Assembly: GCA_001657385.1 (NCBI GenBank)
Contig: LYSZ01000002.1
Coordinates: 62,001 to 126,000 of the forward strand
Source of the DNA: Parvularcula sp. BBD 1991-13
Lineage (GTDB): Bacteria; Pseudomonadota; Alphaproteobacteria; Caulobacterales; Parvularculaceae
Reading direction: 5' to 3'
Length of the DNA stretch: 64,000 nucleotides
The translations under genes and the position numbers were made by a program. Each line of letters begins with the position of its first letter. The stretch's first letter is position 1. Under the pieces are notes generated by a model. It had not been told where the DNA came from. It searched no databases and was given only the letters and a program-made list of their open reading frames with translations. This document shows positions 1 to 64,000 of the stretch, piece by piece.

Positions 1-1
1 C

Positions 2-256
2 AACGGCGCCCTGAAGAAAGCGTTTCAGCGCTGGAAGAATCGGGGCGTTGTCGTCCTCGCGGCGATGCCGGTCGAGGACGGTCAGGCGCAGCTGCCCAAG
101 CACAGGGCGCGCCAGTGGTGGAATCACGCCGTCTCCGCCTGGTTCGCGGATGCGGCGGAAACCTGGTTCATCCGCCTGTCGCGCATTCTCTTTATCTGGG
201 TTCTGCCCGCCGCCCTGGTGACGCTTCTGGTCTGGCGCTTCCTGCTGAACGGCTAG
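2..256 (+). CDS. C-terminal end of an unidentified tail-anchored membrane protein (5' truncated)
   Basis: The window opens inside this reading frame, so only about 84 C-terminal residues are visible. They contain a basic, tryptophan-rich stretch followed by one strongly hydrophobic segment (IWVLPAALVTLLVW) that ends five residues before the stop. This looks like a C-terminal membrane anchor with the rest of the protein in the cytoplasm. Nothing in the visible part identifies a family. It converges on the smr gene, leaving about 13 bases between the two stop codons. The frame is open right to the window edge and the hydrophobic end is coherent, so a real gene is likely; its function is unknown. 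Confidence 0.6.
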   Translation, partial: NGALKKAFQRWKNRGVVVLAAMPVEDGQAQLPKHRARQWWNHAVSAWFADAAETWFIRLSRILFIWVLPAALVTLLVWRFLLNG

Positions 257-269
257 CCGCCGCCCCGGG

Positions 270-938
270 TTACATCTTGCGTCGCAAAAACACGTAAAAC
301 GCGCCGCCGCCGCCATGACGTTCATGGGCGGGGCTGACCCGCACAACATGCTGACGGAACGCTTCCTCGCGCATCCAGTCCTTGAACCGCGCGCGCAGAA
401 CGCCGGCGCCGCGCGGCGCCGCGCCAGCCTGTCGGGGCGCATCCGCCGCAAGGGCGCGCCGCACGCCCTTGCCCGTAATGACCAAAACGCAGGCGTAATG
501 GCGGGCCCGCGCCTCCATGAGAAAACCGTACAGCGCGGCGCGCGCCGAGCTTTGCGTATGGCCGTGCAGGTCGAACACCGCGTCGATGGGCCGCCGGCCC
601 CGGCGCACCAGCCGTTCGGCGCGCGGATCGCCGGCGCCGAACGGGTCGGGCGCGCGGACCGCCCTCGCTTGCGCTTTCGCGCCGTCGCGGCCGTCGGCAA
701 GGGCCGGAAAACGGCGACGCGCGGGAGAGGGAGAGGCAGGCGCCTCAGAGGAGGGAAGCGGGGAGGGCGCGTCCGAGGCGCGAGCCGACGAAGAGGCGCC
801 CGCTTTGCGCGTCTTGCCGACCATGGCGTCGTCCGCGTCGTGATCGCACAGGACATTGTTTTCGTGGAGCGGGCGCACCGTGCTGGCCGCACGCCGCCAC
901 AGCGCGCGCTCTTCCGGCGTGACCCGGCGCCGGGTCAT
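270..938 (-). CDS. Smr/MutS2 C-terminal domain protein (predicted nuclease)
   Basis: Protein of 222 residues. The N-terminal half is low-complexity, rich in Ala, Ser, Pro and Arg, and probably disordered. The C-terminal half carries the Smr domain signatures: FDLHGHTQ, VLVITGKG, GVLRARFKDWM and a final HGGGGAFYVFLRR. Smr domains are nicking endonucleases related to the MutS2 C-terminus. I chose the ATG at 936-938 because it overlaps the mltA stop codon as ATGA, giving translational coupling; a longer frame upstream is only a shadow of mltA. Smr following mltA is a common alphaproteobacterial arrangement. Substrate and cellular role cannot be read from the sequence. Confidence 0.88.
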   Translation of the reverse strand: MTRRRVTPEERALWRRAASTVRPLHENNVLCDHDADDAMVGKTRKAGASSSARASDAPSPLPSSEAPASPSPARRRFPALADGRDGAKAQARAVRAPDPFGAGDPRAERLVRRGRRPIDAVFDLHGHTQSSARAALYGFLMEARARHYACVLVITGKGVRRALAADAPRQAGAAPRGAGVLRARFKDWMREEAFRQHVVRVSPAHERHGGGGAFYVFLRRKM

Positions 939-2317
939 GACGCGGACCGCGCCGCCGGCCGCTCGGCGAGCCGCGCCGCAACCGGCTTGGGCAGGAAAAC
1001 GAACATGCGCCCCTGCGCGTTCATGCGCCCGGCCAGGGCGCCGGCTTCCGGTCCCGAGCCCCAGTAAAAGTCCCCCCGCACCGGCCCGCGGATCGCGCCG
1101 CCCGTGTCCTGCGCAATCATCAGCCGACGGATCGGCGCGGCGCTGACCCCGGGCGCCGGGTCGATATCGACGAAGACCGGCGCGCCCAGCGCATGAAACC
1201 GCCGATCGACCGCCAGGGACCGCCCGGCGGTGAGCGGCGCCCCGAGGGCGCCGAGCGGCCCGGTGCCGAGGCTGTCGTCTTCCAGCGTCCGGAAAAACAC
1301 ATACGACTCGTTTTCGGCCCGCAGGGCGCGCGCCTCGGCAGGGTCGGCGCTTTCCAGCCACGCGCGGATGCTCTGCATGGAAATGTCTTCGAGCGACATC
1401 AGCCCGCGGTCGCGCAACACGCGCCCGATGGCGGTGTAGGCGCGGCCGTTCTGACCGTCGTAATTGACGCGCATCTCCTCTCCGTCCTCGAAGACAAGCC
1501 GGCCGGACCCCTGGATCTGGAGAAAGAAAAGATCGGTTTCGTCTAACCAGGCGAGGGGCGCAACCTCGCCGCGCAGGGCGCCGTCATAGATGGCGCGCCG
1601 GGACGGGTAGGGAACAAGCCGGTCACCGTCGATGCGGCCGGCGACGCGCTCGCCTTTCAACTCTTCGCGAAACTGACCGAGATCGACATCGACTAAATCA
1701 TCCGGACGCGGATAAAGAGGGCCGCTGTAACGCGGCGTCGGCGCGCGCGCGGCGCGATAAACCGGCTCGAAATAGCCGGTGAACGTCCCGCGTTCCTCGA
1801 GCAACGGCGGGCCGTCTCCGTTCAGCGGAACGCGGCGGGAAAGCGCCTGCACCGGCTGGAAATAGAACTCGAAGAACGCGCGGATATCGCCGCGCCGCGC
1901 CGCCGGGTCCGCATGGACCCGCCCGGCAATCTCCGCCGCGCCGCCGCAGGGCGCGCGCCAGTCAGCAACGGCGCCGGCGAGGCTGATCGCCGTAAAACCG
2001 GTCTCGTCGCCGGGGCCGCGTGCGGCGGCGAGGTTTTCATGGGGGTTCGCCGGCGCGTCCTCTTCCTTCACCGACAGCCTGTCGCAGGAGAGCAGAAATG
2101 CATCGAACGCCGCTGACGGATCGTCCTGCATCCATCCGGGCAGGTCGGCGAATTCGACCATGCGGAAATCGAATGTCGCGGGGCCGTAAAGCGCGGCCGG
2201 CCTGTCGCGCACGGGGGAGGGGGGAAGCAATCCGCCGAACACCACGAAGGCGGCTGCGGCGGCCAACGCTATCCCGCAGAACAGTAAAAGGATCGGCTTG
2301 GATCGCACGGAGACCAT
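935..2317 (-). CDS. mltA: Membrane-bound lytic murein transglycosylase A
   Basis: Protein of 460 residues. An N-terminal hydrophobic segment (about residues 8-28) serves as signal or anchor. It is followed by the MltA double-psi barrel (GTFTGYFEP, FFLQIQGSGRL, YDGQNGRAYTAIGR, SMQSIRAWL) and a C-terminal 3D domain (QDTGGAIRGPVRGDFYWGSG) that carries the aspartates typical of this family. MltA cleaves the MurNAc-GlcNAc bond of peptidoglycan with formation of 1,6-anhydro ends. It acts at the periplasmic side of the envelope. The gene follows the Tim44-like gene and overlaps smr by four bases, so tim44-mltA-smr is probably one leftward operon. Confidence 0.95.
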   Translation of the reverse strand: MVSVRSKPILLLFCGIALAAAAAFVVFGGLLPPSPVRDRPAALYGPATFDFRMVEFADLPGWMQDDPSAAFDAFLLSCDRLSVKEEDAPANPHENLAAARGPGDETGFTAISLAGAVADWRAPCGGAAEIAGRVHADPAARRGDIRAFFEFYFQPVQALSRRVPLNGDGPPLLEERGTFTGYFEPVYRAARAPTPRYSGPLYPRPDDLVDVDLGQFREELKGERVAGRIDGDRLVPYPSRRAIYDGALRGEVAPLAWLDETDLFFLQIQGSGRLVFEDGEEMRVNYDGQNGRAYTAIGRVLRDRGLMSLEDISMQSIRAWLESADPAEARALRAENESYVFFRTLEDDSLGTGPLGALGAPLTAGRSLAVDRRFHALGAPVFVDIDPAPGVSAAPIRRLMIAQDTGGAIRGPVRGDFYWGSGPEAGALAGRMNAQGRMFVFLPKPVAARLAERPAARSAS

Positions 2318-2367
2318 GACAAGCGAGACCGCATCCTTGCGCTTGGCGCTTTCGCGTCGGCGAAAGT

Positions 2368-3012
2368 CTAGGCCGAGCCGCCCGTCGCCACAAGAATCCA
2401 GTTGGGATCTCGGCTCGTCCGTTTGCGGCTGAAGGTCCAGCGGTCCTTGACCAGGTCGATCCGGTTCGGGTCGCCGTCGACCACCGCGCCGTCCCGGTCG
2501 CGGGTCACGCGCACCTGGTTGGACGTGAACGCAACCACCGCGTTCATGGCGTCGGCATCGACATCGCTTTGCACGATCGCCGCGTTTTCGACGCCCACGA
2601 ACTTGACGTCGCTGGCCTGACCGGCGGCATCGCGCGCGGAGACCGCTTCCTTGAACGCATTGAACACGGATTCGCTGAGATAGGGCCGGATGGAGCGGAT
2701 GTCGCCGGCGGCGAACGCCTCGACGATCATCTCATAGGCGCGGCGCGCGCCGTCGAGAAAGGCGCTTTCATCGAAGGACGGATCCGCGTCGCGCAGAACC
2801 CGGGCGTTGGTCGAGACCGGCTTGGGCGCCGCCTGGGCCTCGAGGTTCCGGTCCGCGTCGCGCGCATCATCGCCGCCGCGGTCGGCGCCGGCGCGCTGCA
2901 TCGCTTCCATGTCGTGTTGCTGTTCGTGGCCCGTGCGCGTGCCCATCACGGAGATGAGCCGGTAGATGACAAAAGCCGATATGCCTGCGAGAACGAGAAG
3001 TACTGGATCCAT
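2368..3012 (-). CDS. Tim44/TimA-like domain protein
   Basis: Protein of 214 residues. An N-terminal membrane helix (VLLVLAGISAFVIYRLI) is followed by a charged linker and a Tim44-like domain from about residue 80 to the end, with the family pattern of a helical ARRAYEMIVEAFAAGD segment and a sheet ending in ILVATGG. Related alphaproteobacterial proteins are membrane-tethered, homologous to the mitochondrial import motor subunit Tim44. They are encoded beside secB, fxsA and mltA, as here. The role in bacteria is unsettled. The gene is divergent from fxsA, with 82 bases between the start codons that must hold both promoters. Confidence 0.88.
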   Translation of the reverse strand: MDPVLLVLAGISAFVIYRLISVMGTRTGHEQQHDMEAMQRAGADRGGDDARDADRNLEAQAAPKPVSTNARVLRDADPSFDESAFLDGARRAYEMIVEAFAAGDIRSIRPYLSESVFNAFKEAVSARDAAGQASDVKFVGVENAAIVQSDVDADAMNAVVAFTSNQVRVTRDRDGAVVDGDPNRIDLVKDRWTFSRKRTSRDPNWILVATGGSA

Positions 3013-3094
3013 GACGATATGTTAGCGCTAAAAACCTTAATTTTGCACGAGCCCTACTTATATAGGACGGACGCAGCAAATTACACTACGGCAA
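3013..3094. promoter_or_regulatory. Divergent promoter region between tim44-like gene and fxsA
   Basis: This is a short AT-rich stretch between divergent start codons. It contains the palindrome TTAGCGCTAA and a TATA-like run (TTATATAGG) about 20 bases further toward fxsA. Both genes must be transcribed from here. The exact -35 and -10 elements cannot be assigned with certainty. Confidence 0.4.
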
Positions 3095-3493
3095 ATGGCG
3101 GCAATCCTCATCATCCTCTTCGTGCTCGGCCCGATCGCGGAGATCTATGTTCTCCTGACGGCGGGGTCCGCTTTCGGCGTATGGCCGGTTATCGCCGCCT
3201 GTCTGGGGACGGCCTTCCTTGGCGGCTGGCTGATCCGGCTCCAGGGAGCGGCGGCCCTCAACGCCGCGCGCAGGGACATGGATTCCGGGCGCCTGCCCGT
3301 GGAATCGGCGGTTGACGGCGCGCTCCTGTTCGTCGCCGCGCCGCTCCTGATGACGCCGGGCTTCCTGACCGATGCGCTCGGCTTTTCCCTCCTCATCCCC
3401 CAGGTGCGGCGCGTCGTCGGACGGTTCGTGCTGGAAAAAATCAAACGCCGGATCGAGCGCGGCGACGCAACGATCACCATCCGGCGCTACTGA
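3095..3493 (+). CDS. fxsA: FxsA family membrane protein
   Basis: Protein of 132 residues with the FxsA fold. It has two N-terminal membrane helices (LIILFVLGPIAEIYVLL and WPVIAACLGTAFLGGWLI), then a GALLFVAAPLLMTPGFLTD segment containing the conserved MTPGFLTD motif, and a basic tail. FxsA was named for suppressing F exclusion of phage T7 when overexpressed in E. coli; its normal function is unknown. The length is usual for alphaproteobacteria. It is followed by secB on the same strand, an arrangement common in this class. Confidence 0.92.
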   Translation: MAAILIILFVLGPIAEIYVLLTAGSAFGVWPVIAACLGTAFLGGWLIRLQGAAALNAARRDMDSGRLPVESAVDGALLFVAAPLLMTPGFLTDALGFSLLIPQVRRVVGRFVLEKIKRRIERGDATITIRRY

Positions 3494-3628
3494 AGCCGGC
3501 GAGGCCCCGCGGCGGCGCGGCGCGGCGGACCCGCCTCGGGCGCTGGCGAACGCGGCGTCCGCCTTGCGAGCCGGCCGAAGCCCGTGTAAGGACCGCGCTT
3601 TCCCTCACGAAGAAGATTGGCGGAGCCC

Positions 3629-4147
3629 ATGTCAGAAACACCCCCCAACCCGAACGGCGCGCCGGGCGGCGCATCCGGCCAGATCGATCCGAACAATCCG
3701 CCTTCGCTCAGCGTCCTGGCGCAGTATCTGAAGGACCTTTCCTTCGAGAACCCCCGCGCGCCGCAAAGCTTTCAGGGCGAGGGATCGCCCAAGATCGACG
3801 TCAATGTGGACGTCCAGGCGCGCAGCCTCGGCGGCGACCAGTACGAGGTCGAGCTGTCGCTGGCGGCGCGCGCCAAGCGCGACGACGATCCGGTGTTCGT
3901 GGTGGAGGCGACATACGCCGGCGCTTTTGAAATCAAGAACCTGCCGCGCGAGCAGATGGAAATGGTGATGCTGGTGGAATGCCCCCGGCTGCTGTTCCCG
4001 TTCATGCGCCAGATCGTCGCCGAGGCGACGCGCAACGGCAATTTCCCGCCGCTGATGCTCGAACCGATCGACTTCATGGGCATCTACATGGCCAACGCCG
4101 AGAAACGCCAGCGCGAACAGGGCCAGGGTACGCCGATTACCGTCTAG
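3629..4147 (+). CDS. secB: Protein-export chaperone SecB
   Basis: Protein of 172 residues. SecB is a tetrameric cytoplasmic chaperone that holds preproteins unfolded and hands them to SecA. Visible features are the conserved core VLAQYLKDLSFENPRAP, strands with DVNVDVQAR, and the C-terminal part with ECPRLLFPFMRQIV, GNFPPLMLEPIDF and a polar tail. I preferred the ATG at 3629, which has GGCGGAG just upstream, over an in-frame TTG 12 bases earlier. It converges with dnaQ across a hairpin. SecB is characteristic of proteobacteria. Confidence 0.96.
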   Translation: MSETPPNPNGAPGGASGQIDPNNPPSLSVLAQYLKDLSFENPRAPQSFQGEGSPKIDVNVDVQARSLGGDQYEVELSLAARAKRDDDPVFVVEATYAGAFEIKNLPREQMEMVMLVECPRLLFPFMRQIVAEATRNGNFPPLMLEPIDFMGIYMANAEKRQREQGQGTPITV

Positions 4148-4238
4148 CGCCAGCCGGCGGATCAGGCGGCGAGACCCGTATGGCGGCAACAGTGGATCAC
4201 CGGTTTTTCGATTCGCACCGTTCTTCACCTAAGAATTC

Positions 4239-4276
4239 AGAGCCAGTTGTGAAGCGCGATGAACGCAATTGGCTCT
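4239..4276. terminator. Inverted repeat between convergent secB and dnaQ
   Basis: The arms AGAGCCAGTTG (4239-4249) and CAATTGGCTCT (4266-4276) pair over 11 positions with a single G-T type mismatch and a 16-base loop. The right arm touches the dnaQ stop codon. The position between two convergent genes fits a shared transcription terminator. No long T-run follows on either strand, so it may be imperfect or Rho-assisted. Confidence 0.45.
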
Positions 4277-4985
4277 AGGCGGGCTTTCGCCAGAGGCAGC
4301 CCTCGCCCATCTCGTCCAGAAAGGCGGCGTGCGCGCGCGCCTCGTCATCGGTGATCCTGGACGCGAGCGCGCGAGGGCGCGGCCTCGCCTTGCCCCAGCC
4401 GCCGCCCGAACTGGCCTTGTCTTCGGGTTCGCCGTCACGCCGCGCGAAATTAAGCCCCGCCTGCGCGCCGCCTGTCAGCTCGATATAGACTTCCGCCAGC
4501 AGCCGCGAATCGAGCAGCGCGCCGTGGCCGTCGCGCTCGCGCTCCTTGGTGTCGATCCCGAACCGCCCGCACAGTGCGTCGAGACTGGCCGGCGCGCCCG
4601 GGAACTTGCGCCGCGCCATGTGCAGGGTATCGACAATCTCGTTGTCGAACGGCCGAAGGCGCGCCGCCTCCAGCTCCGCGTTCAGAAACGGCAGGTCGAA
4701 GCCGATCCCGTTATGGGCGACGAGCCGGGCGCCGCCGACGAACTCCAGGAACGCCGGCGCGATCGCCGGGTCGGTGAAGACGGGCTTGTCGCGCAGGAAC
4801 TCCTCGGACAGTCCGTGGACGCGATAAGCCTCGATCGGCATGTCGCGCTGCGGATTGACGTAAGCGTGGTAGGTGCGGCCGGTGACGGCGCCGTTGACCA
4901 TCTCCACGGCGCCGATCTCGACAATGCGATGACCTTCGGCGAACTTGAAACCGGTGGTTTCCAGGTCGAATACGATCTCTCTCAT
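4275..4985 (-). CDS. dnaQ: DNA polymerase III epsilon subunit (3'-5' proofreading exonuclease)
   Basis: Protein of 236 residues. It is a DEDDh exonuclease with ExoI at D7-x-E9 (FDLETTG), ExoII around HNGIGFDLPFL and ExoIII at HGALLDSRLLAEVY, where the catalytic His and Asp are both present. A C-terminal tail (about residues 180-236) contains a short WGKARPRPR patch and presumably contacts the alpha subunit. The gene lies 23 bases downstream of cckA on the same strand and could be co-transcribed with it. In relatives dnaQ follows coaE, but here coaE is almost 39 kb away, so the neighbourhood has been rearranged. Confidence 0.96.
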   Translation of the reverse strand: MREIVFDLETTGFKFAEGHRIVEIGAVEMVNGAVTGRTYHAYVNPQRDMPIEAYRVHGLSEEFLRDKPVFTDPAIAPAFLEFVGGARLVAHNGIGFDLPFLNAELEAARLRPFDNEIVDTLHMARRKFPGAPASLDALCGRFGIDTKERERDGHGALLDSRLLAEVYIELTGGAQAGLNFARRDGEPEDKASSGGGWGKARPRPRALASRITDDEARAHAAFLDEMGEGCLWRKPA

Positions 4986-5008
4986 AGATTCTCAGCTCCC
5001 TGACGCAA

Positions 5009-7843
5009 TCAGGCGCCGTCGTCGCCCTCGGCGCCGGCCCCATTACCGGCCTTGTTTTCTCCGGCGCGAAGCGTTTTCTTCACCTGCGCGGCGACGCTCT
5101 TCAACGTGAAAGGCTTCTGGATATAGTCCGCGCCCTCGATCAGATCGAGCTGATCGCGCACCGCCGTTTCCGCATAGGCCGACATGAAGATGATCTTCGC
5201 ACTGAGGCCCAGGGTCTCGCGCGCCTTGTGCACCAGCGACGGACCGTCAAGGTCGGGCATCATCACATCGGACAGCACAAGATCGTAAGCGGCGTCCTCC
5301 TCGAGGATTTCCAGCGCCTCTTCGCCGTCCGCCGCCTCGGTCACTTCATAGCCGCAATCGGTCAGCACGGCGACGACGAAGGCGCGAACCGGGTCCTCGT
5401 CCTCGACGATCAGGATACGGCCCGCGCCGGTGAGATCCTGCGGCTCGGCGGCGGCCGACGCGCCGCGCGCGACCTCCGCGGGCGGGGCCGCGGCCTCCTC
5501 CTGGTGATGCGCCGGCAGGTAGATCCGGAACGCGGCGCCGTTTCCGGGCTCGCTCTTGAGGACGATCGCGCCTTCCATCTGGCGAATGACGCCGTATACG
5601 GTCGAAAGGCCGAGCCCCGTTCCCTTGCCGGTTTCCTTGGTGGTGAAGAACGGGTCGAAAATCTTGTCGGCAATCTCCGCGGGAACGCCCGGCCCGGTGT
5701 CGGCGACCTCGATCAGCACGTAATCCTGGGCGATCAGCCCCGGCGCGGCAAGACCCGCGACCTCGCTTTCCGGCACGAACCGGGTGCTGATCGTCAGCAC
5801 GCCGCCCTTCGGAGCCATGGCGTCGCGCGCGTTCACCGCAAGGTTCATGAGCGCGTTTTCCAGCTGATACGGATCGACCTTGATCGGCGGAAGCCCGCGG
5901 CCGTTGACGAGATTGAGCTTCACCTTCTCGCCGATCGCGCGGTTCAGGAAGCGCGAAAAGTCGCGCAGGATCTCCGTGATCGACACGACTTCGCGCTGCA
6001 ATGTCTGCTTGCTGGAGAAAGCCAGCATCTGTTTTGTCGTGTTCGCCGCGCGCTGGGCGTTCTGTCGGATCTGCACAAGGTCCTGATAGGCCGGATCGCC
6101 GGCGGGGTGTTTCAGCATCAGGCGTTCGCAGTAGCCGAGAATCACCTGGAGATAGTTGTTGAAATCATGGGCGACCTTGCTGGCCAGGACGCCGACGCCG
6201 CGCAGTTTCTGGTCCTGGGCGTAGTCCTGTTCCATCCGCTTGCGGTCGGTAATGTCCACCGAGTAAAGCAGCGTGCGCCGCGCGCCGTAGGAACCGCGCT
6301 TGCGGCGCACCGGGCGGGCGTAGAGCGCGAAGGCGCGCGCGCCGGCCCCGTCGCCAACGGTCGCCTCCACCGGCGTCGGCGACGCGCCGGCTCGGGTCTT
6401 GCGTTTGATTTCGCTCGCCAGCTCTTCCAGCGTCATGGAAGAAAAGAGCCGCGACAGGGGCGTGTTCTTTTTCGACCCGCCGAAAACATCCGTAAACGCC
6501 CTGTTCGCCTCGCTGACCCGGCCGTCGCGGTTGATCTCCCCGTCGATGATGGCGATCCCGAACGGCGACTCGGAGATGTCGCCGGACAGCGTGACGTCCT
6601 CGACATCGTCCTCGCCTTCATCGATGGTCAGCTCGACACAGGCGAAACCCTCGCCGACGCCGCCGCGGCGAAAGCCCCTGAACTCCCCGGCCGCGGGGTC
6701 GGCGTTGCGCCGCCTGACCTGCGCCTCGTGCGGGGTTCGGTCCAGCCGCCATAATTCGCGGATGAGATCGGCCGTTTCGCCCAGAACAACGTCGTCTATA
6801 TGCAGAAGGTCGCCGCGGCTCGCGCCCAGCCCCTCGCGCATGGCCGCATTGGCCCACGCAATCTGTCCGGACCGCTCCAGCGCGAAGACCGGGCGCGGAA
6901 AATCCGCATACGCAGCGGCGAGCGCATCGTGCTCCGTTTCCTCGACCGGCAGCTCGCGCAGGCGCCAGGCCACGTGCTCGTCGGAGCCGCGGATCGGCCG
7001 CACGCTAACCTCGAAACGCCGCCGCGCGCCGCCGTCCTTCAGGCCCATGACCTGATAGACGGTTTCCTCCGCCGGCTCGGCGCTTTTCGCCGCGCGGCTG
7101 AGGCGGAAGATCTTGGTCGCCTCCGCGCCCTGCTGGGAGAACAGCCGGTCCATCCGCGGCGGCAACCCCGCCGGGCCGATCACTCCCGCCGCCCTTGCAA
7201 GCTCGAAATAGGCGGCGTTGGCGTAAGTGACGACGCCGTCGCGGCGGGTGACGAGGCGCGCATCCGGGTCCGCGTCGAGGACGCGCTCGGCGAGGCCGAG
7301 GGCGCCGAGAATGTCCGCGCCCGCAAGACCCGCCGCGGCGCCCGCCTCCTGCCCGGCGGCGCGGCGCAACATCGCTCCCGCGAACAGCGTCGGGGAGAAC
7401 ATCTTCAGCGCCGCGCCGGCGAGAAACACCGCCAGGACAAGCGACAGCGCCGCCGCCAGCATCAGTCCCGAGCCGCCGACATTGCGCGCGACCAGCACCA
7501 CATAGGCGATCGCGCCGACCGCGGCGAACACCCCGGCCCACAGGAGCCAGAAAGTCGCCGCGTTCCATAGCCCGCCCTCAGCCGGCGTTGCACGGGTCTG
7601 AGGCGCGTCGGTTTTGGACGCATCGGTTTGGGGCGACCCGTCGGCCCCGCCAGGCCCGCCCCTGGCGGCGCGCTTTTCGGCCTCCGCCTTCATCATGGCG
7701 ACGATTTCCTCGCTGGTGTGCGGGCGCGGCGCGCCGTCCCCGGCGGCCGGAACGGACGGGTCCTCCGTGCGCGCATCCGAAGGCGAGGACGGCGCATCGG
7801 TCTGTTTTTCCGGAACATTCTGCGCGGTCGCGGAAGACGGCAT
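5009..7843 (-). CDS. cckA: CckA-type hybrid sensor histidine kinase
   Basis: Protein of 944 residues. A disordered N-terminus is followed by two membrane helices (around residues 94-145) and a long PAS-like sensory region. The dimerisation/phosphoacceptor helix contains VAHDFNN (His559), then the ATPase domain with an N box (NALMNLAVNARDAM) and G boxes (DTGPGVP, GKGTGLGLSTVYGVIRQ). A C-terminal receiver has Asp859 in SDVMMPDLDG and ends in YIQKPF. This architecture and the VAHDFNN phospho-site are those of CckA, which feeds ChpT and then CtrA and CpdR in the alphaproteobacterial cell-cycle phosphorelay and can switch to phosphatase activity. Assignment rests on architecture; chpT and ctrA are not in this window. 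Confidence 0.88.
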   Translation of the reverse strand: MPSSATAQNVPEKQTDAPSSPSDARTEDPSVPAAGDGAPRPHTSEEIVAMMKAEAEKRAARGGPGGADGSPQTDASKTDAPQTRATPAEGGLWNAATFWLLWAGVFAAVGAIAYVVLVARNVGGSGLMLAAALSLVLAVFLAGAALKMFSPTLFAGAMLRRAAGQEAGAAAGLAGADILGALGLAERVLDADPDARLVTRRDGVVTYANAAYFELARAAGVIGPAGLPPRMDRLFSQQGAEATKIFRLSRAAKSAEPAEETVYQVMGLKDGGARRRFEVSVRPIRGSDEHVAWRLRELPVEETEHDALAAAYADFPRPVFALERSGQIAWANAAMREGLGASRGDLLHIDDVVLGETADLIRELWRLDRTPHEAQVRRRNADPAAGEFRGFRRGGVGEGFACVELTIDEGEDDVEDVTLSGDISESPFGIAIIDGEINRDGRVSEANRAFTDVFGGSKKNTPLSRLFSSMTLEELASEIKRKTRAGASPTPVEATVGDGAGARAFALYARPVRRKRGSYGARRTLLYSVDITDRKRMEQDYAQDQKLRGVGVLASKVAHDFNNYLQVILGYCERLMLKHPAGDPAYQDLVQIRQNAQRAANTTKQMLAFSSKQTLQREVVSITEILRDFSRFLNRAIGEKVKLNLVNGRGLPPIKVDPYQLENALMNLAVNARDAMAPKGGVLTISTRFVPESEVAGLAAPGLIAQDYVLIEVADTGPGVPAEIADKIFDPFFTTKETGKGTGLGLSTVYGVIRQMEGAIVLKSEPGNGAAFRIYLPAHHQEEAAAPPAEVARGASAAAEPQDLTGAGRILIVEDEDPVRAFVVAVLTDCGYEVTEAADGEEALEILEEDAAYDLVLSDVMMPDLDGPSLVHKARETLGLSAKIIFMSAYAETAVRDQLDLIEGADYIQKPFTLKSVAAQVKKTLRAGENKAGNGAGAEGDDGA

Positions 7844-7984
7844 GGGCGGGTAAGACTCCGGCTCAATACTGATTCGAGCCGAAAACTATGGCGCGGTTCG
7901 CGCATGCGCGCCAGCCGGGGCGCGGGGCCGGCCCGGCATTTTTTCCCCAATCCGGCGATCGCGCCGGGACCGCGCGCAACCGGG

Positions 7985-8278
7985 TCAAACGGCAATCAGC
8001 GTCGGCAGGATTTCGCGGCCGAAATAGTTGGCGAAAAAGGCCATGGCGAACGCGGCGGCGAGGATGATCCCCCATTGGGCGGCGCCCGCCGCGAGGGGCG
8101 GGCGCGGGGCGTCAGCGGCGGACCCGTTAAGCCCGAACATCGATATGGCGAGCAGGAGCGCGATCACCAGCGCCCCCGGATAAACCCACCATTGCGGTCC
8201 GTTGATGGCGCCGGAATAGATTTCGAGCAGAACGACGCAGTAGCCGGTCGCCAGACCCAGAATCCGAATGCCGAACAT
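7985..8278 (-). CDS. Small three-helix inner-membrane protein, unknown function
   Basis: Protein of 97 residues from the ATG at 8276-8278, which has GGAGGGG just upstream; a longer version would begin at 8317 but lacks a convincing ribosome site. It is mostly three hydrophobic segments: IRILGLATGYCVVLLEIY, YPGALVIALLLAISMF and IILAAAFAMAFFANYFG. The last is close to the C-terminus. No catalytic motif is visible. It stands between cckA and an amidohydrolase gene on the same strand with gaps of more than 100 bases on both sides, so the context gives no functional hint. Confidence 0.65.
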   Translation of the reverse strand: MFGIRILGLATGYCVVLLEIYSGAINGPQWWVYPGALVIALLLAISMFGLNGSAADAPRPPLAAGAAQWGIILAAAFAMAFFANYFGREILPTLIAV

Positions 8279-8386
8279 AACCCCTCCGCCGACGGCGCCC
8301 ATGCCGACGTTAACCATATCCGCCGCGGCGCCGGAAGGCCAGTTTCGCGCGGCGCCGGTTTCGCGAAGCTATCGAGGAAAAAGACG

Positions 8387-10312
8387 TTATTCGGCCGCCT
8401 GAACCGCCGGCGCCGCCCTGGCGTCGAGGACGCCCGGCGCGTCCCGGTTGAGCAGCACCCGCCCCAGCTTGCGGGACTGAAAAGCGGGCGTAAAACGCCC
8501 GCCGGAAAAAACCCGCACGCCCGCGACGAAAACATGCGCGACGACCCCGTCGGAGCGGTTGACGAGCTGGTCATGGCCGAGCACCTCGCGATGGACCCGG
8601 CGGGTGGTCGCCTCGGGCCTGTAACGGCGCAACGCCGCCGGGTCGATCAGCGCCATGTCGGCCTGGGCGCCGATGTCGATGCGCCCCGCGTCGACCGCGA
8701 AGAAATCCGCCGGATCGCGGGTCAGCCGCCTGACCATATAGGCGACGCCCGCCTCCCCCCGCTCGTCGGCCGCGATCTGAAGCGCGCGCAGGTTGACGTC
8801 GTAAAACGCCATGTTGGTCAGATGCGCGCCGGCGTCGGAAAAACCCGGCAGGAAGGCGGGGCTCATGGTCAGCTTACGAAGTTTCTCTTTGTTCGCGTTG
8901 GCGCTGACCGTATGCCAGTAAAGCGCCCGGTCGAAGAGTTTCAGGGCGTTGAAGGTGAAGTCCGCATCGTCCGCAACCGGCGCGAACCGTTCGAACGCGG
9001 CCCGCTCCTCGTCGTCTCGCGCGCCCTCGCCCGTCGCCTGGAACCGCCGCACCCGCGCCGTGAGGTCGGCGAAACTATCCCCCGCCCAGGCGGCGACCGG
9101 CGCGCGCTCGACCACCATCTCCGCCGGCGCGCGGCGCAGCGCCATGTCCTCCAGCCGCAACAGCCGTTTCAGCCGCGCAAGGTTGACCCCGCTCTTGCCG
9201 GTGCGCCACATGGCCTTGAAGCGGCGTTCGAAGTCCGGGTCCTCATAGAGCGCCCGACGCCCGGCGTCGTCTTCGAGGTCAAGCATGGCGAGGGCCCGCA
9301 TCTCCGGAATTTCCTCCGCCAGCGGCGTAATCGCGCCGTCGGACCAGACCTTGAACCGCGCCGCGAGGGATTGCAGGGCGAAGTTCCCCTTGACGAGGGC
9401 GGAATTCAGCAGCCGCGAGAGAATATGCGCGCTACGGATGATATTTTGGTTGGAACGGACGTCGAGCGCCGCGACGACGGTGATCTTCAGCGTTTTCCTG
9501 TAGAGCCGGCCGCTGGTGAGGAGGAAATTCCGGATCACGTCCATCGGGCTGTCGGTCGCCGGCGTCGCCTGCCATACCCGGCCGTAGCGGCGCACGATAT
9601 GGGTAAGCCGTTTCAGCTCCTCGAACCCGGCATATTGCGACGGGATGCGGCGCTCCCGGTTCGGATCATTGGAAAGATAATGAAACGGCAGGCTGTCGGA
9701 AGAGAAGCCGACATATCCCTCCCTCATGCCCTTTTCCAGGAGCCGCTCCATATCGGCGAGTTCGTCCGCCGTCGGATTGCGCGTGACGGATGGGGTGACG
9801 CCCATGGCGGCGATGCGCAGCATGGAATAGGGGATCATCGGCGCGATGTTGGCGCCGAGCTTCAGGCTGTCGAGATGTCTGATATAGTCCGCGCTGTCCG
9901 TCCACGTCACTTTGTCCGCGACGCGCTTCAGGACCGGCTTGGGAATGTTCTCCACCCGCGCGAAACAGTCGACGATCGGGTCCTGGCCGTTCTCGCGCTG
10001 GGCGCCGAACGCAAGACCCAGCGAACAGTTTGAGACGACGACGCTGGTCACGCCGTGACGAACCGATTCCGGCAGCCCCGGCGCCAGCTCCACCTCCAGG
10101 TCGTAATGGGTGTGAATGTCGAGAAAACCGGGCGTCAGCCACAGGCCGTCCGCGTCGATGACGTCCGGTCCGTCGGGCCCGTCAACCGCAGGAAGGCGGG
10201 GCCCGCGCGCGGCGATCCTGCCGTCCTTGACCGCGATATCGGCGGTCTCCGGCGCGCCGCCGGAACCGTCGAAAATCCTGGCGTTGCGGATAATCAGGTC
10301 AAACTCGCCCAT
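8387..10312 (-). CDS. N-acyl-D-amino-acid deacylase-like amidohydrolase (amidohydrolase family 3)
   Basis: Protein of 641 residues. The N-terminal beta-sandwich part (DLIIRNARIFDGSG) is followed by the metal motif LDIHTHYDLE, the D-aminoacylase-type cysteine in VVSNCSLG, and FSDAGAHLTN near residue 500, which should supply the catalytic aspartate. The C-terminal part ends with DMALIDP and a strand returning to the small domain. Relatives deacylate N-acyl-D-amino acids or related amides using zinc; the exact substrate cannot be inferred. It is longer than classical D-aminoacylases (about 480-500 residues) but typical of the large alphaproteobacterial group. The ATG has GGGAG upstream. It is divergent from the patatin gene. 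Confidence 0.85.
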   Translation of the reverse strand: MGEFDLIIRNARIFDGSGGAPETADIAVKDGRIAARGPRLPAVDGPDGPDVIDADGLWLTPGFLDIHTHYDLEVELAPGLPESVRHGVTSVVVSNCSLGLAFGAQRENGQDPIVDCFARVENIPKPVLKRVADKVTWTDSADYIRHLDSLKLGANIAPMIPYSMLRIAAMGVTPSVTRNPTADELADMERLLEKGMREGYVGFSSDSLPFHYLSNDPNRERRIPSQYAGFEELKRLTHIVRRYGRVWQATPATDSPMDVIRNFLLTSGRLYRKTLKITVVAALDVRSNQNIIRSAHILSRLLNSALVKGNFALQSLAARFKVWSDGAITPLAEEIPEMRALAMLDLEDDAGRRALYEDPDFERRFKAMWRTGKSGVNLARLKRLLRLEDMALRRAPAEMVVERAPVAAWAGDSFADLTARVRRFQATGEGARDDEERAAFERFAPVADDADFTFNALKLFDRALYWHTVSANANKEKLRKLTMSPAFLPGFSDAGAHLTNMAFYDVNLRALQIAADERGEAGVAYMVRRLTRDPADFFAVDAGRIDIGAQADMALIDPAALRRYRPEATTRRVHREVLGHDQLVNRSDGVVAHVFVAGVRVFSGGRFTPAFQSRKLGRVLLNRDAPGVLDARAAPAVQAAE

Positions 10313-10499
10313 GGTGGGAACTCCCGCGGCTTTCCGAACCCATTGTGCGCAACCGGGCCCGCCGCCGCAAGCGCCCGGGGCAGCCGTTCACTTTCCCGCA
10401 GGCGCGCCGCGGCGCGGTTCATTCGGCCTCGGTCCTGGCGTATAATGCCGCTCGTCTTTCGCGGCGGCGGCCGCGTCTCGATCCCTATACGGAGCGCAT

Positions 10500-11459
10500 A
10501 TGACGGCGAAGACCATGAGAGCCGAGCCCGCCGGCGAGAAAAAACTCGGCCTCGCCCTGGGCTCCGGCGCGGCCCGCGGCTGGGCCCATATCGGCGTTTT
10601 GCGAGGCCTTGAGGAAATCGGCCTGGCGCCGCAGGCGATCGCCGGCTGTTCGGTCGGCGCGCTGGTCGGCGGCGCCTATCTCCTCGGCGCGCTCGACGCA
10701 TTCGAAAGCTGGGCGCGGGAATTGAAGCCCCTGTCGGCCTTGCAACGGTTCAACCTGAAACTGGTGCGCGGCGGCTTCATCGACACCGAGCCGGCCTTCG
10801 AGGCGTTCCGCGATTACGACAAGGCGATCGAGGACCTGCCCACGCGCTACGCGGCGGTGGCCGCCGATCTGGGAACCGGCGAGGAGGTGGTGATCACCAG
10901 GGGGTCGGTGATCGACGCGGCCCGGGCCTCCAGCGCCATCCCGGTGTTGTTCCACGCGGTGTCCCTCAACAATCGCTGGCTGGTGGACGGGGCCCTCGCC
11001 AACCCGGCCCCGATTTCGGTCGCCCGCGCCCTTGGCGCGGATGTGGTCGTCGCCGTCGATCTGAACGCCGTGCCGAAAGTGCTGGACCGCTTCGATCCGC
11101 CGCCGCCGAGCCCGCCGACGGTCGCCCCGGCGCCGCCGCCGCCGGCCGATACCTTCACCGGCGCCGTGGCGCGCCTGATCGAGGACACCCACAGCGCGGT
11201 GCAGCGCCAGCTCGACCTCGCGCGGGCCAGGGCCGACGCCTCGCCGCACCTCATCGAAACCGCTTACGCCGCCGCCGACATCTTCCAGATGCACCTCGCC
11301 CGCGCCCGGGCCAAGGCCGACCCGCCGGACGTCATGCTGAAACCGGACATGCGCGACGCCATGCCGGTCGCCTTCGACCGCGCCGACGAGTTTATCGAGG
11401 AAGGCCGCCAGGCGCTGTTGGCCCAGGCCGACCGCATCAAATCCCTGCTCGCCGATTAA
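10500..11459 (+). CDS. Patatin-like phospholipase (RssA/YchK type)
   Basis: Protein of 319 residues. It contains the patatin oxyanion motif GSGAARG (residues 21-27), the nucleophile elbow G-C-S51-V-G and the dyad aspartate D163 in VDGALANP. These predict a lipid acyl hydrolase using a Ser-Asp dyad. A proline-rich insert (PPPSPPTVAPAPPPP) interrupts the C-terminal third and is followed by a helical region ending in ADRIKSLL. There is no signal peptide, so it is probably cytoplasmic or peripheral to the membrane. It runs rightward with the DUF302, SDR and photolyase genes, but the 64-base gap leaves co-transcription open. Confidence 0.9.
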   Translation: MTAKTMRAEPAGEKKLGLALGSGAARGWAHIGVLRGLEEIGLAPQAIAGCSVGALVGGAYLLGALDAFESWARELKPLSALQRFNLKLVRGGFIDTEPAFEAFRDYDKAIEDLPTRYAAVAADLGTGEEVVITRGSVIDAARASSAIPVLFHAVSLNNRWLVDGALANPAPISVARALGADVVVAVDLNAVPKVLDRFDPPPPSPPTVAPAPPPPADTFTGAVARLIEDTHSAVQRQLDLARARADASPHLIETAYAAADIFQMHLARARAKADPPDVMLKPDMRDAMPVAFDRADEFIEEGRQALLAQADRIKSLLAD

Positions 11460-11497
11460 CGGCGCGCGGCACGCTTAGCCTGAAAAGACATTGACCT

Positions 11498-11510
11498 TTT
11501 GAATATCAAA
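11498..11510 (+). repeat. Palindrome next to the DUF302 ribosome-binding site
   Basis: TTTGAATATCAAA consists of perfect 5-base arms around ATA. It runs directly into the AAAGGAG ribosome site of the DUF302 gene. It could be an operator or a weak RNA hairpin masking the site; the sequence does not decide. It is too short for an FNR/CRP box (TTGAT-N4-ATCAA). Confidence 0.3.
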
Positions 11511-11523
11511 GGAGTTTCGTTCC

Positions 11524-11994
11524 ATGCTGAAGACTTTTATCGCCGCCGCCCTCCTGGCCGGGACCGTTCTTGCGCCGGGCGCCCAACTCCGCGCCGAAAC
11601 CGGCCCGGCCCTGCTGGCCGTCGAGAGCGAAAACGACTTCGAGACGACCCTCGCCAGATTGCTTAAAGCGCTGGACGCCCGCGGGATGACGACCTTCGCG
11701 GTGATCGACCACGCCAAGGGGGCGGCGTCCATCGGCGAATCCCTGCGCCCGACGACCCTGATCGTCTTCGGCAATCCCAGGGGCGGCACGCCCCTGATGC
11801 AGGCGGAGCAGCGGATGGGGATCGAATTGCCGCTGAAAATGCTGGTCGCCGAAAAAGATGGCGGCGCGGTAACGCTTTTTTACCCCGAGATGGATAAAAT
11901 TTTAGACAAATACGGCGTTACCGGCCAGGACAAGCGGCTGACGGCGATCAGCGCGGCCCTTGACGCCATCGCAGCGGATGCTGCGGCGCAATAA
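11524..11994 (+). CDS. Exported DUF302 family protein
   Basis: Protein of 156 residues with a cleavable-looking signal peptide (LKTFIAAALLAGTVLAPGAQLRA) and a DUF302 domain: DFETTLARLLKALDARGMTTFAVIDH, TTLIVFGNPRGGTPLMQAE and LPLKMLVAEKDGGAVTLFY. DUF302 proteins are common, often exported or fused to redox or heavy-metal domains, and their function is not established. A good AAAGGAG ribosome site lies upstream and overlaps a short palindrome. The SDR gene starts 69 bases downstream. Confidence 0.85.
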   Translation: MLKTFIAAALLAGTVLAPGAQLRAETGPALLAVESENDFETTLARLLKALDARGMTTFAVIDHAKGAASIGESLRPTTLIVFGNPRGGTPLMQAEQRMGIELPLKMLVAEKDGGAVTLFYPEMDKILDKYGVTGQDKRLTAISAALDAIAADAAAQ

Positions 11995-12063
11995 CGCGGG
12001 CGCCATCCGCCGCCAGCGTCTTTGCGTAAAGCGTTGATCAAGGGCGGGGGGAGAGAGGCGGCC

Positions 12064-12768
12064 ATGGCCGGAAACGACCAGCAAGAGGGATATTCGGCGT
12101 TAGTCATCGGCGCCAGCGGCGGCATCGGCGCAAGCCTCGCCGCCGCGCTCGACGCCGATCCGGCGTGCAGGACGGCGGTGCGGCTCAGCCGGTCCGGAAA
12201 CGGCCTTGACCTCAGCAACGAGCAGAGCGTTGCAGCGTGTGCGGAACGTCTGGACGGGGACGGCGAGTGTTTCGACCTTATCGTCAACGCGAGCGGCGTT
12301 CTGGAAATCGACGGGGTTCCCCCGGAAAAAGCCTTCCGCAGCATCGACGCCGACACAATGCTGCGCGCTTTCGCCGTCAACAGCGTCGGATCGGCGATGG
12401 CGCTGAAATACTTCCTGCCGCTGATGGCGCGCAAATCGCGCAGCGTCTTCGCCACCCTGTCCGCCCGCGTCGGCTCCATCAGCGACAACCGCCTCGGCGG
12501 CTGGGTCAGCTACCGCGCCTCCAAGGCGGCGCTGAACCAGATCGTGCGCTGCGCGGCGATCGAGTTCGCCCGCGTCAACCCGGAAAGCGTCGTCGTCGCC
12601 CTTCATCCGGGCACCATCGATACGCCGCTGACGGAGAAATATGCGGGCGGGCGGTTCACCGCCACCCGCGAAGAGGCGGCGGCGAATCTGTTGCGCGTCC
12701 TCGCCGGTCTCCGCGCCGAGCAGTCGGGGGGCTTTTTCGATTACGCCGGCGACGAGATCGAATGGTGA
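12064..12768 (+). CDS. Short-chain dehydrogenase/reductase (CsgA-like SDR)
   Basis: Protein of 234 residues with a Rossmann nucleotide motif VIGASGGIGASL, an NASGVLEI segment corresponding to NNAG, a catalytic serine region (FATLSARVGSI) and the YRASK active-site Tyr-x-x-x-Lys, then the HPGTIDTPL cofactor loop. The ATG at 12064 follows a strong GGGGGGAGAGAGG ribosome site. The C-terminus overlaps the photolyase start by seven bases, so the two are translationally coupled. SDRs of this type are often neighbours of photolyases in bacterial light-response clusters. The substrate is unknown. Confidence 0.88.
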   Translation: MAGNDQQEGYSALVIGASGGIGASLAAALDADPACRTAVRLSRSGNGLDLSNEQSVAACAERLDGDGECFDLIVNASGVLEIDGVPPEKAFRSIDADTMLRAFAVNSVGSAMALKYFLPLMARKSRSVFATLSARVGSISDNRLGGWVSYRASKAALNQIVRCAAIEFARVNPESVVVALHPGTIDTPLTEKYAGGRFTATREEAAANLLRVLAGLRAEQSGGFFDYAGDEIEW

Positions 12769-14309
12769 GCGGCGCCCGTCTTATCCTCATCCTCGGCGAC
12801 CAGCTTTCACGCGACATGTCCAGCCTCGAAGGCGTTCGCAAGACCAAGGACGTAATCGTCATGGGCGAACTGGCGGACGAGGCGTCCTACGTCAATCACC
12901 ACAAGAAGAAGATCGCCTTCCTGTTCTCGGCCATGCGGCATTTCGCGGAGGCGCTGAAGAAGGACGGGTTTTCGGTCGATTATCAGCCCTACGATCAAAA
13001 AGGCGCGGCGCGCTCCTTTCGGGATCTGGTCAAGGCGGCGGTCGGCGAACACGAACCTGAGTGCGTCATCGTCACGGAGCCCGGCGAACGCCGCCTGATG
13101 GACGACATGAAGGGGTGGGAAAAGGCCCTGGGATTGCCCGTTGAGATCCGCGAGGACGAACGCTTCATCTGTTCCCACGCGGAATTCAGGGACTGGGCCG
13201 AGGGCCGCAAAACCCTCCGCATGGAATACTTCTACCGGGAAATGCGCCGAAAGACGGGCCTTCTGATGGAAGGGGACGATCCCGTTGGCGGACAGTGGAA
13301 CTTCGACAAGGAAAACCGCAAGCCGGCCAACGCAGACCTGTTCATGCCCCGGGTCAGGCGCTTCAAGCCGGATGCCGTCACCAAAAGCGTCATTGAACTG
13401 ACGAATGAGCGCTTTTCGGATCATTTCGGCGATCTGGAGCCCTTCGGCTTCGCGGTGACGCGCAAGGACGCGCTGAAGGCGCTCGACCATTTTGTCGAAT
13501 GCGCCCTGCCCCTGTTCGGCGATTATCAGGATGCGATGCTTCAGGGGGAAAACTTTCTCTATCACTCGCTGTTGTCGTTTTACATCAACGCCGGGCTGAT
13601 CGGCCCGCTCGAGGTCTGCCGCCGCGTCGCCGACGCCTATGACCGGGCAGACGCGCCCCTCAACGCGGCGGAGGGCTTCATCCGCCAGATCATCGGCTGG
13701 CGCGAATACATGCGCGGAATCTACTGGTTCCATGACGGCGACTATGTCCGGCAGAACGTCTTCGGTTGCGAGCGCGCGCTGCCGGACTTCTACTGGACCG
13801 CAGAGACCGACATGGCCTGCGTCAGGGCCGCCGTTACCCAGACCCGTGAGGAAGCCTACGCTCATCATATCCAGCGCCTGATGGTGACGGGAACGTTCGC
13901 CATGCTGGCGGGAATCGATCCGTACGAGGTCCACGAATGGTATCTCGGCGTCTACGCGGACGCCTATGAGTGGGTGGAGGCGCCAAACGTGATCGGCATG
14001 AGTCAGTATGCGGATGGCGGCGCCCTGGCCTCGAAGCCCTATGCGGCGAGCGGCGCCTATATCAACCGCATGTCGGATTACTGCAAGGGTTGCGCCTACA
14101 AGGTCTCGAAGAAGACCGAAGAGGACGCATGCCCCTTCAATGCTCTGTACTGGGATTTTCTCGCCCGCAACGCGCGCGCGCTGAAAGGCAACCCGCGCAT
14201 GGCCCAGATGTACCGCACCTGGGAGCGGATGAAGCCGGATGTCAAGAAAGCCTATCGCGCACGGGCGCAGGGACTGCTCAAGCGTCTCGACGACGGGAAG
14301 CGCATCTAG
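12762..14309 (+). CDS. phrB: Iron-sulfur cryptochrome/(6-4) photolyase of the PhrB family
   Basis: Protein of 515 residues. It begins LILILGDQLS, the N-terminus of the FeS-BCP group of the photolyase superfamily, which bind FAD, a lumazine antenna and a 4Fe-4S cluster. Four cysteines, C353, C441, C444 and C457 (the last three in YCKGCAYK and ACPFN), keep the spacing of the cluster ligands of Agrobacterium PhrB, remembered as 350, 438, 441 and 454. The region GEGFIRQIIGWREYMRG-like helix around residue 315 is the conserved FAD-binding core. Members repair (6-4) photoproducts with light. The start overlaps the SDR stop. It converges on arsC. Confidence 0.93.
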   Translation: MVSGARLILILGDQLSRDMSSLEGVRKTKDVIVMGELADEASYVNHHKKKIAFLFSAMRHFAEALKKDGFSVDYQPYDQKGAARSFRDLVKAAVGEHEPECVIVTEPGERRLMDDMKGWEKALGLPVEIREDERFICSHAEFRDWAEGRKTLRMEYFYREMRRKTGLLMEGDDPVGGQWNFDKENRKPANADLFMPRVRRFKPDAVTKSVIELTNERFSDHFGDLEPFGFAVTRKDALKALDHFVECALPLFGDYQDAMLQGENFLYHSLLSFYINAGLIGPLEVCRRVADAYDRADAPLNAAEGFIRQIIGWREYMRGIYWFHDGDYVRQNVFGCERALPDFYWTAETDMACVRAAVTQTREEAYAHHIQRLMVTGTFAMLAGIDPYEVHEWYLGVYADAYEWVEAPNVIGMSQYADGGALASKPYAASGAYINRMSDYCKGCAYKVSKKTEEDACPFNALYWDFLARNARALKGNPRMAQMYRTWERMKPDVKKAYRARAQGLLKRLDDGKRI

Positions 14310-14353
14310 GCCCCGCAAGCCGGCCCGGCCATAGCCCGGCGGCGCGCCCGGCC

Positions 14354-14698
14354 CTACAAAATCGCCAGCACCGCTTCGGGCGGGCGGCCAATCGCGGCCC
14401 TGTCGCCGTTGACGACAATCGGCCGCTCGATCAGGATCGGATTGTCCGCCATCGCCCTGAACAGCGCATCGGCGTCATCGACATCCTTCAGCCCCAGTTC
14501 CTTGTAGGGCGCTTCTTTGACCCGCATCATCTCGCGCGGCGCGGCGCCGAGCTTGCCGGCGATGGCTTTCAGCGCCGCCGCGCCGGGCGGGACCTCAAGA
14601 TAGCGGACGATTTCCGGCTCGATCCCGCGGTCCTCGAGCAGCGCCAGGACCTGACGGGACTTCGAGCAACGCGGATTGTGATAAATGACAACGCCCAC
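14354..14698 (-). CDS. arsC: Glutaredoxin-type arsenate reductase family protein (ArsC)
   Basis: Protein of 114 residues. The catalytic Cys11 lies in HNPRCSKSR, and the later motifs MRVKEAPYKELGL and NPILIERPIVV match the ArsC/YffB group. In true arsenate reductases, the cysteine forms a thiol-arsenate adduct that is resolved by glutathione and glutaredoxin. No arsR, arsB or acr3 is nearby, so arsenic resistance is not implied by context. It is 15 bases downstream of a response-regulator gene on the same strand and is probably co-transcribed with it. A redox role other than arsenate reduction is possible. Confidence 0.88.
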   Translation of the reverse strand: MGVVIYHNPRCSKSRQVLALLEDRGIEPEIVRYLEVPPGAAALKAIAGKLGAAPREMMRVKEAPYKELGLKDVDDADALFRAMADNPILIERPIVVNGDRAAIGRPPEAVLAIL

Positions 14699-14713
14699 GG
14701 ATAATCCGCCCCC

Positions 14714-15403
14714 CTACAGCGCCAAACGGTAGCCGCCGCTCTCCGTCAGCAGGATCGAGGCGTTGGACGGATCCGGCTCGATCTTCTGGCGCAGACGATA
14801 GACATGGGTTTCCAGCGTGTGCGTCGTCACGCCGGAATTGTACCCCCATACCTCGTCAAGAAGGATATCGCGCGTGACGGGCTTGCCGCCGGCGCGGTAC
14901 AGAAACTTCAGGATCGACGTTTCCTTCTCCGTCAGCCGGATTTTCCTGTCTTCCGGGCTGACAAGCATCTTCACCGCAGGCCGGAACTCGTAAGGGCCGA
15001 CCTTGAAGACAGCGTCCTCGCTCTGTTCGTGGCTGCGCAGATGCGCGCGGACCCGTGCGAGGAGCACGCCGAACTTGAACGGCTTGGCGACATAATCGTT
15101 CGCGCCCGCGTCGAGGCCAAGAATGGTGTCCGCTTCGCTGTCGGCGCCGGTCAACATGATGATCGGCGACTTGAACCCGTTCTTGCGCATCACCCGGCAG
15201 GCCTCTCGCCCATCCATGTCCGGCAGGCCCACATCCAGGAGCATCAGATCGATATGCGCCTCTTCCTTGGCGCGCTCGATCGCTTTCGCGGCGTTCTCCA
15301 CCGGTTCGACGGCGAACTCGTCATGTACGCCGAATTGTTCAATCAGGGTGTCCCGCAACAGGTCGTCATCGTCGACCAGAAGAATTTTTTTCGCCCGCGT
15401 CAT
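14714..15403 (-). CDS. OmpR/PhoB-family response regulator
   Basis: Protein of 229 residues. A receiver domain has the acidic pocket D11-D12, phospho-acceptor Asp57 in LLDVGLPDMDG, and the switch residues in MLTGAD and KPFKFG. A winged-helix DNA-binding domain (about 130-229) contains LTEKETSILKFLYRAGGK, a recognition region VTTHTLETHVYRLRQKI and terminal GGYRLAL. No sensor kinase is encoded beside it, so its partner is unknown. It is close to a conserved group of alphaproteobacterial orphan regulators but I cannot name it safely. arsC follows 15 bases downstream. Confidence 0.92.
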   Translation of the reverse strand: MTRAKKILLVDDDDLLRDTLIEQFGVHDEFAVEPVENAAKAIERAKEEAHIDLMLLDVGLPDMDGREACRVMRKNGFKSPIIMLTGADSEADTILGLDAGANDYVAKPFKFGVLLARVRAHLRSHEQSEDAVFKVGPYEFRPAVKMLVSPEDRKIRLTEKETSILKFLYRAGGKPVTRDILLDEVWGYNSGVTTHTLETHVYRLRQKIEPDPSNASILLTESGGYRLAL

Positions 15404-15518
15404 TCTCTAATCCATCTTTCTCTGAGTGATCGAGCAGCGTCTTAGCCGCAAACGGCCCCGAGATGAAAATCACAACAGCCACAACTTTTTGTTACGTAGC
15501 ATGATCCGCCGCGCCGCC

Positions 15519-16232
15519 CTACCGCCTGACCGGGCGCGGGCCGAAGACGCCGGCGCCGATCCGCACATGGGTCGCGCCGAGCTGGGCGGCGATGGCGTAG
15601 TCCGCGCTCATGCCCATGCTGAGGACGCTCAACCCGCATGTTTTCGCGAGTTTGGCGAGCAAGGCGAAGTGGGGCGCCGGGTCGTCGTCGAGCGGGGGTA
15701 TGCACATCAGGCCGTCAATGGAAAGCCCGTGCTCGCGGGCGCAGGCGGCGACGAACGCTTCCGCGTCCGCCGGGGCGATCCCCGCCTTCTGGGGCTCCTC
15801 GCCGGTGTTCACCTGCACCAGGAGACCCGGGGTCTTGCCCTGTTTGCGGATGGCGGCGGCGAGGGCGGCGGCGATCTTCGGCCGGTCCACGGTTTCGATG
15901 ACGTCGAACAGGGCGACCGCGTCGCCGGCCTTGTTGGACTGCAAGGGGCCGATCAGCCTCAGCTCAAGGTCCGAGAACCGCTCGCGCAAATCCGGCCACT
16001 TGGCCGCCGCCTCCTGAACGCGGTTCTCGCCGAAGACGCGGTGGCCGGCCTCCAGGGCGGGCAGGATGCGCGCCGCGTCATGCTGCTTGGACACCGCGGT
16101 CACGGTCACGGAACCGGCGGGGCGCCCGGCCTCTTCAAGGGCGGCGTCGAGTTCGGCCTTGATCCGGGCGAGATTTTCGGCAGGGTCAGGACCGATGTCG
16201 GAAGGATCGCGGTCTTGAACGGGAAGGGTCAT
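15519..16232 (-). CDS. YggS-family PLP homeostasis protein
   Basis: Protein of 237 residues. It has the single-domain alanine-racemase-like barrel of the YggS/PLPBP family, with the PLP lysine K49 in TAVSKQHDA, then FGENRVQEA, LIGPLQSNKAG, LVQVNTGEEPQKAG, IDGLMCIPP and LSMGMSADYAIAAQLGATHVRIG. These proteins bind PLP without catalysing racemisation and buffer vitamin B6 and amino-acid metabolism in the cytoplasm. The start is only 12 bases from the divergent ThiE/TenI-like start, a pairing seen in alphaproteobacteria. Length is normal. Confidence 0.94.
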   Translation of the reverse strand: MTLPVQDRDPSDIGPDPAENLARIKAELDAALEEAGRPAGSVTVTAVSKQHDAARILPALEAGHRVFGENRVQEAAAKWPDLRERFSDLELRLIGPLQSNKAGDAVALFDVIETVDRPKIAAALAAAIRKQGKTPGLLVQVNTGEEPQKAGIAPADAEAFVAACAREHGLSIDGLMCIPPLDDDPAPHFALLAKLAKTCGLSVLSMGMSADYAIAAQLGATHVRIGAGVFGPRPVRR

Positions 16233-16244
16233 CAGGCACTCCGC

Positions 16245-16868
16245 ATGCGGGCGGCGAGCCTAGCAGGCGCCGCAAAAGCGCTCAAACGCAAATCCGGGCT
16301 CGAGCCCGGCGCGGCGCTCTTCAGCCTGGCTTTCCTCACCGACCGCGCGCGCATTCCCAACCCCGACGCCGTCCTGCGCGCCTTGCCCGCGGGGTCGGCG
16401 GTGATCCTGCGTGATTACGACGCCCCGCGGCGGGCGCAAAGCGCCGCGCGGCTCGCGGCGCTCTGCCGATCGCGCGGACTTTTGTTCCTGGTCGGCGCCG
16501 ACCCGGCGCTGGCTGTTCGCGTAGGGGCCAAAGGCGTTCACGCCCCAAGCTGGTTTCGAGATCAAAACCATATCCGGGAGACCCTCCCGCCGGGCATGAT
16601 CCTGACCGCCGCCTGCCATGATGCGGCGGCGCTGCGCGCGGCCGCGGCCATGGGCGCGGACATGGCGTTTCTTTCTCCCGCCTTGCCCACGGCGAGCCAT
16701 CCGGGCGAGGGCGCGCTTGGCGCCGACGCCTTCCGCCGGCTCGCCGCCGCGGCCCGCCTGCCGGTGCTGGCGCTGGGCGGCGTCAACGACCGCAGCGCCC
16801 GCCGCCTGGCCGGCCGGAACGTCGCCGGCCTGGGCGCCATCGGCGCTTTCGCGAATGACGGCGGTTAG
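16245..16868 (+). CDS. ThiE/TenI-like thiamine phosphate synthase family protein
   Basis: Protein of 207 residues starting at the ATG at 16245. The barrel shows FLTDRARIPNP, VILRDYD, GLLFLVGADPALA, GAKGVHAP, MAFLSPALPTASHPG and PVLALGGVN, all in ThiE/TenI order. The motif that in true ThiE reads GVHLGQxD is here GVHAPSW, so the pyrophosphate/metal-binding aspartate appears to be missing. It may be a TenI-like or otherwise divergent member and not the thiamine phosphate synthase itself. It diverges from yggS, and its stop overlaps the convergent VOC stop by four bases. Confidence 0.82.
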   Translation: MRAASLAGAAKALKRKSGLEPGAALFSLAFLTDRARIPNPDAVLRALPAGSAVILRDYDAPRRAQSAARLAALCRSRGLLFLVGADPALAVRVGAKGVHAPSWFRDQNHIRETLPPGMILTAACHDAAALRAAAAMGADMAFLSPALPTASHPGEGALGADAFRRLAAAARLPVLALGGVNDRSARRLAGRNVAGLGAIGAFANDGG

Positions 16869-17218
16869 GCGTCCTCGGCCTTTGTCCACACCGCCAGCCG
16901 GTTTCCCGCCGGATCATGGAAATGGAACCGGCGCCCGCCGGGAAAATCCTCGCGCTCGATCACGGTCCCGCCGGCGGCGGCGACGCGCGCCTCCGCCGCG
17001 TCAAGGTCATCCGCATAAAGAATGACAAGCGTGCTGCCGGGGACCGGCGCTTCGCCGCCGCGAAACCCGCCGGCGAGACCCGAGCCGGAAAAACTGGCGT
17101 AGCCGGGACCCCAATCCTCGAAAACCCAGCCGAACGCCTCGCTGTAAAATGTCTTTATAGCGGCGAGGTTTTCCGCGGCGAACTCAACATAGTCAATGTG
17201 ATTATCGGTTTGCGTCAT
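16865..17218 (-). CDS. VOC (glyoxalase/bleomycin-resistance superfamily) protein
   Basis: Protein of 117 residues forming one vicinal-oxygen-chelate module pair: IDYVEFAAENLAAIKTFYSEAFGW in the first half, VILYADDLDAAEARVAAAGG and RFHFHDPAGNRLAVW in the second. Histidine and glutamate metal ligands typical of the fold are not all evident, so the specific reaction cannot be stated. Family members bind divalent metals and act on aldehydes, antibiotics or aromatics. Its stop codon overlaps that of the convergent ThiE-like gene by four bases. Confidence 0.85.
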   Translation of the reverse strand: MTQTDNHIDYVEFAAENLAAIKTFYSEAFGWVFEDWGPGYASFSGSGLAGGFRGGEAPVPGSTLVILYADDLDAAEARVAAAGGTVIEREDFPGGRRFHFHDPAGNRLAVWTKAEDA

Positions 17219-17266
17219 GGCCTATCCTTGAACAGTCATCCATTCGGGCGAGCCGGAAAGCATAAA

Positions 17267-17302
17267 GGAAAGGGGCGGCGCCGTGAAGCGTCGCCCCTTT
17301 CC
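17267..17302 (-). terminator. Strong hairpin terminator downstream of the porin gene
   Basis: The arms GGAAAGGGGCGGCG (17267-17280) and CGTCGCCCCTTTCC (17289-17302) pair over 14 positions with one mismatch around an 8-base loop. It lies 31 bases past the porin stop. On the minus strand it is followed by a T-rich stretch (TTTATGCTTT). This fits a Rho-independent terminator for the highly expressed porin gene and would also insulate the VOC gene beyond it. Confidence 0.75.
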
Positions 17303-17333
17303 TTATCCCCTCTAAGCATAGGCGCTTAGAATG

Positions 17334-18611
17334 CTAGAACCGGATCGAACTTTCGATCACAAGCGTGGCGGCTTCTTCAGGTCCGCCTACGGCTTCGGAT
17401 TTCTCGGACTCGACATATTGCGCGGCGGCGCCGATCGAAATGCCGCGTCCGAGGATGTAGGACACGCCCGCCTGCGCGGTCTGCGTATCCTGGAACAGGG
17501 TGGGGTCGAGCGGGTTCGGCCCGATCACCGTGGCCTCCGACTGTCCGTACCCCAACATGAAGGCCCAGTCGCCGCCTTCATCGCCGGTCTGAAACGTCAC
17601 GCCGGCGTCGAAGGCGAGATACCCGTCGTCTTCCAGCGAGGCGAGCCCCGCATTGGTGGTCTTGACCGACCCGCCAAGCGTGACGCCGCGATAGGCGAGG
17701 TTGAGACCGACCGAATAAGCTTCGTAGTCGTCATAAACGAGCGATGAGGCGATCGCGTCTTCGTCGGCCGTCACGTAACTGGCGCCGACGCCGAGAAACA
17801 GCCGGTCGGATCCGAACCCGATGCCTTTCTGATAGTAGAGCGCCGCCTCGAAAGCGTCGTCCCAGCGGGCGCTTTCCGTCAGCATGGTGCCGTCCGGCGT
17901 GATGATGAAGCCGGTTTCCGGCGCGCACAGGCGATCGCCGCATGTCTGAAGCGCCGGCGAATAGGAAACCCCGAACTGAAATCCGCCGAGAACGCCGCCC
18001 AGAAGATTGGCCGGCGGCATATAGCTGAACTTGGTGGAATAGCCGGTGAAGTCGTTCACTGTGTGGACGTCGTTGAGGCCGGTGAGATCCGTCTGCCAAT
18101 CATTGACGTTCACGGCGCGGAAGATCGTCGGCGACGTCACCGCCAGCGCCCGCGCGACGCCATGGTCGCGCCCGACGATGATCTGGCCGAATCCGCCCTT
18201 TGCGTAGGCGTAGGCGCCCTGGAGATAGGCGTCGCTGGAGAGCGGCGCGACGCCGCGCGGTCCGCCGATCAGCAGGCTGGAAAACCGCCCGCCCGCGAAT
18301 GTCTGGCGCGGCTGGTCCGCGTCGAGCCGCGCTTCGAGCACCGCCCCGATTTCGAGGCCGTTGTCAAAAAGGGTCGAGCCCTGCGCCGTGACGAGGGCGT
18401 TGACGTCCGCCTCGAGGTCGATCTCGTCGGCGTTTTCGCGGTCGACCCCGCCGATGACCGCGCTCACTTCACCCTTGACGTCGAATTCCACCGGATCGGC
18501 GGCATGGGCGGAACCCGCGCCGAATGCGCATCCCAAAACGCACAAAGCGCCGATGCTTGCGGCCATGGCCGCAATGCTGGCGCTTGCGTTATGTTCGCCG
18601 ACCTGGGTCAT
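17334..18611 (-). CDS. Outer-membrane porin
   Basis: Protein of 425 residues. A signal peptide ends near AGSAHA-AD, followed by alternating beta-strand sequence: FDVKGEVSAVIGG at the start, GRFSSLLIGGPRG, YAKGGFGQIIVGRDHG (a porin signature) and a C-terminal TLVIESSIRF ending in phenylalanine, the BAM recognition signal. It resembles the Gram-negative porins of Rhodobacterales and Caulobacterales that form 16-stranded trimeric channels. The first ATG gives a long n-region; starting at the internal ATG near 18566 gives a more conventional signal peptide. It is the first gene left of a 487-base gap. Confidence 0.85.
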   Translation of the reverse strand: MTQVGEHNASASIAAMAASIGALCVLGCAFGAGSAHAADPVEFDVKGEVSAVIGGVDRENADEIDLEADVNALVTAQGSTLFDNGLEIGAVLEARLDADQPRQTFAGGRFSSLLIGGPRGVAPLSSDAYLQGAYAYAKGGFGQIIVGRDHGVARALAVTSPTIFRAVNVNDWQTDLTGLNDVHTVNDFTGYSTKFSYMPPANLLGGVLGGFQFGVSYSPALQTCGDRLCAPETGFIITPDGTMLTESARWDDAFEAALYYQKGIGFGSDRLFLGVGASYVTADEDAIASSLVYDDYEAYSVGLNLAYRGVTLGGSVKTTNAGLASLEDDGYLAFDAGVTFQTGDEGGDWAFMLGYGQSEATVIGPNPLDPTLFQDTQTAQAGVSYILGRGISIGAAAQYVESEKSEAVGGPEEAATLVIESSIRF

Positions 18612-19098
18612 CCGCCGGTCAGGGTCCTGCCTTTTTATCGCACCGCCTGTCGTTCCGCCCGCCGGAACGCCCGCGCCGCGACGCTTGTATCTCTCAACAG
18701 CATGTTTTCCGCAAGATGTTTGATCCCAGCGGATATTGCTGTTCTACGCAGCCGCCGGCCAAGGCCGGCGATCCCATCACCCCAACGCAACATCGCCCCG
18801 ATACAAAACTGCCCCGATACGGCAGCGCTCCAAAACAGCAGCGCTCCAACGTCTTGCCGACTGTAACGCATTTCAGACTGTCGAGACGGCCTGGCCAATG
18901 CAACGGCCTGACCGGTATGACAGGTTAGACGCCAGATACGTGACAGCCATGTGACGCAGAATAGATATTGGCGCCCCTCGCCACGGCGTTCAAGCGCGCG
19001 CGGCGCGCCGCCATTGTCTAATTGCGCAGTTGTGGTAGGAAAGCCACGGGAGCGCGCTGTTTGCGCGTGATGGGCGTCAAGATTTGGATTACATCACT
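18612..19098. promoter_or_regulatory. Gene-free divergent region between porin and DUF3576 gene
   Basis: This 487-base stretch has no convincing gene. It must hold the promoters of the leftward porin and the rightward DUF3576-leuS group. Its middle carries two pairs of short direct repeats with the same 16-base period (separate entry). No sequence resembling a tRNA or known small RNA was seen. Confidence 0.5.
18795..18849. repeat. Two direct-repeat pairs with 16-base period in the porin upstream region
   Basis: GCCCCGATAC occurs at 18795-18804 and 18811-18820. CAGCGCTCCAA occurs at 18823-18833 and 18839-18849. Each pair is spaced by exactly 16 bases from start to start, and the pairs abut. 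They are about 185-240 bases upstream of the porin start. They could be tandem regulator sites or a local duplication. Confidence 0.5.
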
Positions 19099-19560
19099 AT
19101 GAAGCCGGAAACTGTTCGGACTTTCAAGCTGCTGGCTCTTTCCTTCGGCGCCGCGGCGGTGGCCGCGTGCGGCGGCGGGCGTTCCGGCAGCGACCGCAAC
19201 GCAACCCTGGCGGAGTATTCCGGCGGCGCGGCGCAGGCGGCGACGGTGAACCGGTATCTCTGGTCAGCTTCCCTGGAAACCCTTGACTTTCTGCCGATTT
19301 TTTCCGCCGACCCGATCGCCGGGCTGATTATCACGGAATGGTACGTCAATCCGGAAGCGCCCAGCGAACGCCTCAAGACGAATGTCTATATTCTCGACAG
19401 CGCCCTGCGCGCCGACGCCCTGCGCGTTTCGGTGTTCCGCCAGGAGCGCGACGAGGCCGGCGAATGGATCGACGCGACGGTCAACCCCGCCACCGCCAGG
19501 GAAATCGAGAACGCGATTCTGACCCGCGCGCGCCAACTCCGGCTGAACGTCATCGAGTAG
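19099..19560 (+). CDS. DUF3576 family lipoprotein
   Basis: Protein of 153 residues starting at the ATG at 19099. A short lipoprotein signal ends in VAAC (Cys24). The mature part has NRYLWSASLETLDFLPIFSADPIAGLIITEWY and RVSVFRQERD, the conserved body of DUF3576. The family is almost confined to Alphaproteobacteria and usually sits immediately upstream of leuS and lptE, as here. The location suggests a link to outer-membrane assembly, but the function is not known. leuS starts 100 bases downstream. Confidence 0.9.
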   Translation: MKPETVRTFKLLALSFGAAAVAACGGGRSGSDRNATLAEYSGGAAQAATVNRYLWSASLETLDFLPIFSADPIAGLIITEWYVNPEAPSERLKTNVYILDSALRADALRVSVFRQERDEAGEWIDATVNPATAREIENAILTRARQLRLNVIE

Positions 19561-19660
19561 TCCCTTGTAACCGCTTGTGGGCAAGCGCCGTTAAGGATTA
19601 GGAATGCGAGCGGCCCGACGGCGCGGCCCGCCCATTGGCAATCCCTGTTTCCTGATCCCT

Positions 19661-22243
19661 ATGACACGATACAACCCCAAAGAAGTCGAACCGAAATGGC
19701 AGCGCGCCTGGGACGCGGCGGAGACCTTCCGCACCCGCGCCGATGACGGCCGGGCGAACTACTACGTGCTGGAAATGTTCCCATACCCGTCAGGGCGCAT
19801 TCACATCGGTCACGTGCGCAATTACGCCATGGGCGACGTCATTGCGCGGTACAAGAAAGCCTGCGGGTTCAACGTCCTGCATCCGATGGGATGGGACGCC
19901 TTCGGCATGCCGGCGGAAAACGCGGCGATGCAGACGAAATCGCACCCGGCCGCGTGGACCTACGCCAATATCGAAACCATGCGCGGCCAGCTTCAGCGCA
20001 TGGGGCTGTCGATCGACTGGAGCCGCGAATTCGCCACCTGCGATCCGTCCTATTACCGCCACCAGCAGAAGATGTTCATCGACTTCTGGAAAAAGGGCTT
20101 CGCCTACCGCAAGGAAAGCAACGTCAACTGGGACCCGGTGGACCAGACCGTCCTTGCCAACGAACAGGTTATCGACGGGAAAGGATGGCGCTCGGGCGCC
20201 GCGGTCGAGCAGCGCAAGCTGACCCAGTGGTTTTTCAGGATTACGGACGCCGCCGAGGATCTTCTGGCGGCCCTTGACGACGGCCGGCTGAAAGGCTGGC
20301 CGGAGAATGTGCGCCTGATGCAGAAAAACTGGATCGGCAAGTCAAAAGGCTTGCAGATGAAGTTTCGTTTCGCTGCTGGAACGCAAATCCCGGCCGGGTT
20401 CGAAGACGGCCTTGAGATCTACACGACCAGGCCCGACACGCTCTTCGGCGCAAGTTTCTGCGCCGTCGCGCCGGACCATCCCCTCGCCGCCCACTTCGCC
20501 GACAGGGACCCGGCCGTCGCCGACTTCGTCGCGCGGTGCAAGACGATCGGCGCGTCCGAGGAAGCCATCGAGAAGGCGGAAAAAGAGGGCGTCCCCCTGC
20601 CGCTGCACGTGGCGCACCCGTTTGTCGACGGCAAGACGCTGCCGGTCTACATCGCCAATTTCATCCTCATGCAATACGGGACCGGCGCCATTTTCGGCTG
20701 CCCGGCCCATGATCAGCGCGATCTCGATTTCGTTCGAAAATACGGGCTTGAGGCGATCCCGGTGGTCCTGCCGGAAGGCGCCGACCCGGCCGCGTTCGAG
20801 ATCGGCGACGAGGCCTATGTCGGGCCGGGAACGCTTTTCAACTCCGGCTTTCTCGACGGCCTTGGCGTGGAGGAGGGCATCGAGGCGGTCATCGCCAGGG
20901 TCGAGGAGATGGGGCAGGGGCGCGGCGCCACCCAGTTCCGCCTGCGCGACTGGGGCGTCTCGCGGCAGCGCTATTGGGGCTGCCCGATCCCGGCCATTCA
21001 CTGCGAGACGTGCGGGGTCGTCCCCGTGCCGGAAAGCGACCTGCCGGTGACGCTGCCCGAGGAAGCGGATTTCTCCGTACCCGGCAACCCTCTCGATCGC
21101 CACCCCGACTGGAAAAACGTCAAGTGCCCGGCCTGCGGCGGAGACGCGCGGCGCGAAACCGACACCATGGACACGTTCGTCGATTCCTCGTGGTACTTCG
21201 CCCGCTTCGCCGCCCCTCGCGAGGACAGGCCGGTGGATCCGGCCGAAGCCGACCGATGGTTGCCGGTCGACCAGTATATCGGCGGCGTCGAGCACGCAAT
21301 CCTGCACCTTCTTTATGCGCGCTATTTCACCCGCATGATGAAGTCATGCGGACATCTGTCCGTGGAGGAACCGTTCGCCGACCTGTTCACGCAGGGCATG
21401 GTGACGCACGCCACCTACCGCGACGAGGACGGCGCCTGGCTGCTCCCCGAGGAAGTGATCGTCGAGGACGGCGGCGCGAAGCGCGCCGACAACGGCAAGC
21501 CCGTTGCGGTCGGCCCCATCGAAAAAATGTCGAAATCGAAAAAGAACGTCGTCTCGCCGGAGGAGATCGCCGACACCTACGGCGCCGATGCGGCGCGCTG
21601 GTTCATGCTGTCGGATTCCCCGCCGGAGCGCGACGTGGAATGGACCGCCAACGGCGTCGAGGGCGCCTGGAAGCTGGTGGGCCGCATCTGGGACGCGGTC
21701 GAGCCGGCGCGCGGCGTCCTGAAAGACGTCGACCTCAACCGGGCGCCGGATGCTGCGGATACGGACAAAGCGCTGCGCCAGGCGACCCACGCGGCGATTG
21801 CCAGCGTAACGGACGATATCGAGCAGTTCCGCTTCAACAAGGCGATCGCGCGGCTTTACGAGTTCCTCAACACGCTGCGCAAGGAAACGGGCGCCGGCGC
21901 ATGGGCGCGCGCTGAGGCCTTGTCCGCGTTGACGCGGCTGATCGCGCCGTTCACGCCGCACCTCGCCGAGGAATGCTGGGAGACGCTGGGCGGCGCCGGT
22001 CTCGTCTGCGAGGCGCCATGGCCGGCGGCCGAGGAAACCCTGCTGGCGCGGGATGTGGTCGTCCTCGGCGTCCAGATCAACGGCAAGCGCCGGGCGGAGC
22101 TTGAAACCCGGGCCGGCGACGACCGGGAGGCGGTGGAAAAGGCGGCCTTGTCCCTGGAGGCGGTTCAGCGCCATATTGACGGCAAGACCGTGCGCAAGGT
22201 GGTCGTCGTGCCGGGGCGCATCGTCAATATCGTGGCGACCTAG
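19661..22243 (+). CDS. leuS: Leucyl-tRNA synthetase
   Basis: Protein of 860 residues from the ATG at 19661; the frame is open upstream but the family begins at [13 protein letters not shown]. It is a class I synthetase with the HIGH motif H48-I-G-H51 in [15 protein letters not shown] and the KMSKS motif K622-M-S-K-S626. An editing (CP1) insert lies between them ([22 protein letters not shown]), along with the zinc-binding cysteines in CETCG and CPAC. It charges tRNA-Leu in the cytoplasm and hydrolyses mischarged products. It lies 36 bases before lptE on the same strand. The order leuS-lptE-holA is conserved in alphaproteobacteria. Confidence 0.98.
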
Positions 22244-22279
22244 CTACCCTGTGTCGCCGGAACAACGGGCCGCCCGCTC

Positions 22280-22939
22280 ATGACCCTGAAACCGTTCGCC
22301 GCCGCCGTCGCCTTGCTCGCTCCGGCCCTGACCGGATGCGGCTTCAAGCCCATTTACGCAACGCCCGTCGCCAGCGCAGAAGGCGGCGCGGAAGACAGCG
22401 CGGGCGCGGCCATCAGCCACGCCATCGCCGTCCGGCAGGTCTCCGCGCCGGAAACCGTCGCCCCCTATCTCAACGACGCTCTCGATCGCCGCCTGCCGCT
22501 GCGCCAGGGGCAAAGCCCGCGCTATGAACTTTATGTCCAGGCGCGCGAGCGCGCCGAACGCCTCGCCGTGCAGATCGACGCGACGGTGACGCGCTTCAAC
22601 TATCGCCTGATCGGCAAGTATACGCTGGTCGATCTGCAAACAGGCAAGCGCATCAGCGGCGGCGCCGACGCCATCGCGTCCTACAATATCGTAACCTCGC
22701 AATACTCGACCCTGTTCGCCGAGCGCACGGCGCAGGAAAAGGCCGCCCAGCTTCTCGCGGCGAATATCGAGCGCGACCTGCTGATCCAGTTCTCGGCGCC
22801 GGAAACGCCCGCCCCGGCGGAAGACAGCCGGCCGGTCGAAATCGACGACGAAACCAACCTGATCGTCGACGCCGTCAGCGACGACGACCCGTTCGACGCG
22901 CCGGCCCCCGTCATTATCGCGCCCGAGCTGCCGGAATAA
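22280..22939 (+). CDS. lptE: LPS-assembly lipoprotein LptE
   Basis: Protein of 219 residues. The lipoprotein signal ends in LTGC (Cys20), followed by GFKPIYATP, the standard LptE opening. The middle (YLNDALDRRL, YELYVQARERAERLAVQIDATVTRFNYRLIGKYTLVD) matches the family. An acidic C-terminal extension rich in Asp, Pro and Ala follows residue 170. LptE plugs the LptD barrel at the outer membrane and takes part in LPS export. The stop overlaps the holA start as TAATG. Confidence 0.93.
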   Translation: MTLKPFAAAVALLAPALTGCGFKPIYATPVASAEGGAEDSAGAAISHAIAVRQVSAPETVAPYLNDALDRRLPLRQGQSPRYELYVQARERAERLAVQIDATVTRFNYRLIGKYTLVDLQTGKRISGGADAIASYNIVTSQYSTLFAERTAQEKAAQLLAANIERDLLIQFSAPETPAPAEDSRPVEIDDETNLIVDAVSDDDPFDAPAPVIIAPELPE

Positions 22940-23997
22940 TGGTTGCGCTCAAGGGCCGCGCCATCAAGGAGTTTCTCGCCAACCGGCAGGAGGCGATCGC
23001 GGCCGTGCTGATCTATGGACCCGACGGCGGGCTTGTGCGCGAACGCGGCGATGCGCTCGCCCGCTCGCTGGTCGCCGATTTCAAGGACCCTTTCAACTAT
23101 ATCGAACTGACCGATGCGGATCTGAAAGAGGAGCCCGGCCGGCTCGGCGACGAGATCACGGCCCTTTCCTTCGCGGGGGGAGAGCGCATCGTTCGCCTGC
23201 GGACGAATGGGGACGCGGCGGCGAAACCCGCCGAACGGCTCATTGCCGGCCTTGACGGCGGCCATCTCAAACCGAACGGTCTCGTCCTGATCGAGGCCGG
23301 CGAGCTTACACCGCGATCGAAACTGCGCAAGACGTTCGAAGGCGCGCGGCGCGCGGCGGCGCTGCCCTGCTACGCCGACGCGCCGGCGGACGTGCGCGCC
23401 ATGGCCGTGGAAGCGGCGAAGGCGGAGGATTTGCGCTTTGACGATGACGCGCTCGATCTCGCCGTCGCCGTCCTTGGCGAGGACCGGGGGATCAGCCGCG
23501 CCGAAATCGACAAGCTCATCCTCTACAAGGGGCCGAAAGCCCTGCGCGCGGGCCCCGGCACGATCGCCCTCGAGGACGTGCGCGCCTCGCTGGTGGATGG
23601 GCTCGGCGACGCGCTGGACGACATCGCCGCCGCCTGCGCCGACGGCGCAACCGGACGGCTCTCCAGGGCGCTGCAGAAAGCCGACGCCGCCGGCGCCAGT
23701 CCGATCGGCCTGTTGCGGGCGCTGCAACGGGCGTTCTCCAGGCTGCGCGCGGCGCAATCCTTCATCGACGGCGGCGACACCGCGGCGAGCGCCATGAAAA
23801 AACTGAAACCGCCGGTTTTTTTCGCCGAACAGCGCGCCTTCGAACAGCGCCTGTACAAATGGCGCCAGGGCGCCAAGCTCGACATGGCGGTTCGTATGCT
23901 GATCGATGCGGAACTGGACGCCAAATCGGCGGCCGCGCCGCAACGCGAGATCGTCGAACGCGCGGCCCTGCGCCTGTCGCTGATGGCCGACCGCTAG
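22939..23997 (+). CDS. holA: DNA polymerase III delta subunit
   Basis: Protein of 352 residues. Delta opens the sliding clamp as part of the clamp-loader complex. Family features are VLIYGPDGGLVRERGDALAR, the DPFNYIELTD clamp-interaction region, an AAA+-like fold without a functional Walker A, and a helical collar domain (SPIGLLRALQRAFSRLRAAQ, FEQRLYKWRQGAKLDMAVRMLIDAE). It overlaps lptE by one base. It converges with the MFS gene and ends 64 bases before that gene's stop. Confidence 0.94.
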   Translation: MVALKGRAIKEFLANRQEAIAAVLIYGPDGGLVRERGDALARSLVADFKDPFNYIELTDADLKEEPGRLGDEITALSFAGGERIVRLRTNGDAAAKPAERLIAGLDGGHLKPNGLVLIEAGELTPRSKLRKTFEGARRAAALPCYADAPADVRAMAVEAAKAEDLRFDDDALDLAVAVLGEDRGISRAEIDKLILYKGPKALRAGPGTIALEDVRASLVDGLGDALDDIAAACADGATGRLSRALQKADAAGASPIGLLRALQRAFSRLRAAQSFIDGGDTAASAMKKLKPPVFFAEQRAFEQRLYKWRQGAKLDMAVRMLIDAELDAKSAAAPQREIVERAALRLSLMADR

Positions 23998-24061
23998 GAT
24001 CGCGGATCAGTCAAGGCTGATGGATGAGGGCCGCAGGATGAAGGACGGCTCGCCGGGCCGT

Positions 24062-25546
24062 TCAGCGCGCGGGACCTCGCTCCGGCGGCGCCCCTTCCAT
24101 TCGGACCGCGATGGGTACCGCGGCGAGCGACATCGCTGCGGCGGCGGCGAGCGCGAGCCCGAAACCGTCTGCGAAGGAGGCGAGCCCCGCCGCGAGCGCA
24201 ACCCCGACAAGTTGCGCGATCCGGCTCGCCGCGTTGTTCATGCCCGAGGCGAGGCCCTCGTCGTCGGCGTCGACGCTGGACATGACCGACGCCGTCAGCG
24301 GGGTGACGATCAGCGCAAAGGACAAGCCGAGCAGGGTCATCGGCGCCGCGATGCTGAGGAGGAACCCCGCCTCACGCAGCGCCAGCATGGCCGCATAGGC
24401 GAGCGCGGCGCCGCAAGCGCCGGCGATCAGCAGGCGGCGCGGGCCGGCCCTGTCGGCGAGGCCGCCGAACACGCCGGACAGAAACCCGACGCACAGCGTG
24501 AAGGGCAGGAAGGCGAGACCCACGGCGACGGCGGAAAGCCCGCGCCCGTCCGCAAGCTCGAACGGCAGAACGAAAAACATGATCGACAGGCCCCCATAGA
24601 GCCACAGGGTCGCAAGGTTCAGCCCCGTAAACGTCCGGTTCCGGTAAAGCCGCAGCGGCGTCATCGGGTGGTCGCTGCGCCGCTCCCAAAGCCAGAAACC
24701 GACGAGCAGGACAAGGCCGGCCATCCCCGCAAGCCCCGCAAGCAACGCCGCGCCGCCGCCGGCCGACGCTTCCGCCGGCGCCTCGACAGGCGTCGCAAGG
24801 CCGCCCTCGCCGGGTCCGATCGCCGACAGGGACCAGGCGATAGCGGCAAGGGCGGCGGCCAGGAGCCCGGCGCCGGGCAGGTCGAAACGGCGCGGCGAGG
24901 GATAATCGCGCAGCCGGGCGGCCAGCAACAAGCCGACCGCGAGCATGGCGACGGGCGGGTTGATCCAGAAGATCCATTCCCAACCCGGATTTTCCGTAAG
25001 CCAACCGCCCAGCACCGGGCCGCCGGCCGTCGTCAGTGCGGAGGCTGACGCCCACGCCCCGATGGCGCGGTTGCGCGCGGATTTCGGATACACCGCGCCG
25101 ATCAGGGCAAGGCTGGACGGGGCGACGATGGCGGCGGCGAGCCCCTGGACAAAGCGGGCGATGACAAGCGTCTCGACCGTCGGCGCCAAAGCGCAGGCCG
25201 CCGACGCGCCGGCGAAACCCGCACAGCCGATCATCAGTATGCGTGATTTCCCGTAAATGTCCGCGAGAGCGCCGCCGACGAGAACGAACGACGCCAGCGC
25301 CAGCATGTAGCCGTTCATCACCCATTGCACGGCGCCGAGATTGGCCCCGAAATCGTTGCGCAGGGCGGGCAGCGCGACTGTCAGCGCCGACCCGTCGATA
25401 AACGCCATCGACGAGGCGAGGATGCAGCCCGCCAGGGCAAGCCGCCGCTGCGCCGGGGTATAGACGCGTTTCAGCGCCTCCGGGCAGGGCTGCGCGTCGA
25501 TGACCCCTTTGCTGCAGGGGTCGAGATGCGCGGCCCCCGCGCTCAT
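24062..25546 (-). CDS. MFS drug:H+ antiporter, DHA2 (EmrB/QacA) family
   Basis: Protein of 494 residues with about 14 hydrophobic helices. The first helix has GCILASSMAFIDGSALTVALPAL, containing the DHA2 motif D1 pattern. An A motif (GALADIYGKSR) follows helix 2, and a C-motif-like GGPVLGGWLTE lies in helix 5. Such proteins export drugs, detergents or metabolites using the proton gradient. The start codon is one base downstream of the parB stop (TAG-C-ATG), so it is translationally coupled to parAB. That association is unusual and its meaning is unknown; chance operon insertion is possible. Confidence 0.9.
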   Translation of the reverse strand: MSAGAAHLDPCSKGVIDAQPCPEALKRVYTPAQRRLALAGCILASSMAFIDGSALTVALPALRNDFGANLGAVQWVMNGYMLALASFVLVGGALADIYGKSRILMIGCAGFAGASAACALAPTVETLVIARFVQGLAAAIVAPSSLALIGAVYPKSARNRAIGAWASASALTTAGGPVLGGWLTENPGWEWIFWINPPVAMLAVGLLLAARLRDYPSPRRFDLPGAGLLAAALAAIAWSLSAIGPGEGGLATPVEAPAEASAGGGAALLAGLAGMAGLVLLVGFWLWERRSDHPMTPLRLYRNRTFTGLNLATLWLYGGLSIMFFVLPFELADGRGLSAVAVGLAFLPFTLCVGFLSGVFGGLADRAGPRRLLIAGACGAALAYAAMLALREAGFLLSIAAPMTLLGLSFALIVTPLTASVMSSVDADDEGLASGMNNAASRIAQLVGVALAAGLASFADGFGLALAAAAAMSLAAVPIAVRMEGAPPERGPAR

Positions 25547-25547
25547 G

Positions 25548-26507
25548 CTAAACGCCGGCGCCCATCAGGCGGCGGCAGACATCGTCAAGCTGGTCAAGGG
25601 TGAGATATTTGATGGTCACGGTCCCGGCGCCCTTCCTCGAATGGTCGATCTCGACTTCGAGCCCGAGAATGGACGCCAGTTCGCGCTCGGCCGCGCGGGT
25701 GTCCGCGTCTTTCGGGCCGCCGGCCCGGGACGTCGACGCCGCGCCGGCGCCTTTGCCGTCGCTCTTGTCTTCCCCGGCGGACGCGCCCGGCCCGGCGCCG
25801 TTGGCCGCGCTTTTGACATAGGCCTCCGTCTCGCGCACCGACCAGTCGCCCGCGATCAGCCGGGCGCAGGCCGCGTCCGGGTCCGGCGCGCCGAGAAGGG
25901 CGCGGGCGTGACCCATGGTGATCGTCCCGGCGGCCAGCGCCTCGCGCGCCCTGTCCGGAAGATTGACAAGCCGCATGATGTTGGCGACGTGGCTGCGGGA
26001 TTTGCCGACGGCCCGGGCGATCTCTTCCTGGGTCCGGCCATAAGCGTCGGCGAGCCGATGATAGGCTTGCGCTTCTTCAAGCGGGCTCAGGTCCACGCGC
26101 TGCACGTTTTCGATTAGCGCGATCTCGGCGGTTTCCTCATCCGTCAGTTCACGGATGACAACGGCGACCTTATGCAGTTGCGCCTGTTGCGCCGCGCGCC
26201 AGCGCCGTTCGCCGGCCACGATCTCGTAGCGGTCGCGCCCGCGGGGCCGCACCAGGATCGGCTGAAGCAGGCCCCGCGCCTTGATCGATTCGGCAAGCTC
26301 CCCGATGGCGTCTTCGGCGAATACCCGGCGCGGCTGGTCCGGGTTCGGCGCAAGATGCTCGATCGGAAGTTCCCGTCTCGGTCCCGGTCCGGACGCCGGC
26401 GGCTCGTCCTCGACCGCACGGGCGACCGGCGCGTCGCCGAGAAGCGCGTCGAGACCGCGCCCGAGGCCCTTGCCCAATCCTTTTTTCTTGTTCGCTGCTG
26501 TAGCCAT
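25548..26507 (-). CDS. parB: Chromosome-partitioning protein ParB (CTPase, parS-binding)
   Basis: Protein of 319 residues. The N-terminal CTP-binding domain includes LPIEHLAPNPDQPRRVF and the GERRWRAAQ box, followed by the central helix-turn-helix region (RTQEEIARAVGKSRSHVANIMRLV). A C-terminal dimerisation domain (ERELASILGLEVEIDHSRKGAGTVTIKY) follows an Ala/Ser/Gly-rich linker. ParB loads onto DNA at parS and spreads as a CTP-dependent clamp. Six parS palindromes lie upstream in the same 6 kb. It follows parA by 15 bases. Confidence 0.97.
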   Translation of the reverse strand: MATAANKKKGLGKGLGRGLDALLGDAPVARAVEDEPPASGPGPRRELPIEHLAPNPDQPRRVFAEDAIGELAESIKARGLLQPILVRPRGRDRYEIVAGERRWRAAQQAQLHKVAVVIRELTDEETAEIALIENVQRVDLSPLEEAQAYHRLADAYGRTQEEIARAVGKSRSHVANIMRLVNLPDRAREALAAGTITMGHARALLGAPDPDAACARLIAGDWSVRETEAYVKSAANGAGPGASAGEDKSDGKGAGAASTSRAGGPKDADTRAAERELASILGLEVEIDHSRKGAGTVTIKYLTLDQLDDVCRRLMGAGV

Positions 26508-26522
26508 CTCTGTTTTCCGCCT

Positions 26523-27392
26523 TTACGCCGCCTTGTCGCGCGCGCGTTCGCGCTGGATCACTTCCGAGGCAAGCTGAATATACGCCTGGCTGCCCGAACA
26601 TTTGAGGTCGTAAAGCAAGGCCGGCTTGCCGTGGCTCGGCGCTTCGGAAATGCGCACATTGCGCGGAATCACCGTGCGGTAGACCTTGTCCTGCAAATGG
26701 GCGCGCACGTCTTCCTCGACCTGCACGGTCAGATTGTTGCGCCGGTCATGCATGGTGAGAACGACGCCCTGCAATTCCAGCCGCGGATTGATCCGGGAAC
26801 GAACCGTTTCGATCGTGCGCAGGATCTGGCTCAGCCCCTCAAGGGCGAAAAATTCGCACTGCAAGGGGATCATCACCGCATGGGCCGCGGCGAGCGCGTT
26901 TAAAGTCAGTAGGCTGAGGGATGGCGGGCAATCGATGATCACATAGCTCGCTTCGGCGCCGCTCTGCGTCTCGCGATATTCCTCGATCGCCTCGGCGAGG
27001 CGGAAATGGCGCCGCTCGGCGTCGATCAGCTCGATCTCCGCGCCAGCGAGGTCGACGCCCGCCGGGGCGAGCATCAGGCCCGGAATATCCGTCTCGACGA
27101 CCGCCGCTTCGAGCCGGTACTCGCCGGTCAGAACGTCATAGGTGGTCACGTCCCGCGCCTGGGCGCCGACGCCGAGGCCGGTCGACGCATTACCCTGCGG
27201 GTCGAGATCGATCAGGAGCACCCGCTCGCCCACCGCGGCGAGCGCCGTCGACAGGTTGATCGCGGTCGTCGTCTTGCCCACCCCGCCTTTCTGGTTGGCG
27301 ATTGCGAGGCAGGGCGGCGCCGTCGGCGCGGGCGGCGCCCCGGTTCGGGCGCTGGACGGATCGGGAGCGTCAGGCATAAGCGATGGCGACAT
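26523..27392 (-). CDS. parA: Chromosome-partitioning ATPase ParA
   Basis: Protein of 289 residues. A proline-rich N-terminal extension is followed by the deviant Walker A K35-GGVGKT (IANQKGGVGKTTTAINLS), then LLIDLDPQGNAS and VIIDCPPSLSLLTLNAL. ParA forms ATP-dependent gradients on the nucleoid that pull ParB-parS complexes poleward. It follows rsmG by 20 bases and is part of the conserved mnmG-rsmG-parA-parB cluster. Confidence 0.97.
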   Translation of the reverse strand: MSPSLMPDAPDPSSARTGAPPAPTAPPCLAIANQKGGVGKTTTAINLSTALAAVGERVLLIDLDPQGNASTGLGVGAQARDVTTYDVLTGEYRLEAAVVETDIPGLMLAPAGVDLAGAEIELIDAERRHFRLAEAIEEYRETQSGAEASYVIIDCPPSLSLLTLNALAAAHAVMIPLQCEFFALEGLSQILRTIETVRSRINPRLELQGVVLTMHDRRNNLTVQVEEDVRAHLQDKVYRTVIPRNVRISEAPSHGKPALLYDLKCSGSQAYIQLASEVIQRERARDKAA

Positions 27393-27412
27393 GGCGGTTG
27401 GCCGGGGACGGC

Positions 27413-28036
27413 TCAGGTCAGCGGGCGGAGACCGGCGATCTCCAGCAAGGTCGCGTCAGGACTGGTCAGACTCGGGTGACGCTTGACATCCATATGCCAA
27501 GATTTAGCCGCCTCGGTCAATTCAGCCTCTACATCCTGCCCTTTCAGCAACAGCGCGCGCGTGTTTTTTCCTTGAATTCCATGTACATAGCCCAGAAGCT
27601 GATCAAGCCGGGCAAGAGCGCGCGCAGTCACGACGTCCGGCGGTGCGGCGAGCGTCGTCGATTCGATTCGCGCCGGTATGACCTCAAGATTGGCGAGGCC
27701 CATGGCGTCGCCCGCCGCGCGCAGAAAGGCCGCTTTCTTCCCCGTCGATTCGATCAGCGTAACGCGGACGTTCTTTTCCGCCAGCATCGCCGCAAGGACG
27801 AGGCCGGGAAACCCCCCGCCGGACCCGATATCGGCCAAGCGCCGCGCATGCGCCGGCACATGCGGCGCAATCTGGGCGGAGTCGAGGTAATGACGCGACC
27901 AGCGCGTCTCCAGCGTGGACCGGGCGACAAGATTGTGGCGCGCGCTCCACTCCGTCAGCACACGGTCCATTTCCATGAGCCGGTTGAGCGTTTCACGTGA
28001 AACATTCGCCGCCGCAGCGAAGTCCTCGGGCGTCAT
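27413..28036 (-). CDS. rsmG: 16S rRNA m7G527 methyltransferase RsmG (GidB)
   Basis: Protein of 207 residues. The SAM-binding motif is [16 protein letters not shown], followed by [14 protein letters not shown] and [14 protein letters not shown]. The enzyme methylates N7 of G527 in 16S rRNA. I chose the ATG at 28034-28036, which overlaps the mnmG stop as ATGA; an upstream in-frame start would extend into mnmG. A parS palindrome (27990-28003) lies inside the coding sequence and is read as V-S-R-E-T near residue 13. Confidence 0.96.
27990..28003. promoter_or_regulatory. parS site 1 (within rsmG)
   Basis: Perfect palindrome GTTTCACGTGAAAC, the core of the ParB-binding site known from many bacteria. 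It falls in frame so that the protein reads V-S-R-E-T. It is followed by A, matching the extended consensus on that side. Confidence 0.93.
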
Positions 28037-29946
28037 GAAGCGACCCTTGCGGCGTTCTTTTTCACCCACGCCAGGACGAGCGCCAGGGCGGCGGGGGTGA
28101 CGCCCTCGATCCGGCTGGCCTGGCCGAGGGTCGCCGGGCGCGCCTCGATCAGCTTCTGGCGCACTTCGTTGGAAAGCCCCTTGATGGCGGCGTAATCGAG
28201 ATCCGGGGGCAGGGACCGGGCCTCGTCCTTTTTGAAAGCGACAATATCCGCCTCCTGACGATGCAGATAGCCGGCATAAAGCGCGTCGAACTCAAGCTGT
28301 TCGCGAACCGCCGGCGCCATCTCCCGCAGCCGCGGCCAGATGCGGGCGAGGTCCTCAACGCCGACCGCCGGCAGGGCGAGAAGATCGATCACCGACCGCC
28401 GCCGCCCGTCCCGGTTCAGCGTCAGCCCGTGACGCGCGGCCTCGTTCGGCGTCAGCGTCGTCGCATTCGCCCAGTCGCGCGCCTCGTTCAGGGCGGCCTG
28501 TTTCACGTGAAACGCCGACGCGCGTTCCGGCCCGACAATGCCGGCCGCGACGCCCAACGGCGTCAGGCGCTGGTCCGCGTTATCCGCCCGCAGGGTCAGG
28601 CGATACTCCGCGCGGCTGGTGAACATCCGATAGGGTTCCGTCACGCCGTGGGTGATGAGGTCGTCGACAAGAACCCCGATATAGGCTTCGGCGCGGTCCA
28701 GCACGAAAGGAGCCCCGCCGCCGGCCTTGCGGGCGGCGTTGACCCCGGCCATCAGCCCTTGCGCCGCCGCCTCCTCATAGCCCGTGGTCCCGTTGATCTG
28801 ACCGGCCAGGAAAAGACCGGGCAGGGCCTTTGTCTCCAGGCTCGCCGTCAGCGAACGCGGGTCCACATAATCATACTCGATGGCGTAGCCGAAGCGGATC
28901 ACCGATGCGCGCTCCAGACCGGGGATGGTCTTAAGAAACGCGGCCTGCACATCCTCGGGCAGGGACGTCGATATGCCGTTCGGATACACCGTGTGATCGT
29001 CAAGACCTTCGGGTTCGAGGAAAATCTGGTGGCTGTCGCGCTCGGCGAAGCGGACCACCTTATCCTCGATGGACGGACAATAACGCGGCCCCCGCCCGGA
29101 AACGCCACCGCCATAAACAGCCGACTTGCCGATATTCGTCTCGATAATGCGGTGGGTCTCGGCCGTGGTCGCGGTGACGCCGCAGGCTATCTGGGGCACG
29201 GTGATGCGGTCGGTCAAAAATGAAAACGGGACCGGCGCATCGTCCGCCGGCTGCATCGCCAGCCCGTCCCAGTCGATCGTTCGCCCGTCGAGACGCGCCG
29301 GGGTGCCGGTTTTGAGCCTGCCCATGGCGAGGCCAAGCCCGTAAAGGCGATCCGAAAGACCCATCGCCGGCGCCTCGACGCCGCCCCAACTATTGTCCGC
29401 AGCGGCGGCGTCAGGGCGGGACGTGGCGCGCCCCGCCGGGATGCGCCGGTCGCCGATGTGGATGACCCCTTTCAAAAAGGTGCCCGTGGTGAGCACCACC
29501 GCCGGGGCGCGCGCTTGCGCCCCATCGCCGGCGATCACCCCCGCAACGGTTCCACGTGAAACAATGAGGTCCTCGATGGCCATTTCGGCGATGTCGAGAT
29601 TGTCGATTTCCGAAAGGGCGCTCTGCATGGCCTCGCGATAGAGCTTGCGGTCGGCCTGCGCTCGGGGGCCCCGGACCGCCGGCCCCTTGGACCGGTTCAG
29701 CATCCGGAACTGGATGCCGGCCCGATCAATGATACGGCCCATAAGCCCGTCCAGCGCATCAACCTCGCGCACCAGATGGCCCTTGCCCAATCCCCCGATG
29801 GCCGGGTTGCAGGACATTTCTCCGATCGTGTCCTGGCGATGGGTGGCGAGGAGGGTTCGCGCGCCGGCGCGCGCCGCCGCCGCCGCCGCCTCGCAGCCCG
29901 CATGCCCGCCGCCGATAACAATAACGTCGTAACTGCTATTCGTCAT
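28033..29946 (-). CDS. mnmG: tRNA uridine-5-carboxymethylaminomethyl modification enzyme MnmG (GidA)
   Basis: Protein of 637 residues from the ATG at 29944-29946. The FAD motif is [13 protein letters not shown], with [20 protein letters not shown], the NAD-binding middle region, the conserved [22 protein letters not shown] and a C-terminal helical domain. With MnmE it installs cmnm5U at the wobble position of certain tRNAs, using FAD and folate. Two parS sites sit inside the gene (28500-28513, read F-H-V-K; 29549-29562, read V-S-R-G-T) and one lies just upstream. It overlaps rsmG by four bases. Confidence 0.97.
28500..28513. promoter_or_regulatory. parS site 2 (within mnmG, 3' part)
   Basis: Perfect palindrome GTTTCACGTGAAAC. 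It is preceded by T and followed by G, so the extended 16-base palindrome is one base short of perfect. MnmG reads F-H-V-K across it. Confidence 0.93.
29549..29562. promoter_or_regulatory. parS site 3 (within mnmG, 5' part)
   Basis: GTTCCACGTGAAAC, the parS core with one base change from the perfect palindrome. The change is of the kind allowed in the degenerate parS consensus. MnmG reads V-S-R-G-T across it. Confidence 0.85.
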
Positions 29947-30007
29947 AATACCTGCTTGCGCCGACCATATAGGGGCGAAAGGGCGAAACTGCATCTCTTT
30001 TCGCCGT

Positions 30008-30021
30008 GTTTCACGTGAAAC
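30008..30021. promoter_or_regulatory. parS site 4 (upstream of mnmG)
   Basis: Perfect GTTTCACGTGAAAC, the only intergenic member of the cluster. It lies 62 bases upstream of the mnmG start, where ParB loading could also affect the mnmG-rsmG-parA-parB promoter. Confidence 0.93.
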
Positions 30022-30165
30022 GCCCGCCGGTCGGAAAAGCGCCCCTCAAAAGACCGACCGTCATGAGCTTAAGAATTCGTAACCGGCGCCGCTTCGCCTT
30101 GTCTCTGGCGCCGGTTCTGCAGCGCGCCTTTCTTCAGGGGGAGCCGATTACCATGGGGATGCGCC

Positions 30166-30417
30166 ATGACAAAGCTGCAGAACGAGCTGGCGGCGGCAGA
30201 GAGTTCCAGTTCGGTTCGGGAAACGGCGCTCGACGCGCTGGAGCGGCGCGCAACGCGCCGCGCACTGCTCAACAGACTTCGGGAAAAAATCCGGAATGAC
30301 GAGCGTGAAGCGGCGAGGCTCGACATTCGGGGCAGGCACGACGACGCCGAGGCGCTGCTGAAGACGGCCCGCCGACGGAAAAACATGCTCCGCAAGGATT
30401 CCGACGAAGATTTGTAA
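30166..30417 (+). CDS. Small basic helical protein, unknown function
   Basis: A frame of 83 residues, highly charged and predicted to be almost entirely helical (coiled-coil-like), with a repeated Glu/Arg/Leu pattern: LQNELAAAESS, ALDALERRATRRALLNRL, KIRNDEREAARL. It runs rightward between the leftward mnmG and mnmE genes, within the parS cluster. The ribosome site is weak (GGGGATG seven bases upstream). The composition is coherent and there is no competing frame, so I think it is real, but no family is recognised. Confidence 0.55.
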   Translation: MTKLQNELAAAESSSSVRETALDALERRATRRALLNRLREKIRNDEREAARLDIRGRHDDAEALLKTARRRKNMLRKDSDEDL

Positions 30418-30450
30418 GCCCCGCTACTTTCTAAGCCCCGCTACCGGGCG

Positions 30451-31815
30451 TTACTTGCCGATGCAAAAGCTGGAAAAAATTTCGCCCAACACGTCCTCAA
30501 CGCCGACGGCCCCGGTAACGCCGCCAAGCGCCCTCGCGGCCAGACGGGCGTCCTCCGCCGCCAGCTCGGGGGACGCAGCCAGCGCTTCTTCGGCGCGGAT
30601 GAGGGCGGCGATCGCCCTTTCCACCGCCTGTGCATGTCGTGCGCGCGTGAGCAAGGGTTCCGCGCCTGTTCCACGTGAAACTTTCGCCTTCAGGAAGTCG
30701 ACCAGCGCGTCTATACCGGCGCCGGTCGTTGAGGACAGGCTCAACACAGCGATGTCTTCCCCAAGAGGCGTGTTCGGCGTGGCCGCAGAGCGGTCCGCCC
30801 GCGTCCAGATCAGCGCATCCCCGGGCCGGAGACGCGCCAGCGTTTCACGTGAAACAACCGCTGCGCCGGGATCGAGAACGCCGAGCCTGACGTCAGCCTG
30901 TTCCGCATAGGCGCGGGCGCGTCGCATGCCCTCCCGCTCGATCGCATCCTCGGTCTCGTCGCGCAGACCGGCCGTATCCGCGACGACGGCCACGACGCCG
31001 CAGAGATCGAGGCGCGTTTCGATGATATCCCGGGTCGTCCCGGCGACATCGGAAACGATGGCGACGTCCGAGCCGGCGAGGGCGTTCACCAGGGAGGATT
31101 TCCCTGCATTGGGCGGGCCGAGCACGGCGACGGAAAGCCCCTCGCGGATCGTCTGCGCCTGCGCCGACGCGGCGAGGTATGACTCCAGTTCCCGGCGAAG
31201 GGCGGTCATCTCCGGTCCCGCTCGCGCCGCAACCGCCGCGGGCACGTCGCCTTCGTCGGGGAAATCGATATCCGCCTCAAGCGGCGCCATGATGGCCAGA
31301 AGGCGTCGCCGCCAGCCCTCCGCCGCTTCCGACAGACGGCCGCCAAGCTGACCCAAAGCCTGCTTCCTTTGAAGGGTTGTTTCGGAGTCGATAAGATCGG
31401 CAAGCGCCTCGACCTGGGTGAGATCGAGCTTATCGTTGCGAAGCGCGCGCAAGGTGAATTCTCCCGCTTCGGCGGGCCGCGCGCCGAGGCGGGCAAGCGC
31501 ATCGTAAAGGGCGATTTCCACCGCGCGGGACCCGTGGAGATGAAACTCCGCCACGTCCTCGCCGGTGAAGCTTGCCGGTCCCTCGAAAAGTATGACCAGC
31601 CCCTGATCGATGATCGAGCCATCCGCCGGATCGCGCAATTTCGTTACCGCCGCCTCTCGGGGGCGCGGGTTCTTGCCGACGAGGGTTCCGGCGACGCTAA
31701 GGGCCGCCGGGCCGGAAATGCGGTAGACCGCAACGCCGGCCTTGCCCGCTCCGGAAGCGCGCGCGTAAATCGTATCCGCGTCCGCCGGGGCTGCGGACGC
31801 CAGGTCAGCGCCCAT
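30451..31815 (-). CDS. mnmE: tRNA modification GTPase MnmE (TrmE)
   Basis: Protein of 454 residues from the ATG at 31813-31815. The N-terminal folate-binding domain contains GVAVYRISGPAAL and EFHLHGSRAV, then EFTLRALRNDKLDLTQVEAL. The G domain has GPPNAGKSSLVNAL, DVAGTTRDI and DTAGLRDE, and the C-terminus ends in FCIGK, the conserved C-[IL]-G-K farnesylation-like motif. It works with MnmG on wobble uridine. Two parS sites are inside the gene. In relatives mnmE and mnmG are adjacent; here a small divergent ORF intervenes. Confidence 0.96.
   Translation of the reverse strand: MGADLASAAPADADTIYARASGAGKAGVAVYRISGPAALSVAGTLVGKNPRPREAAVTKLRDPADGSIIDQGLVILFEGPASFTGEDVAEFHLHGSRAVEIALYDALARLGARPAEAGEFTLRALRNDKLDLTQVEALADLIDSETTLQRKQALGQLGGRLSEAAEGWRRRLLAIMAPLEADIDFPDEGDVPAAVAARAGPEMTALRRELESYLAASAQAQTIREGLSVAVLGPPNAGKSSLVNALAGSDVAIVSDVAGTTRDIIETRLDLCGVVAVVADTAGLRDETEDAIEREGMRRARAYAEQADVRLGVLDPGAAVVSRETLARLRPGDALIWTRADRSAATPNTPLGEDIAVLSLSSTTGAGIDALVDFLKAKVSRGTGAEPLLTRARHAQAVERAIAALIRAEEALAASPELAAEDARLAARALGGVTGAVGVEDVLGEIFSSFCIGK
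30668..30681. promoter_or_regulatory. parS site 5 (within mnmE, 3' part)
   Basis: GTTCCACGTGAAAC with one change from the perfect palindrome. It has the same variant as site 3. MnmE reads V-S-R-G-T. Confidence 0.85.
30842..30855. promoter_or_regulatory. parS site 6 (within mnmE)
   Basis: Perfect GTTTCACGTGAAAC, followed by A. MnmE reads V-S-R-E-T. It is the site nearest the putative origin, about 9.5 kb away. Confidence 0.93.
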
Positions 31816-31880
31816 GGCTGGCTCCAGCGTGTTCCCCGCGCGGCGCCGGGGGCAGTCCTGTCTGCGCGCCAGCCAAGAGG

Positions 31881-32132
31881 CTATTTCTTTTTCGCCGGGC
31901 CGGATCCGGCCATGCCGGCGCCCATCAGGTTCTGAAACGCCTCGAACCCCTTGCCGCTCATGGCGAACCATTGCTCCACGAACCGCTCAGGGTCCGCGAG
32001 GGTGTCGATATTCTCCTTCGCGCGCCGGGTCATTTCCTGCACGATCATCTCGTTCATCGGGTCGAGATCGGGCATGCCGAAAAAAGTGCGCGCTTCCTGG
32101 GGGGTGCAGTCAATATTGATCGTCAGCTTCAT
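31881..32132 (-). CDS. DUF6489 family small protein
   Basis: Protein of 83 residues: KLTINIDCTPQEARTFFGMPDLDPMN, then VQEMTRRAKENIDT and a C-terminal GFEAFQNLMGAGM with a lysine tail. This is a small alphaproteobacterial family of unknown function, recognised from the IDCTPxEAR opening. The ATG follows GGGAG by six bases. It is on the same strand as mnmE, 65 bases upstream of it, so they may share a transcript. Confidence 0.85.
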   Translation of the reverse strand: MKLTINIDCTPQEARTFFGMPDLDPMNEMIVQEMTRRAKENIDTLADPERFVEQWFAMSGKGFEAFQNLMGAGMAGSGPAKKK

Positions 32133-32307
32133 GGGGCGCTCCCGCCTTGCGGTTTTCCGGCATATAAGCCTTTGCCGCGATAAAGACCACCGCCATCGAA
32201 GCGCCTGGCCCGCCCCGGGCTAGCGCCATGCAACGCACCCGACAATAAAATGGCGCAACGAAAGCGCTTCCTGTTGCATTGCGCAGGGCCATGGGCATGC
32301 TGCGGGC

Positions 32308-33285
32308 ATGAAAATAAAAGCTGTGTTTCTCGACGAGATTGGGGGCGGCCCCGAAACGCTGACCATGCGCGATCATGAACTGGACCCCCCCGGTCCCGGC
32401 GCCATATGCGTGCGCCATCGCGCCATCGGATTGAATTTCATCGACATTTATCAACGCCGGGGGCTTTATCCCATCGCGCCGCCCGCGATCCTCGGCTCCG
32501 AAGCGGCGGGCGTGGTCGAAGCCGTGGGCGAGGGCGTGCGCGACTTCGCTGTCGGGGATCGGGTCGCGTATATCGCCGCCGCCGGCGGTTATGCGCAGGC
32601 GGCCAACGTGCCCGCCGGCGCCGCGGCGAAAATTCCCGACGCCGTCACGGATGAAGACGCCGCCGCCCTGTTCCTGAAGGGGCTTACGGTGGAGATGCTG
32701 GTGCGCCAGGTGCACGCGCTTGCGGCGGAGGACGCCTGTCTTGTCTATGCCGCCGCGGGCGGCGTCGGCACGCTTCTTTGTCAGTGGGCGAACCATATCG
32801 GCGCGCGGGTGATCGGCGTCGTCGGACGCGAGGACAAGGCCGCGCTCGCCAGGGAAAGCGGCGCCGCCGACGTGATCGTCAGGACCGGCGCCGATTCAAT
32901 ATCGGCGAAGGTTCGCCAGCTAACCGACGGGGCGGGGGTCAACATCGTCTACGACTCAGTCGGCGCCGAGACCTTCGAAGCCTCGCTCGATTCCCTTGCG
33001 ATGCGCGGTCACATGGTCAGTTATGGCAACGCTTCCGGACCGGCGCCGGCGATCGCGCCGCTTGATCTTGCCCGCCGGGGCTCGCTGACTCTCACCCGTC
33101 CGACGCTGTTTCATTACGCCACGCCCGATCGGCTCCCGGCCATGGCCGAAGCCCTGTTTTCCATGGTCGCCGAAGGCGCCGTCAAGGCCCGCGTCGGCCA
33201 GCGCTTCGCGCTCGCCGACGCCGCCGAAGCGCATCGCCGCCTGGAAAGCGGGGAGACGAGCGGCGGCGTCATACTGACGCCCTAA
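32308..33285 (+). CDS. NADPH:quinone oxidoreductase (zeta-crystallin-like MDR)
   Basis: Protein of 325 residues of the medium-chain dehydrogenase superfamily. The catalytic fold opens with RHRAIGLNFIDIYQRRGLYP, the conserved quinone-reductase signature, then GSEAAGVVEAVGEGV. The Rossmann region has YAAAGGVGTLLCQWA and the NADPH-selecting stretch VVGREDKAALARESGA. The zinc-ligand cysteines of alcohol dehydrogenases are absent, as expected for QOR. It would reduce quinones or other enals with NADPH in the cytoplasm. Confidence 0.93.
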   Translation: MKIKAVFLDEIGGGPETLTMRDHELDPPGPGAICVRHRAIGLNFIDIYQRRGLYPIAPPAILGSEAAGVVEAVGEGVRDFAVGDRVAYIAAAGGYAQAANVPAGAAAKIPDAVTDEDAAALFLKGLTVEMLVRQVHALAAEDACLVYAAAGGVGTLLCQWANHIGARVIGVVGREDKAALARESGAADVIVRTGADSISAKVRQLTDGAGVNIVYDSVGAETFEASLDSLAMRGHMVSYGNASGPAPAIAPLDLARRGSLTLTRPTLFHYATPDRLPAMAEALFSMVAEGAVKARVGQRFALADAAEAHRRLESGETSGGVILTP

Positions 33286-33308
33286 CGCCAGTTTTACAGG
33301 GGATGTTC

Positions 33309-34316
33309 ATGACCGCACTGCGACGGACCTCGCAACGAAGCTGGGCCTGGGCCGGCCTTTTGCTGCTTGCCGCGGCTTGCGCTGACGAAGGGAGAGGCGA
33401 GCGCGCGGGCGGCGGCCATGCGGGCGGATACGCAGGAATGGGCGCCGGCGCAGACGGCGGCTGGACGCTGACGCCGGGCGGCGATCTCAACGGGTTTTTC
33501 GATTGTCTGGAGGCGGAAGGCGTCACGCTCGTTTCCGCCCATCGCGGCGGACCGTCGCCCGGCTATCCAGAAAACGCGCTGGAGACCATGGCCGCCATGC
33601 TCGCCCGGGCGCCGGTCATCATGGAAGCCGATGTGGCCGCATCCGCCGACGGCGTCCATTACCTGATGCACGACGCGACGCTTGAGCGCACAACCGACGG
33701 CATGGGCGCCGTGGACGCGCTGAGCTGGGACGAGATTTCCGCACTCCGCCTTAAGGACAATGACGGCGCGCTGACGAGGTTTTCGCCGACCCGCTTCGAC
33801 GACGCCCTGGCCTGGGCGAAGACGCGCACAATCCTGCAAATCGACTTCAAGCCTTCGGCCGACTTCGAAGCGATCGCGATGGAAATTCGCCGTCAGGGGG
33901 CGGAGCATCGAGTGATCCTGATCGCCTATTCCATCCCTGCGGCGCAAAAGCTGCACCGGCTGTTGCCCGACGCCATGATATCGCTCGGCCTCAGTTCTCA
34001 ATCGGAGATCAACCGCGCCGTGGCGAAAGGATTGCCGGCCGACCGCCTTCTCGGGTTCACCGGAACGGAAGCCCCCCGCCCGCGATTGTTCAGCATCTTG
34101 AATGATCGCGGCGTGGAGGTGATTTTCGGGACGCTGGGCCGGGAGAGTTCCATCGATACCGAAATCGCCAGAAGCGGCGAGGAGGCCCGTTACGCCTCTA
34201 TCGCCGCGCAAGGCGTGGACATTATCGCCTCGGACCGGCCGGCCGAAGCGCATGCCGCCCTTGTTGCGGCGAACCGGGCTCCGCGCATCGGGATTTGCGG
34301 CGTCGACCGCGGATAA
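33309..34316 (+). CDS. Glycerophosphodiester phosphodiesterase family lipoprotein
   Basis: Protein of 335 residues from the second ATG (33309), which stands six bases after AGGGG; the first ATG at 33303 abuts it. A lipoprotein signal ends in AAAC (Cys24), so the enzyme is exported. The GDPD barrel shows VSAHRGGPSPGYPENAL with the catalytic HRG, IMEADVAASADGVHYLMHDATLERTTDG with metal ligand Glu and catalytic His, and ILQIDFKP. Family members hydrolyse glycerophosphodiesters to glycerol-3-phosphate and an alcohol. Confidence 0.9.
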   Translation: MTALRRTSQRSWAWAGLLLLAAACADEGRGERAGGGHAGGYAGMGAGADGGWTLTPGGDLNGFFDCLEAEGVTLVSAHRGGPSPGYPENALETMAAMLARAPVIMEADVAASADGVHYLMHDATLERTTDGMGAVDALSWDEISALRLKDNDGALTRFSPTRFDDALAWAKTRTILQIDFKPSADFEAIAMEIRRQGAEHRVILIAYSIPAAQKLHRLLPDAMISLGLSSQSEINRAVAKGLPADRLLGFTGTEAPRPRLFSILNDRGVEVIFGTLGRESSIDTEIARSGEEARYASIAAQGVDIIASDRPAEAHAALVAANRAPRIGICGVDRG

Positions 34317-34410
34317 AGCGCGTTGCGTTCAGGACGCCAGTCGCACCGGATACGGATGAAACGGTGCGCATAAATCGATATGGATAGGAGTGGAGGCCGG
34401 CGATATTCGG

Positions 34411-34578
34411 CTACAGCAGCGTTCCGATCAGCGCCGCCGTCAGGCAAACAGCGGCCGCGCCGAGCAGAAGGCGCACCACCTCCCCCGCGCCCAGTTGGCG
34501 CAGGAAATAGGAAACCGACGCCAACAACAAGGCGAGGCTGATAAAGCCGATTGCCGCCGCTACCGAAAACATGTGCAT
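34411..34578 (-). CDS. 55-residue two-helix membrane protein, unknown function
   Basis: This very small gene starts at the ATG at 34576-34578, preceded by the excellent ribosome site AGAAGGAG with four bases of spacing. The product has two hydrophobic segments, SVAAAIGFISLALLLASVSYFL and VVRLLLGAAAVCLTAALIGTLL, joined by a short polar loop RQLGAGE. A second ATG two codons in is also possible. It is downstream of the MATE gene on the same strand, with a gap of about 250 bases. No family is recognised. The ribosome site and clean membrane hairpin argue for a genuine protein. Confidence 0.7.
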   Translation of the reverse strand: MHMFSVAAAIGFISLALLLASVSYFLRQLGAGEVVRLLLGAAAVCLTAALIGTLL

Positions 34579-34827
34579 GCAGCTCCTTCTGAAACTGGCG
34601 AATACAAACGATCCGGGTGCGTTGTTGTCGCCAACGCCGCCCGACTTGCCTGCTGATCCGGAATGGGATGTGCTATAGCCAACGCTGGTGTCGGTTTTGC
34701 GACAAGAGGCGGTTAGGGGGCGGGTATTGTGGAAAAGTCTTCACGCCAACGGCGTTCCGAGCGTTGTCCCAAGCCGCCAGCGGTCCGTTGCGGCGGCGCG
34801 TTAAGGCGCGCGTTTCAGGCGGATCTT

Positions 34828-36327
34828 TCAAGCGCGGGGGGATGAAAAGGGCGGCGTCGGGCGGGGGCGCATCAGGGTGATTTTCCACCCCTTGCCCGGA
34901 TCGGCGCGGCCCGTTTCATACGCATTGATAAGCCGCAGACAGACGACCGCCCCCAGCGCCGCGAACAGGACGCCGCCGAGCGCATGGCCGATCAGAACGC
35001 CGGGCGCGCCGGCGAGGGCGCCGCCGACAAAAGCGAACGGCGCGGCGCCGACGGTGTTGCGTCCCCAGTTGAGCATCGTCGACCAGACCGGCCGGTTGAG
35101 ATTGTTGAAGCTCGCATTCGCCACGAACAGAACGCCGTTGAAAAAGAACAGCGGCGTAATCACCACGGCGAACCAGAACACCAGGGTCGCGCCAAGGTCG
35201 CGCAGACCGAAAGTCTCGACGATCGACCCCTGCAAGGCGACCAGGACGATCCAGACAAGGACGGTGTAGCCGGCGGTGAACTGAAGCGCGCGCATCAGGG
35301 CCGTCCGCACGCGGCTGAAATTCCCGGCCCCGAAATTCTGGCCGATAATCGGGCCGACCGCGCCGGACAGGGCGAAAATGACGCAAAAGGCAAGGGGCGT
35401 CAGCCGGCCGATGACGGAATATCCCGCCATCGCCGCGTCCCCGTAAGGCGCGATCGCGCGGGTGACGATGAAATTGCCGACCGGGGTGGCGACATTAGTG
35501 AGGATCGCCGGCGCGGCGATGGCGAAGATCGGCGCAAGATCACGGCGCAAGGCGTTGCCGTCGAAAGGCGCGAAACCGCCATAGTGTTTGATCACCGGAT
35601 AGAGCGCCGCGCCGGCCATGGCGAAGCGGGCGGCGGCGGAGGCATAGGCGGCGCCGTCGAGGCCGAGCGCGGGCATGAAAAACAGCCCGAAGATAAGGAT
35701 CGGATCGAGGACCGCGTTGACGAGGCCGGCGGCGAGGGTGGCGTTCATTGCGCGGCGGGCGTCCCCATGAGCGCGCAGGAGCCCTGAGGAAACCATCGCC
35801 AGGACCATCACCGGCAGGGTGGGCGTGACAATGCGCAGGTAACTGACGGCGAAATCCTTTGTCTCCCCGACAGCGCCCAGGGCGCTCAGGAACTGCGGCG
35901 CGAAAGCCCATGTCGCCGCCCCCAGCGCGGCGCCGATAACGAGGCCGACCGCGATCACGCTGGTTGCAATCCGCCGCGCTTCCTCGGGCTCCCCCCGGCC
36001 AATCCGCTGCGCCGCGAGAGCGCCCATGGCGATCATCAGCCCGATGGTCGCGGACATGTTGAAAAAGAGGATCGTGCCGGCGAACCCGACCGCGGCGGCG
36101 AGCGCAGCCTCGCCAAGCAGCGAAATGAAAAACAGGTCGACGAAATCGACGATGAAGATGGACAACAGCCCGACGCTGGCCGACAGGGACATGACGACCA
36201 CATGCCGCATCAGCGGCCCGTGGAGGAATTTCGCGGTATTGGCCGGCGCCCTGTCCGCCGCGGTCTTGTCCACTACAGCCTGATCGACCGCAGCCTTGCC
36301 CGGTTCTGGTTCGTCTGCTGCGGTCAA
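34828..36327 (-). CDS. MATE family efflux transporter
   Basis: Protein of 499 residues with 12 membrane helices, beginning near residue 43 (VVVMSLSASVGLLSIFIVDFVDLFFISLLG). Internal repeat features of the MATE fold are seen at FNMSATIGLMIAMGALAAQRIG and again in the second half (LAFCVIFALSGAVGPIIGQNFGAG). MATE pumps export cationic drugs or metabolites using Na+ or H+. The first 40 residues are low-complexity and charged. The start is a TTG at 36325-36327 with GAGGCG upstream; no earlier ATG exists in frame. Confidence 0.9.
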   Translation of the reverse strand: MTAADEPEPGKAAVDQAVVDKTAADRAPANTAKFLHGPLMRHVVVMSLSASVGLLSIFIVDFVDLFFISLLGEAALAAAVGFAGTILFFNMSATIGLMIAMGALAAQRIGRGEPEEARRIATSVIAVGLVIGAALGAATWAFAPQFLSALGAVGETKDFAVSYLRIVTPTLPVMVLAMVSSGLLRAHGDARRAMNATLAAGLVNAVLDPILIFGLFFMPALGLDGAAYASAAARFAMAGAALYPVIKHYGGFAPFDGNALRRDLAPIFAIAAPAILTNVATPVGNFIVTRAIAPYGDAAMAGYSVIGRLTPLAFCVIFALSGAVGPIIGQNFGAGNFSRVRTALMRALQFTAGYTVLVWIVLVALQGSIVETFGLRDLGATLVFWFAVVITPLFFFNGVLFVANASFNNLNRPVWSTMLNWGRNTVGAAPFAFVGGALAGAPGVLIGHALGGVLFAALGAVVCLRLINAYETGRADPGKGWKITLMRPRPTPPFSSPRA

Positions 36328-36532
36328 GGACGCCTCTGGGTCTGGATGCTGAAGGATGAAAAGATCCGGACCCCTGGCGGTTTTCCGGAAATTCTTCCGT
36401 AGATGTGATCTCCGGTGAGAACCAATACAAGGCCGGAGAGAAGGCCGGAAGGGTTTGCGCGTTCACGAAAAATTCAACGGCAGGCCCGGTCGTCCGAACT
36501 CCGCGGCCGCAGCAGGAAGGAATCCGAAAGGA

Positions 36533-37150
36533 TCAGGCCTGCACCTCGCAGGCCCGCTTCCACGCATCACGCGCGGTCGCCCGCTTGAAGTAAGCATTCG
36601 TTTTTTCGTCGAGAAGACCGCCGTTGCGCGTGACCTTGATCAGGAAGAGAGGATAGACCAGCGAGATGTCGGCGATGGAAAACGCATCAAGAATGTACCC
36701 GTCTTCGCCGAGATGCTGCTCGATGAAGTTGAGGCAGTTTTTAACTTCTTTTTCGGCCCAGGCTTTCAGCGGCGGACTGCGTTGTTCCTCCGGCAGGAGC
36801 GCGGTTTGCGCAATCAGCATGTTGACGTAGCCGCCCATGCCCGCCTCGCCGAAATGCAGCCATTGCAGGTACTCGCCATAGCGGGCGTCTTGCGGATCGC
36901 GGGTCAACCGTCCGTCTGCGTATTTATTGGCGATATATTCCGTGATGGCCACGGATTCCACCAAACGCTGATCGCCGTCAAAGAAGACCGGCGCCTTGCC
37001 GAGGGGATTGATGCGCCGGTAATCCTCGGTTTTCAACTGGCTGAGGTCGAAAGGACGAGCGTCGATTTGCGCATCGACCCCAAGCTCGTAAAGCGCCCAC
37101 AGGACTCGCAGCGACCGGCTCTGGGGGAAATGGATCAGTTTCAGGGACAT
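36533..37150 (-). CDS. Glutathione S-transferase
   Basis: Protein of 205 residues from the ATG at 37148-37150, which has GAGGTG six bases upstream; an in-frame GTG lies nine bases earlier. The N-terminal thioredoxin-like domain has KLIHFPQSRSLRVLWALYEL with the activating serine near residue 9-11, and the glutathione contact PVFFDGDQRLVESVAITEYIA. The C-terminal helical domain follows (DGYILDAFSIADISLVYPLFL). Members conjugate glutathione or reduce peroxides; the substrate is unknown. It is 112 bases downstream of rho and unlikely to be in its operon core. Confidence 0.92.
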   Translation of the reverse strand: MSLKLIHFPQSRSLRVLWALYELGVDAQIDARPFDLSQLKTEDYRRINPLGKAPVFFDGDQRLVESVAITEYIANKYADGRLTRDPQDARYGEYLQWLHFGEAGMGGYVNMLIAQTALLPEEQRSPPLKAWAEKEVKNCLNFIEQHLGEDGYILDAFSIADISLVYPLFLIKVTRNGGLLDEKTNAYFKRATARDAWKRACEVQA

Positions 37151-37262
37151 GGACGTCACCTCGCTTCATGGCGTGCGCCAGAACATAACATAACGGAAAA
37201 ACCGCGCATCCCTTTTCAACAGTTCCCGTCAACGGCTCTCGACCCCGATGCGCCGGACATCG

Positions 37263-38537
37263 TCAGGTATTCATGGAGTCGAAGAAATCCTTGTTTGACT
37301 TTGTCTGACGCAGCTTGTCGATCAGGAACTCGATCGCGTCGGAGACGCCCATGGGCGAGAGAATGCGCCGCAGCACGAACACTTTCGACATATCGCCCTT
37401 GGCGGTGATCAGGTCTTCCTTGCGGGTGCCCGACTTGGCGATGTCGATCGCCGGATAAACCCGCTTGTCCGCAACCTTCCGGTCAAGGACAATTTCGGAG
37501 TTGCCGGTGCCCTTGAACTCTTCGAAAATCACTTCGTCCATTTTCGATCCCGTGTCGATCAGGGCGGTGGCGATAATCGTCAGGGAACCGCCTTCCTCGA
37601 TGTTTCGGGCGGCGCCGAAAAACCGCTTCGGCCGTTGCAGCGCGTTGGCGTCGACGCCGCCGGTCAGGACTTTCCCGGACGACGGCACGACGGTGTTGTA
37701 AGCGCGGCCGAGACGGGTGATCGAATCCAGGAGGATGACCACGTCGCGCCCGTGTTCCACAAGGCGCTTGGCTTTCTCAATCACCATCTCGGCGACCTGA
37801 ACGTGACGGGTCGCAGGTTCGTCGAAGGTGGAGGAAATCACCTCGCCCTTCACCGACCGCTGCATGTCGGTCACTTCCTCGGGCCGCTCGTCGATCAGGA
37901 GAACGATCAGGTAGCATTCCGGATGATTGTCGGCGATGGAGTGCGCGATGTTCTGGAGCAGGACGGTTTTCCCCGTACGCGGCGGCGCCACGATCAGCGC
38001 CCGCTGCCCCTTTCCAAGGGGCGCCACGAGATCAATCACCCGGGCCGAAAGATCCTTTTTGTCCTTCGGATCTTCCGTCTCCATCTGGATGCGTTCATCC
38101 GGGTAAAGCGGCGTCAGATTGTCGAAGTGAACCTTGTGCCGGGCCTTCTCCGGCTCCTCGAAATTAATCGATCCGACTTTCAGCAGGGCGAAGTAGCGTT
38201 CGCCGTCCTTCGGACTGCGGATCTCGCCGATCACCGTGTCCCCGGTGCGCAAGGCGAACCGCCGGATCTGGCTTGGGCTCACATAGATGTCATCGGGCCC
38301 GGCGAGATAGTTCGCTTCCGGCGAGCGAAGGAAGCCGAATCCGTCGGGCAGCACTTCCAGCACGCCGCCGCCGGCGATTTCCACATCGTGATCCGCCAGT
38401 TCCTTTAGGATGGCGAACATCATATCCTGCTTGCGCATGGTGGAGGCGTTTTCAACCTCCAGATCCTCTGCGAACGCGAGCAGTTCCGCCGGCGTTTTGG
38501 CTTTCAACTCATCGAGAGTCATTCTTTCAGGCAGCAT
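37263..38537 (-). CDS. rho: Transcription termination factor Rho
   Basis: Protein of 424 residues. The N-terminal RNA-binding cold-shock-like domain contains [20 protein letters not shown] and the ATPase domain has the Walker [13 protein letters not shown], the Walker [12 protein letters not shown] and the Q/R loops ([24 protein letters not shown]). Rho is a hexameric helicase that terminates transcription. It is downstream of hemE-hemJ on the leading strand away from the putative origin, the usual alphaproteobacterial position. Confidence 0.98.
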
Positions 38538-38714
38538 GCAATCCTCAATCGGAAACGATCCCGCCTTCGCAGCGGGGACGCTATTAAAACAATGAAAAAG
38601 CTAGAGCGCTGCGTGTGCGGACGCGCGCTGAACGAGGTGAGTTGGCAATAGATATAGATGCTGTCATGACGGCGTCAATGGACATGACGACGCCGGAGCG
38701 CTCGCAACCGGCGT

Positions 38715-39161
38715 CTAAAACGGTTTCACCACAGCAAGGAAGACGACCGCGATCAGCAGAATGAACGGCGCCTCGTTGACAATGCGCCAGAATTTTTCGC
38801 TGCGCGGACGCTCGCCCGCGGCGAATTTCCGGGCGCTCGCGGCGTAAAACCCATGGATGGCGGAAATCGCGACGACGCTCGCCAGCTTGACGTGAAACCA
38901 CCCGGAGGAGAGCGTCGCCGGCGCGGCGTAGAGCATGGAAAGGCCCAGAACCCAGACGATCGCCACCGAGGGGTTCATGATGCCTTTCAGGAGCCGACGC
39001 TCCATTTTCACGAACATCGCTTCCGCCTCGCCGCCCTTTTCCGCCTGATGATGGTAAACGAACAGCCGCGGCAAATACATCATCCCGGCCATCCATGCGA
39101 TGATCGCGATGATGTGGAGAGCTTTGATCCAGAGATAAATTCCGGCGAGAAAGTCGGCCAT
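38715..39161 (-). CDS. hemJ: Protoporphyrinogen oxidase HemJ
   Basis: Protein of 148 residues with four membrane helices: AGIYLWIKALHIIAIIAWMAGMMYLPRLFVYHH at the start, containing the conserved His-rich face, then SVAIVWVLGLSMLY, HVKLASVVAISAIHGFYA and a final FILLIAVVFLAVVKPF. HemJ oxidises protoporphyrinogen IX to protoporphyrin IX in the membrane and is a heme-binding protein itself. The ATG overlaps the hemE stop as TGATG, so the two heme genes are coupled. Length is typical. Confidence 0.94.
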   Translation of the reverse strand: MADFLAGIYLWIKALHIIAIIAWMAGMMYLPRLFVYHHQAEKGGEAEAMFVKMERRLLKGIMNPSVAIVWVLGLSMLYAAPATLSSGWFHVKLASVVAISAIHGFYAASARKFAAGERPRSEKFWRIVNEAPFILLIAVVFLAVVKPF

Positions 39162-40195
39162 CAACGGTCCTGGCGTATGAACTCGATCAAGGCCGCCACA
39201 TGCGCCGGCGGCGTGTCCGGGGTCAACCCGTGGCCGAGGTTGAATATATAGGGAACGTCATGGAACAGCTTGAGGTAGGTTTCGGCCTCCCGCTCCATGG
39301 CGCGCCCGCCGGCCACCACCAGCATCGGATCGAGCCCGCCCTGCACCGTCTTCAGCGGACTGATGTTGCTCCGCGCCCAGGAAGGGTCCATGGCGTAGTC
39401 GATGCCGATTGCGTCGCAATGCTTCACCGCGGCGTATTCGCCCGCCTTTTCCCCGACCCCTTTCGGAAACAGGATCACGGGGGCGTTCGGCCGCGCGGTC
39501 TTGATGCTCCGCGCGATCCGCTCCAGGGGCCGCACCGAGACCGCGTCCAGCACCGGCCAAGGCAGGCCGCCGGCCCAGCTGTCGAAAAGCTGAACCGCGT
39601 CGGCGCCGGCGTCGATCTGCGCGATGAGATAGTCGATGGTCTTGTCGGTCAGGATGTCGATCAGTTCGGTGATGAACGAACCGGCCTTGTAATAATGCTC
39701 GCGAAGGCTGGAAGGATCCTTCAGCGACCGGCCCGCCAGCATGTAGGTGGCCACGGTCCACGGGGCGCCGGCAAAGCCGATCAGCGCCTTGTCCGGGCTC
39801 AACCCCGCTCTCGTCAGACGCACCGTTTCAAACACCGGGGCGAGGATGTCAACAACGTCTCGATCTCGGAATGATTTAAGCGTTTCCGGCGTTACGACCG
39901 GCTCCAGGCGCGGCCCGTGCCCTTCCGCGAACCACAGCTTCTGGCCCAGCGCATGAGGGATGAGGAGGATATCCGCGAACAGGATCGCCGCATCGAGATC
40001 ATATCGCCGGATCGGTTGCAGAGTCACTTCGCTCGCCAGCTCGGGATTATAGCACAGGTCCAGAAAGGAACCCGCCTGTGCCCGCACTTCCCGGTATTCC
40101 GGCAGATATCGCCCGGCCTGCCGCATGAGCCAGATCGGCGGTATGGCCGAAGGCTCTCCCGCCAGGCTGCGAAGCAGTTTCGGTGTGTCGCTCAT
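39161..40195 (-). CDS. hemE: Uroporphyrinogen decarboxylase
   Basis: Protein of 344 residues. It opens with the family signature PPIWLMRQAGRYLPEYREVR, followed by ILFADILLIPHALG, GFAGAPWTVATYMLAG and GLPWPVL. HemE decarboxylates uroporphyrinogen III to coproporphyrinogen III in the cytoplasm. Its promoter lies in the putative origin, as in Caulobacter, where hemE transcription and origin control overlap. It is coupled to hemJ downstream. Confidence 0.97.
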   Translation of the reverse strand: MSDTPKLLRSLAGEPSAIPPIWLMRQAGRYLPEYREVRAQAGSFLDLCYNPELASEVTLQPIRRYDLDAAILFADILLIPHALGQKLWFAEGHGPRLEPVVTPETLKSFRDRDVVDILAPVFETVRLTRAGLSPDKALIGFAGAPWTVATYMLAGRSLKDPSSLREHYYKAGSFITELIDILTDKTIDYLIAQIDAGADAVQLFDSWAGGLPWPVLDAVSVRPLERIARSIKTARPNAPVILFPKGVGEKAGEYAAVKHCDAIGIDYAMDPSWARSNISPLKTVQGGLDPMLVVAGGRAMEREAETYLKLFHDVPYIFNLGHGLTPDTPPAHVAALIEFIRQDR

Positions 40196-40229
40196 GTGGC
40201 CTCTACAGTTCCGTTTACTTTCTATAAAG

Positions 40230-40260
40230 GATTCTTAAGAAAGGATTAATTTAAAGAGTC
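40230..40260. promoter_or_regulatory. Two GANTC (CcrM methylation) sites bracketing the CtrA box
   Basis: GATTC at 40230-40234 abuts the CtrA box and GAGTC at 40256-40260 lies just beyond it. GANTC is methylated by the cell-cycle-regulated methyltransferase CcrM in alphaproteobacteria. Methylation state here could couple to origin or hemE control. Such 5-base sites also occur by chance. Confidence 0.5.
40235..40249. promoter_or_regulatory. CtrA-binding site in putative oriC
   Basis: TTAA-N7-TTAA exactly (TTAAGAAAGGATTAA), the CtrA consensus core. Another TTAA follows at 40251-40254. It lies 40-54 bases upstream of the hemE start. In Caulobacter, phosphorylated CtrA binds such sites in the origin to block initiation and to control hemE transcription. 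Confidence 0.75.
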
Positions 40261-40315
40261 ATACCGGATCTCGGGGAAAAACGCCCCCATGCCGGTCATC
40301 CCCTTGCGGCGCGTA

Positions 40316-40370
40316 TGATTTACACGAATTTTTACCAAGGGAAACATCCATTCACATGACTGGTGAAAAA
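40316..40370. promoter_or_regulatory. Cluster of degenerate DnaA-box-like sequences
   Basis: Three near matches to the DnaA box occur within 55 bases. TGATTTACA (40316-40324) has 7 of 9 matches to the Caulobacter G-box TGATCCACA. CCATTCACA (40348-40356) has 7 of 9 to TTATNCACA. TTTTTCACC on the minus strand (40362-40370) has 8 of 9. The last two form an inverted pair (TTCAC/GTGAA). Weak boxes are usual in Caulobacter-type origins. Confidence 0.45.
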
Positions 40371-40528
40371 CGTGAAATCGCCCTTGTCCGACGGGTGGCG
40401 GCGTCAGGAAAACCAGCGGAAAAGGATTTCGTCCCCGAAGGCGGGCGCCGCGGAATGGCCGGTCATACCGGAAAGAGTTTTCAGATCCCCATGGGCGCCG
40501 GGCCGGCATGAATCTCCGGCCTTTGCGC

Positions 40529-40569
40529 AGGGGAAAACCGCTGGCCGCAGTTGCGGCTTGTTTTCCCCT
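40529..40569. repeat. Compound hairpin just upstream of ppsR
   Basis: Outer arms AGGGGAAAAC (40529-40538) and GTTTTCCCCT (40560-40569) pair perfectly over 10 bases. The 21-base interior contains a second perfect hairpin, GCCGCA-GT-TGCGGC. The structure ends 26 bases before the ppsR start. It could be a terminator stopping transcription entering the origin, a leader RNA structure of ppsR, or a cruciform in the origin. Confidence 0.7.
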
Positions 40570-40595
40570 CATTTCCCAAGCGATAGTCCTACGCC

Positions 40596-41474
40596 ATGAA
40601 CCGTGAATCAGATCCGTCGCAGGGCGCCTCGCCGTCCCGGAAAAAGCGTGATCCCATCGCCAGCTTTTTCCATGTTCACCTTGTCTCCGATTCGACTGGG
40701 GAAACGCTGAACGCCATGTTGAAGGCCACTGCGTCGCAATTCGCGGCGGCCAAACCGCTGGAGCATATCTACGCGCTTATCCGTTCGCGCGTTCAGATGG
40801 AGCGAACCCTGGCGGAGATAGAAGCCTCGCCCGGCCTTGTTCTTTACACCGTGATCAATCCGGAATTGCGCCGGCTCCTGGAGATCCGTTGCAGCGAGTT
40901 GCAGACCCCTGCCATTTCGGTGCTCGACCCCCTGCGCAACGCCTTCACGGATTATCTCGGGCTGCAACAGAGCCTGAAGACCGGCGCGCAGTATCAGCTC
41001 GACGATGATTATTTCAAGCGCATCGCCGCGCTCGACTATACCCTGTCCCATGATGACGGTCAGATGACGTGGGATCTGGAAAGCGCCGACGTGGTGCTGG
41101 TGGGCGTCAGTCGAACGTCGAAAACCCCGACCTGCATGTACCTCGCCAATCGCGGCGTGAAGGCGGCGAATGTGCCGCTTGTCCCCACTTCGCCCCCGCC
41201 GGACATACTCTTCTCCTTGCGTAACCCGCTGATCGTCGGCCTGGTCGCCTCACCCGAAAGGCTGGCGCAGATCCGCAAGAGCCGTCTCGGCGGGCTGAAT
41301 GTGGACGGGCAGGTGGAGGAGTATTCCGATATTGATCTCATTCGCGAGGAAGTGCTCCGCGCCCGGCGTCTCTACGCCAGGAACAAATGGCCGGTGATTG
41401 ACGTGACGCGAAGGTCCGTGGAAGAAACCGCCGCGGCCATCCTCACCAAACTGTCATCGCGGAAAAACCAGTGA
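40596..41474 (+). CDS. ppsR: Pyruvate,water dikinase/PPDK regulatory protein (kinase/pyrophosphorylase, DUF299)
   Basis: Protein of 292 residues. The family opening FFHVHLVSDSTGETLNAM is followed by the P-loop GVSRTSKTPT, then CMYLANRGVKAANVPLVP and the C-terminal SDIDLIREEVLRARRLY and WPVIDVTRRSVEETAA. These bifunctional enzymes phosphorylate with ADP and dephosphorylate with phosphate the active-site threonine of PEP synthase or PPDK. It heads the rightward ppsR-maf-aroE-coaE group, with GTGA overlap to maf. It lies immediately beside the putative origin. Confidence 0.95.
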   Translation: MNRESDPSQGASPSRKKRDPIASFFHVHLVSDSTGETLNAMLKATASQFAAAKPLEHIYALIRSRVQMERTLAEIEASPGLVLYTVINPELRRLLEIRCSELQTPAISVLDPLRNAFTDYLGLQQSLKTGAQYQLDDDYFKRIAALDYTLSHDDGQMTWDLESADVVLVGVSRTSKTPTCMYLANRGVKAANVPLVPTSPPPDILFSLRNPLIVGLVASPERLAQIRKSRLGGLNVDGQVEEYSDIDLIREEVLRARRLYARNKWPVIDVTRRSVEETAAAILTKLSSRKNQ

Positions 41475-42085
41475 CGTCCCGTACCATCATTCTCGCCTCC
41501 GGCAGCGCCATTCGCGCCGACATCCTGCGCAATGCGGGACTGAGCTTTGAAATCATGCGTCCCGATGTCGATGAAGACATTATCAAGCAGCGCTGTTTCG
41601 AAGAAGGGCTCGACCTTGAGGCGACGGCCCTGGCGCTTGCCGAAGCGAAGTCTCTCGCCGTCGCCGTCGGCGAGACGACGGTCGGCGAAGACGATCTTGT
41701 GATCGGTTCCGATCAGATCCTCGAATTCGAAGGCCGGCCTTTCGACAAGCCCAAGTCCATGGCGGAGGCGCGCGCGCGTCTTCTCGACATGGCGGGCAAG
41801 CCGCACACGCTGATCAACGCGGTTGCGGTTTCCCGCGGCCGGAATCTCCGCTGGCGTCATATCGACCGCCCGCGCCTTATGATGCGCTCCTTCACGGCCG
41901 GACAGATCGACGCCTATCTCGACGCCGCGGGCCCGGACATTCTCAACAGCGTCGGCGCCTACCAGGTTGAAAAGCTCGGCGCACGGTTGTTCGAACGCAT
42001 AGACGGCGATCATTACGCCGTGCTCGGCCTTTCTCTTTATCCCCTTCTTGAGTTCCTGCGCCAGGAAGGGGCGCTTGCGTTCTGA
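41471..42085 (+). CDS. maf: Maf family nucleotide pyrophosphatase
   Basis: Protein of 204 residues starting at a GTG that overlaps the ppsR stop as GTGA. The motifs are IILASGSAIRADIL at the start, DLVIGSDQILEFEGRPFDKP and the LLDMAGKPHTLINAV core with the lysine of the active site. Maf proteins hydrolyse non-canonical or modified nucleotides (dTTP/UTP or m7GTP class). The exact nucleotide class cannot be told from these motifs. It is followed by aroE at TGATG. Confidence 0.94.
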   Translation: MTSRTIILASGSAIRADILRNAGLSFEIMRPDVDEDIIKQRCFEEGLDLEATALALAEAKSLAVAVGETTVGEDDLVIGSDQILEFEGRPFDKPKSMAEARARLLDMAGKPHTLINAVAVSRGRNLRWRHIDRPRLMMRSFTAGQIDAYLDAAGPDILNSVGAYQVEKLGARLFERIDGDHYAVLGLSLYPLLEFLRQEGALAF

Positions 42086-42963
42086 TGGCGGGCGAGGCTT
42101 CCGAGACTTCAGGCAATAACGCGCCCATCCTCGCCGGCGTCGTCGGCCATCCCGTGACCCATTCCCTGTCGCCGCTGATCCATACATTCTGGGCTCGCCG
42201 CGCGGCGATCGACGGGTATTATGTTCCGGTGGCGGCGCCCCCGTCATATGAAGCGTTCGCGTCCGTCGTCGACGGCCTTCGCCGCGTCGGTTTCGCCGGC
42301 GTCAACGTAACCTTGCCGCATAAGGAAAATGCGTTCCGTTACGCCGGCGCGTCTACCGATCGGGCCCGCGCGGCCGCCGCCGCCAACATGCTCACCTTTG
42401 ACGGCGATACGGTCCATGCTGATAATTCCGACATTCCGGGTTTTGCGTCCGCGCTTGCGTCGGTGCTGGAAGAAGGCGAGGATCTTGGCAAGGCGCTGGT
42501 TCTCGGCGCCGGCGGGGCGGCGCGGGCGATCGTTCTCGCCCTGAAAGACGCCGGTTGCCGCCGCATCGCGATCGCCAACCGCACCCGGCGCAAGGCCGAA
42601 GCCCTCGCTCAGGCGCTTGGGGCGGACGATGTGGTCGACTGGGGGGCGCGATCCGCCGCCTTGTCGCGAAGCGTGGTCCTGGTCAACACAACTTCCCTCG
42701 GCATGGCGGGCCAGCCGCCGCTCGACATCGACCTGTCCGCCATGCCCGCCGGCGGCGTTGTCGCCGATATCGTTTACACCCCGTTGAAAACGCCTCTTTT
42801 GCGCCAGGCGGCCGGCGCGGCGCTGCGCACGGTCGACGGGCTCGCCATGCTGATGCACCAGGCGGCGCCCGGCTTTCAGCAATGGTTCCACGGGTCGGCG
42901 AGCGTCGATGAGGAATTACGCCAGGTCCTGATCAATGAGCTGGAGCGGCGGGCCGCGCCATGA
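42085..42963 (+). CDS. aroE: Shikimate dehydrogenase
   Basis: Protein of 292 residues. The substrate domain has [18 protein letters not shown] and the catalytic lysine in [11 protein letters not shown]; the partner aspartate lies in [10 protein letters not shown]. The NADP-binding motif is [15 protein letters not shown] with NRTRRKA after it. AroE reduces 3-dehydroshikimate to shikimate in aromatic amino-acid synthesis. It overlaps maf by one base and coaE by four. Confidence 0.96.
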
Positions 42964-43562
42964 AAACCGTTGGCCTTACCGGTTCGATTGGCATGGGAAA
43001 ATCCACGGTGGCAAGGATGTTCGCGGATCTGGGCGCGGTCTTGTGGGACGCCGACGACGCGGTGCATCGCCTTTACGCCGCCGGCGGCGCGGCGGTCGCG
43101 CCCGTCAGGAAAGCGTTTCCGGACGCCGTTCCCGGCGACGCGGTGGATCGCGAACGCCTGGGCGCGCTGGTGCTCAATGATCCCGACGCCCTGCGCGCGC
43201 TTGAGGCGATCGTGCATCCCCTTGTCGCAAGCGATCGCGCGGATCTTGTCGCCGCCGCGGCTCGCGATGGCGCGCCGATGCTTGTTCTGGACATTCCCCT
43301 GCTTTTCGAGACGGGCCAGCAGGACGCTTTCGACGCCGTCGTCGTTGTCAGCGCGCCGGAGGCGGTGCAGCGCCGCCGCGTTCTGGCGCGGCCGGGAATG
43401 ACGCAGGAAAAACTGGATGCAATCCTGGCGCGCCAGACGCCGGACGCGGAAAAGCGCGCGCGGGCCGATTACGTCATTCCTACAGACACATCGCTTGACA
43501 AAACGCGTGCCGCCGTGCGCAGCGTTTACCGGCGAATACTGGGCCGCGAAGACAGCAGGTGA
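42960..43562 (+). CDS. coaE: Dephospho-CoA kinase
   Basis: Protein of 200 residues with the P-loop [14 protein letters not shown], then [12 protein letters not shown], a lid region and [14 protein letters not shown]. It phosphorylates dephospho-CoA in the last step of CoA synthesis. It overlaps aroE as ATGA. In related alphaproteobacteria, dnaQ and secB come next; here the following gene is a leftward hydrolase, so coaE marks a synteny breakpoint. Confidence 0.96.
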
Positions 43563-43629
43563 AGCGCTGCGCCGCCGCGCGCGCATCGCTGGAGCGGCCC
43601 CGGAAATCGTCGCCCCGGAAATCGTTGCT

Positions 43630-44496
43630 TCAGGCGTCTTTCATCAGCTTACGCAGGAAGGCGCCGTAGCGCTTGGCGGCGTCCCGGGCGGACGGCTCGT
43701 CGTAAAATTGCGGATGTTCGCTGACAAGGGTTGCATCGTCGAAGATGTGATCCGCATCGGGATAAATAACGAGATCCGTCGGCGAGCCTTCGTTCTTCTG
43801 CCTGGTGAAGAAATCGATGCATGGCTGCGCCTCGACGATGGAATCGCGCCCGGCCACGAACGCCAGCACCGGCGTTTCCTCGGTCCAGCGGCGCAGGCGG
43901 GAAAGCGCGCCGGGCCCGCAATGGGGGTAGAACAGGATTGCTCCGTCCACATCCGGCCGCGCCAGGACGTCGTCGGCAAGGTTCGCCGGACGGGCGCGCG
44001 TCATGTCCATGGTGAGAAAATCCATCACCGTCCAGGCGCCGTGGGACCAGCCGGCGAGGATAAGCCGGCCTGCGTCCAAGCGCGGGTCGTTTTCGATATA
44101 GGAAATCGCGGCAAGCACGTCGCCGGCGCGCTCCTGTCCCAGAAGGGCTTTTCCCTTGCAAACGGTCTCAAGCGATTCCTCGTAGGAAATCTCCCGCGCG
44201 CGGTTGCTGTCGACCAGCACCGCGGCGTAGCCGGCGTCGTTGGCGCGACGCGCCCAGGTCTCGTTGAATTGCTGCCGCAACCCGGCGCAGCCGTGAAACT
44301 GGATGACCGTGGGGAAGGGTCCCTCGCCTCGTTCCGGTGTCAAGACCGTGATGTGGTCCTCCAGAAAAGCGAGGTGTTCCGTGAGCGTTGTTTTCTCCGT
44401 CCGCCATGCGGATGCTTTCAGAAGGATAGGCTCGATCTTCCAGGCGGCGAAGCCGGCGAGCAGAAGAAAAACGGCGATTCCGACAATCCAGCGCAT
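43630..44496 (-). CDS. Membrane-anchored dienelactone-hydrolase-type alpha/beta hydrolase
   Basis: Protein of 288 residues. One N-terminal membrane helix (WIVGIAVFLLLAGFAAW) is followed by the alpha/beta fold: VIQFHGCAGLR, the nucleophile elbow G-W-S-H-G, the acid in VAGRDSIVEAQP and the histidine in YPDADHIFDD. The nucleophile is serine, where classical dienelactone hydrolases have cysteine. The active site probably faces the periplasm. The substrate is unknown. It is 11 bases downstream of a PfkB-family kinase gene on the same strand. Confidence 0.87.
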   Translation of the reverse strand: MRWIVGIAVFLLLAGFAAWKIEPILLKASAWRTEKTTLTEHLAFLEDHITVLTPERGEGPFPTVIQFHGCAGLRQQFNETWARRANDAGYAAVLVDSNRAREISYEESLETVCKGKALLGQERAGDVLAAISYIENDPRLDAGRLILAGWSHGAWTVMDFLTMDMTRARPANLADDVLARPDVDGAILFYPHCGPGALSRLRRWTEETPVLAFVAGRDSIVEAQPCIDFFTRQKNEGSPTDLVIYPDADHIFDDATLVSEHPQFYDEPSARDAAKRYGAFLRKLMKDA

Positions 44497-44507
44497 GATG
44501 CGGCAAC

Positions 44508-45506
44508 TTACAGGAGACCGCGCCCATGCGCGAGATCTTTCAGCGATTCCGCCGGCCGGGCGCCGAAATGGCTGATCACCTCACTCGCCGCGAGGGAGCC
44601 GATGGCGCCCGCCCGCGCCAGGTCGTAATCGCGCGCGAGCCCGAACAGGAGGCCGGCCGCATAGGCGTCGCCCGCCCCGGTTGTGTCTTCCAGGCGCTCC
44701 GGCGGGACGGCGGAGACTTCGATGGCGTCTCCCTCCCGCGGGATCAGGATCGAGCCTTTTTCCGAACGCGTCACCGCCGTCAGCGGGGCCATCTTGCGGG
44801 CTTTTTCGGCGATGGCCGAAAGATCCTGCGTCTGGAACAGGGCCTGCGCTTCCTGTTCGTTGGCCAGGAGAATATCCACATGCTGGGAGATGAAATCGTT
44901 GAGGGCGTCGAACTGGCGCTCGACGCAGCCGGCGTCCGACAGGGTCAGCGCGGTGCGCCTGCCCGCCGCGTCCGCCGCCGCGCATGCCTTGATAAAGGCT
45001 TCCCGCGCGACAGGCTGCTCGAACAGGTAGCCTTCGAAAAAGGTGATCGCCGCGCGGGTGATCTGTTCCGGATCGATGTCGTCTGGCGAGACCAGGCCGG
45101 CGGCGCCCAGATAGGTGGTCATGGAGCGCTGCGCGTCAGGCGTGACATTGATCAGGCAACGTCCGGTCGCCGGTCCCTCCTGCAAGGCCCCTGTTTCGAA
45201 CTCAACCCCCATCGCCTTCAGATCGTGGCGAAAGATCTCGCCCAGGGCGTCGTTCGCGACCTTGCCGACAAAGCCGGCCTTTCCGCCCAGCGACGCGAGG
45301 CAGGCGATGCTGTTCGCCGCGGAACCGCCGGAAATCTCGACCCCCGCCGCCATGGCGCCGTAGATCGCCGACGCCCGGTCCTCGTCGATCAGGATCATGC
45401 CGCCCTTGGGGATGTCGTGCGTATCGAGAAACGCATCCTCGGCCTTGGCCAGAACGTCTACGATGGCGTTGCCGACGCCGATGACGTCGAGTTCGTGGTG
45501 CGACAT
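44508..45506 (-). CDS. PfkB-family carbohydrate kinase (adenosine kinase-like)
   Basis: Protein of 332 residues. Signatures are LDVIGVGNAIVDVLA, the substrate-binding GGSAANSIACLASLGG, VGKVANDALG and the catalytic TTGAGDAYAAGLLFG with the base aspartate. The closest match in style is the alphaproteobacterial adenosine kinase group, which phosphorylates adenosine to AMP; inosine/guanosine or sugar substrates cannot be excluded. It precedes the DLH-type hydrolase gene by 11 bases on the same strand. A TATA-like CGCTTATAGG lies about 35 bases upstream. Confidence 0.9.
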   Translation of the reverse strand: MSHHELDVIGVGNAIVDVLAKAEDAFLDTHDIPKGGMILIDEDRASAIYGAMAAGVEISGGSAANSIACLASLGGKAGFVGKVANDALGEIFRHDLKAMGVEFETGALQEGPATGRCLINVTPDAQRSMTTYLGAAGLVSPDDIDPEQITRAAITFFEGYLFEQPVAREAFIKACAAADAAGRRTALTLSDAGCVERQFDALNDFISQHVDILLANEQEAQALFQTQDLSAIAEKARKMAPLTAVTRSEKGSILIPREGDAIEVSAVPPERLEDTTGAGDAYAAGLLFGLARDYDLARAGAIGSLAASEVISHFGARPAESLKDLAHGRGLL

Positions 45507-45769
45507 TGAAAATCCCCGTTGGCGAGCTGAAAACCTCAGCGCTTATAGGGAGATGACCGGGCAGGCGCAACCGAACGCCCGGCGCGACCCGCCGCGCGGC
45601 GCCGGTGGACGATCGGTCCCGCGCCGGCCGGCATGCGGACAGGCGTGCAGATTGTCATCTCGACTCGATTGCGCTTCGGGGTCCCCGGCGGTTACGGTTC
45701 CGTTGCGTCGCGGGCGCCCGCTGCGACATTCGCTTCAACTTGTCATTCAGCCACTGAAGAAGGTTTCGC

Positions 45770-46174
45770 GTGATCGCCGCCTGTTTACGAAACACCGCCA
45801 GCTCGCCGCTTGCGCATGGCGCCGCCCGCATCGTTCCCGTCCTCGCCGCTGTTGGCGCCGTTTCCTGCGCGGGCGGGCCCTCGGCGCCGGACACCGCCGG
45901 CGCGCCGCCGCCTGTCCAGGTCGCGCCGGCTTATGAGCGCAGGGACATACTGGGCGCCGACGGCGAAGCGGTCGACGCCCTGCTGGGCGCGCCGGCTCTC
46001 GTCCGGCGTGAAGGCGCGGGGGAGTTTCGCCGCTACGCCCTTCGCGCCTGCTCGCTGATCGTTATTCTTTACCCGGATGAAAACGCCGGGCTGGTGGCGA
46101 AGCATGTGGAGGCGACGGCGCTGCATGCCGGGGACGGCAAGCCGGATCTCGATGCATGTCTTGCCGGCGGATGA
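45770..46174 (+). CDS. Putative lipoprotein, unknown function
   Basis: Protein of 134 residues starting at a GTG that follows AAGAAGG by six bases. A hydrophobic stretch ends in AVSC (Cys33), a possible lipobox, followed by a Pro/Ala-rich spacer. The mature part has a short conserved-looking block, DGEAVDALLGAPALVRREGAGEFRRYAL and CSLIVILYPDE, reminiscent of small SmpA/OmlA-like beta domains. No assignment is safe. It converges on the AmpG-like gene eight bases away. Confidence 0.68.
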   Translation: MIAACLRNTASSPLAHGAARIVPVLAAVGAVSCAGGPSAPDTAGAPPPVQVAPAYERRDILGADGEAVDALLGAPALVRREGAGEFRRYALRACSLIVILYPDENAGLVAKHVEATALHAGDGKPDLDACLAGG

Positions 46175-46182
46175 CCGGCGCG

Positions 46183-47538
46183 TCAGGAGGGCGGCGCGGC
46201 GGGTTCCCGGGCCGGTTCCGGGGCGGGGCTTTCCCGCGTGAACTTGCGTTCCGAGAACCGTAGGAAAAACAACAGGATCAGCGCCGGCACGCCGATCGCC
46301 GCGGTCATCGCGAAGAACCAGGCGAAGCCGATCGCCTCCACCGCGAAGCCTGAAAAACCGCCGACGAACTTCCCCGGCAGGGCGTAAAACGAGCTGAACA
46401 GGGCGTATTGGGTCGCGGTGAACGCCGTGTTGGTAAGCTGTGACATGTAGGCGATCAGGATCGTTCCCGCTGCGCCATAGGCGATGTTGTCGGTGATGAC
46501 GGCGAGGGCGAGATTGCCGGCCGAGACGTCGGCGAGCGCCAGCCAGCTATAGATCAGGTTCGTCGCCGATTGCGACACCACCCCGAACAGCAGGCACTGT
46601 TTGATGTCCAGGCGGGCCACCATCAGCCCGCCGAGGAACACCCCGCCAAGAGTGGCGAACAGTCCGGCCCCGGAGCGGATCGCCCCGATGGTCGTCTTGT
46701 CGTAGCCGAGATCGATGTAAAGCGGGCCGGTCATGTAGCCCATGACGAAATCCGGGATGCGGAACAAGGCGATGAACAACAGGATCACCATGGCGTGCAC
46801 GCCGTAACGGCTGAAAAAGTCCCGGAACGGACCAATGACCGAACGCGACACCGTCTCGGCGAAATTCGCCCGGGGCGGCGGCTCGTAGCGCCGAACCTCG
46901 ACCTTTGGCGCGAACAGGGATGTGGCAAGGCCGACGCCCATCAACAGGGCCATGAACTGATACGCCGCCGACCAGTTGACGGTGTCGGCGACGATCAGCG
47001 CGCCGGCGCCGGCGACCATGATCGCCACTCTGTATCCGTACTGATACATTGCGGCCATGACCCCCTGCTCGGCGTCGTTCGCCGCCTCGATCCGCCAGGC
47101 GTCGATGGCGATATCCTGCGTCGCGGCGGCGAAGGCCATGGCGACGGCAACGGCCGCGACGTAATAAAGGTTGCGTTGCGGATCGGCGAAGGACATCGCG
47201 ACCAGGGTCGCGGCGACGCCGATCTGCGCCGCGGCCATCCACGCGCGCCGGCGCCCGACATATTTCTCCAGCACCGGGATCGGCGTGCGATCCACCGCCG
47301 GCGCCCACACGAACTTGAAGCTGAACGCCAGGCCGGTCCACGCGAACAGGCCGATTTCGCCCTTGTCAACGCCCGCCTCCGCCAGCCACAGCGAAAGATT
47401 CTGGTAGATCATGTAAAACGGCAGCCCGGCGGAAAACCCGAGCAGCAACATGATCAGGGCCCGGGGCTTCAGGTAATCGCCGAGCGATTGCGCGAGCGTG
47501 GCGGACGGGGGATGTTGGGGTTTCCCGGCGTCAGACAT
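46183..47538 (-). CDS. AmpG-like muropeptide permease (MFS)
   Basis: Protein of 451 residues with about 12 hydrophobic helices. The opening helix (LIMLLLGFSAGLPFYMIYQNLSLWLAEAG) and FAWTGLAFSFKFVWAPAVDR are the AmpG signature, followed by AATQDIAIDAWRIE. AmpG imports GlcNAc-anhydroMurNAc peptides for cell-wall recycling; other substrates are possible in the SLC33/AmpG group. It is downstream of the hybrid kinase on the same strand after a 151-base gap. Confidence 0.88.
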   Translation of the reverse strand: MSDAGKPQHPPSATLAQSLGDYLKPRALIMLLLGFSAGLPFYMIYQNLSLWLAEAGVDKGEIGLFAWTGLAFSFKFVWAPAVDRTPIPVLEKYVGRRRAWMAAAQIGVAATLVAMSFADPQRNLYYVAAVAVAMAFAAATQDIAIDAWRIEAANDAEQGVMAAMYQYGYRVAIMVAGAGALIVADTVNWSAAYQFMALLMGVGLATSLFAPKVEVRRYEPPPRANFAETVSRSVIGPFRDFFSRYGVHAMVILLFIALFRIPDFVMGYMTGPLYIDLGYDKTTIGAIRSGAGLFATLGGVFLGGLMVARLDIKQCLLFGVVSQSATNLIYSWLALADVSAGNLALAVITDNIAYGAAGTILIAYMSQLTNTAFTATQYALFSSFYALPGKFVGGFSGFAVEAIGFAWFFAMTAAIGVPALILLFFLRFSERKFTRESPAPEPAREPAAPPS

Positions 47539-47689
47539 GGGCGCGCCTTTTCTGCGCGCGGGGCGCGTTTCGGATCGCCGCCGGCGCCGGTCGGGCGGCT
47601 TTAGCGGCAGGGAGACAACAGCAGGACATGACCCCCGCTTTAAGCGTGTTTTTCGACCGAATAAAGGCGCGCCCGCTCCGGGCCGCGAT

Positions 47690-49660
47690 CTAGGACGCTT
47701 CGCTGAACCGGCTTTGCGCCTCGCCCCACTTCGTCACCATCGCGGTCAGCGCTTCGGGTTCGAAAGGTTTGCACAGGAAGTCGTCCATGCCGGCGGCGAT
47801 GCATCTCTGCCGGTCCGAGGCCATGGCGTTGGCGGTTAGCGCAACCACCGGCGCGCGGGCGGCGCGTCCGCCCATCTCGCGCAAGCGGCGCGTCGCTTCC
47901 AGGCCGTCCACGCCCGGCATGTGCATGTCCATCAGGATGAGGTCGAAATCTTCCCGCGCGACCGCTTCGAGCGCTTCCGCCCCGTCACGGGCGAGGCGCA
48001 CCTCATGTCCGTCCCGGCGGATGATGGTGCTGGCGAGGACGGCGTTGATCTGATTATCCTCGGCGAGCAGCACCCGGTAGGTCCGCTTCGACGCGTCGCC
48101 GGTTTTCGCCTCGCCGCCCGCCGCCGGTTTTTCCCGCGGCGCTTCGACGAGCAGCGTGCGCAGGGAAGTCTGGCGTACGGGCTTGATCAGATAGCCGTCG
48201 AAACCCGACTTGCGCAGGTCGTTGAGGCGCCCGCGCTCAAGCGGCGGGATCAGGATAAAAGACCGTGTGCTGAGCGCCGTCAGCGAGGCGAGGTCGCGGT
48301 CGCCGAGCGCGCTGTCATAAAGCAGAACGGCGACGGCGTCCCGGCGCAGCACGGCCTCGGCCTCCTGCGCCGTTGTAACGCGGATGACCGTGGAGAACCC
48401 GCCGCTGCCAAGCTGCAACTCAAGGCTGCGCCCCAGCACCCGATTGGCGGTCGCAATGACGATGGGTGCTGAAAGCAGGTCCTCGGGCGCGTCCCGGCAT
48501 TCCTCCTGCGCCGGGCTCCCTGCGTCACAGGCGAAAACGACGTCGAAGGAAAAAGCGCTGCCTTCGCCTTCCGCGCTTTGCAGCGTGATGTCGCTGTCCA
48601 TGGCGCGGACGAGCTTTCGCGCAATCGTCAGTCCGAGCCCCGTTCCCTCGCGGTTGCGCGACGCGCTGGCGTCGGCCTGGGCGAATTCCTCGAAGATGAC
48701 GTTCTGCATGTGATCGGGAACGCCGACGCCGGTGTCGCGCACGACAAAGGAAAGGCGGGCCTCATGCGCGCTGCGGCTGGCGACGCGCAATTCGATGGAC
48801 ACGCCGCCCGCATCGGTGAATTTGACGCCGTTGCCGGCCAGATTGATCAGCACCTGGCGCAAGCGCCCCTCATCGCCATAGAGCCGGGCGGGCGTGCCCG
48901 GATCGATATAGGAGACGATCTCAACGCCCTTGTCGGCGGCCTTGGGCGAGAGCAGTTCCGCGACGCCTTGAATGAGGGCGCTCGGGTTGAAGGCGGACGT
49001 TTCAAGCGTCAGCTTGCCGGCGTCGATCTTGGAATAGTCGAGCAGATCATTGATCAGCGCCAGGAGCGCCGCGCCTGATTCGCGCACCGATTCCGCATAG
49101 GCGCGCTGGTTCGGCTCAAGCTCGGTCTGGAGCAGCAGCCCCGTCATGCCGAGAATGCCGTTCAGCGGCGTGCGCATCTCGTGGCTCATGGTGGCGAGGA
49201 GCCGCATTTTCGGATCCTCGTGGTCTTCAAGAATCGCCGGCTCGTCGCCGGCGGTTTCCGCCCGCCCGTTCTCGCGAGCGATGCCGTCCCTGCGCGCAAT
49301 ATCGTCATTTCGGGAATTATCGTTTCCTGCGGCCGCGCCGAGGTAAAGCCGCTCGCCGCTTTCCAGAAGCGTCTCCGTCCAGTCGATAACCACATGCTGC
49401 GCGCCCGCCCGCGCCTGCGTGCTGTAGCGGGCCGGCAGCCCGGTCTTGGCGATTTCGCCGCCGGGCGCGAACGACCGTCCGAGCCATGCTTCCGGGGCCG
49501 CGCCGAAAAAGCTGGCGAAACTGCGCGAGACAAACCGGATGGCGCCGTGAGCGTCGCACAGGACGATCAGCTCCCGGTCGCGGGAAACACGGCGTGAGGC
49601 GGCGTCTGCGTGCTGTTCCGTCCCGTGGCCGTATCTTTCATTCGCATTCGCGCGGAGCAT
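47690..49660 (-). CDS. Soluble hybrid sensor histidine kinase
   Basis: Protein of 656 residues without membrane helices. An N-terminal PAS-like domain ([27 protein letters not shown]) is followed by the phosphoacceptor region [11 protein letters not shown] (His160) and the ATPase domain with [28 protein letters not shown] and [13 protein letters not shown] degenerate receiver-like segment (about 395-510) precedes a true C-terminal receiver with Asp578 in [13 protein letters not shown] and ending LCKPF. It may be a cell-cycle or developmental kinase, but there is no adjacent regulator to indicate its pathway. It differs from cckA in having no membrane anchor. Confidence 0.9.
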
Positions 49661-49754
49661 GTTGCCGACGCCTTTCCCTCAAACACAACGATAAGTTCCG
49701 CGACCTTGCGCTCACGGTTTTGAGAAAGCGTTGAAAGGATTGGTTAACGCCGTC

Positions 49755-51356
49755 CTATGAAGGTCTCCCCGCTGTGGCGGCGAGGGGTCCGATTCGAGGC
49801 GGCCCGGCGCCCGGCGGCTCGGTTCCGGATAGGTCGGCCCTGACCGGCGAGGCGGTCGAGGGAGAGCCGTCGCGGCGGCGATAGGAAACCGCCTCGGCGA
49901 TATGGCGCCGCCGCACGCCGCCGCCCCCGTCGAGGTCCGCAAGCGTGCGGGCGACGCGCAAGATGCGCATATAGGCCCGCGCCGAAAGGCCCATCGCCTC
50001 GGTCGCCCGGGCAAGAAGGGCCGCTCCCTCGGGATCGGGGGCCGCAATCCTGGCGAGCGCCGCATCCTCAAGGGCGGCGTTGACCCGACCGCCGCGGTCG
50101 ATCTGGATCGTTCGGGCCGCGGCGACGCGGGTCGCCACGGCGGCGGTGGTTTCGCCGCTCGCCGGCGCGCCGAGATCGGCCGGCGTCACCGCCGGCAGCG
50201 TGACGGACAGGTCCATGCGGTCCAGCAGCGGGCCGGAAATGCGCCCCTGGTAGACTTCTTCGCAATTCGGTCCGCGCCCGCAGGCGCGCCCGCTCGCCCG
50301 GCCATAGCCGCATCGGCAGGGATTCATGGCTGCGACAAGCTGGAAACGGGCCGGGTATCGGACGTGGAAATTCGCCCGCGCAATCAGCACGTCGCCGGTT
50401 TCCATCGGCTGTCGGAGGCTGTCCAGCACCGACGCGGAAAATTCAGGCAGCTCGTCGAGAAAAAGAACGCCGCGATGGCTGAGCGAGGCTTCTCCGGGTT
50501 TGGCGCGCACGCCGCCGCCGATCATCGCCGCCATGGAGGCGGAGTGGTGCGGCGCGCGAAACGGCCGCGCCCGCGTCAGGCGACCGTCCTCCAGCAGCCC
50601 GGCAAGGGACTGCACCATCGAGATTTCGAGCATTTCCGCCGGCTCCAGCGGCGGCAAAAGCCCCGGCAGGCGGGCGGCGAGCATGGACTTGCCCGCCCCC
50701 GGCGGGCCGATCATAAGCAGGTTATGCCCCCCGGCGGCGGCGATTTCGAGAGCGCGCTTTGCGGTTTCCTGCCCCCTTACGTCAATCAGGTCCGGCGCGG
50801 CGCCGGGTCCTTCCAGCGCCCCCGGCGCCGCCGGGGACAACGTCTGGACGCCCTTGAAATGGTTCGCCAGCTGGATGAGGGACCTGGGCGCGAGCACCGG
50901 CGCGTCGCCCCCCGCCCAGGCCGCTTCCGGACCGCAGGCTTCGGGGCAGATCAGGCCCAGGCCCATGGCGTTGGCGGCGACGGCGGCGGGAAGCGCGCCC
51001 GCAACCGGCGCGATGGAGCCGTCGAGCGCCAGCTCGCCCATCACCGCGTAGCCTTCCGCTGCGTCATGGGGCGCGGCGCCCATTTCCATCAGCAGTCCCA
51101 GGGCGATGGCGAGATCGAAATGGCTTCCTTCCTTGGGGAGATCCGCCGGGGCGAGATTCACCGTGACGCGTTTGGCCGGGAGGCCGAGGCCGACGGCGCT
51201 GAGCGCGGCGCGGACCCTTTCTCTCGCCTCCGAAACGGCCTTGTCGGGCAAACCCACAATGGTGAACGGATTAGACCCGTTGGTGAGCTGAACCTGGACG
51301 TCGACGGGCCGTGCATCGACGCCGTGAAAGGCGAAAGTCGTGATTTTGGCGACCAT
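49755..51356 (-). CDS. comM: YifB/ComM family Mg-chelatase-like AAA+ ATPase
   Basis: Protein of 533 residues. The N-terminal ChlI-like domain (VQVQLTNGSNPFTIVGLPDKAVSEARERV) is followed by a AAA+ domain with Walker A LMIGPPGAGKSMLAARL, Walker B GVLFLDELPEF and a C-terminal Mg-chelatase domain with CRCGYGRASGR. ComM is a branch-migration helicase that helps integrate single-stranded DNA during transformation. An SOS box 53 bases upstream suggests LexA control. The start is the only good ATG. Confidence 0.92.
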   Translation of the reverse strand: MVAKITTFAFHGVDARPVDVQVQLTNGSNPFTIVGLPDKAVSEARERVRAALSAVGLGLPAKRVTVNLAPADLPKEGSHFDLAIALGLLMEMGAAPHDAAEGYAVMGELALDGSIAPVAGALPAAVAANAMGLGLICPEACGPEAAWAGGDAPVLAPRSLIQLANHFKGVQTLSPAAPGALEGPGAAPDLIDVRGQETAKRALEIAAAGGHNLLMIGPPGAGKSMLAARLPGLLPPLEPAEMLEISMVQSLAGLLEDGRLTRARPFRAPHHSASMAAMIGGGVRAKPGEASLSHRGVLFLDELPEFSASVLDSLRQPMETGDVLIARANFHVRYPARFQLVAAMNPCRCGYGRASGRACGRGPNCEEVYQGRISGPLLDRMDLSVTLPAVTPADLGAPASGETTAAVATRVAAARTIQIDRGGRVNAALEDAALARIAAPDPEGAALLARATEAMGLSARAYMRILRVARTLADLDGGGGVRRRHIAEAVSYRRRDGSPSTASPVRADLSGTEPPGAGPPRIGPLAATAGRPS

Positions 51357-51703
51357 GGCGCGCCCCCCTGCTCTCTTTACCGGTCCTGACGATTATGCAC
51401 GGGAAAAAGAACAATACAAGAACATTTGAACTCGTCCCTTGTCCTCTTCATCTGCGGGCCCGGTTTTATTGCAGATCGTTAAGTTCGCGGGGCCATTGGC
51501 GGGCGACGCGGCGGCGGCTAAACAGCGAAGGTTCGCAGATAGTGCAGATAGTAAACAGCCTTTATTTTTTGCCGCCGACCCAAGGTCGCGTAGTTTCGAC
51601 GCGACTGGCGCGCGGCCGATGCAAGGGGGAATTTGGCGCGGCCCGCCCCGGCCTGTTAGCGTCCGATCGGAGGCCGGCGGCAACCGGCGGAGCGCCCGGC
51701 GAG
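51357..51703. promoter_or_regulatory. Gene-free region between comM and the TIR-SUMF1 gene
   Basis: A 347-base divergent promoter region. It contains an SOS box near comM, a perfect tandem 9-base repeat (GCAGATAGT at 51535-51543 and 51544-51552), an AT-rich TTTATTTTTT run and a perfect 7-base inverted repeat (GTCGCGT/ACGCGAC, 51585-51605). The frame of the TIR-SUMF1 gene stays open upstream of its ATG through this region, but there is no convincing start there. Confidence 0.5.
51409..51423. promoter_or_regulatory. LexA/SOS box (alphaproteobacterial type) upstream of comM
   Basis: GAACaatacaaGAAC matches the alphaproteobacterial LexA site GAAC-N7-GAAC exactly. A further GAAC follows at 51428-51431. 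It is 53 bases upstream of the comM start and about 280 bases from the TIR-SUMF1 start, so comM is the likely target. Confidence 0.7.
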
Positions 51704-53512
51704 ATGATGACGCATATTTCGGTTCTTTATGCTGAGGAAGACGAGGCCCTCGCCGAGCGGATTGCGGCGGCGCTTGCGCGCGCGGGCTATGACGCCCGGC
51801 CCGCTTCGGAAGCGCTGGCGCCGGGTCCGGTTCTCGTGCTGTGGACCCGCCGTTCCGCCGCGTCGCCGCGGATCGTCCGCCTCGCCAGGTCGGCCATGGC
51901 CGCCGGCGCCCTGATCCCGGTGAAGGTCGCCGGCGCGGCGCCGGGTCCTGAGTTCGCCGCGCTGGCGCCGGCCGACCTCAGCGGATGGACCGGCGACGAC
52001 GACGACCCGCGCTGGCGTTTCGTTATCGAGGAGGCGGCGCTGATCGCCGCCCGCCGCCGGCTTGGCGACGGCGATGTCTGGGACGGGGCGCCGGCGGAAG
52101 CGCCGCCATCCCCGTCTCAGCAAGGCCCGTCGCCGCCCGCCGGTGCGCCGTACGCGTCCCGCGGCGCCGACGACGAAGCCGTCGGCTTCCATTTCGATCC
52201 GCCGCCCCGGCGCGCCGCCTTTCGCCTGTCTCACCTCGCCTACATCACCGCCGGGGTTCTGATCGGCGCGACCGGCTTCGCCCTGATTACCGCGCCGACG
52301 GCTTTTTCGCCCGGAGACCTGCTGCGGGCGTTCGCACCCGAAGAGCGAAAGGCGCCGCAGGAGACCGCCCGCACCGCCGCGACCTCGCCCGGAAGCCCTT
52401 CTCAGAATCCGGTCCAAGAAACGCCCCAGGACCGGCCTGAGAACCGTCCTGAACCCTCGCCGAACCCGGCGATCCTCGGCGCGGTCGCCGCGGGCGTCCC
52501 GGCCTCAGACGACGCACCGGCCCGGTCCGGAACCGATCCGGACATCCCGCCGCCCCTGCGCGATGTGGAGCCGATCGCCGTCGCCCCGGCGCCCAAATCG
52601 GCGGCGCCCAAATCGGCAGCGCCCAAGCCGGCGCCGCAGGCCGAACCCGCGGCCGTCGTCGGCGAGGAAACGCCGCATACGGATGGCCAAAGCGCCAGGG
52701 CGGGCGCCGGGTCTGACCTGGAGGCTGGCTTCGGGACTGGCTTAGGAACGGGCGGCGGCTATCTGCGCGACTGCGTTTCCTGTCCCGACATGGCGATCGT
52801 TCCCGCCGGGCGGTTTCTCATGGGATCGCCGCCGGGGGAGCGGGCGCGCCATGAAACCGAAGGGCCGCTCGCCATGGTCGACATCGTCGGCGGTTTCGCC
52901 ATGGCCGTGCGCGAGACCACCATGGCGCAATGGGACGCCTGCGTCGCCGACGGCGGCTGCCGCGGCTACACGCCGCCGGCCCATGGCTGGGGGCGCGGCG
53001 ACCAGCCTGTCGTCAGCGTTTCTTTCGAGGACGCGCAGCGCTACGCCGACTGGCTGTCGCGCAAGACCGGGCGCGATTATCGCCTGCCCAGCGAGGCGGA
53101 ATGGGAATACGCCGCGCGCGCCGGCGCGTCGGGTCCGTTTTCCTTCGGCGCAAGTCTGACCCCGGCGCGCGCGAACTACAACGCGGCCTACGCCTATGGC
53201 GGGCCCGTCGGGACCGGCCTGGGCCGGGCCGTCGCCACGGGCAGCTACGCGCCCAACGGGTTCGGCCTTTACGACATGCACGGCAATGTCTGGGAATGGA
53301 CCGCCGACTGCTGGGCGGACAGTCATCGGAATACGGATGTTCATGGCGCGCCCCGCGACGGCGGCAATGGCGGCGACTGCGCCCGCCGGGTGCTGAAGGG
53401 CGGCGCGTGGAACACTGGCGGCTGGCGTTTGCGCGCGGCGCATCGCATCGGCAAGCCGGCGACGGCGCGCGAATTCGACAACGGGTTCCGGGTCGTCAGG
53501 GATCTTGACTGA
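51704..53512 (+). CDS. TIR-like/transmembrane/SUMF1-domain fusion protein
   Basis: Protein of 602 residues from the ATG at 51704 (a second ATG follows directly). Residues 3-115 look like a degenerate TIR domain: ISVLYAEEDEALAERIAAALARAGYDA, LVLWTRRSAAS, ALIPVKV; the catalytic glutamate of TIR NADases is not apparent. A membrane helix lies at about 175-195 (LAYITAGVLIGATGFALI), then a Pro/Ala linker with an SAAPK repeat. Residues 360-602 form a SUMF1/formylglycine-generating-enzyme-like domain (MAIVPAGRFLMGSPPGE, YRLPSEAEWEYAARAG, GLYDMHGNVWEWTAD, VLKGGAWN, GFRVVRD). The paired active-site cysteines normally following GGSW are missing. It precedes the Slam gene by 138 bases. The function is unknown. 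Confidence 0.87.
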   Translation: MMTHISVLYAEEDEALAERIAAALARAGYDARPASEALAPGPVLVLWTRRSAASPRIVRLARSAMAAGALIPVKVAGAAPGPEFAALAPADLSGWTGDDDDPRWRFVIEEAALIAARRRLGDGDVWDGAPAEAPPSPSQQGPSPPAGAPYASRGADDEAVGFHFDPPPRRAAFRLSHLAYITAGVLIGATGFALITAPTAFSPGDLLRAFAPEERKAPQETARTAATSPGSPSQNPVQETPQDRPENRPEPSPNPAILGAVAAGVPASDDAPARSGTDPDIPPPLRDVEPIAVAPAPKSAAPKSAAPKPAPQAEPAAVVGEETPHTDGQSARAGAGSDLEAGFGTGLGTGGGYLRDCVSCPDMAIVPAGRFLMGSPPGERARHETEGPLAMVDIVGGFAMAVRETTMAQWDACVADGGCRGYTPPAHGWGRGDQPVVSVSFEDAQRYADWLSRKTGRDYRLPSEAEWEYAARAGASGPFSFGASLTPARANYNAAYAYGGPVGTGLGRAVATGSYAPNGFGLYDMHGNVWEWTADCWADSHRNTDVHGAPRDGGNGGDCARRVLKGGAWNTGGWRLRAAHRIGKPATAREFDNGFRVVRDLD

Positions 53513-53650
53513 GGCGCGGTCGGTTTTCCTCATCATCGCCGGACGGGCCGGCGCGGGTCAGGGCGCGCGGCTACACGCGATGTTAACCTTTATAAGCTCT
53601 TAATTTTTTCTTCGGCGAGGACATGAGCAATCCCGCCGAGGGGAGCGTTC
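53513..53650 (+). promoter_or_regulatory. Probable Slam promoter region
   Basis: An AT-rich block, GTTAACCTTTATAAGC and then CTTAATTTTTT, lies 40-70 bases upstream of the Slam ATG and is the likely promoter. It includes a CtrA half-site-like TTAACC. The spacing to any second TTAA is 13, so it is not a full CtrA box. Confidence 0.35.
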
Positions 53651-55207
53651 ATGCGTTGGCTGAACATGTCGATCGGTCTCGCCGTCGCCGGCGCAAGCGC
53701 CGCGCTGGGCGCTGCGCCGTTTCAGTCGCCGCCGCCGGAACAGGCGGGGACTGCGTTTAACGGCGCCCCGCGCGAAGGCGGGCTCGCGGCGATCGCCCTG
53801 CGGGACGGTCCGTCGCCGGCGGCCATGCGCGGCGTTGCGGTCCCGGCGCCGGCCCTGCGCCAGGGCGGGCTGTCGGCCCGGCTTTCGGCTCGGGCCGCGG
53901 CGCCGCCGGGCGCCGACGATCGCGAACACCCTTCGGACAGGCAAAATCCCGTTCAATCCGTCGCCATGTCCGGCGCGGCCGGCCTCGCCCTTGCCGAGAC
54001 CCTCTTCGAGGAGGGGCGAACGGACGAGGCGGCGGCGATCCTGTCGGCGCTGCGCAAGGCCAAGGCGGCGGATGTCGACCAGACGCAGGTGACGTTCCTC
54101 CTCGGCATGATCGCGGTCTCGCGCGGGGCCTATGCGGACGCCGTGGAGGCTTTTCGCGATATTCTCGACCGGCGGCCGGACCTCGTTCGTGTACGGCTGG
54201 AACTGGCGCGGGCGCTGTTCGCGCTGAAACGCGACCAGGCGGCGGCCTATCATTTCCGCCTCGCCCTCGCGGACGGCTTGCCGGAAGCGACCAAGACCAA
54301 CATCCGCCTGTTTCTCGACCAGATCCAGGCGCGCAAGATATGGCGCGTCAACGCGCAGTTCGGCGTCGCGCCGGATTCCAACGTCAACGCCGGTCCCAAG
54401 GACCGCTCGGTGGAGCTGTTCGGCCTGCCGTTTCAGCTTGACGACGCGGCGCTGGAACGATCGGGGTTCGGTCTCGCCTCGTCCCTGAGCGCGTCTTACT
54501 TTCCGCGGATCGCCCGCCGCTGGCGCGCGGAGCTGCGCGGCGGCGGTTCAATCACGGATTACGAAAACATCCGCTTCGACGATGCGTTCATATTCGCTGA
54601 GGCGGGACCGCGTTTTGAAAAACCGGGGATGAGCGTCAGCGCCCTTGCGGCGGTCAGCCGGCGCTATTTCGGCGGCGACGGTTTCACCACCAGCGTCGGC
54701 GGCAAGGCGGCGTTCGCGAAGGGGTTGAACGCGCGCACCTGGGCCACGCTCAGGATTTCCGGCGCGCATCTCGATTACGACGATACGGATTTTCGCGACG
54801 GCCCTGTCTATTCGGCCGGGCTGACCCTGCGGCGCGCGCTCAACCGTCTGTCTACGGCGCAAGCCGGCGTGACGGTGACGCGCGAGCAGACCGACGACCA
54901 GGTGCTGCGCAATACCCAGTTTCTTTTCAACGCCGCCTATTCGCGGGAGCTGCCCTATGGCGTCACCGTTCAGGCGGGTCCGGATCTTTATTATCGCCGG
55001 TTCGACAATGAGGACCCGATCAACGCCGGCGTCGCGTTTCGCCGCGACTGGACCTATGGCGGGTCGGTGTTCGTGACCAAGCGCGACTGGCGCATCGGCG
55101 GCTTCGCGCCGATCGTCAGCTATCAGTATCTGGTGAACGACTCGAATGTCGCGCGTTTCGACTTCACGCGCCACCGCGCCAATATCGGCATGACCCGCAC
55201 GTTCTGA
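53651..55207 (+). CDS. Surface lipoprotein assembly modifier (Slam, DUF560)
   Basis: Protein of 518 residues with GGGGAG upstream of its ATG. A signal peptide is followed by a spacer and TPR-like helices at about 110-220 (LAETLFEEGRTDEAAAILSAL, GAYADAVEAFRDILDRRPDLVRVRLELARALFALKRDQAAAYHFRLAL). The remainder is an outer-membrane barrel of alternating strands (VNAQFGVAPDSNVNAGP, ending in NIGMTRTF with terminal Phe). This two-part structure is that of Slam proteins, which deliver lipoproteins such as TbpB to the cell surface. A TbpB-like lipoprotein gene ends 60 bases further on in the opposite direction, supporting a translocator-client pair. Confidence 0.9.
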   Translation: MRWLNMSIGLAVAGASAALGAAPFQSPPPEQAGTAFNGAPREGGLAAIALRDGPSPAAMRGVAVPAPALRQGGLSARLSARAAAPPGADDREHPSDRQNPVQSVAMSGAAGLALAETLFEEGRTDEAAAILSALRKAKAADVDQTQVTFLLGMIAVSRGAYADAVEAFRDILDRRPDLVRVRLELARALFALKRDQAAAYHFRLALADGLPEATKTNIRLFLDQIQARKIWRVNAQFGVAPDSNVNAGPKDRSVELFGLPFQLDDAALERSGFGLASSLSASYFPRIARRWRAELRGGGSITDYENIRFDDAFIFAEAGPRFEKPGMSVSALAAVSRRYFGGDGFTTSVGGKAAFAKGLNARTWATLRISGAHLDYDDTDFRDGPVYSAGLTLRRALNRLSTAQAGVTVTREQTDDQVLRNTQFLFNAAYSRELPYGVTVQAGPDLYYRRFDNEDPINAGVAFRRDWTYGGSVFVTKRDWRIGGFAPIVSYQYLVNDSNVARFDFTRHRANIGMTRTF

Positions 55208-55253
55208 GACGCCGCGCCGCGGGCCGGCGCTTGTTCTTCAACCGGCGTCTTTT
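55207..55253. terminator. Inverted repeat between convergent Slam and TbpB-like genes
   Basis: AGACGCCG (55207-55214) pairs with CGGCGTCT (55243-55250), which is followed by TTT. The GC-rich interior can extend the structure. The left arm overlaps the last base of the Slam stop region. This is a probable shared terminator of two convergent genes. Confidence 0.4.
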
Positions 55254-55267
55254 CCAGCCGTCTGGCG

Positions 55268-56527
55268 TCAGTTTTCGGTCCCGGTCGTGGCGCCCGCCCG
55301 CGGCCCGACGAAGCCTGCGGCGGCGGCGACGTCGTCATTGCTGAAGGTGAAGGTGCCGCCGGCCTCCGCGGCGTTCGGGCCGTAAAACGCGCCTTCGTAG
55401 CCGCCGGTCAGGGTCGGATCGTCGTCGCCGCGAAGATTGCCGAAAAAGCGGTTGCTGTTGGCGATTTCTCCGTTCCCGGACAATGTGGCGAAGTCGGTGA
55501 AGATGGTCTCGCCGCTCGGTCCGTTGGTGGCGATGGTCGAAGCGATCTGCGCATTCGCGTTGCGCCGCGCGAAATCGACTTCGAGGGTCAGGCTCCCGCG
55601 CAGTTCCTCGACCTTGTTTTGGCGCAGCAGCCAGCCGATGATCGTGGTGTTGTAGGTGCCCGTCCCGGTGTCGGGGATTTCCCCCGGCGGCGTCGGCGCG
55701 CCGAACAGGGTGACGCCGTAGGAAACGTCTGCGTCGACGCCGGCGGCCGGCGGATTGTTCCAGATGCCGAGGGCGACGTAGTTCGTCGTGGTGCCGCTGT
55801 TGACGCCGGTGATTTTGAACTGGGCGTAGAAAGGCCGCTCGTCCGATGCGCCGTCGCCGTCGAGATCCGCGGCGTCCCTGCCGTAAAAGTAGAAATCCTG
55901 GTCCAGGAAAGTCGCCTGGGCGATCTCGTCGATCCGCGCCAGATAATCGGCGGCCTCCTCCGAGCCGATATTGCGGATGCGTTCGATTTCGTTGTCGACG
56001 CCGCTCGGGTTCCCGGCGAAGTCGGCGGGCGAGAAATCGAAGCCGGAAGGAAAGGAATCCGGGAAGGCGGAGATCAAAATCGCGAGGTCGTCGTTCAGGA
56101 GGCCGGCGAAGTCGCCCGGGTCGGCCAGCAGGAGCCGCCCGATCGTATCCTGAAAGCTCAGATCGCCGTTGTTGATGTCGAAGGTCAGCGTGTCGGCGGC
56201 GGCGTTGTACGTGACCGAGTCCAGCGTCGGGTCGTCATTGGGCGCGAGATCGCGGAAATCGCCCTGGGTGGCGCTGACGAATTCGAGGCCGTCGCCGCTT
56301 TCGGAAACCGCAAGGGTCAGGCCGGCCGATGCGGCGCCGAACACCTCGTTGCGCGCCGCGCCGTTGTCAGGATTGCCGTAGGAAAGCGGGCCAAGGGTCG
56401 TGTTCAGCTGATCGACGGCGCCGACCGGCGTGTTGATCACCGGATCGGGGCTGTCGCCTCCCGTGGATGAACAGGCCGCCGCGCCCGCCGCGGCGGCGGC
56501 GCAGGCAATGGGACGCAAACTACGCAT
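55268..56527 (-). CDS. TbpB-like surface lipoprotein (probable Slam client)
   Basis: Protein of 419 residues from the ATG at 56525-56527, which has GGAGGT six bases upstream. The lipoprotein signal ends in GAAAC (Cys19). The C-terminal third matches the beta-barrel domain of transferrin-binding protein B-like proteins: LRGSLTLEVDFARRNANAQI, LSGNGEIANSNRFFGNL, GGYEGAFYGPNAAEAGGTFTF. The N-terminal two thirds are acidic and Asp-rich (DLDGDGASDE) and contain a handle-like region of unknown binding specificity. The tail-to-tail neighbour is Slam. Ligand is unknown; iron, heme or other protein cargo are possibilities. Confidence 0.87.
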   Translation of the reverse strand: MRSLRPIACAAAAAGAAACSSTGGDSPDPVINTPVGAVDQLNTTLGPLSYGNPDNGAARNEVFGAASAGLTLAVSESGDGLEFVSATQGDFRDLAPNDDPTLDSVTYNAAADTLTFDINNGDLSFQDTIGRLLLADPGDFAGLLNDDLAILISAFPDSFPSGFDFSPADFAGNPSGVDNEIERIRNIGSEEAADYLARIDEIAQATFLDQDFYFYGRDAADLDGDGASDERPFYAQFKITGVNSGTTTNYVALGIWNNPPAAGVDADVSYGVTLFGAPTPPGEIPDTGTGTYNTTIIGWLLRQNKVEELRGSLTLEVDFARRNANAQIASTIATNGPSGETIFTDFATLSGNGEIANSNRFFGNLRGDDDPTLTGGYEGAFYGPNAAEAGGTFTFSNDDVAAAAGFVGPRAGATTGTEN

Positions 56528-56898
56528 GCATGACCTCCGGATGTTTGACAGTCGTGATAAACGAGGAAGGTGAAGCATTGCTTAAATCGGCCCCGCGGCG
56601 TCGGTTTCGCTTTCCCGCAGGCGGGCGCCCGGCGTGATTTTTTACCCGCGCCGGCGCGGCGCCGGGTTGCGGGGGCGCCGCGGCCTGCTTATATCCCCGC
56701 CGAACGCGGAAGGCGTCGAGGAGAAGGCGGCGCCGACGCATCATTTGTCTGTTGAAGGGGCGCGCCCGCTTCCGGCGCTTTGCTGGTCTTCGATCCGCCA
56801 GAAACGGCGCTCAATGCGAGCGCCCGGCTGGACCGGAGCCCGCGGATAAGGCCGGAGATCCGAAAACAGGGCGGCTCGCTTAAAAGGAGAAAAATCTG
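56528..56898 (+). promoter_or_regulatory. Gene-free dnaK upstream region
   Basis: A 371-base region upstream of dnaK that also holds the divergent promoter of the TbpB-like gene. No convincing gene was seen. It carries a heat-shock-like promoter at 56667-56694 and the dnaK ribosome site AAGGAG at 56883-56888. Confidence 0.45.
56667..56694 (+). promoter_or_regulatory. Possible heat-shock (sigma-32-type) promoter of dnaK
   Basis: TTGCGG starting at 56667, a 15-base spacer and CTTATAT at 56688-56694 followed by CCCCG resemble the alphaproteobacterial sigma-32 pattern (CTTG, then CYTATNT). This would give a leader of about 195 bases before dnaK. The -35 match is partial. Confidence 0.35.
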
Positions 56899-58845
<1,947 letters not shown>

Positions 58846-58856
58846 GGGGAAATCAA

Positions 58857-58881
58857 CGGCGGCGCGGATGACGCGCCGCCG
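58857..58881 (+). terminator. Perfect hairpin between dnaK and dnaJ
   Basis: CGGCGGCGCG (58857-58866) and CGCGCCGCCG (58872-58881) pair perfectly around a 5-base GATGA loop. No T-run follows. It probably acts as an attenuator or mRNA-processing/stability element that lowers dnaJ relative to dnaK. Confidence 0.6.
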
Positions 58882-58949
58882 CTTCGCCGACCCTGCGTCG
58901 GGAGGCGTGCGCGCGGGGTCCGGCGCAACCAAAAGGCGGCGCATAGATT

Positions 58950-60128
58950 ATGGCGCAACAGGACTATTACGACATTCTCGGCGTAGAGCGCGGCGCAGAC
59001 GCGGCGGCGATCAAATCCGCCTTCCGCAAACGCGCGATGCAGTACCACCCGGACCGCAACAAGGACGATCCTGAGGCGGAGAAAAAGTTCAAGGAACTGG
59101 GCGAAGCCTACGAGGTCCTCTCCGACGGCCAAAAGCGCGCGGCCTATGACCGGTTCGGCCACGCGGCGTTCCAGAACGGCGCCGCGGGCGGCCCCGGCGG
59201 CTTCGGCGGTTTCAACGGCGCCGCCGGCGGGGCCGGGTTCTCCGACATTTTCGATGAAATCTTCGGCGAGTTCATGGGCGGGCGCGCCGGCGGCGCGCGC
59301 CGGGCCGGGCCGGGCCGCGGCGCCGATCTCAAATACAATCTCGACATCACGTTGGAAGAGGCGTTCAACGGCAAGAAGGCGGAGATCAGCGTGCCGGGCT
59401 CCGTCGCTTGCGAGACCTGCGACGGCTCGGGCGCCAAGCCGGGGTCCGGTCCGACGGAATGCCAGACCTGCCGCGGCGCGGGCCGCGTGCGCATGCAGCA
59501 GGGATTTTTCACCATCGAACGCACTTGCCCGCACTGCAACGGCGAAGGGCGCGTGATCTCCGATCCGTGCACGGATTGCGGCGGTCAGGGCCGCGTGCGG
59601 CGCGAGCGCACCCTTGCCGTCGACGTGCCGGCGGGCATCGAAAGCGGGACGCGCATCCGCCTGTCCGGCGAGGGCGAGGCGGGACCGCGCGGCGGGCCGG
59701 AAGGCGATCTCTACATTTTCGTCAACGTCGCCCAGCACGATCTGTTCGACCGCGACGGAAAGGACCTTTACTGCGTCATGCCGATCCCGATGACGACGGC
59801 GGCGCTCGGCGGCGACTTCGAGGCGCCGACCATCGACGGCGGGCGCGTGAAAATCTCCGTGCCCGAAGGGTCCCAGACCGGCAAGCGCTTTCGCGTCCGC
59901 GGGCGCGGCATGACCCAGCTCGACCAGACCGGCCGCGGCCACACCCACCGCCGCGGCGACCTCTATGTGGAGGTGCAGGTGGAAACCCCCACCGGCCTCA
60001 ACGCGGAGCAGAAAAACCTCTTGCGCCAGTTCTGCGAAGCCGGCGGCGGCGAGGACGCCTGTCCGCAGTCGAAGAACTTTTTTCAGCGCGCGAAGAATTT
60101 CTGGGAAGACGTGACCGACGGGCGGTAG
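58950..60128 (+). CDS. dnaJ: Chaperone DnaJ (Hsp40)
   Basis: Protein of 392 residues. The J domain contains the essential HPD in [17 protein letters not shown], followed by a Gly/Phe-rich linker and four zinc-finger repeats: [24 protein letters not shown] and CTDCGGQG. The C-terminal substrate-binding domains end with [12 protein letters not shown]. DnaJ stimulates DnaK ATPase and delivers clients. It is followed by a GC palindrome (60128-60141) and the DUF3088 gene 43 bases later. Confidence 0.98.
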
Positions 60129-60171
60129 GGCGCCGGCGCCCTCCCCGCCCGCCGGCTCGGCAAAGGCTGAT

Positions 60172-60519
60172 ATGACCCGCGACATTCTCTTCCTTCTCGC
60201 CCCCGGTTTTGAAGACGACAATCGTCGCGAATACTGTCCCGAATGCGCGGAGATGTGGGGCGTGCTGAGCTATTTCCCGGCCGTCAGGGAAGCGCTTGAG
60301 ATCCGCTATCAGCCGATCGCCCACCCCCGGCCCGGCCTTGTCGGGATGCTGGGCGAGGGGGCCTGGAACTGCCCGACGCTGGTGCTGGCGGCGGGGGCCG
60401 ACCCTGGTCCCCACGCGGAAGCGAAAACCGCCCGGGGCCTGCGCTATCTCGACAGCGCCCGCGATATCGGCAAGTATTTCGCTCACCTTTACGGGACGCC
60501 GTTTCCGCGCGGCGCGTAA
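60172..60519 (+). CDS. DUF3088 family thioredoxin-like protein
   Basis: Protein of 115 residues. The opening DILFLLAPGFED is followed by a thioredoxin-like YCPECAEMWGVLSYFP motif with two cysteines spaced C-x-x-C, and later NCPTLVLAAG with a third cysteine. This matches the DUF3088 family, thought to have a thioredoxin fold but with no established function. It follows dnaJ in the same direction. A redox role near the chaperone genes is possible but not shown. Confidence 0.82.
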   Translation: MTRDILFLLAPGFEDDNRREYCPECAEMWGVLSYFPAVREALEIRYQPIAHPRPGLVGMLGEGAWNCPTLVLAAGADPGPHAEAKTARGLRYLDSARDIGKYFAHLYGTPFPRGA

Positions 60520-60585
60520 GCGCCGGGCGGCCCGCGCCATGGCGCCGGGGACGAACCGGCTTCCCGAGCCGACCGGAGGCGTTCC

Positions 60586-61098
60586 ATGCCCCAAAGCGCA
60601 CCTTATCAGTACGCCCGCACGCTCGCTTTTCGCGCGATTGATCCGGCCGCAGACGCGGCGGCGCTAATCGCGTTCGGACGCGATCTTTATGTTGAAAGCA
60701 CCGGCGCCGCCGCCGGGTTCGCCCGCGATTTCGGCCGCTACGGACAGAAGTTTCCGCTATGGGTCGCCTCCTGCGCCGAGGCGGACCCGGCTTTCTCCGC
60801 GCTTCTCACCGAAGACGGCGCCGCCATCGGCCTTGTCGTCATGGGAACGGGCGACCGCCGTGCGCGCATCGGCCATGTGCACCATTTCTATGTCAGGCCG
60901 TCCCACCGCGGGCGCGGCTTCGGCGGTCTTCTGGACGATTATGCGCGCGCCGCCCTGAAGCGCGCGGGATTTGTCCGCGCCCGGCTGAACGTGACCGCGC
61001 GCAACGCCAGGGCGCGCCGTTTTTACGCCGCCCAGGGCTGGGCCGAGGTTGCGGGCGCGTCGACGGCCGCCTTGCGCTACATGGAAGTCACGCTTTAA
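60586..61098 (+). CDS. GNAT family N-acetyltransferase
   Basis: Protein of 170 residues. The acetyl-CoA-binding motif A is HHFYVRPSHRGRGFGGLLDDYA, with the Q/RxxGxG/A pattern present as HRGRGFG, followed by ARLNVTARNARARRFYAAQGWAEV. The substrate is unknown. It lies between DUF3088 and dapB with gaps of 66 and 32 bases in the same direction. Confidence 0.9.
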   Translation: MPQSAPYQYARTLAFRAIDPAADAAALIAFGRDLYVESTGAAAGFARDFGRYGQKFPLWVASCAEADPAFSALLTEDGAAIGLVVMGTGDRRARIGHVHHFYVRPSHRGRGFGGLLDDYARAALKRAGFVRARLNVTARNARARRFYAAQGWAEVAGASTAALRYMEVTL

Positions 61099-61130
61099 GT
61101 TGCGCATTTGCAGCGTGAGCGGAAATCCCC

Positions 61131-61931
61131 ATGGCCAATTCTTCTATTCTCGTCGCCGGCGCCGGCGGGCGCATGGGCAGGGCGGTGATCGCCGAAGTCC
61201 TGCGCACGCCGGGCGCGAGCCTGGCGGGCGGCTTCGAACGCGCGGGCGGGGCGGATGTCGGCAAGGATATCGGCGCGCTCGCCGGGCTCGACGCCATCGG
61301 CCTCGCGGTGGAGCCGGACATGGACGGCGGGCTGAAGCGCGCCGGGGCGATGATCGACTTCACCGCCCCCGCCGCCAGCGTCGACCACGCCCGCGCCGCG
61401 GCGGCCCGGGGGGTCGCCCATGTCATCGGCACGACCGGCTTTTCGGCGGACCAGGAAGCGGCCCTCGCCGAAGTCGCCGCCGACATTCCGATCGTCAAGT
61501 CCGGCAATATGAGCCTTGGCGTGAACCTCCTGACTGCGCTGGTGGAGCGCGCGGCCGCGGCGCTGGGGGAGGAATACGACATCGAAATCTTCGAGGCCCA
61601 TCACCGCCACAAGGTCGACGCCCCGTCGGGCACGGCGCTGATGCTGGGCGAGGCCGCCGCGGCCGGCCGCGGCGTCGGTCTTGACGACAGGAAAGCCGAT
61701 GCGGACCGGAACGGCGCGCGGCGCGAGGGCGATATCGGCTTTTCGGTGTTCCGCGGCGGCGGCGTTGTCGGCGAGCACCGGGTTTCCTTCGCCGCCGCCG
61801 ACGAGGTGGTCACGCTCTCCCACAGCGCCATCGACCGCGCGCTGTTTGCGAAAGGAGCCGTGAAAGCCGCCCGGTGGGCGATCGGCAAGGCGCCGGGGCT
61901 GTACTCCATGCGCGACGTTCTGGGACTTTGA
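61131..61931 (+). CDS. dapB: 4-hydroxy-tetrahydrodipicolinate reductase
   Basis: Protein of 266 residues. The nucleotide-binding motif is VAGAGGRMGRAVI, with MIDFTAPAASVDHA and HVIGTTGFS in the Rossmann domain. The catalytic region is IEIFEAHHRHKVDAPSGTALMLGE, containing the His pair, the lysine and the substrate loop. DapB uses NAD(P)H in the lysine/diaminopimelate pathway. Length is normal. Confidence 0.97.
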   Translation: MANSSILVAGAGGRMGRAVIAEVLRTPGASLAGGFERAGGADVGKDIGALAGLDAIGLAVEPDMDGGLKRAGAMIDFTAPAASVDHARAAAARGVAHVIGTTGFSADQEAALAEVAADIPIVKSGNMSLGVNLLTALVERAAAALGEEYDIEIFEAHHRHKVDAPSGTALMLGEAAAAGRGVGLDDRKADADRNGARREGDIGFSVFRGGGVVGEHRVSFAAADEVVTLSHSAIDRALFAKGAVKAARWAIGKAPGLYSMRDVLGL

Positions 61932-62069
61932 ATGGCCGGCGCGACGCCGTGCGGACGTCGACGTGCCTAAAATTTGATCGATCGGTTCACCCTCCTTCAA
62001 CCACAAGGCGTCACGATGAATGTTTGCGCGCCTGCGTTTCGGCGCCCGGCCCTGTCGAAGGAGCTTCCC

Positions 62070-62597
62070 ATGCGAGGAGACATCATCGCCGCAGCCGTGA
62101 TTGTCGCCGGCGCGGTTTTCACGGCGCGCCATCTCGACGAGGCGGGCGAGGCCCGCCCCGCCCCCGCGCCTGGTTTCGCCATGAGCGCAAGCCCCGCCGC
62201 GCCGGTCCCGCCGGCGTCCGCATGGGGCCGGGAGGTGCGCATCAAGGCCGCCCTCGACAACCAGTTTTACGTGGACGCCGCCGTCAACCGGCGCGACGCG
62301 CGCTTCCTGGTGGACACCGGCGCCACCTATGTCGCCCTGCGCGAGAGCGACGCCCGCGAGGCCGGCGTCTACACATCCCATACGGATTATACGTACCCGG
62401 TGAAAACCGCCAATGGCGAGACCAGGGCCGCGTTCGTCACCCTGGAGGAAATCGAGATCAACGGCCTGCGCGTTGACGACGTCAAGGCGTTCATCCTGCG
62501 CGACGAACAGCTCGCGGTGAACCTTCTCGGCATGAGCTTCCTGTCGCGTCTTGAAAGCGTCGAGGCGCGGCGCGGCGAGATGGTGCTGCGGGGCTGA
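62070..62597 (+). CDS. Retropepsin-like (clan AA) aspartic protease, TIGR02281-type
   Basis: Protein of 175 residues from the ATG at 62070, which has AAGGAG five bases upstream; longer in-frame starts lack a ribosome site. An N-terminal helix (IIAAAVIVAGAVFTA) anchors it or serves as a signal. The mature domain has the single aspartate motif FLVDTGATYVALRESD (Asp82) and a later INGLRVDDVKAFILRDEQLAVNLLGMSFLSRL. Such proteins probably dimerise, each half giving one catalytic aspartate. They are common in alphaproteobacteria and face the periplasm. The substrate is unknown. Confidence 0.88.
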   Translation: MRGDIIAAAVIVAGAVFTARHLDEAGEARPAPAPGFAMSASPAAPVPPASAWGREVRIKAALDNQFYVDAAVNRRDARFLVDTGATYVALRESDAREAGVYTSHTDYTYPVKTANGETRAAFVTLEEIEINGLRVDDVKAFILRDEQLAVNLLGMSFLSRLESVEARRGEMVLRG

Positions 62598-62762
62598 CAG
62601 GCCGCCGCGCCGGAGCATTTCGCACCCCTACGGATACGCTCAATTCATCCAGATCTTACTCTGCCGCGCTTCGTTCGCGGATAACCGCATATGCTCGCAG
62701 GCGAAGCGCTGTCAGATATTGCGACCCGCAAAACCGCCGATCCGCTTTTGCTGCGACGCGCT

Positions 62763-64000
62763 CTAGCCTTCCGCCATCATCAGGCTCGGCAGGCTTCCCA
62801 TATCCGCGCCGGCTTCGCGCATCAGGAAATTGCGCAAGGGGCCGACCCGGCCGACGGCGGACATGCCGAGATCGCGCGCCAGGCGCAACGGACCGAGATC
62901 GTTTGAGAACAGACGATTGAGGAAATCCATGCCGAGCGCAAGCGCCATGGAATCGAACCGCCGCCAGCGCTGATACTCTTGCAGGACCGTCAGCGACCCG
63001 ATATCGAGGCCCACATCGCGCCCCTCGCGCAGGACGTCCGCCAGCGCGGCGATATCCTTGACGCCGAGATTGAACCCCTGCCCGGCGATGGGATGCACCG
63101 CGCGGGCCGCGTCGCCGATCAGGGCCAGCCGCGGCGCGGCGTAACGCTGCGCCAGCGTGAAGGCGAACGGGTAGGACCAGCGCGGGCCGGCGAGCCGAAG
63201 TTCGCCGAGATGCGCGCCGAAACGCTGGCGGAGGGCGCCGAGAAACGCGGCGTCGTCCAGCGCCATATAGGCGGGGGCGGCCTCCTCGCGCTCGGTCCAG
63301 ACGATCGAGGATCGGTTTTGCGTCATCGGCAGGATCGCGAACGGACCCGAGGGCAGGAAAAACTCCTGCGCAACGCCCCGGTGCGGGCGCTCATGGGCGA
63401 CCGTCGCGACGATGCCTGTCTGTCCGCATCCCCAGTGGTGGGTCTTGATTTTCGCCTCCGCGCGCAGCGGGGACGACCGCCCGTCCGCCGCAATGATCAG
63501 CGACGCGACGATGTCGCGGCCGTTGTCGAGGCGCATAACGGCCGCGCCCCTGTCAAAGCGGGTCGCGACGCGCCGGGCCGGCGCGACCATCGTCACGCCG
63601 GGCGCCGTGTCGACGGCGTCGAACATCACGTCGCGCAGGCGCCGGTTCTCGACGATAAACCCCAAGGGCTGGTCCTCGCCAAGCTCGCGGCTGTCGAAAT
63701 GAAGGAAGAACGGCGACGCCCCGCCCCGGTCGAAACGGCTGTTCGCGCGCCCGTCGGTTACGAGAATGTCGCGTATGGGTTCGGCGTCCGGCTCGCCGCC
63801 GGCGCCGCATATCGCTTCCCACAGGCCGAGGCGCCTGAAGACCCGCGCCGATGCGTAGGAAATCGCCGAGGTTCGCCCGTCGAAGCCGGCGCCGCGCATC
63901 GTCGCGGGGTCCGTCGCGTCGATCAGGGCGCAGGAAAAGCCGCTGTCGGCCAGCGCCAGGGCGGCGAGCGATCCGGCAAGGCCGCCGCCTACAATTGCGA
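62763..64000 (-). CDS. UbiH/UbiF/Coq6 family FAD-dependent hydroxylase (N-terminus cut by window end)
   Basis: About 412 residues are visible; the frame is open through the window end. The FAD motif AIVGGGLAGSLAALALA is read upstream of the first in-window ATG (63899), so the real start lies just outside. The second conserved region, GDAARAVHPIAGQGFNLGVKDIAALADVL, is the DG/GDxxH motif of ubiquinone-biosynthesis monooxygenases, and the conserved middle DGRSSPLR is present. These enzymes hydroxylate the ubiquinone ring. Which ring position is modified cannot be inferred. Confidence 0.9.
   Translation of the reverse strand, partial: AIVGGGLAGSLAALALADSGFSCALIDATDPATMRGAGFDGRTSAISYASARVFRRLGLWEAICGAGGEPDAEPIRDILVTDGRANSRFDRGGASPFFLHFDSRELGEDQPLGFIVENRRLRDVMFDAVDTAPGVTMVAPARRVATRFDRGAAVMRLDNGRDIVASLIIAADGRSSPLRAEAKIKTHHWGCGQTGIVATVAHERPHRGVAQEFFLPSGPFAILPMTQNRSSIVWTEREEAAPAYMALDDAAFLGALRQRFGAHLGELRLAGPRWSYPFAFTLAQRYAAPRLALIGDAARAVHPIAGQGFNLGVKDIAALADVLREGRDVGLDIGSLTVLQEYQRWRRFDSMALALGMDFLNRLFSNDLGPLRLARDLGMSAVGRVGPLRNFLMREAGADMGSLPSLMMAEG

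Follow-up and report, generated by a model that had tools for sequence, protein, structure and literature searches.

The intergenic region between hemE and the COG1806 gene is an established chromosomal replication origin in Caulobacter and has been reported as the origin in Rickettsia (PMC1914354). As described there, the origin of Caulobacter crescentus (Cori) spans 404 bp and carries five CtrA sites along its length together with an IHF site (PMC1914354), and two G-boxes and five W-boxes, the latter with the consensus TCCCCA, have been described in it as well (PMC4285127). The origins of Rickettsia prowazekii and R. typhi are bounded by the same two genes and measure 383-384 bp according to a published table of in silico predictions (PMC1914354). 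In Hyphomonas neptunium, CtrA binding next to the origin has been reported from ChIP-seq (PMC7200025).

The DNA analysed here (the window) is a 64-kb stretch corresponding to positions 62001-126000 of contig C32 (533,209 bp), in an assembly of 4.24 Mb that comprises 36 contigs and is 98% complete. The closest relatives of its ppsR (COG1806) gene among named records belong to Marinicaulis and other Parvularculaceae. Its hemE-ppsR gap shares both boundary genes with the Caulobacter origin (PMC1914354), as a sequence-only reading of the window had stated, and an origin is expected at this place because the hemE-COG1806 locus is the known origin position in Caulobacter and Rickettsia. The gap is close to Cori in length (400 bp against 404 bp; PMC1914354) and, insofar as Cori is known here from published descriptions, resembles it in having an AT-rich element, TTAA-N7-TTAA sites, and few or weak DnaA sites. 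Unlike Cori, it has one exact and one degenerate CtrA site, placed together at the hemE end, no G-box, a single TCCCCA, and no IHF consensus. The two Rickettsia origins, with which it shares the boundary genes, differ from it in their AT content of 82% in the published table (PMC1914354). The locus is therefore Cori-like in outline, but without consensus DnaA boxes and an IHF site in the window, so that its arrangement represents a lineage variant. The features of the locus are collected in Table 1.

Table 1. Features of the hemE-ppsR locus and its surroundings (window coordinates)
Feature	Position	Strand	Basis or remark
parS-like cluster, six sites	27989..30856 (C32:89989-92856)	.	One mismatch in four sites and two mismatches in the other two
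hemE (uroporphyrinogen decarboxylase), left boundary gene	39161..40195	-	TIGR01464, 376.4 bits against a cut-off of 302.95
hemE-ppsR gap, very probable replication origin region	40196..40595	.	400 bp; 46% AT against 34% AT for the window
CtrA site 1, degenerate (TTTACTTTCTATAAA)	40214..40228	+	Two mismatches in the window; 21 bp before site 2
Least stable 50 bp, candidate unwinding element	40214..40263	.	78% AT; nearest-neighbour stability, rank 1 of 63950 window positions
Candidate hemE promoter -10, TATAGA	40221..40226	-	Putative; read from sequence; inside CtrA site 1
GATTC, CcrM site	40230..40234	.	In the 6-bp spacer between the CtrA sites; touches site 2
CtrA site 2 of the tandem pair, exact TTAA-N7-TTAA	40235..40249	+	Sequence match; exact in 20/30 aligned rows
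GAGTC, second CcrM site	40256..40260	.	Read from sequence; about 60 bp from hemE
TTTTCCCC copy 1 (GGGGAAAA on plus)	40273..40280	-	Aligned place is GGGGATAA in some relatives
TCATCCCCT, candidate degenerate DnaA site	40296..40304	+	Some relatives have TGATCCACA or TTATCC at the aligned place
Conserved block TCCCCATGGGCGCC...GGCATGAATC, GANTC at its end	40486..40514	.	Alignment and conservation profile
Third GANTC in the gap	40510..40514	.	Read from sequence
TTTTCCCC copy 2	40530..40537	-	Read from sequence
TTTTCCCC copy 3, near the ppsR start	40561..40568	+	Read from sequence
ppsR/COG1806 (PEP synthase regulator), right boundary gene	40596..41474	+	NF003742, 324.9 bits against a cut-off of 225

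The hemE-ppsR gap is very probably the chromosomal replication origin. GC skew, the check set for this claim of the sequence-only reading, bears it out, with a minimum 0-2.2 kb from the gap in the own contig and in three other genomes. Over 320 contiguous kb of C32, the cumulative skew reaches its minimum at C32:104437 (window position 42437, inside aroE), 2.24 kb from the gap start, and rises afterwards, the mean skew being -0.013 to the left and +0.013 to the right; the best change point in 10-kb blocks falls at 110 kb (p 0.001). In M. flavus, of which 400 kb were read, the minimum lies at 592,204, about 2.2 kb past the ppsR end of the gap, and the change point at 590,001 (p 0.0005). A same-genus genome in a single contig of 3.47 Mb (G027) allowed 40 chromosome-wide samples, among which the 15 up to 1,224,000 are negative, the 19 from 1,290,001 to 2,858,000 positive, and the last six negative. 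There is thus a single upward switch, between 1,224,000 and 1,290,001, with the terminus some 1.6 Mb from it, near 2.9 Mb. Read contiguously, the skew reaches its minimum at 1,256,262, inside ppsR and 0.79 kb from the CtrA/GANTC element, which stands at 1,257,051 between ppsR and hemE. In a genome of another genus (G023), coarse sampling brackets the sign change between 3.02 and 3.25 Mb, and 40 contiguous kb place the minimum at 3,156,714; this position lies within the hemE-ppsR gap, the ppsR match starting 267 bp downstream of it. The skew of P. dongshanensis carries no signal (p 0.50; minimum 140 kb away) and is uninformative. Among the four informative genomes, then, three minima lie 0.8-2.2 kb off, all on the ppsR side, and one lies inside the gap. 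Strand-biased octamers, tried as a second origin mark after training on 310 kb of the own contigs C4 and C21, support this location weakly: the plateau on C32 (92.8-121.7 kb) includes the gap, that in P. dongshanensis (559.9-575.4 kb) likewise takes in the gap, which lies at 574.2 kb there, and the minimum in M. flavus is 40.6 kb off the gap.

Leftward of the gap, on the minus strand, lie hemE, hemJ, rho, rsmG, a ParB-domain gene, and a gene for a ParA-like ATPase that passes no curated cut-off; rightward, on the plus strand, lie ppsR, a Maf-like gene that passes no cut-off, aroE, and coaE. The description of core genes diverging from the gap stands for these genes, but the leftward block is interrupted by two long plus-strand ORFs (32308-33285 and 33303-34316). 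Divergent hemE and ppsR neighbours occur in 65 of 76 loci, and for the other 11, some of which sit on short contigs, no hemE match was found. The six parS-like sites lie 9.3-12.2 kb left of the gap, close to the distance of 9.5-12.5 kb proposed earlier for parS, and parS within one mismatch is present in all eight relatives searched. An Rfam scan of positions 38000-42000 gave no match at the gathering score. Elsewhere in the assembly, an exact parS is found on contig C6 (G000:C6:38614-38629), and a palindromic parS-like site with two mismatches (C13:22546-22561) has a second GcrA-family match (C13:20370, 35.6 bits) roughly 2 kb away; these two sites may be marks of other replicons or mobile elements. 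Outside the window, C32:25001-45000 forms a 20-kb stretch of 53-57% GC, the rest of the contig being mostly 61-70%, and looks like an acquired island.

At the hemE end of the gap, two CtrA sites and a CcrM site between them form a compact element. The presence of an exact TTAA-N7-TTAA, noted in the sequence-only reading, is confirmed, and this site is the sole exact match in the 64-kb window (shuffle mean 0.06). The own genome has the exact site 34 times and the reversed pattern 21 times, so that a lone CtrA site is only mildly enriched and the meaning of this one comes from its conservation. The flanking CcrM sites are likewise found as claimed, GATTC adjoining the exact site and GAGTC on its other side; three or more GANTC per 400 bp occur in 1.7% of windows over 320 kb of C32. 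The exact site would cover the hemE -35 region, 17 bp from the candidate TATAGA -10 and pointing toward hemE. A candidate AT-rich unwinding element, a Cori-type feature, is present here by predicted stability, and in all 30 relatives' loci tested the least stable stretch begins at an offset of between -7 and +22 bp relative to the start of hemE. Such instability supports an unwinding element but does not prove it, since an AT-rich promoter in a GC-rich genome is also unstable.

Conservation of this element was assessed in an alignment of 32 Parvularculaceae-type gaps, the window included, in which several relatives are near-duplicates and the rows are therefore not independent; one locus with a misplaced hemE start (L049) was dropped from the tandem-pair and stability counts, and one with an alignment gap (L026) from the count for site 2. 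Conservation peaks in the first approximately 65 columns from hemE, the part that holds the two CtrA sites, 21 bp apart in the relatives, and the GANTC of the 6-bp spacer. An exact site 2 is shared by 20 of 30 rows, and 27 have it with no more than one mismatch; for site 1 the corresponding numbers are five and 25, and 24 rows have at least one of the two sites exact. In L015, L018, L024, and L064 it is site 1 that is exact and site 2 that carries one mismatch. The spacer GANTC is present in 25 of 31 rows, as GAATC (11), GATTC (nine), or GACTC (five), and this use of three central bases is as expected if CcrM recognition is the feature being kept. The conserved block at 40486-40514, toward the ppsR side of the gap, takes the form TGGGCGCC followed by GG(T/C)ATGA in many same-genus relatives.

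A search of 62 family genomes with the pattern GANTCTTAANAAAGNNTNAAT returned one match each in 27 genomes and none for the reversed control; the matches include 22 of 28 same-genus genomes, the own genome among them. Within the hemE-ppsR gap lie 24 of the 27, comprising the window itself, 20 placed by coordinates (20 of 20 checked), two placed by flanking hemE and ppsR (G027 and G051), and one situated between ppsR and the first aligned hemE residue (G029). The three matches outside the gap all belong to genus g3 (G021, G022, and G023), those of G021 and G022 being on a contig other than that of ppsR. The element-like pattern of G023 (L255:3088-3108; G023:C1:123088) lies, by reading, between a small ORF interpreted as HTH and a typA-like GTPase ORF. 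The element was rejected as an origin mark of every family genome, as the exact pattern is missing in 35 of 62 genomes, six of them same-genus, and three of 27 matches are outside the gap. In other genera, for example at L026, L027, L267, and L270, the CtrA pair is absent from the gap or CtrA-like sites are placed elsewhere; a GANTC 37-68 bp from hemE was present in each of seven such loci inspected. Loss of the CtrA and GANTC sites from close relatives with the same locus had been named as grounds against an origin of this type, and what is found is retention within the genus without family-wide retention of the pair.

Twelve Hyphomonadaceae-type gaps (L030-L038, L042, L071, and L075) provide a further comparison. 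Like the present gap, they contain a CtrA-like site (within one mismatch in 12/12) and many GANTC, one of which lies 55-63 bp from hemE in 11 of 12. Unlike it, they place the CtrA-like site 130-138 bp from hemE, compared with 40 here, they are packed with GANTC (72 in the 12 gaps, shuffles giving 18.5), and they have TCCACA DnaA cores (32 in all, shuffles giving 2.2). Their GANTC are often 6 bp apart near ppsR, a packing reminiscent of the GATC clusters at E. coli oriC.

The degenerate DnaA-box-like sequences claimed for the window gap did not withstand counting: no match lies within one mismatch of TTATCCACA/TGATCCACA, and two lie within two mismatches against 1.3 in shuffles. The 32 family gaps together contain 15 DnaA boxes within one mismatch (3.7 in shuffles), 55 TCC[AC]CA cores (15.8 in shuffles), and 28 copies of the W-box TCCCCA (11.5 in shuffles); the window gap has one TCCCCA against 0.4 shuffled. 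The place beside ppsR is occupied by TCCACA in some relatives and by TCCCCA in others. In many relatives this TCC[AC]CA overlaps a TATAAT-like sequence, so that it may belong to a promoter or leader and not be a DnaA site. The published IHF consensus WATCAN5WTR has no match in the window gap and four over the 32 gaps against 3.5 shuffled. TTTTCCCC is present in three copies in the window gap, against 0.1 in shuffles. In a locus of another genus (L267), TGTGGATAA, by reading, is an exact minus-strand DnaA box (TTATCCACA) following that locus's own GANTC. The TTTTCCCC copies may accordingly be viewed as putative degenerate DnaA sites, and the TCATCCCCT column, in which 15 of 32 rows are within one mismatch of T[TGC]ATCC, is the top plus-strand column for such hexamers. 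Scoring of columns for DnaA-like hexamers was set aside as suggestive and non-specific, given that higher scores are reached on the minus strand, over CtrA site 2 among other places.

The own genome encodes the corresponding regulators, namely CtrA, a CcrM-type enzyme, GcrA, and DnaA. The CtrA orthologue is 88% identical to the Caulobacter sequence, the CcrM-type protein carries a RAMA domain, which we take to be linked to CcrM, a GcrA-family protein is present, and there is one full-length DnaA (L097:967-2583, G000:C4). This DnaA scores 304.3 bits, below the TIGR00362 cut-off of 343.9; within the order, no more than 97 of 200 genomes pass that cut-off, which rules out a divergence unique to the family. 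In an alignment of DnaA proteins from 25 of the 62 family genomes, with positions read by eye, the own protein and six others of the same genus have, in the DNA-binding domain, Gln at the place that we take to be Arg399 of E. coli DnaA and His at the place of Gln408, numbering and residue roles being assumed for both; the other 18 have Arg at the first place throughout (18/18) and His (15) or Gln (three) at the second. Two short, putatively HdaB-like ORFs (161-167 aa) with a match to the DnaA DNA-binding domain family occur at G000:C3:26909-27097 and C17:118170-118358, and similar ones are found in most family genomes.

Taken together, we regard it as probable that the gap is the chromosomal origin, with a melting element beneath the CtrA pair and CcrM sites and with DnaA acting on weak sites. 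The location, the sites, their conservation, and the presence of the regulators are supported by sequence evidence, while binding and control are carried over from C. crescentus Cori and the Hyphomonas neptunium ChIP-seq, by analogy with which CtrA would gate initiation. DnaA would load on weak degenerate sites beside the AT-rich element next to hemE and melt it. The two CtrA sites, 21 bp or two helical turns apart, are positioned on this melting element and would cover the predicted hemE -10 and -35; since the pair overlies both, phosphorylated CtrA would hold the origin shut and keep hemE off until CtrA is removed, whereupon DnaA could load and open the element. The spacer CcrM site and its neighbour would be hemimethylated after each firing until CcrM acts, thereby marking a freshly copied origin. 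In C. crescentus, removal of CtrA binding at Cori is described as disturbing the cell cycle only mildly and as mattering under stress (PMC4468827), and by this measure CtrA control here may be that of a modulator. Against the model stand the lack of a DnaA box above chance and of an IHF consensus in the window gap, the degeneracy of site 1 in this species, and the lack of a retained CtrA pair in the other genera examined. A more specific version, in which CtrA, bound to the two-turn tandem pair, clamps the melting element itself and so prevents initiation, the CcrM site between serves as a copy-state mark, and initiation depends on an altered DnaA that recognises weak sites of the TTTTCCCC type, is tentative and, as a whole, rather doubtful.

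The same element could also be read as a hemE promoter only, in an origin whose firing it does not gate, with CtrA, CcrM, and GcrA timing haem synthesis. The predicted promoter fits this, with TATAGA under site 1, the -35 under site 2, a 17-bp spacing, and an orientation toward hemE, as does the retention of the locus without the CtrA pair in other genera. We nevertheless consider a pure promoter role unlikely, because the element is the least stable DNA of the window, in the same place in 30 of 30 relatives' loci, where melting by DnaA is expected, and because CtrA of Hyphomonas is reported to bind adjoining the origin (PMC7200025); the promoter and gating roles are in any case compatible.

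The displacement of the skew minima raises a different question, whether replication in fact starts at most a few kb away on the ppsR side, the gap being a conserved region of divergent promoters. In three of the four informative genomes the minimum is shifted by 0.8-2.2 kb, always in that direction, falling inside ppsR in G027 and beyond that gene in M. flavus and on C32, and the window gap offers no DnaA box above chance. Skew is, however, imprecise at the kilobase scale, and the rightward genes from ppsR to coaE could shift the minimum; that of G023 falls within the gap itself, the strongest multi-site conservation found is in the gap alignment, and the Hyphomonadaceae-type gaps bear clear DnaA cores, with the TCCACA excess given above. 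A neighbouring origin thus appears quite improbable. As for an origin at another place, such as dnaA, where many bacteria have theirs, the own dnaA lies on another contig (C4:398341), which makes the two places distinct, but the surrounding 200 kb show no upward skew switch (p 0.44), and in G027 dnaA (1,745,839) is 0.49 Mb from the switch, so that this alternative is largely refuted and scarcely deserves credence.

An origin in the hemE-ppsR gap, with CtrA and CcrM sites on its melting element, remains our preferred reading, and it bears on how such control is distributed. A 2015 review describes CtrA sites as not seen at origins outside Caulobacter, some marine caulobacters, and possibly Rickettsia, and regards CtrA use in marine caulobacters as having probably arisen independently (PMC4468827). 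As judged from listings of the open-access literature, no report was found of the tandem CtrA-GANTC-CtrA arrangement in Parvularculaceae, and to that extent the arrangement in this group is unreported. A further group with a conserved CtrA-GANTC-CtrA element on its least stable DNA, placed differently from that of the Hyphomonadaceae-type gaps, offers a natural series in which to ask whether such control was inherited from a common ancestor or evolved repeatedly, and the putative degenerate DnaA sites likewise open a divergent DnaA to testing.
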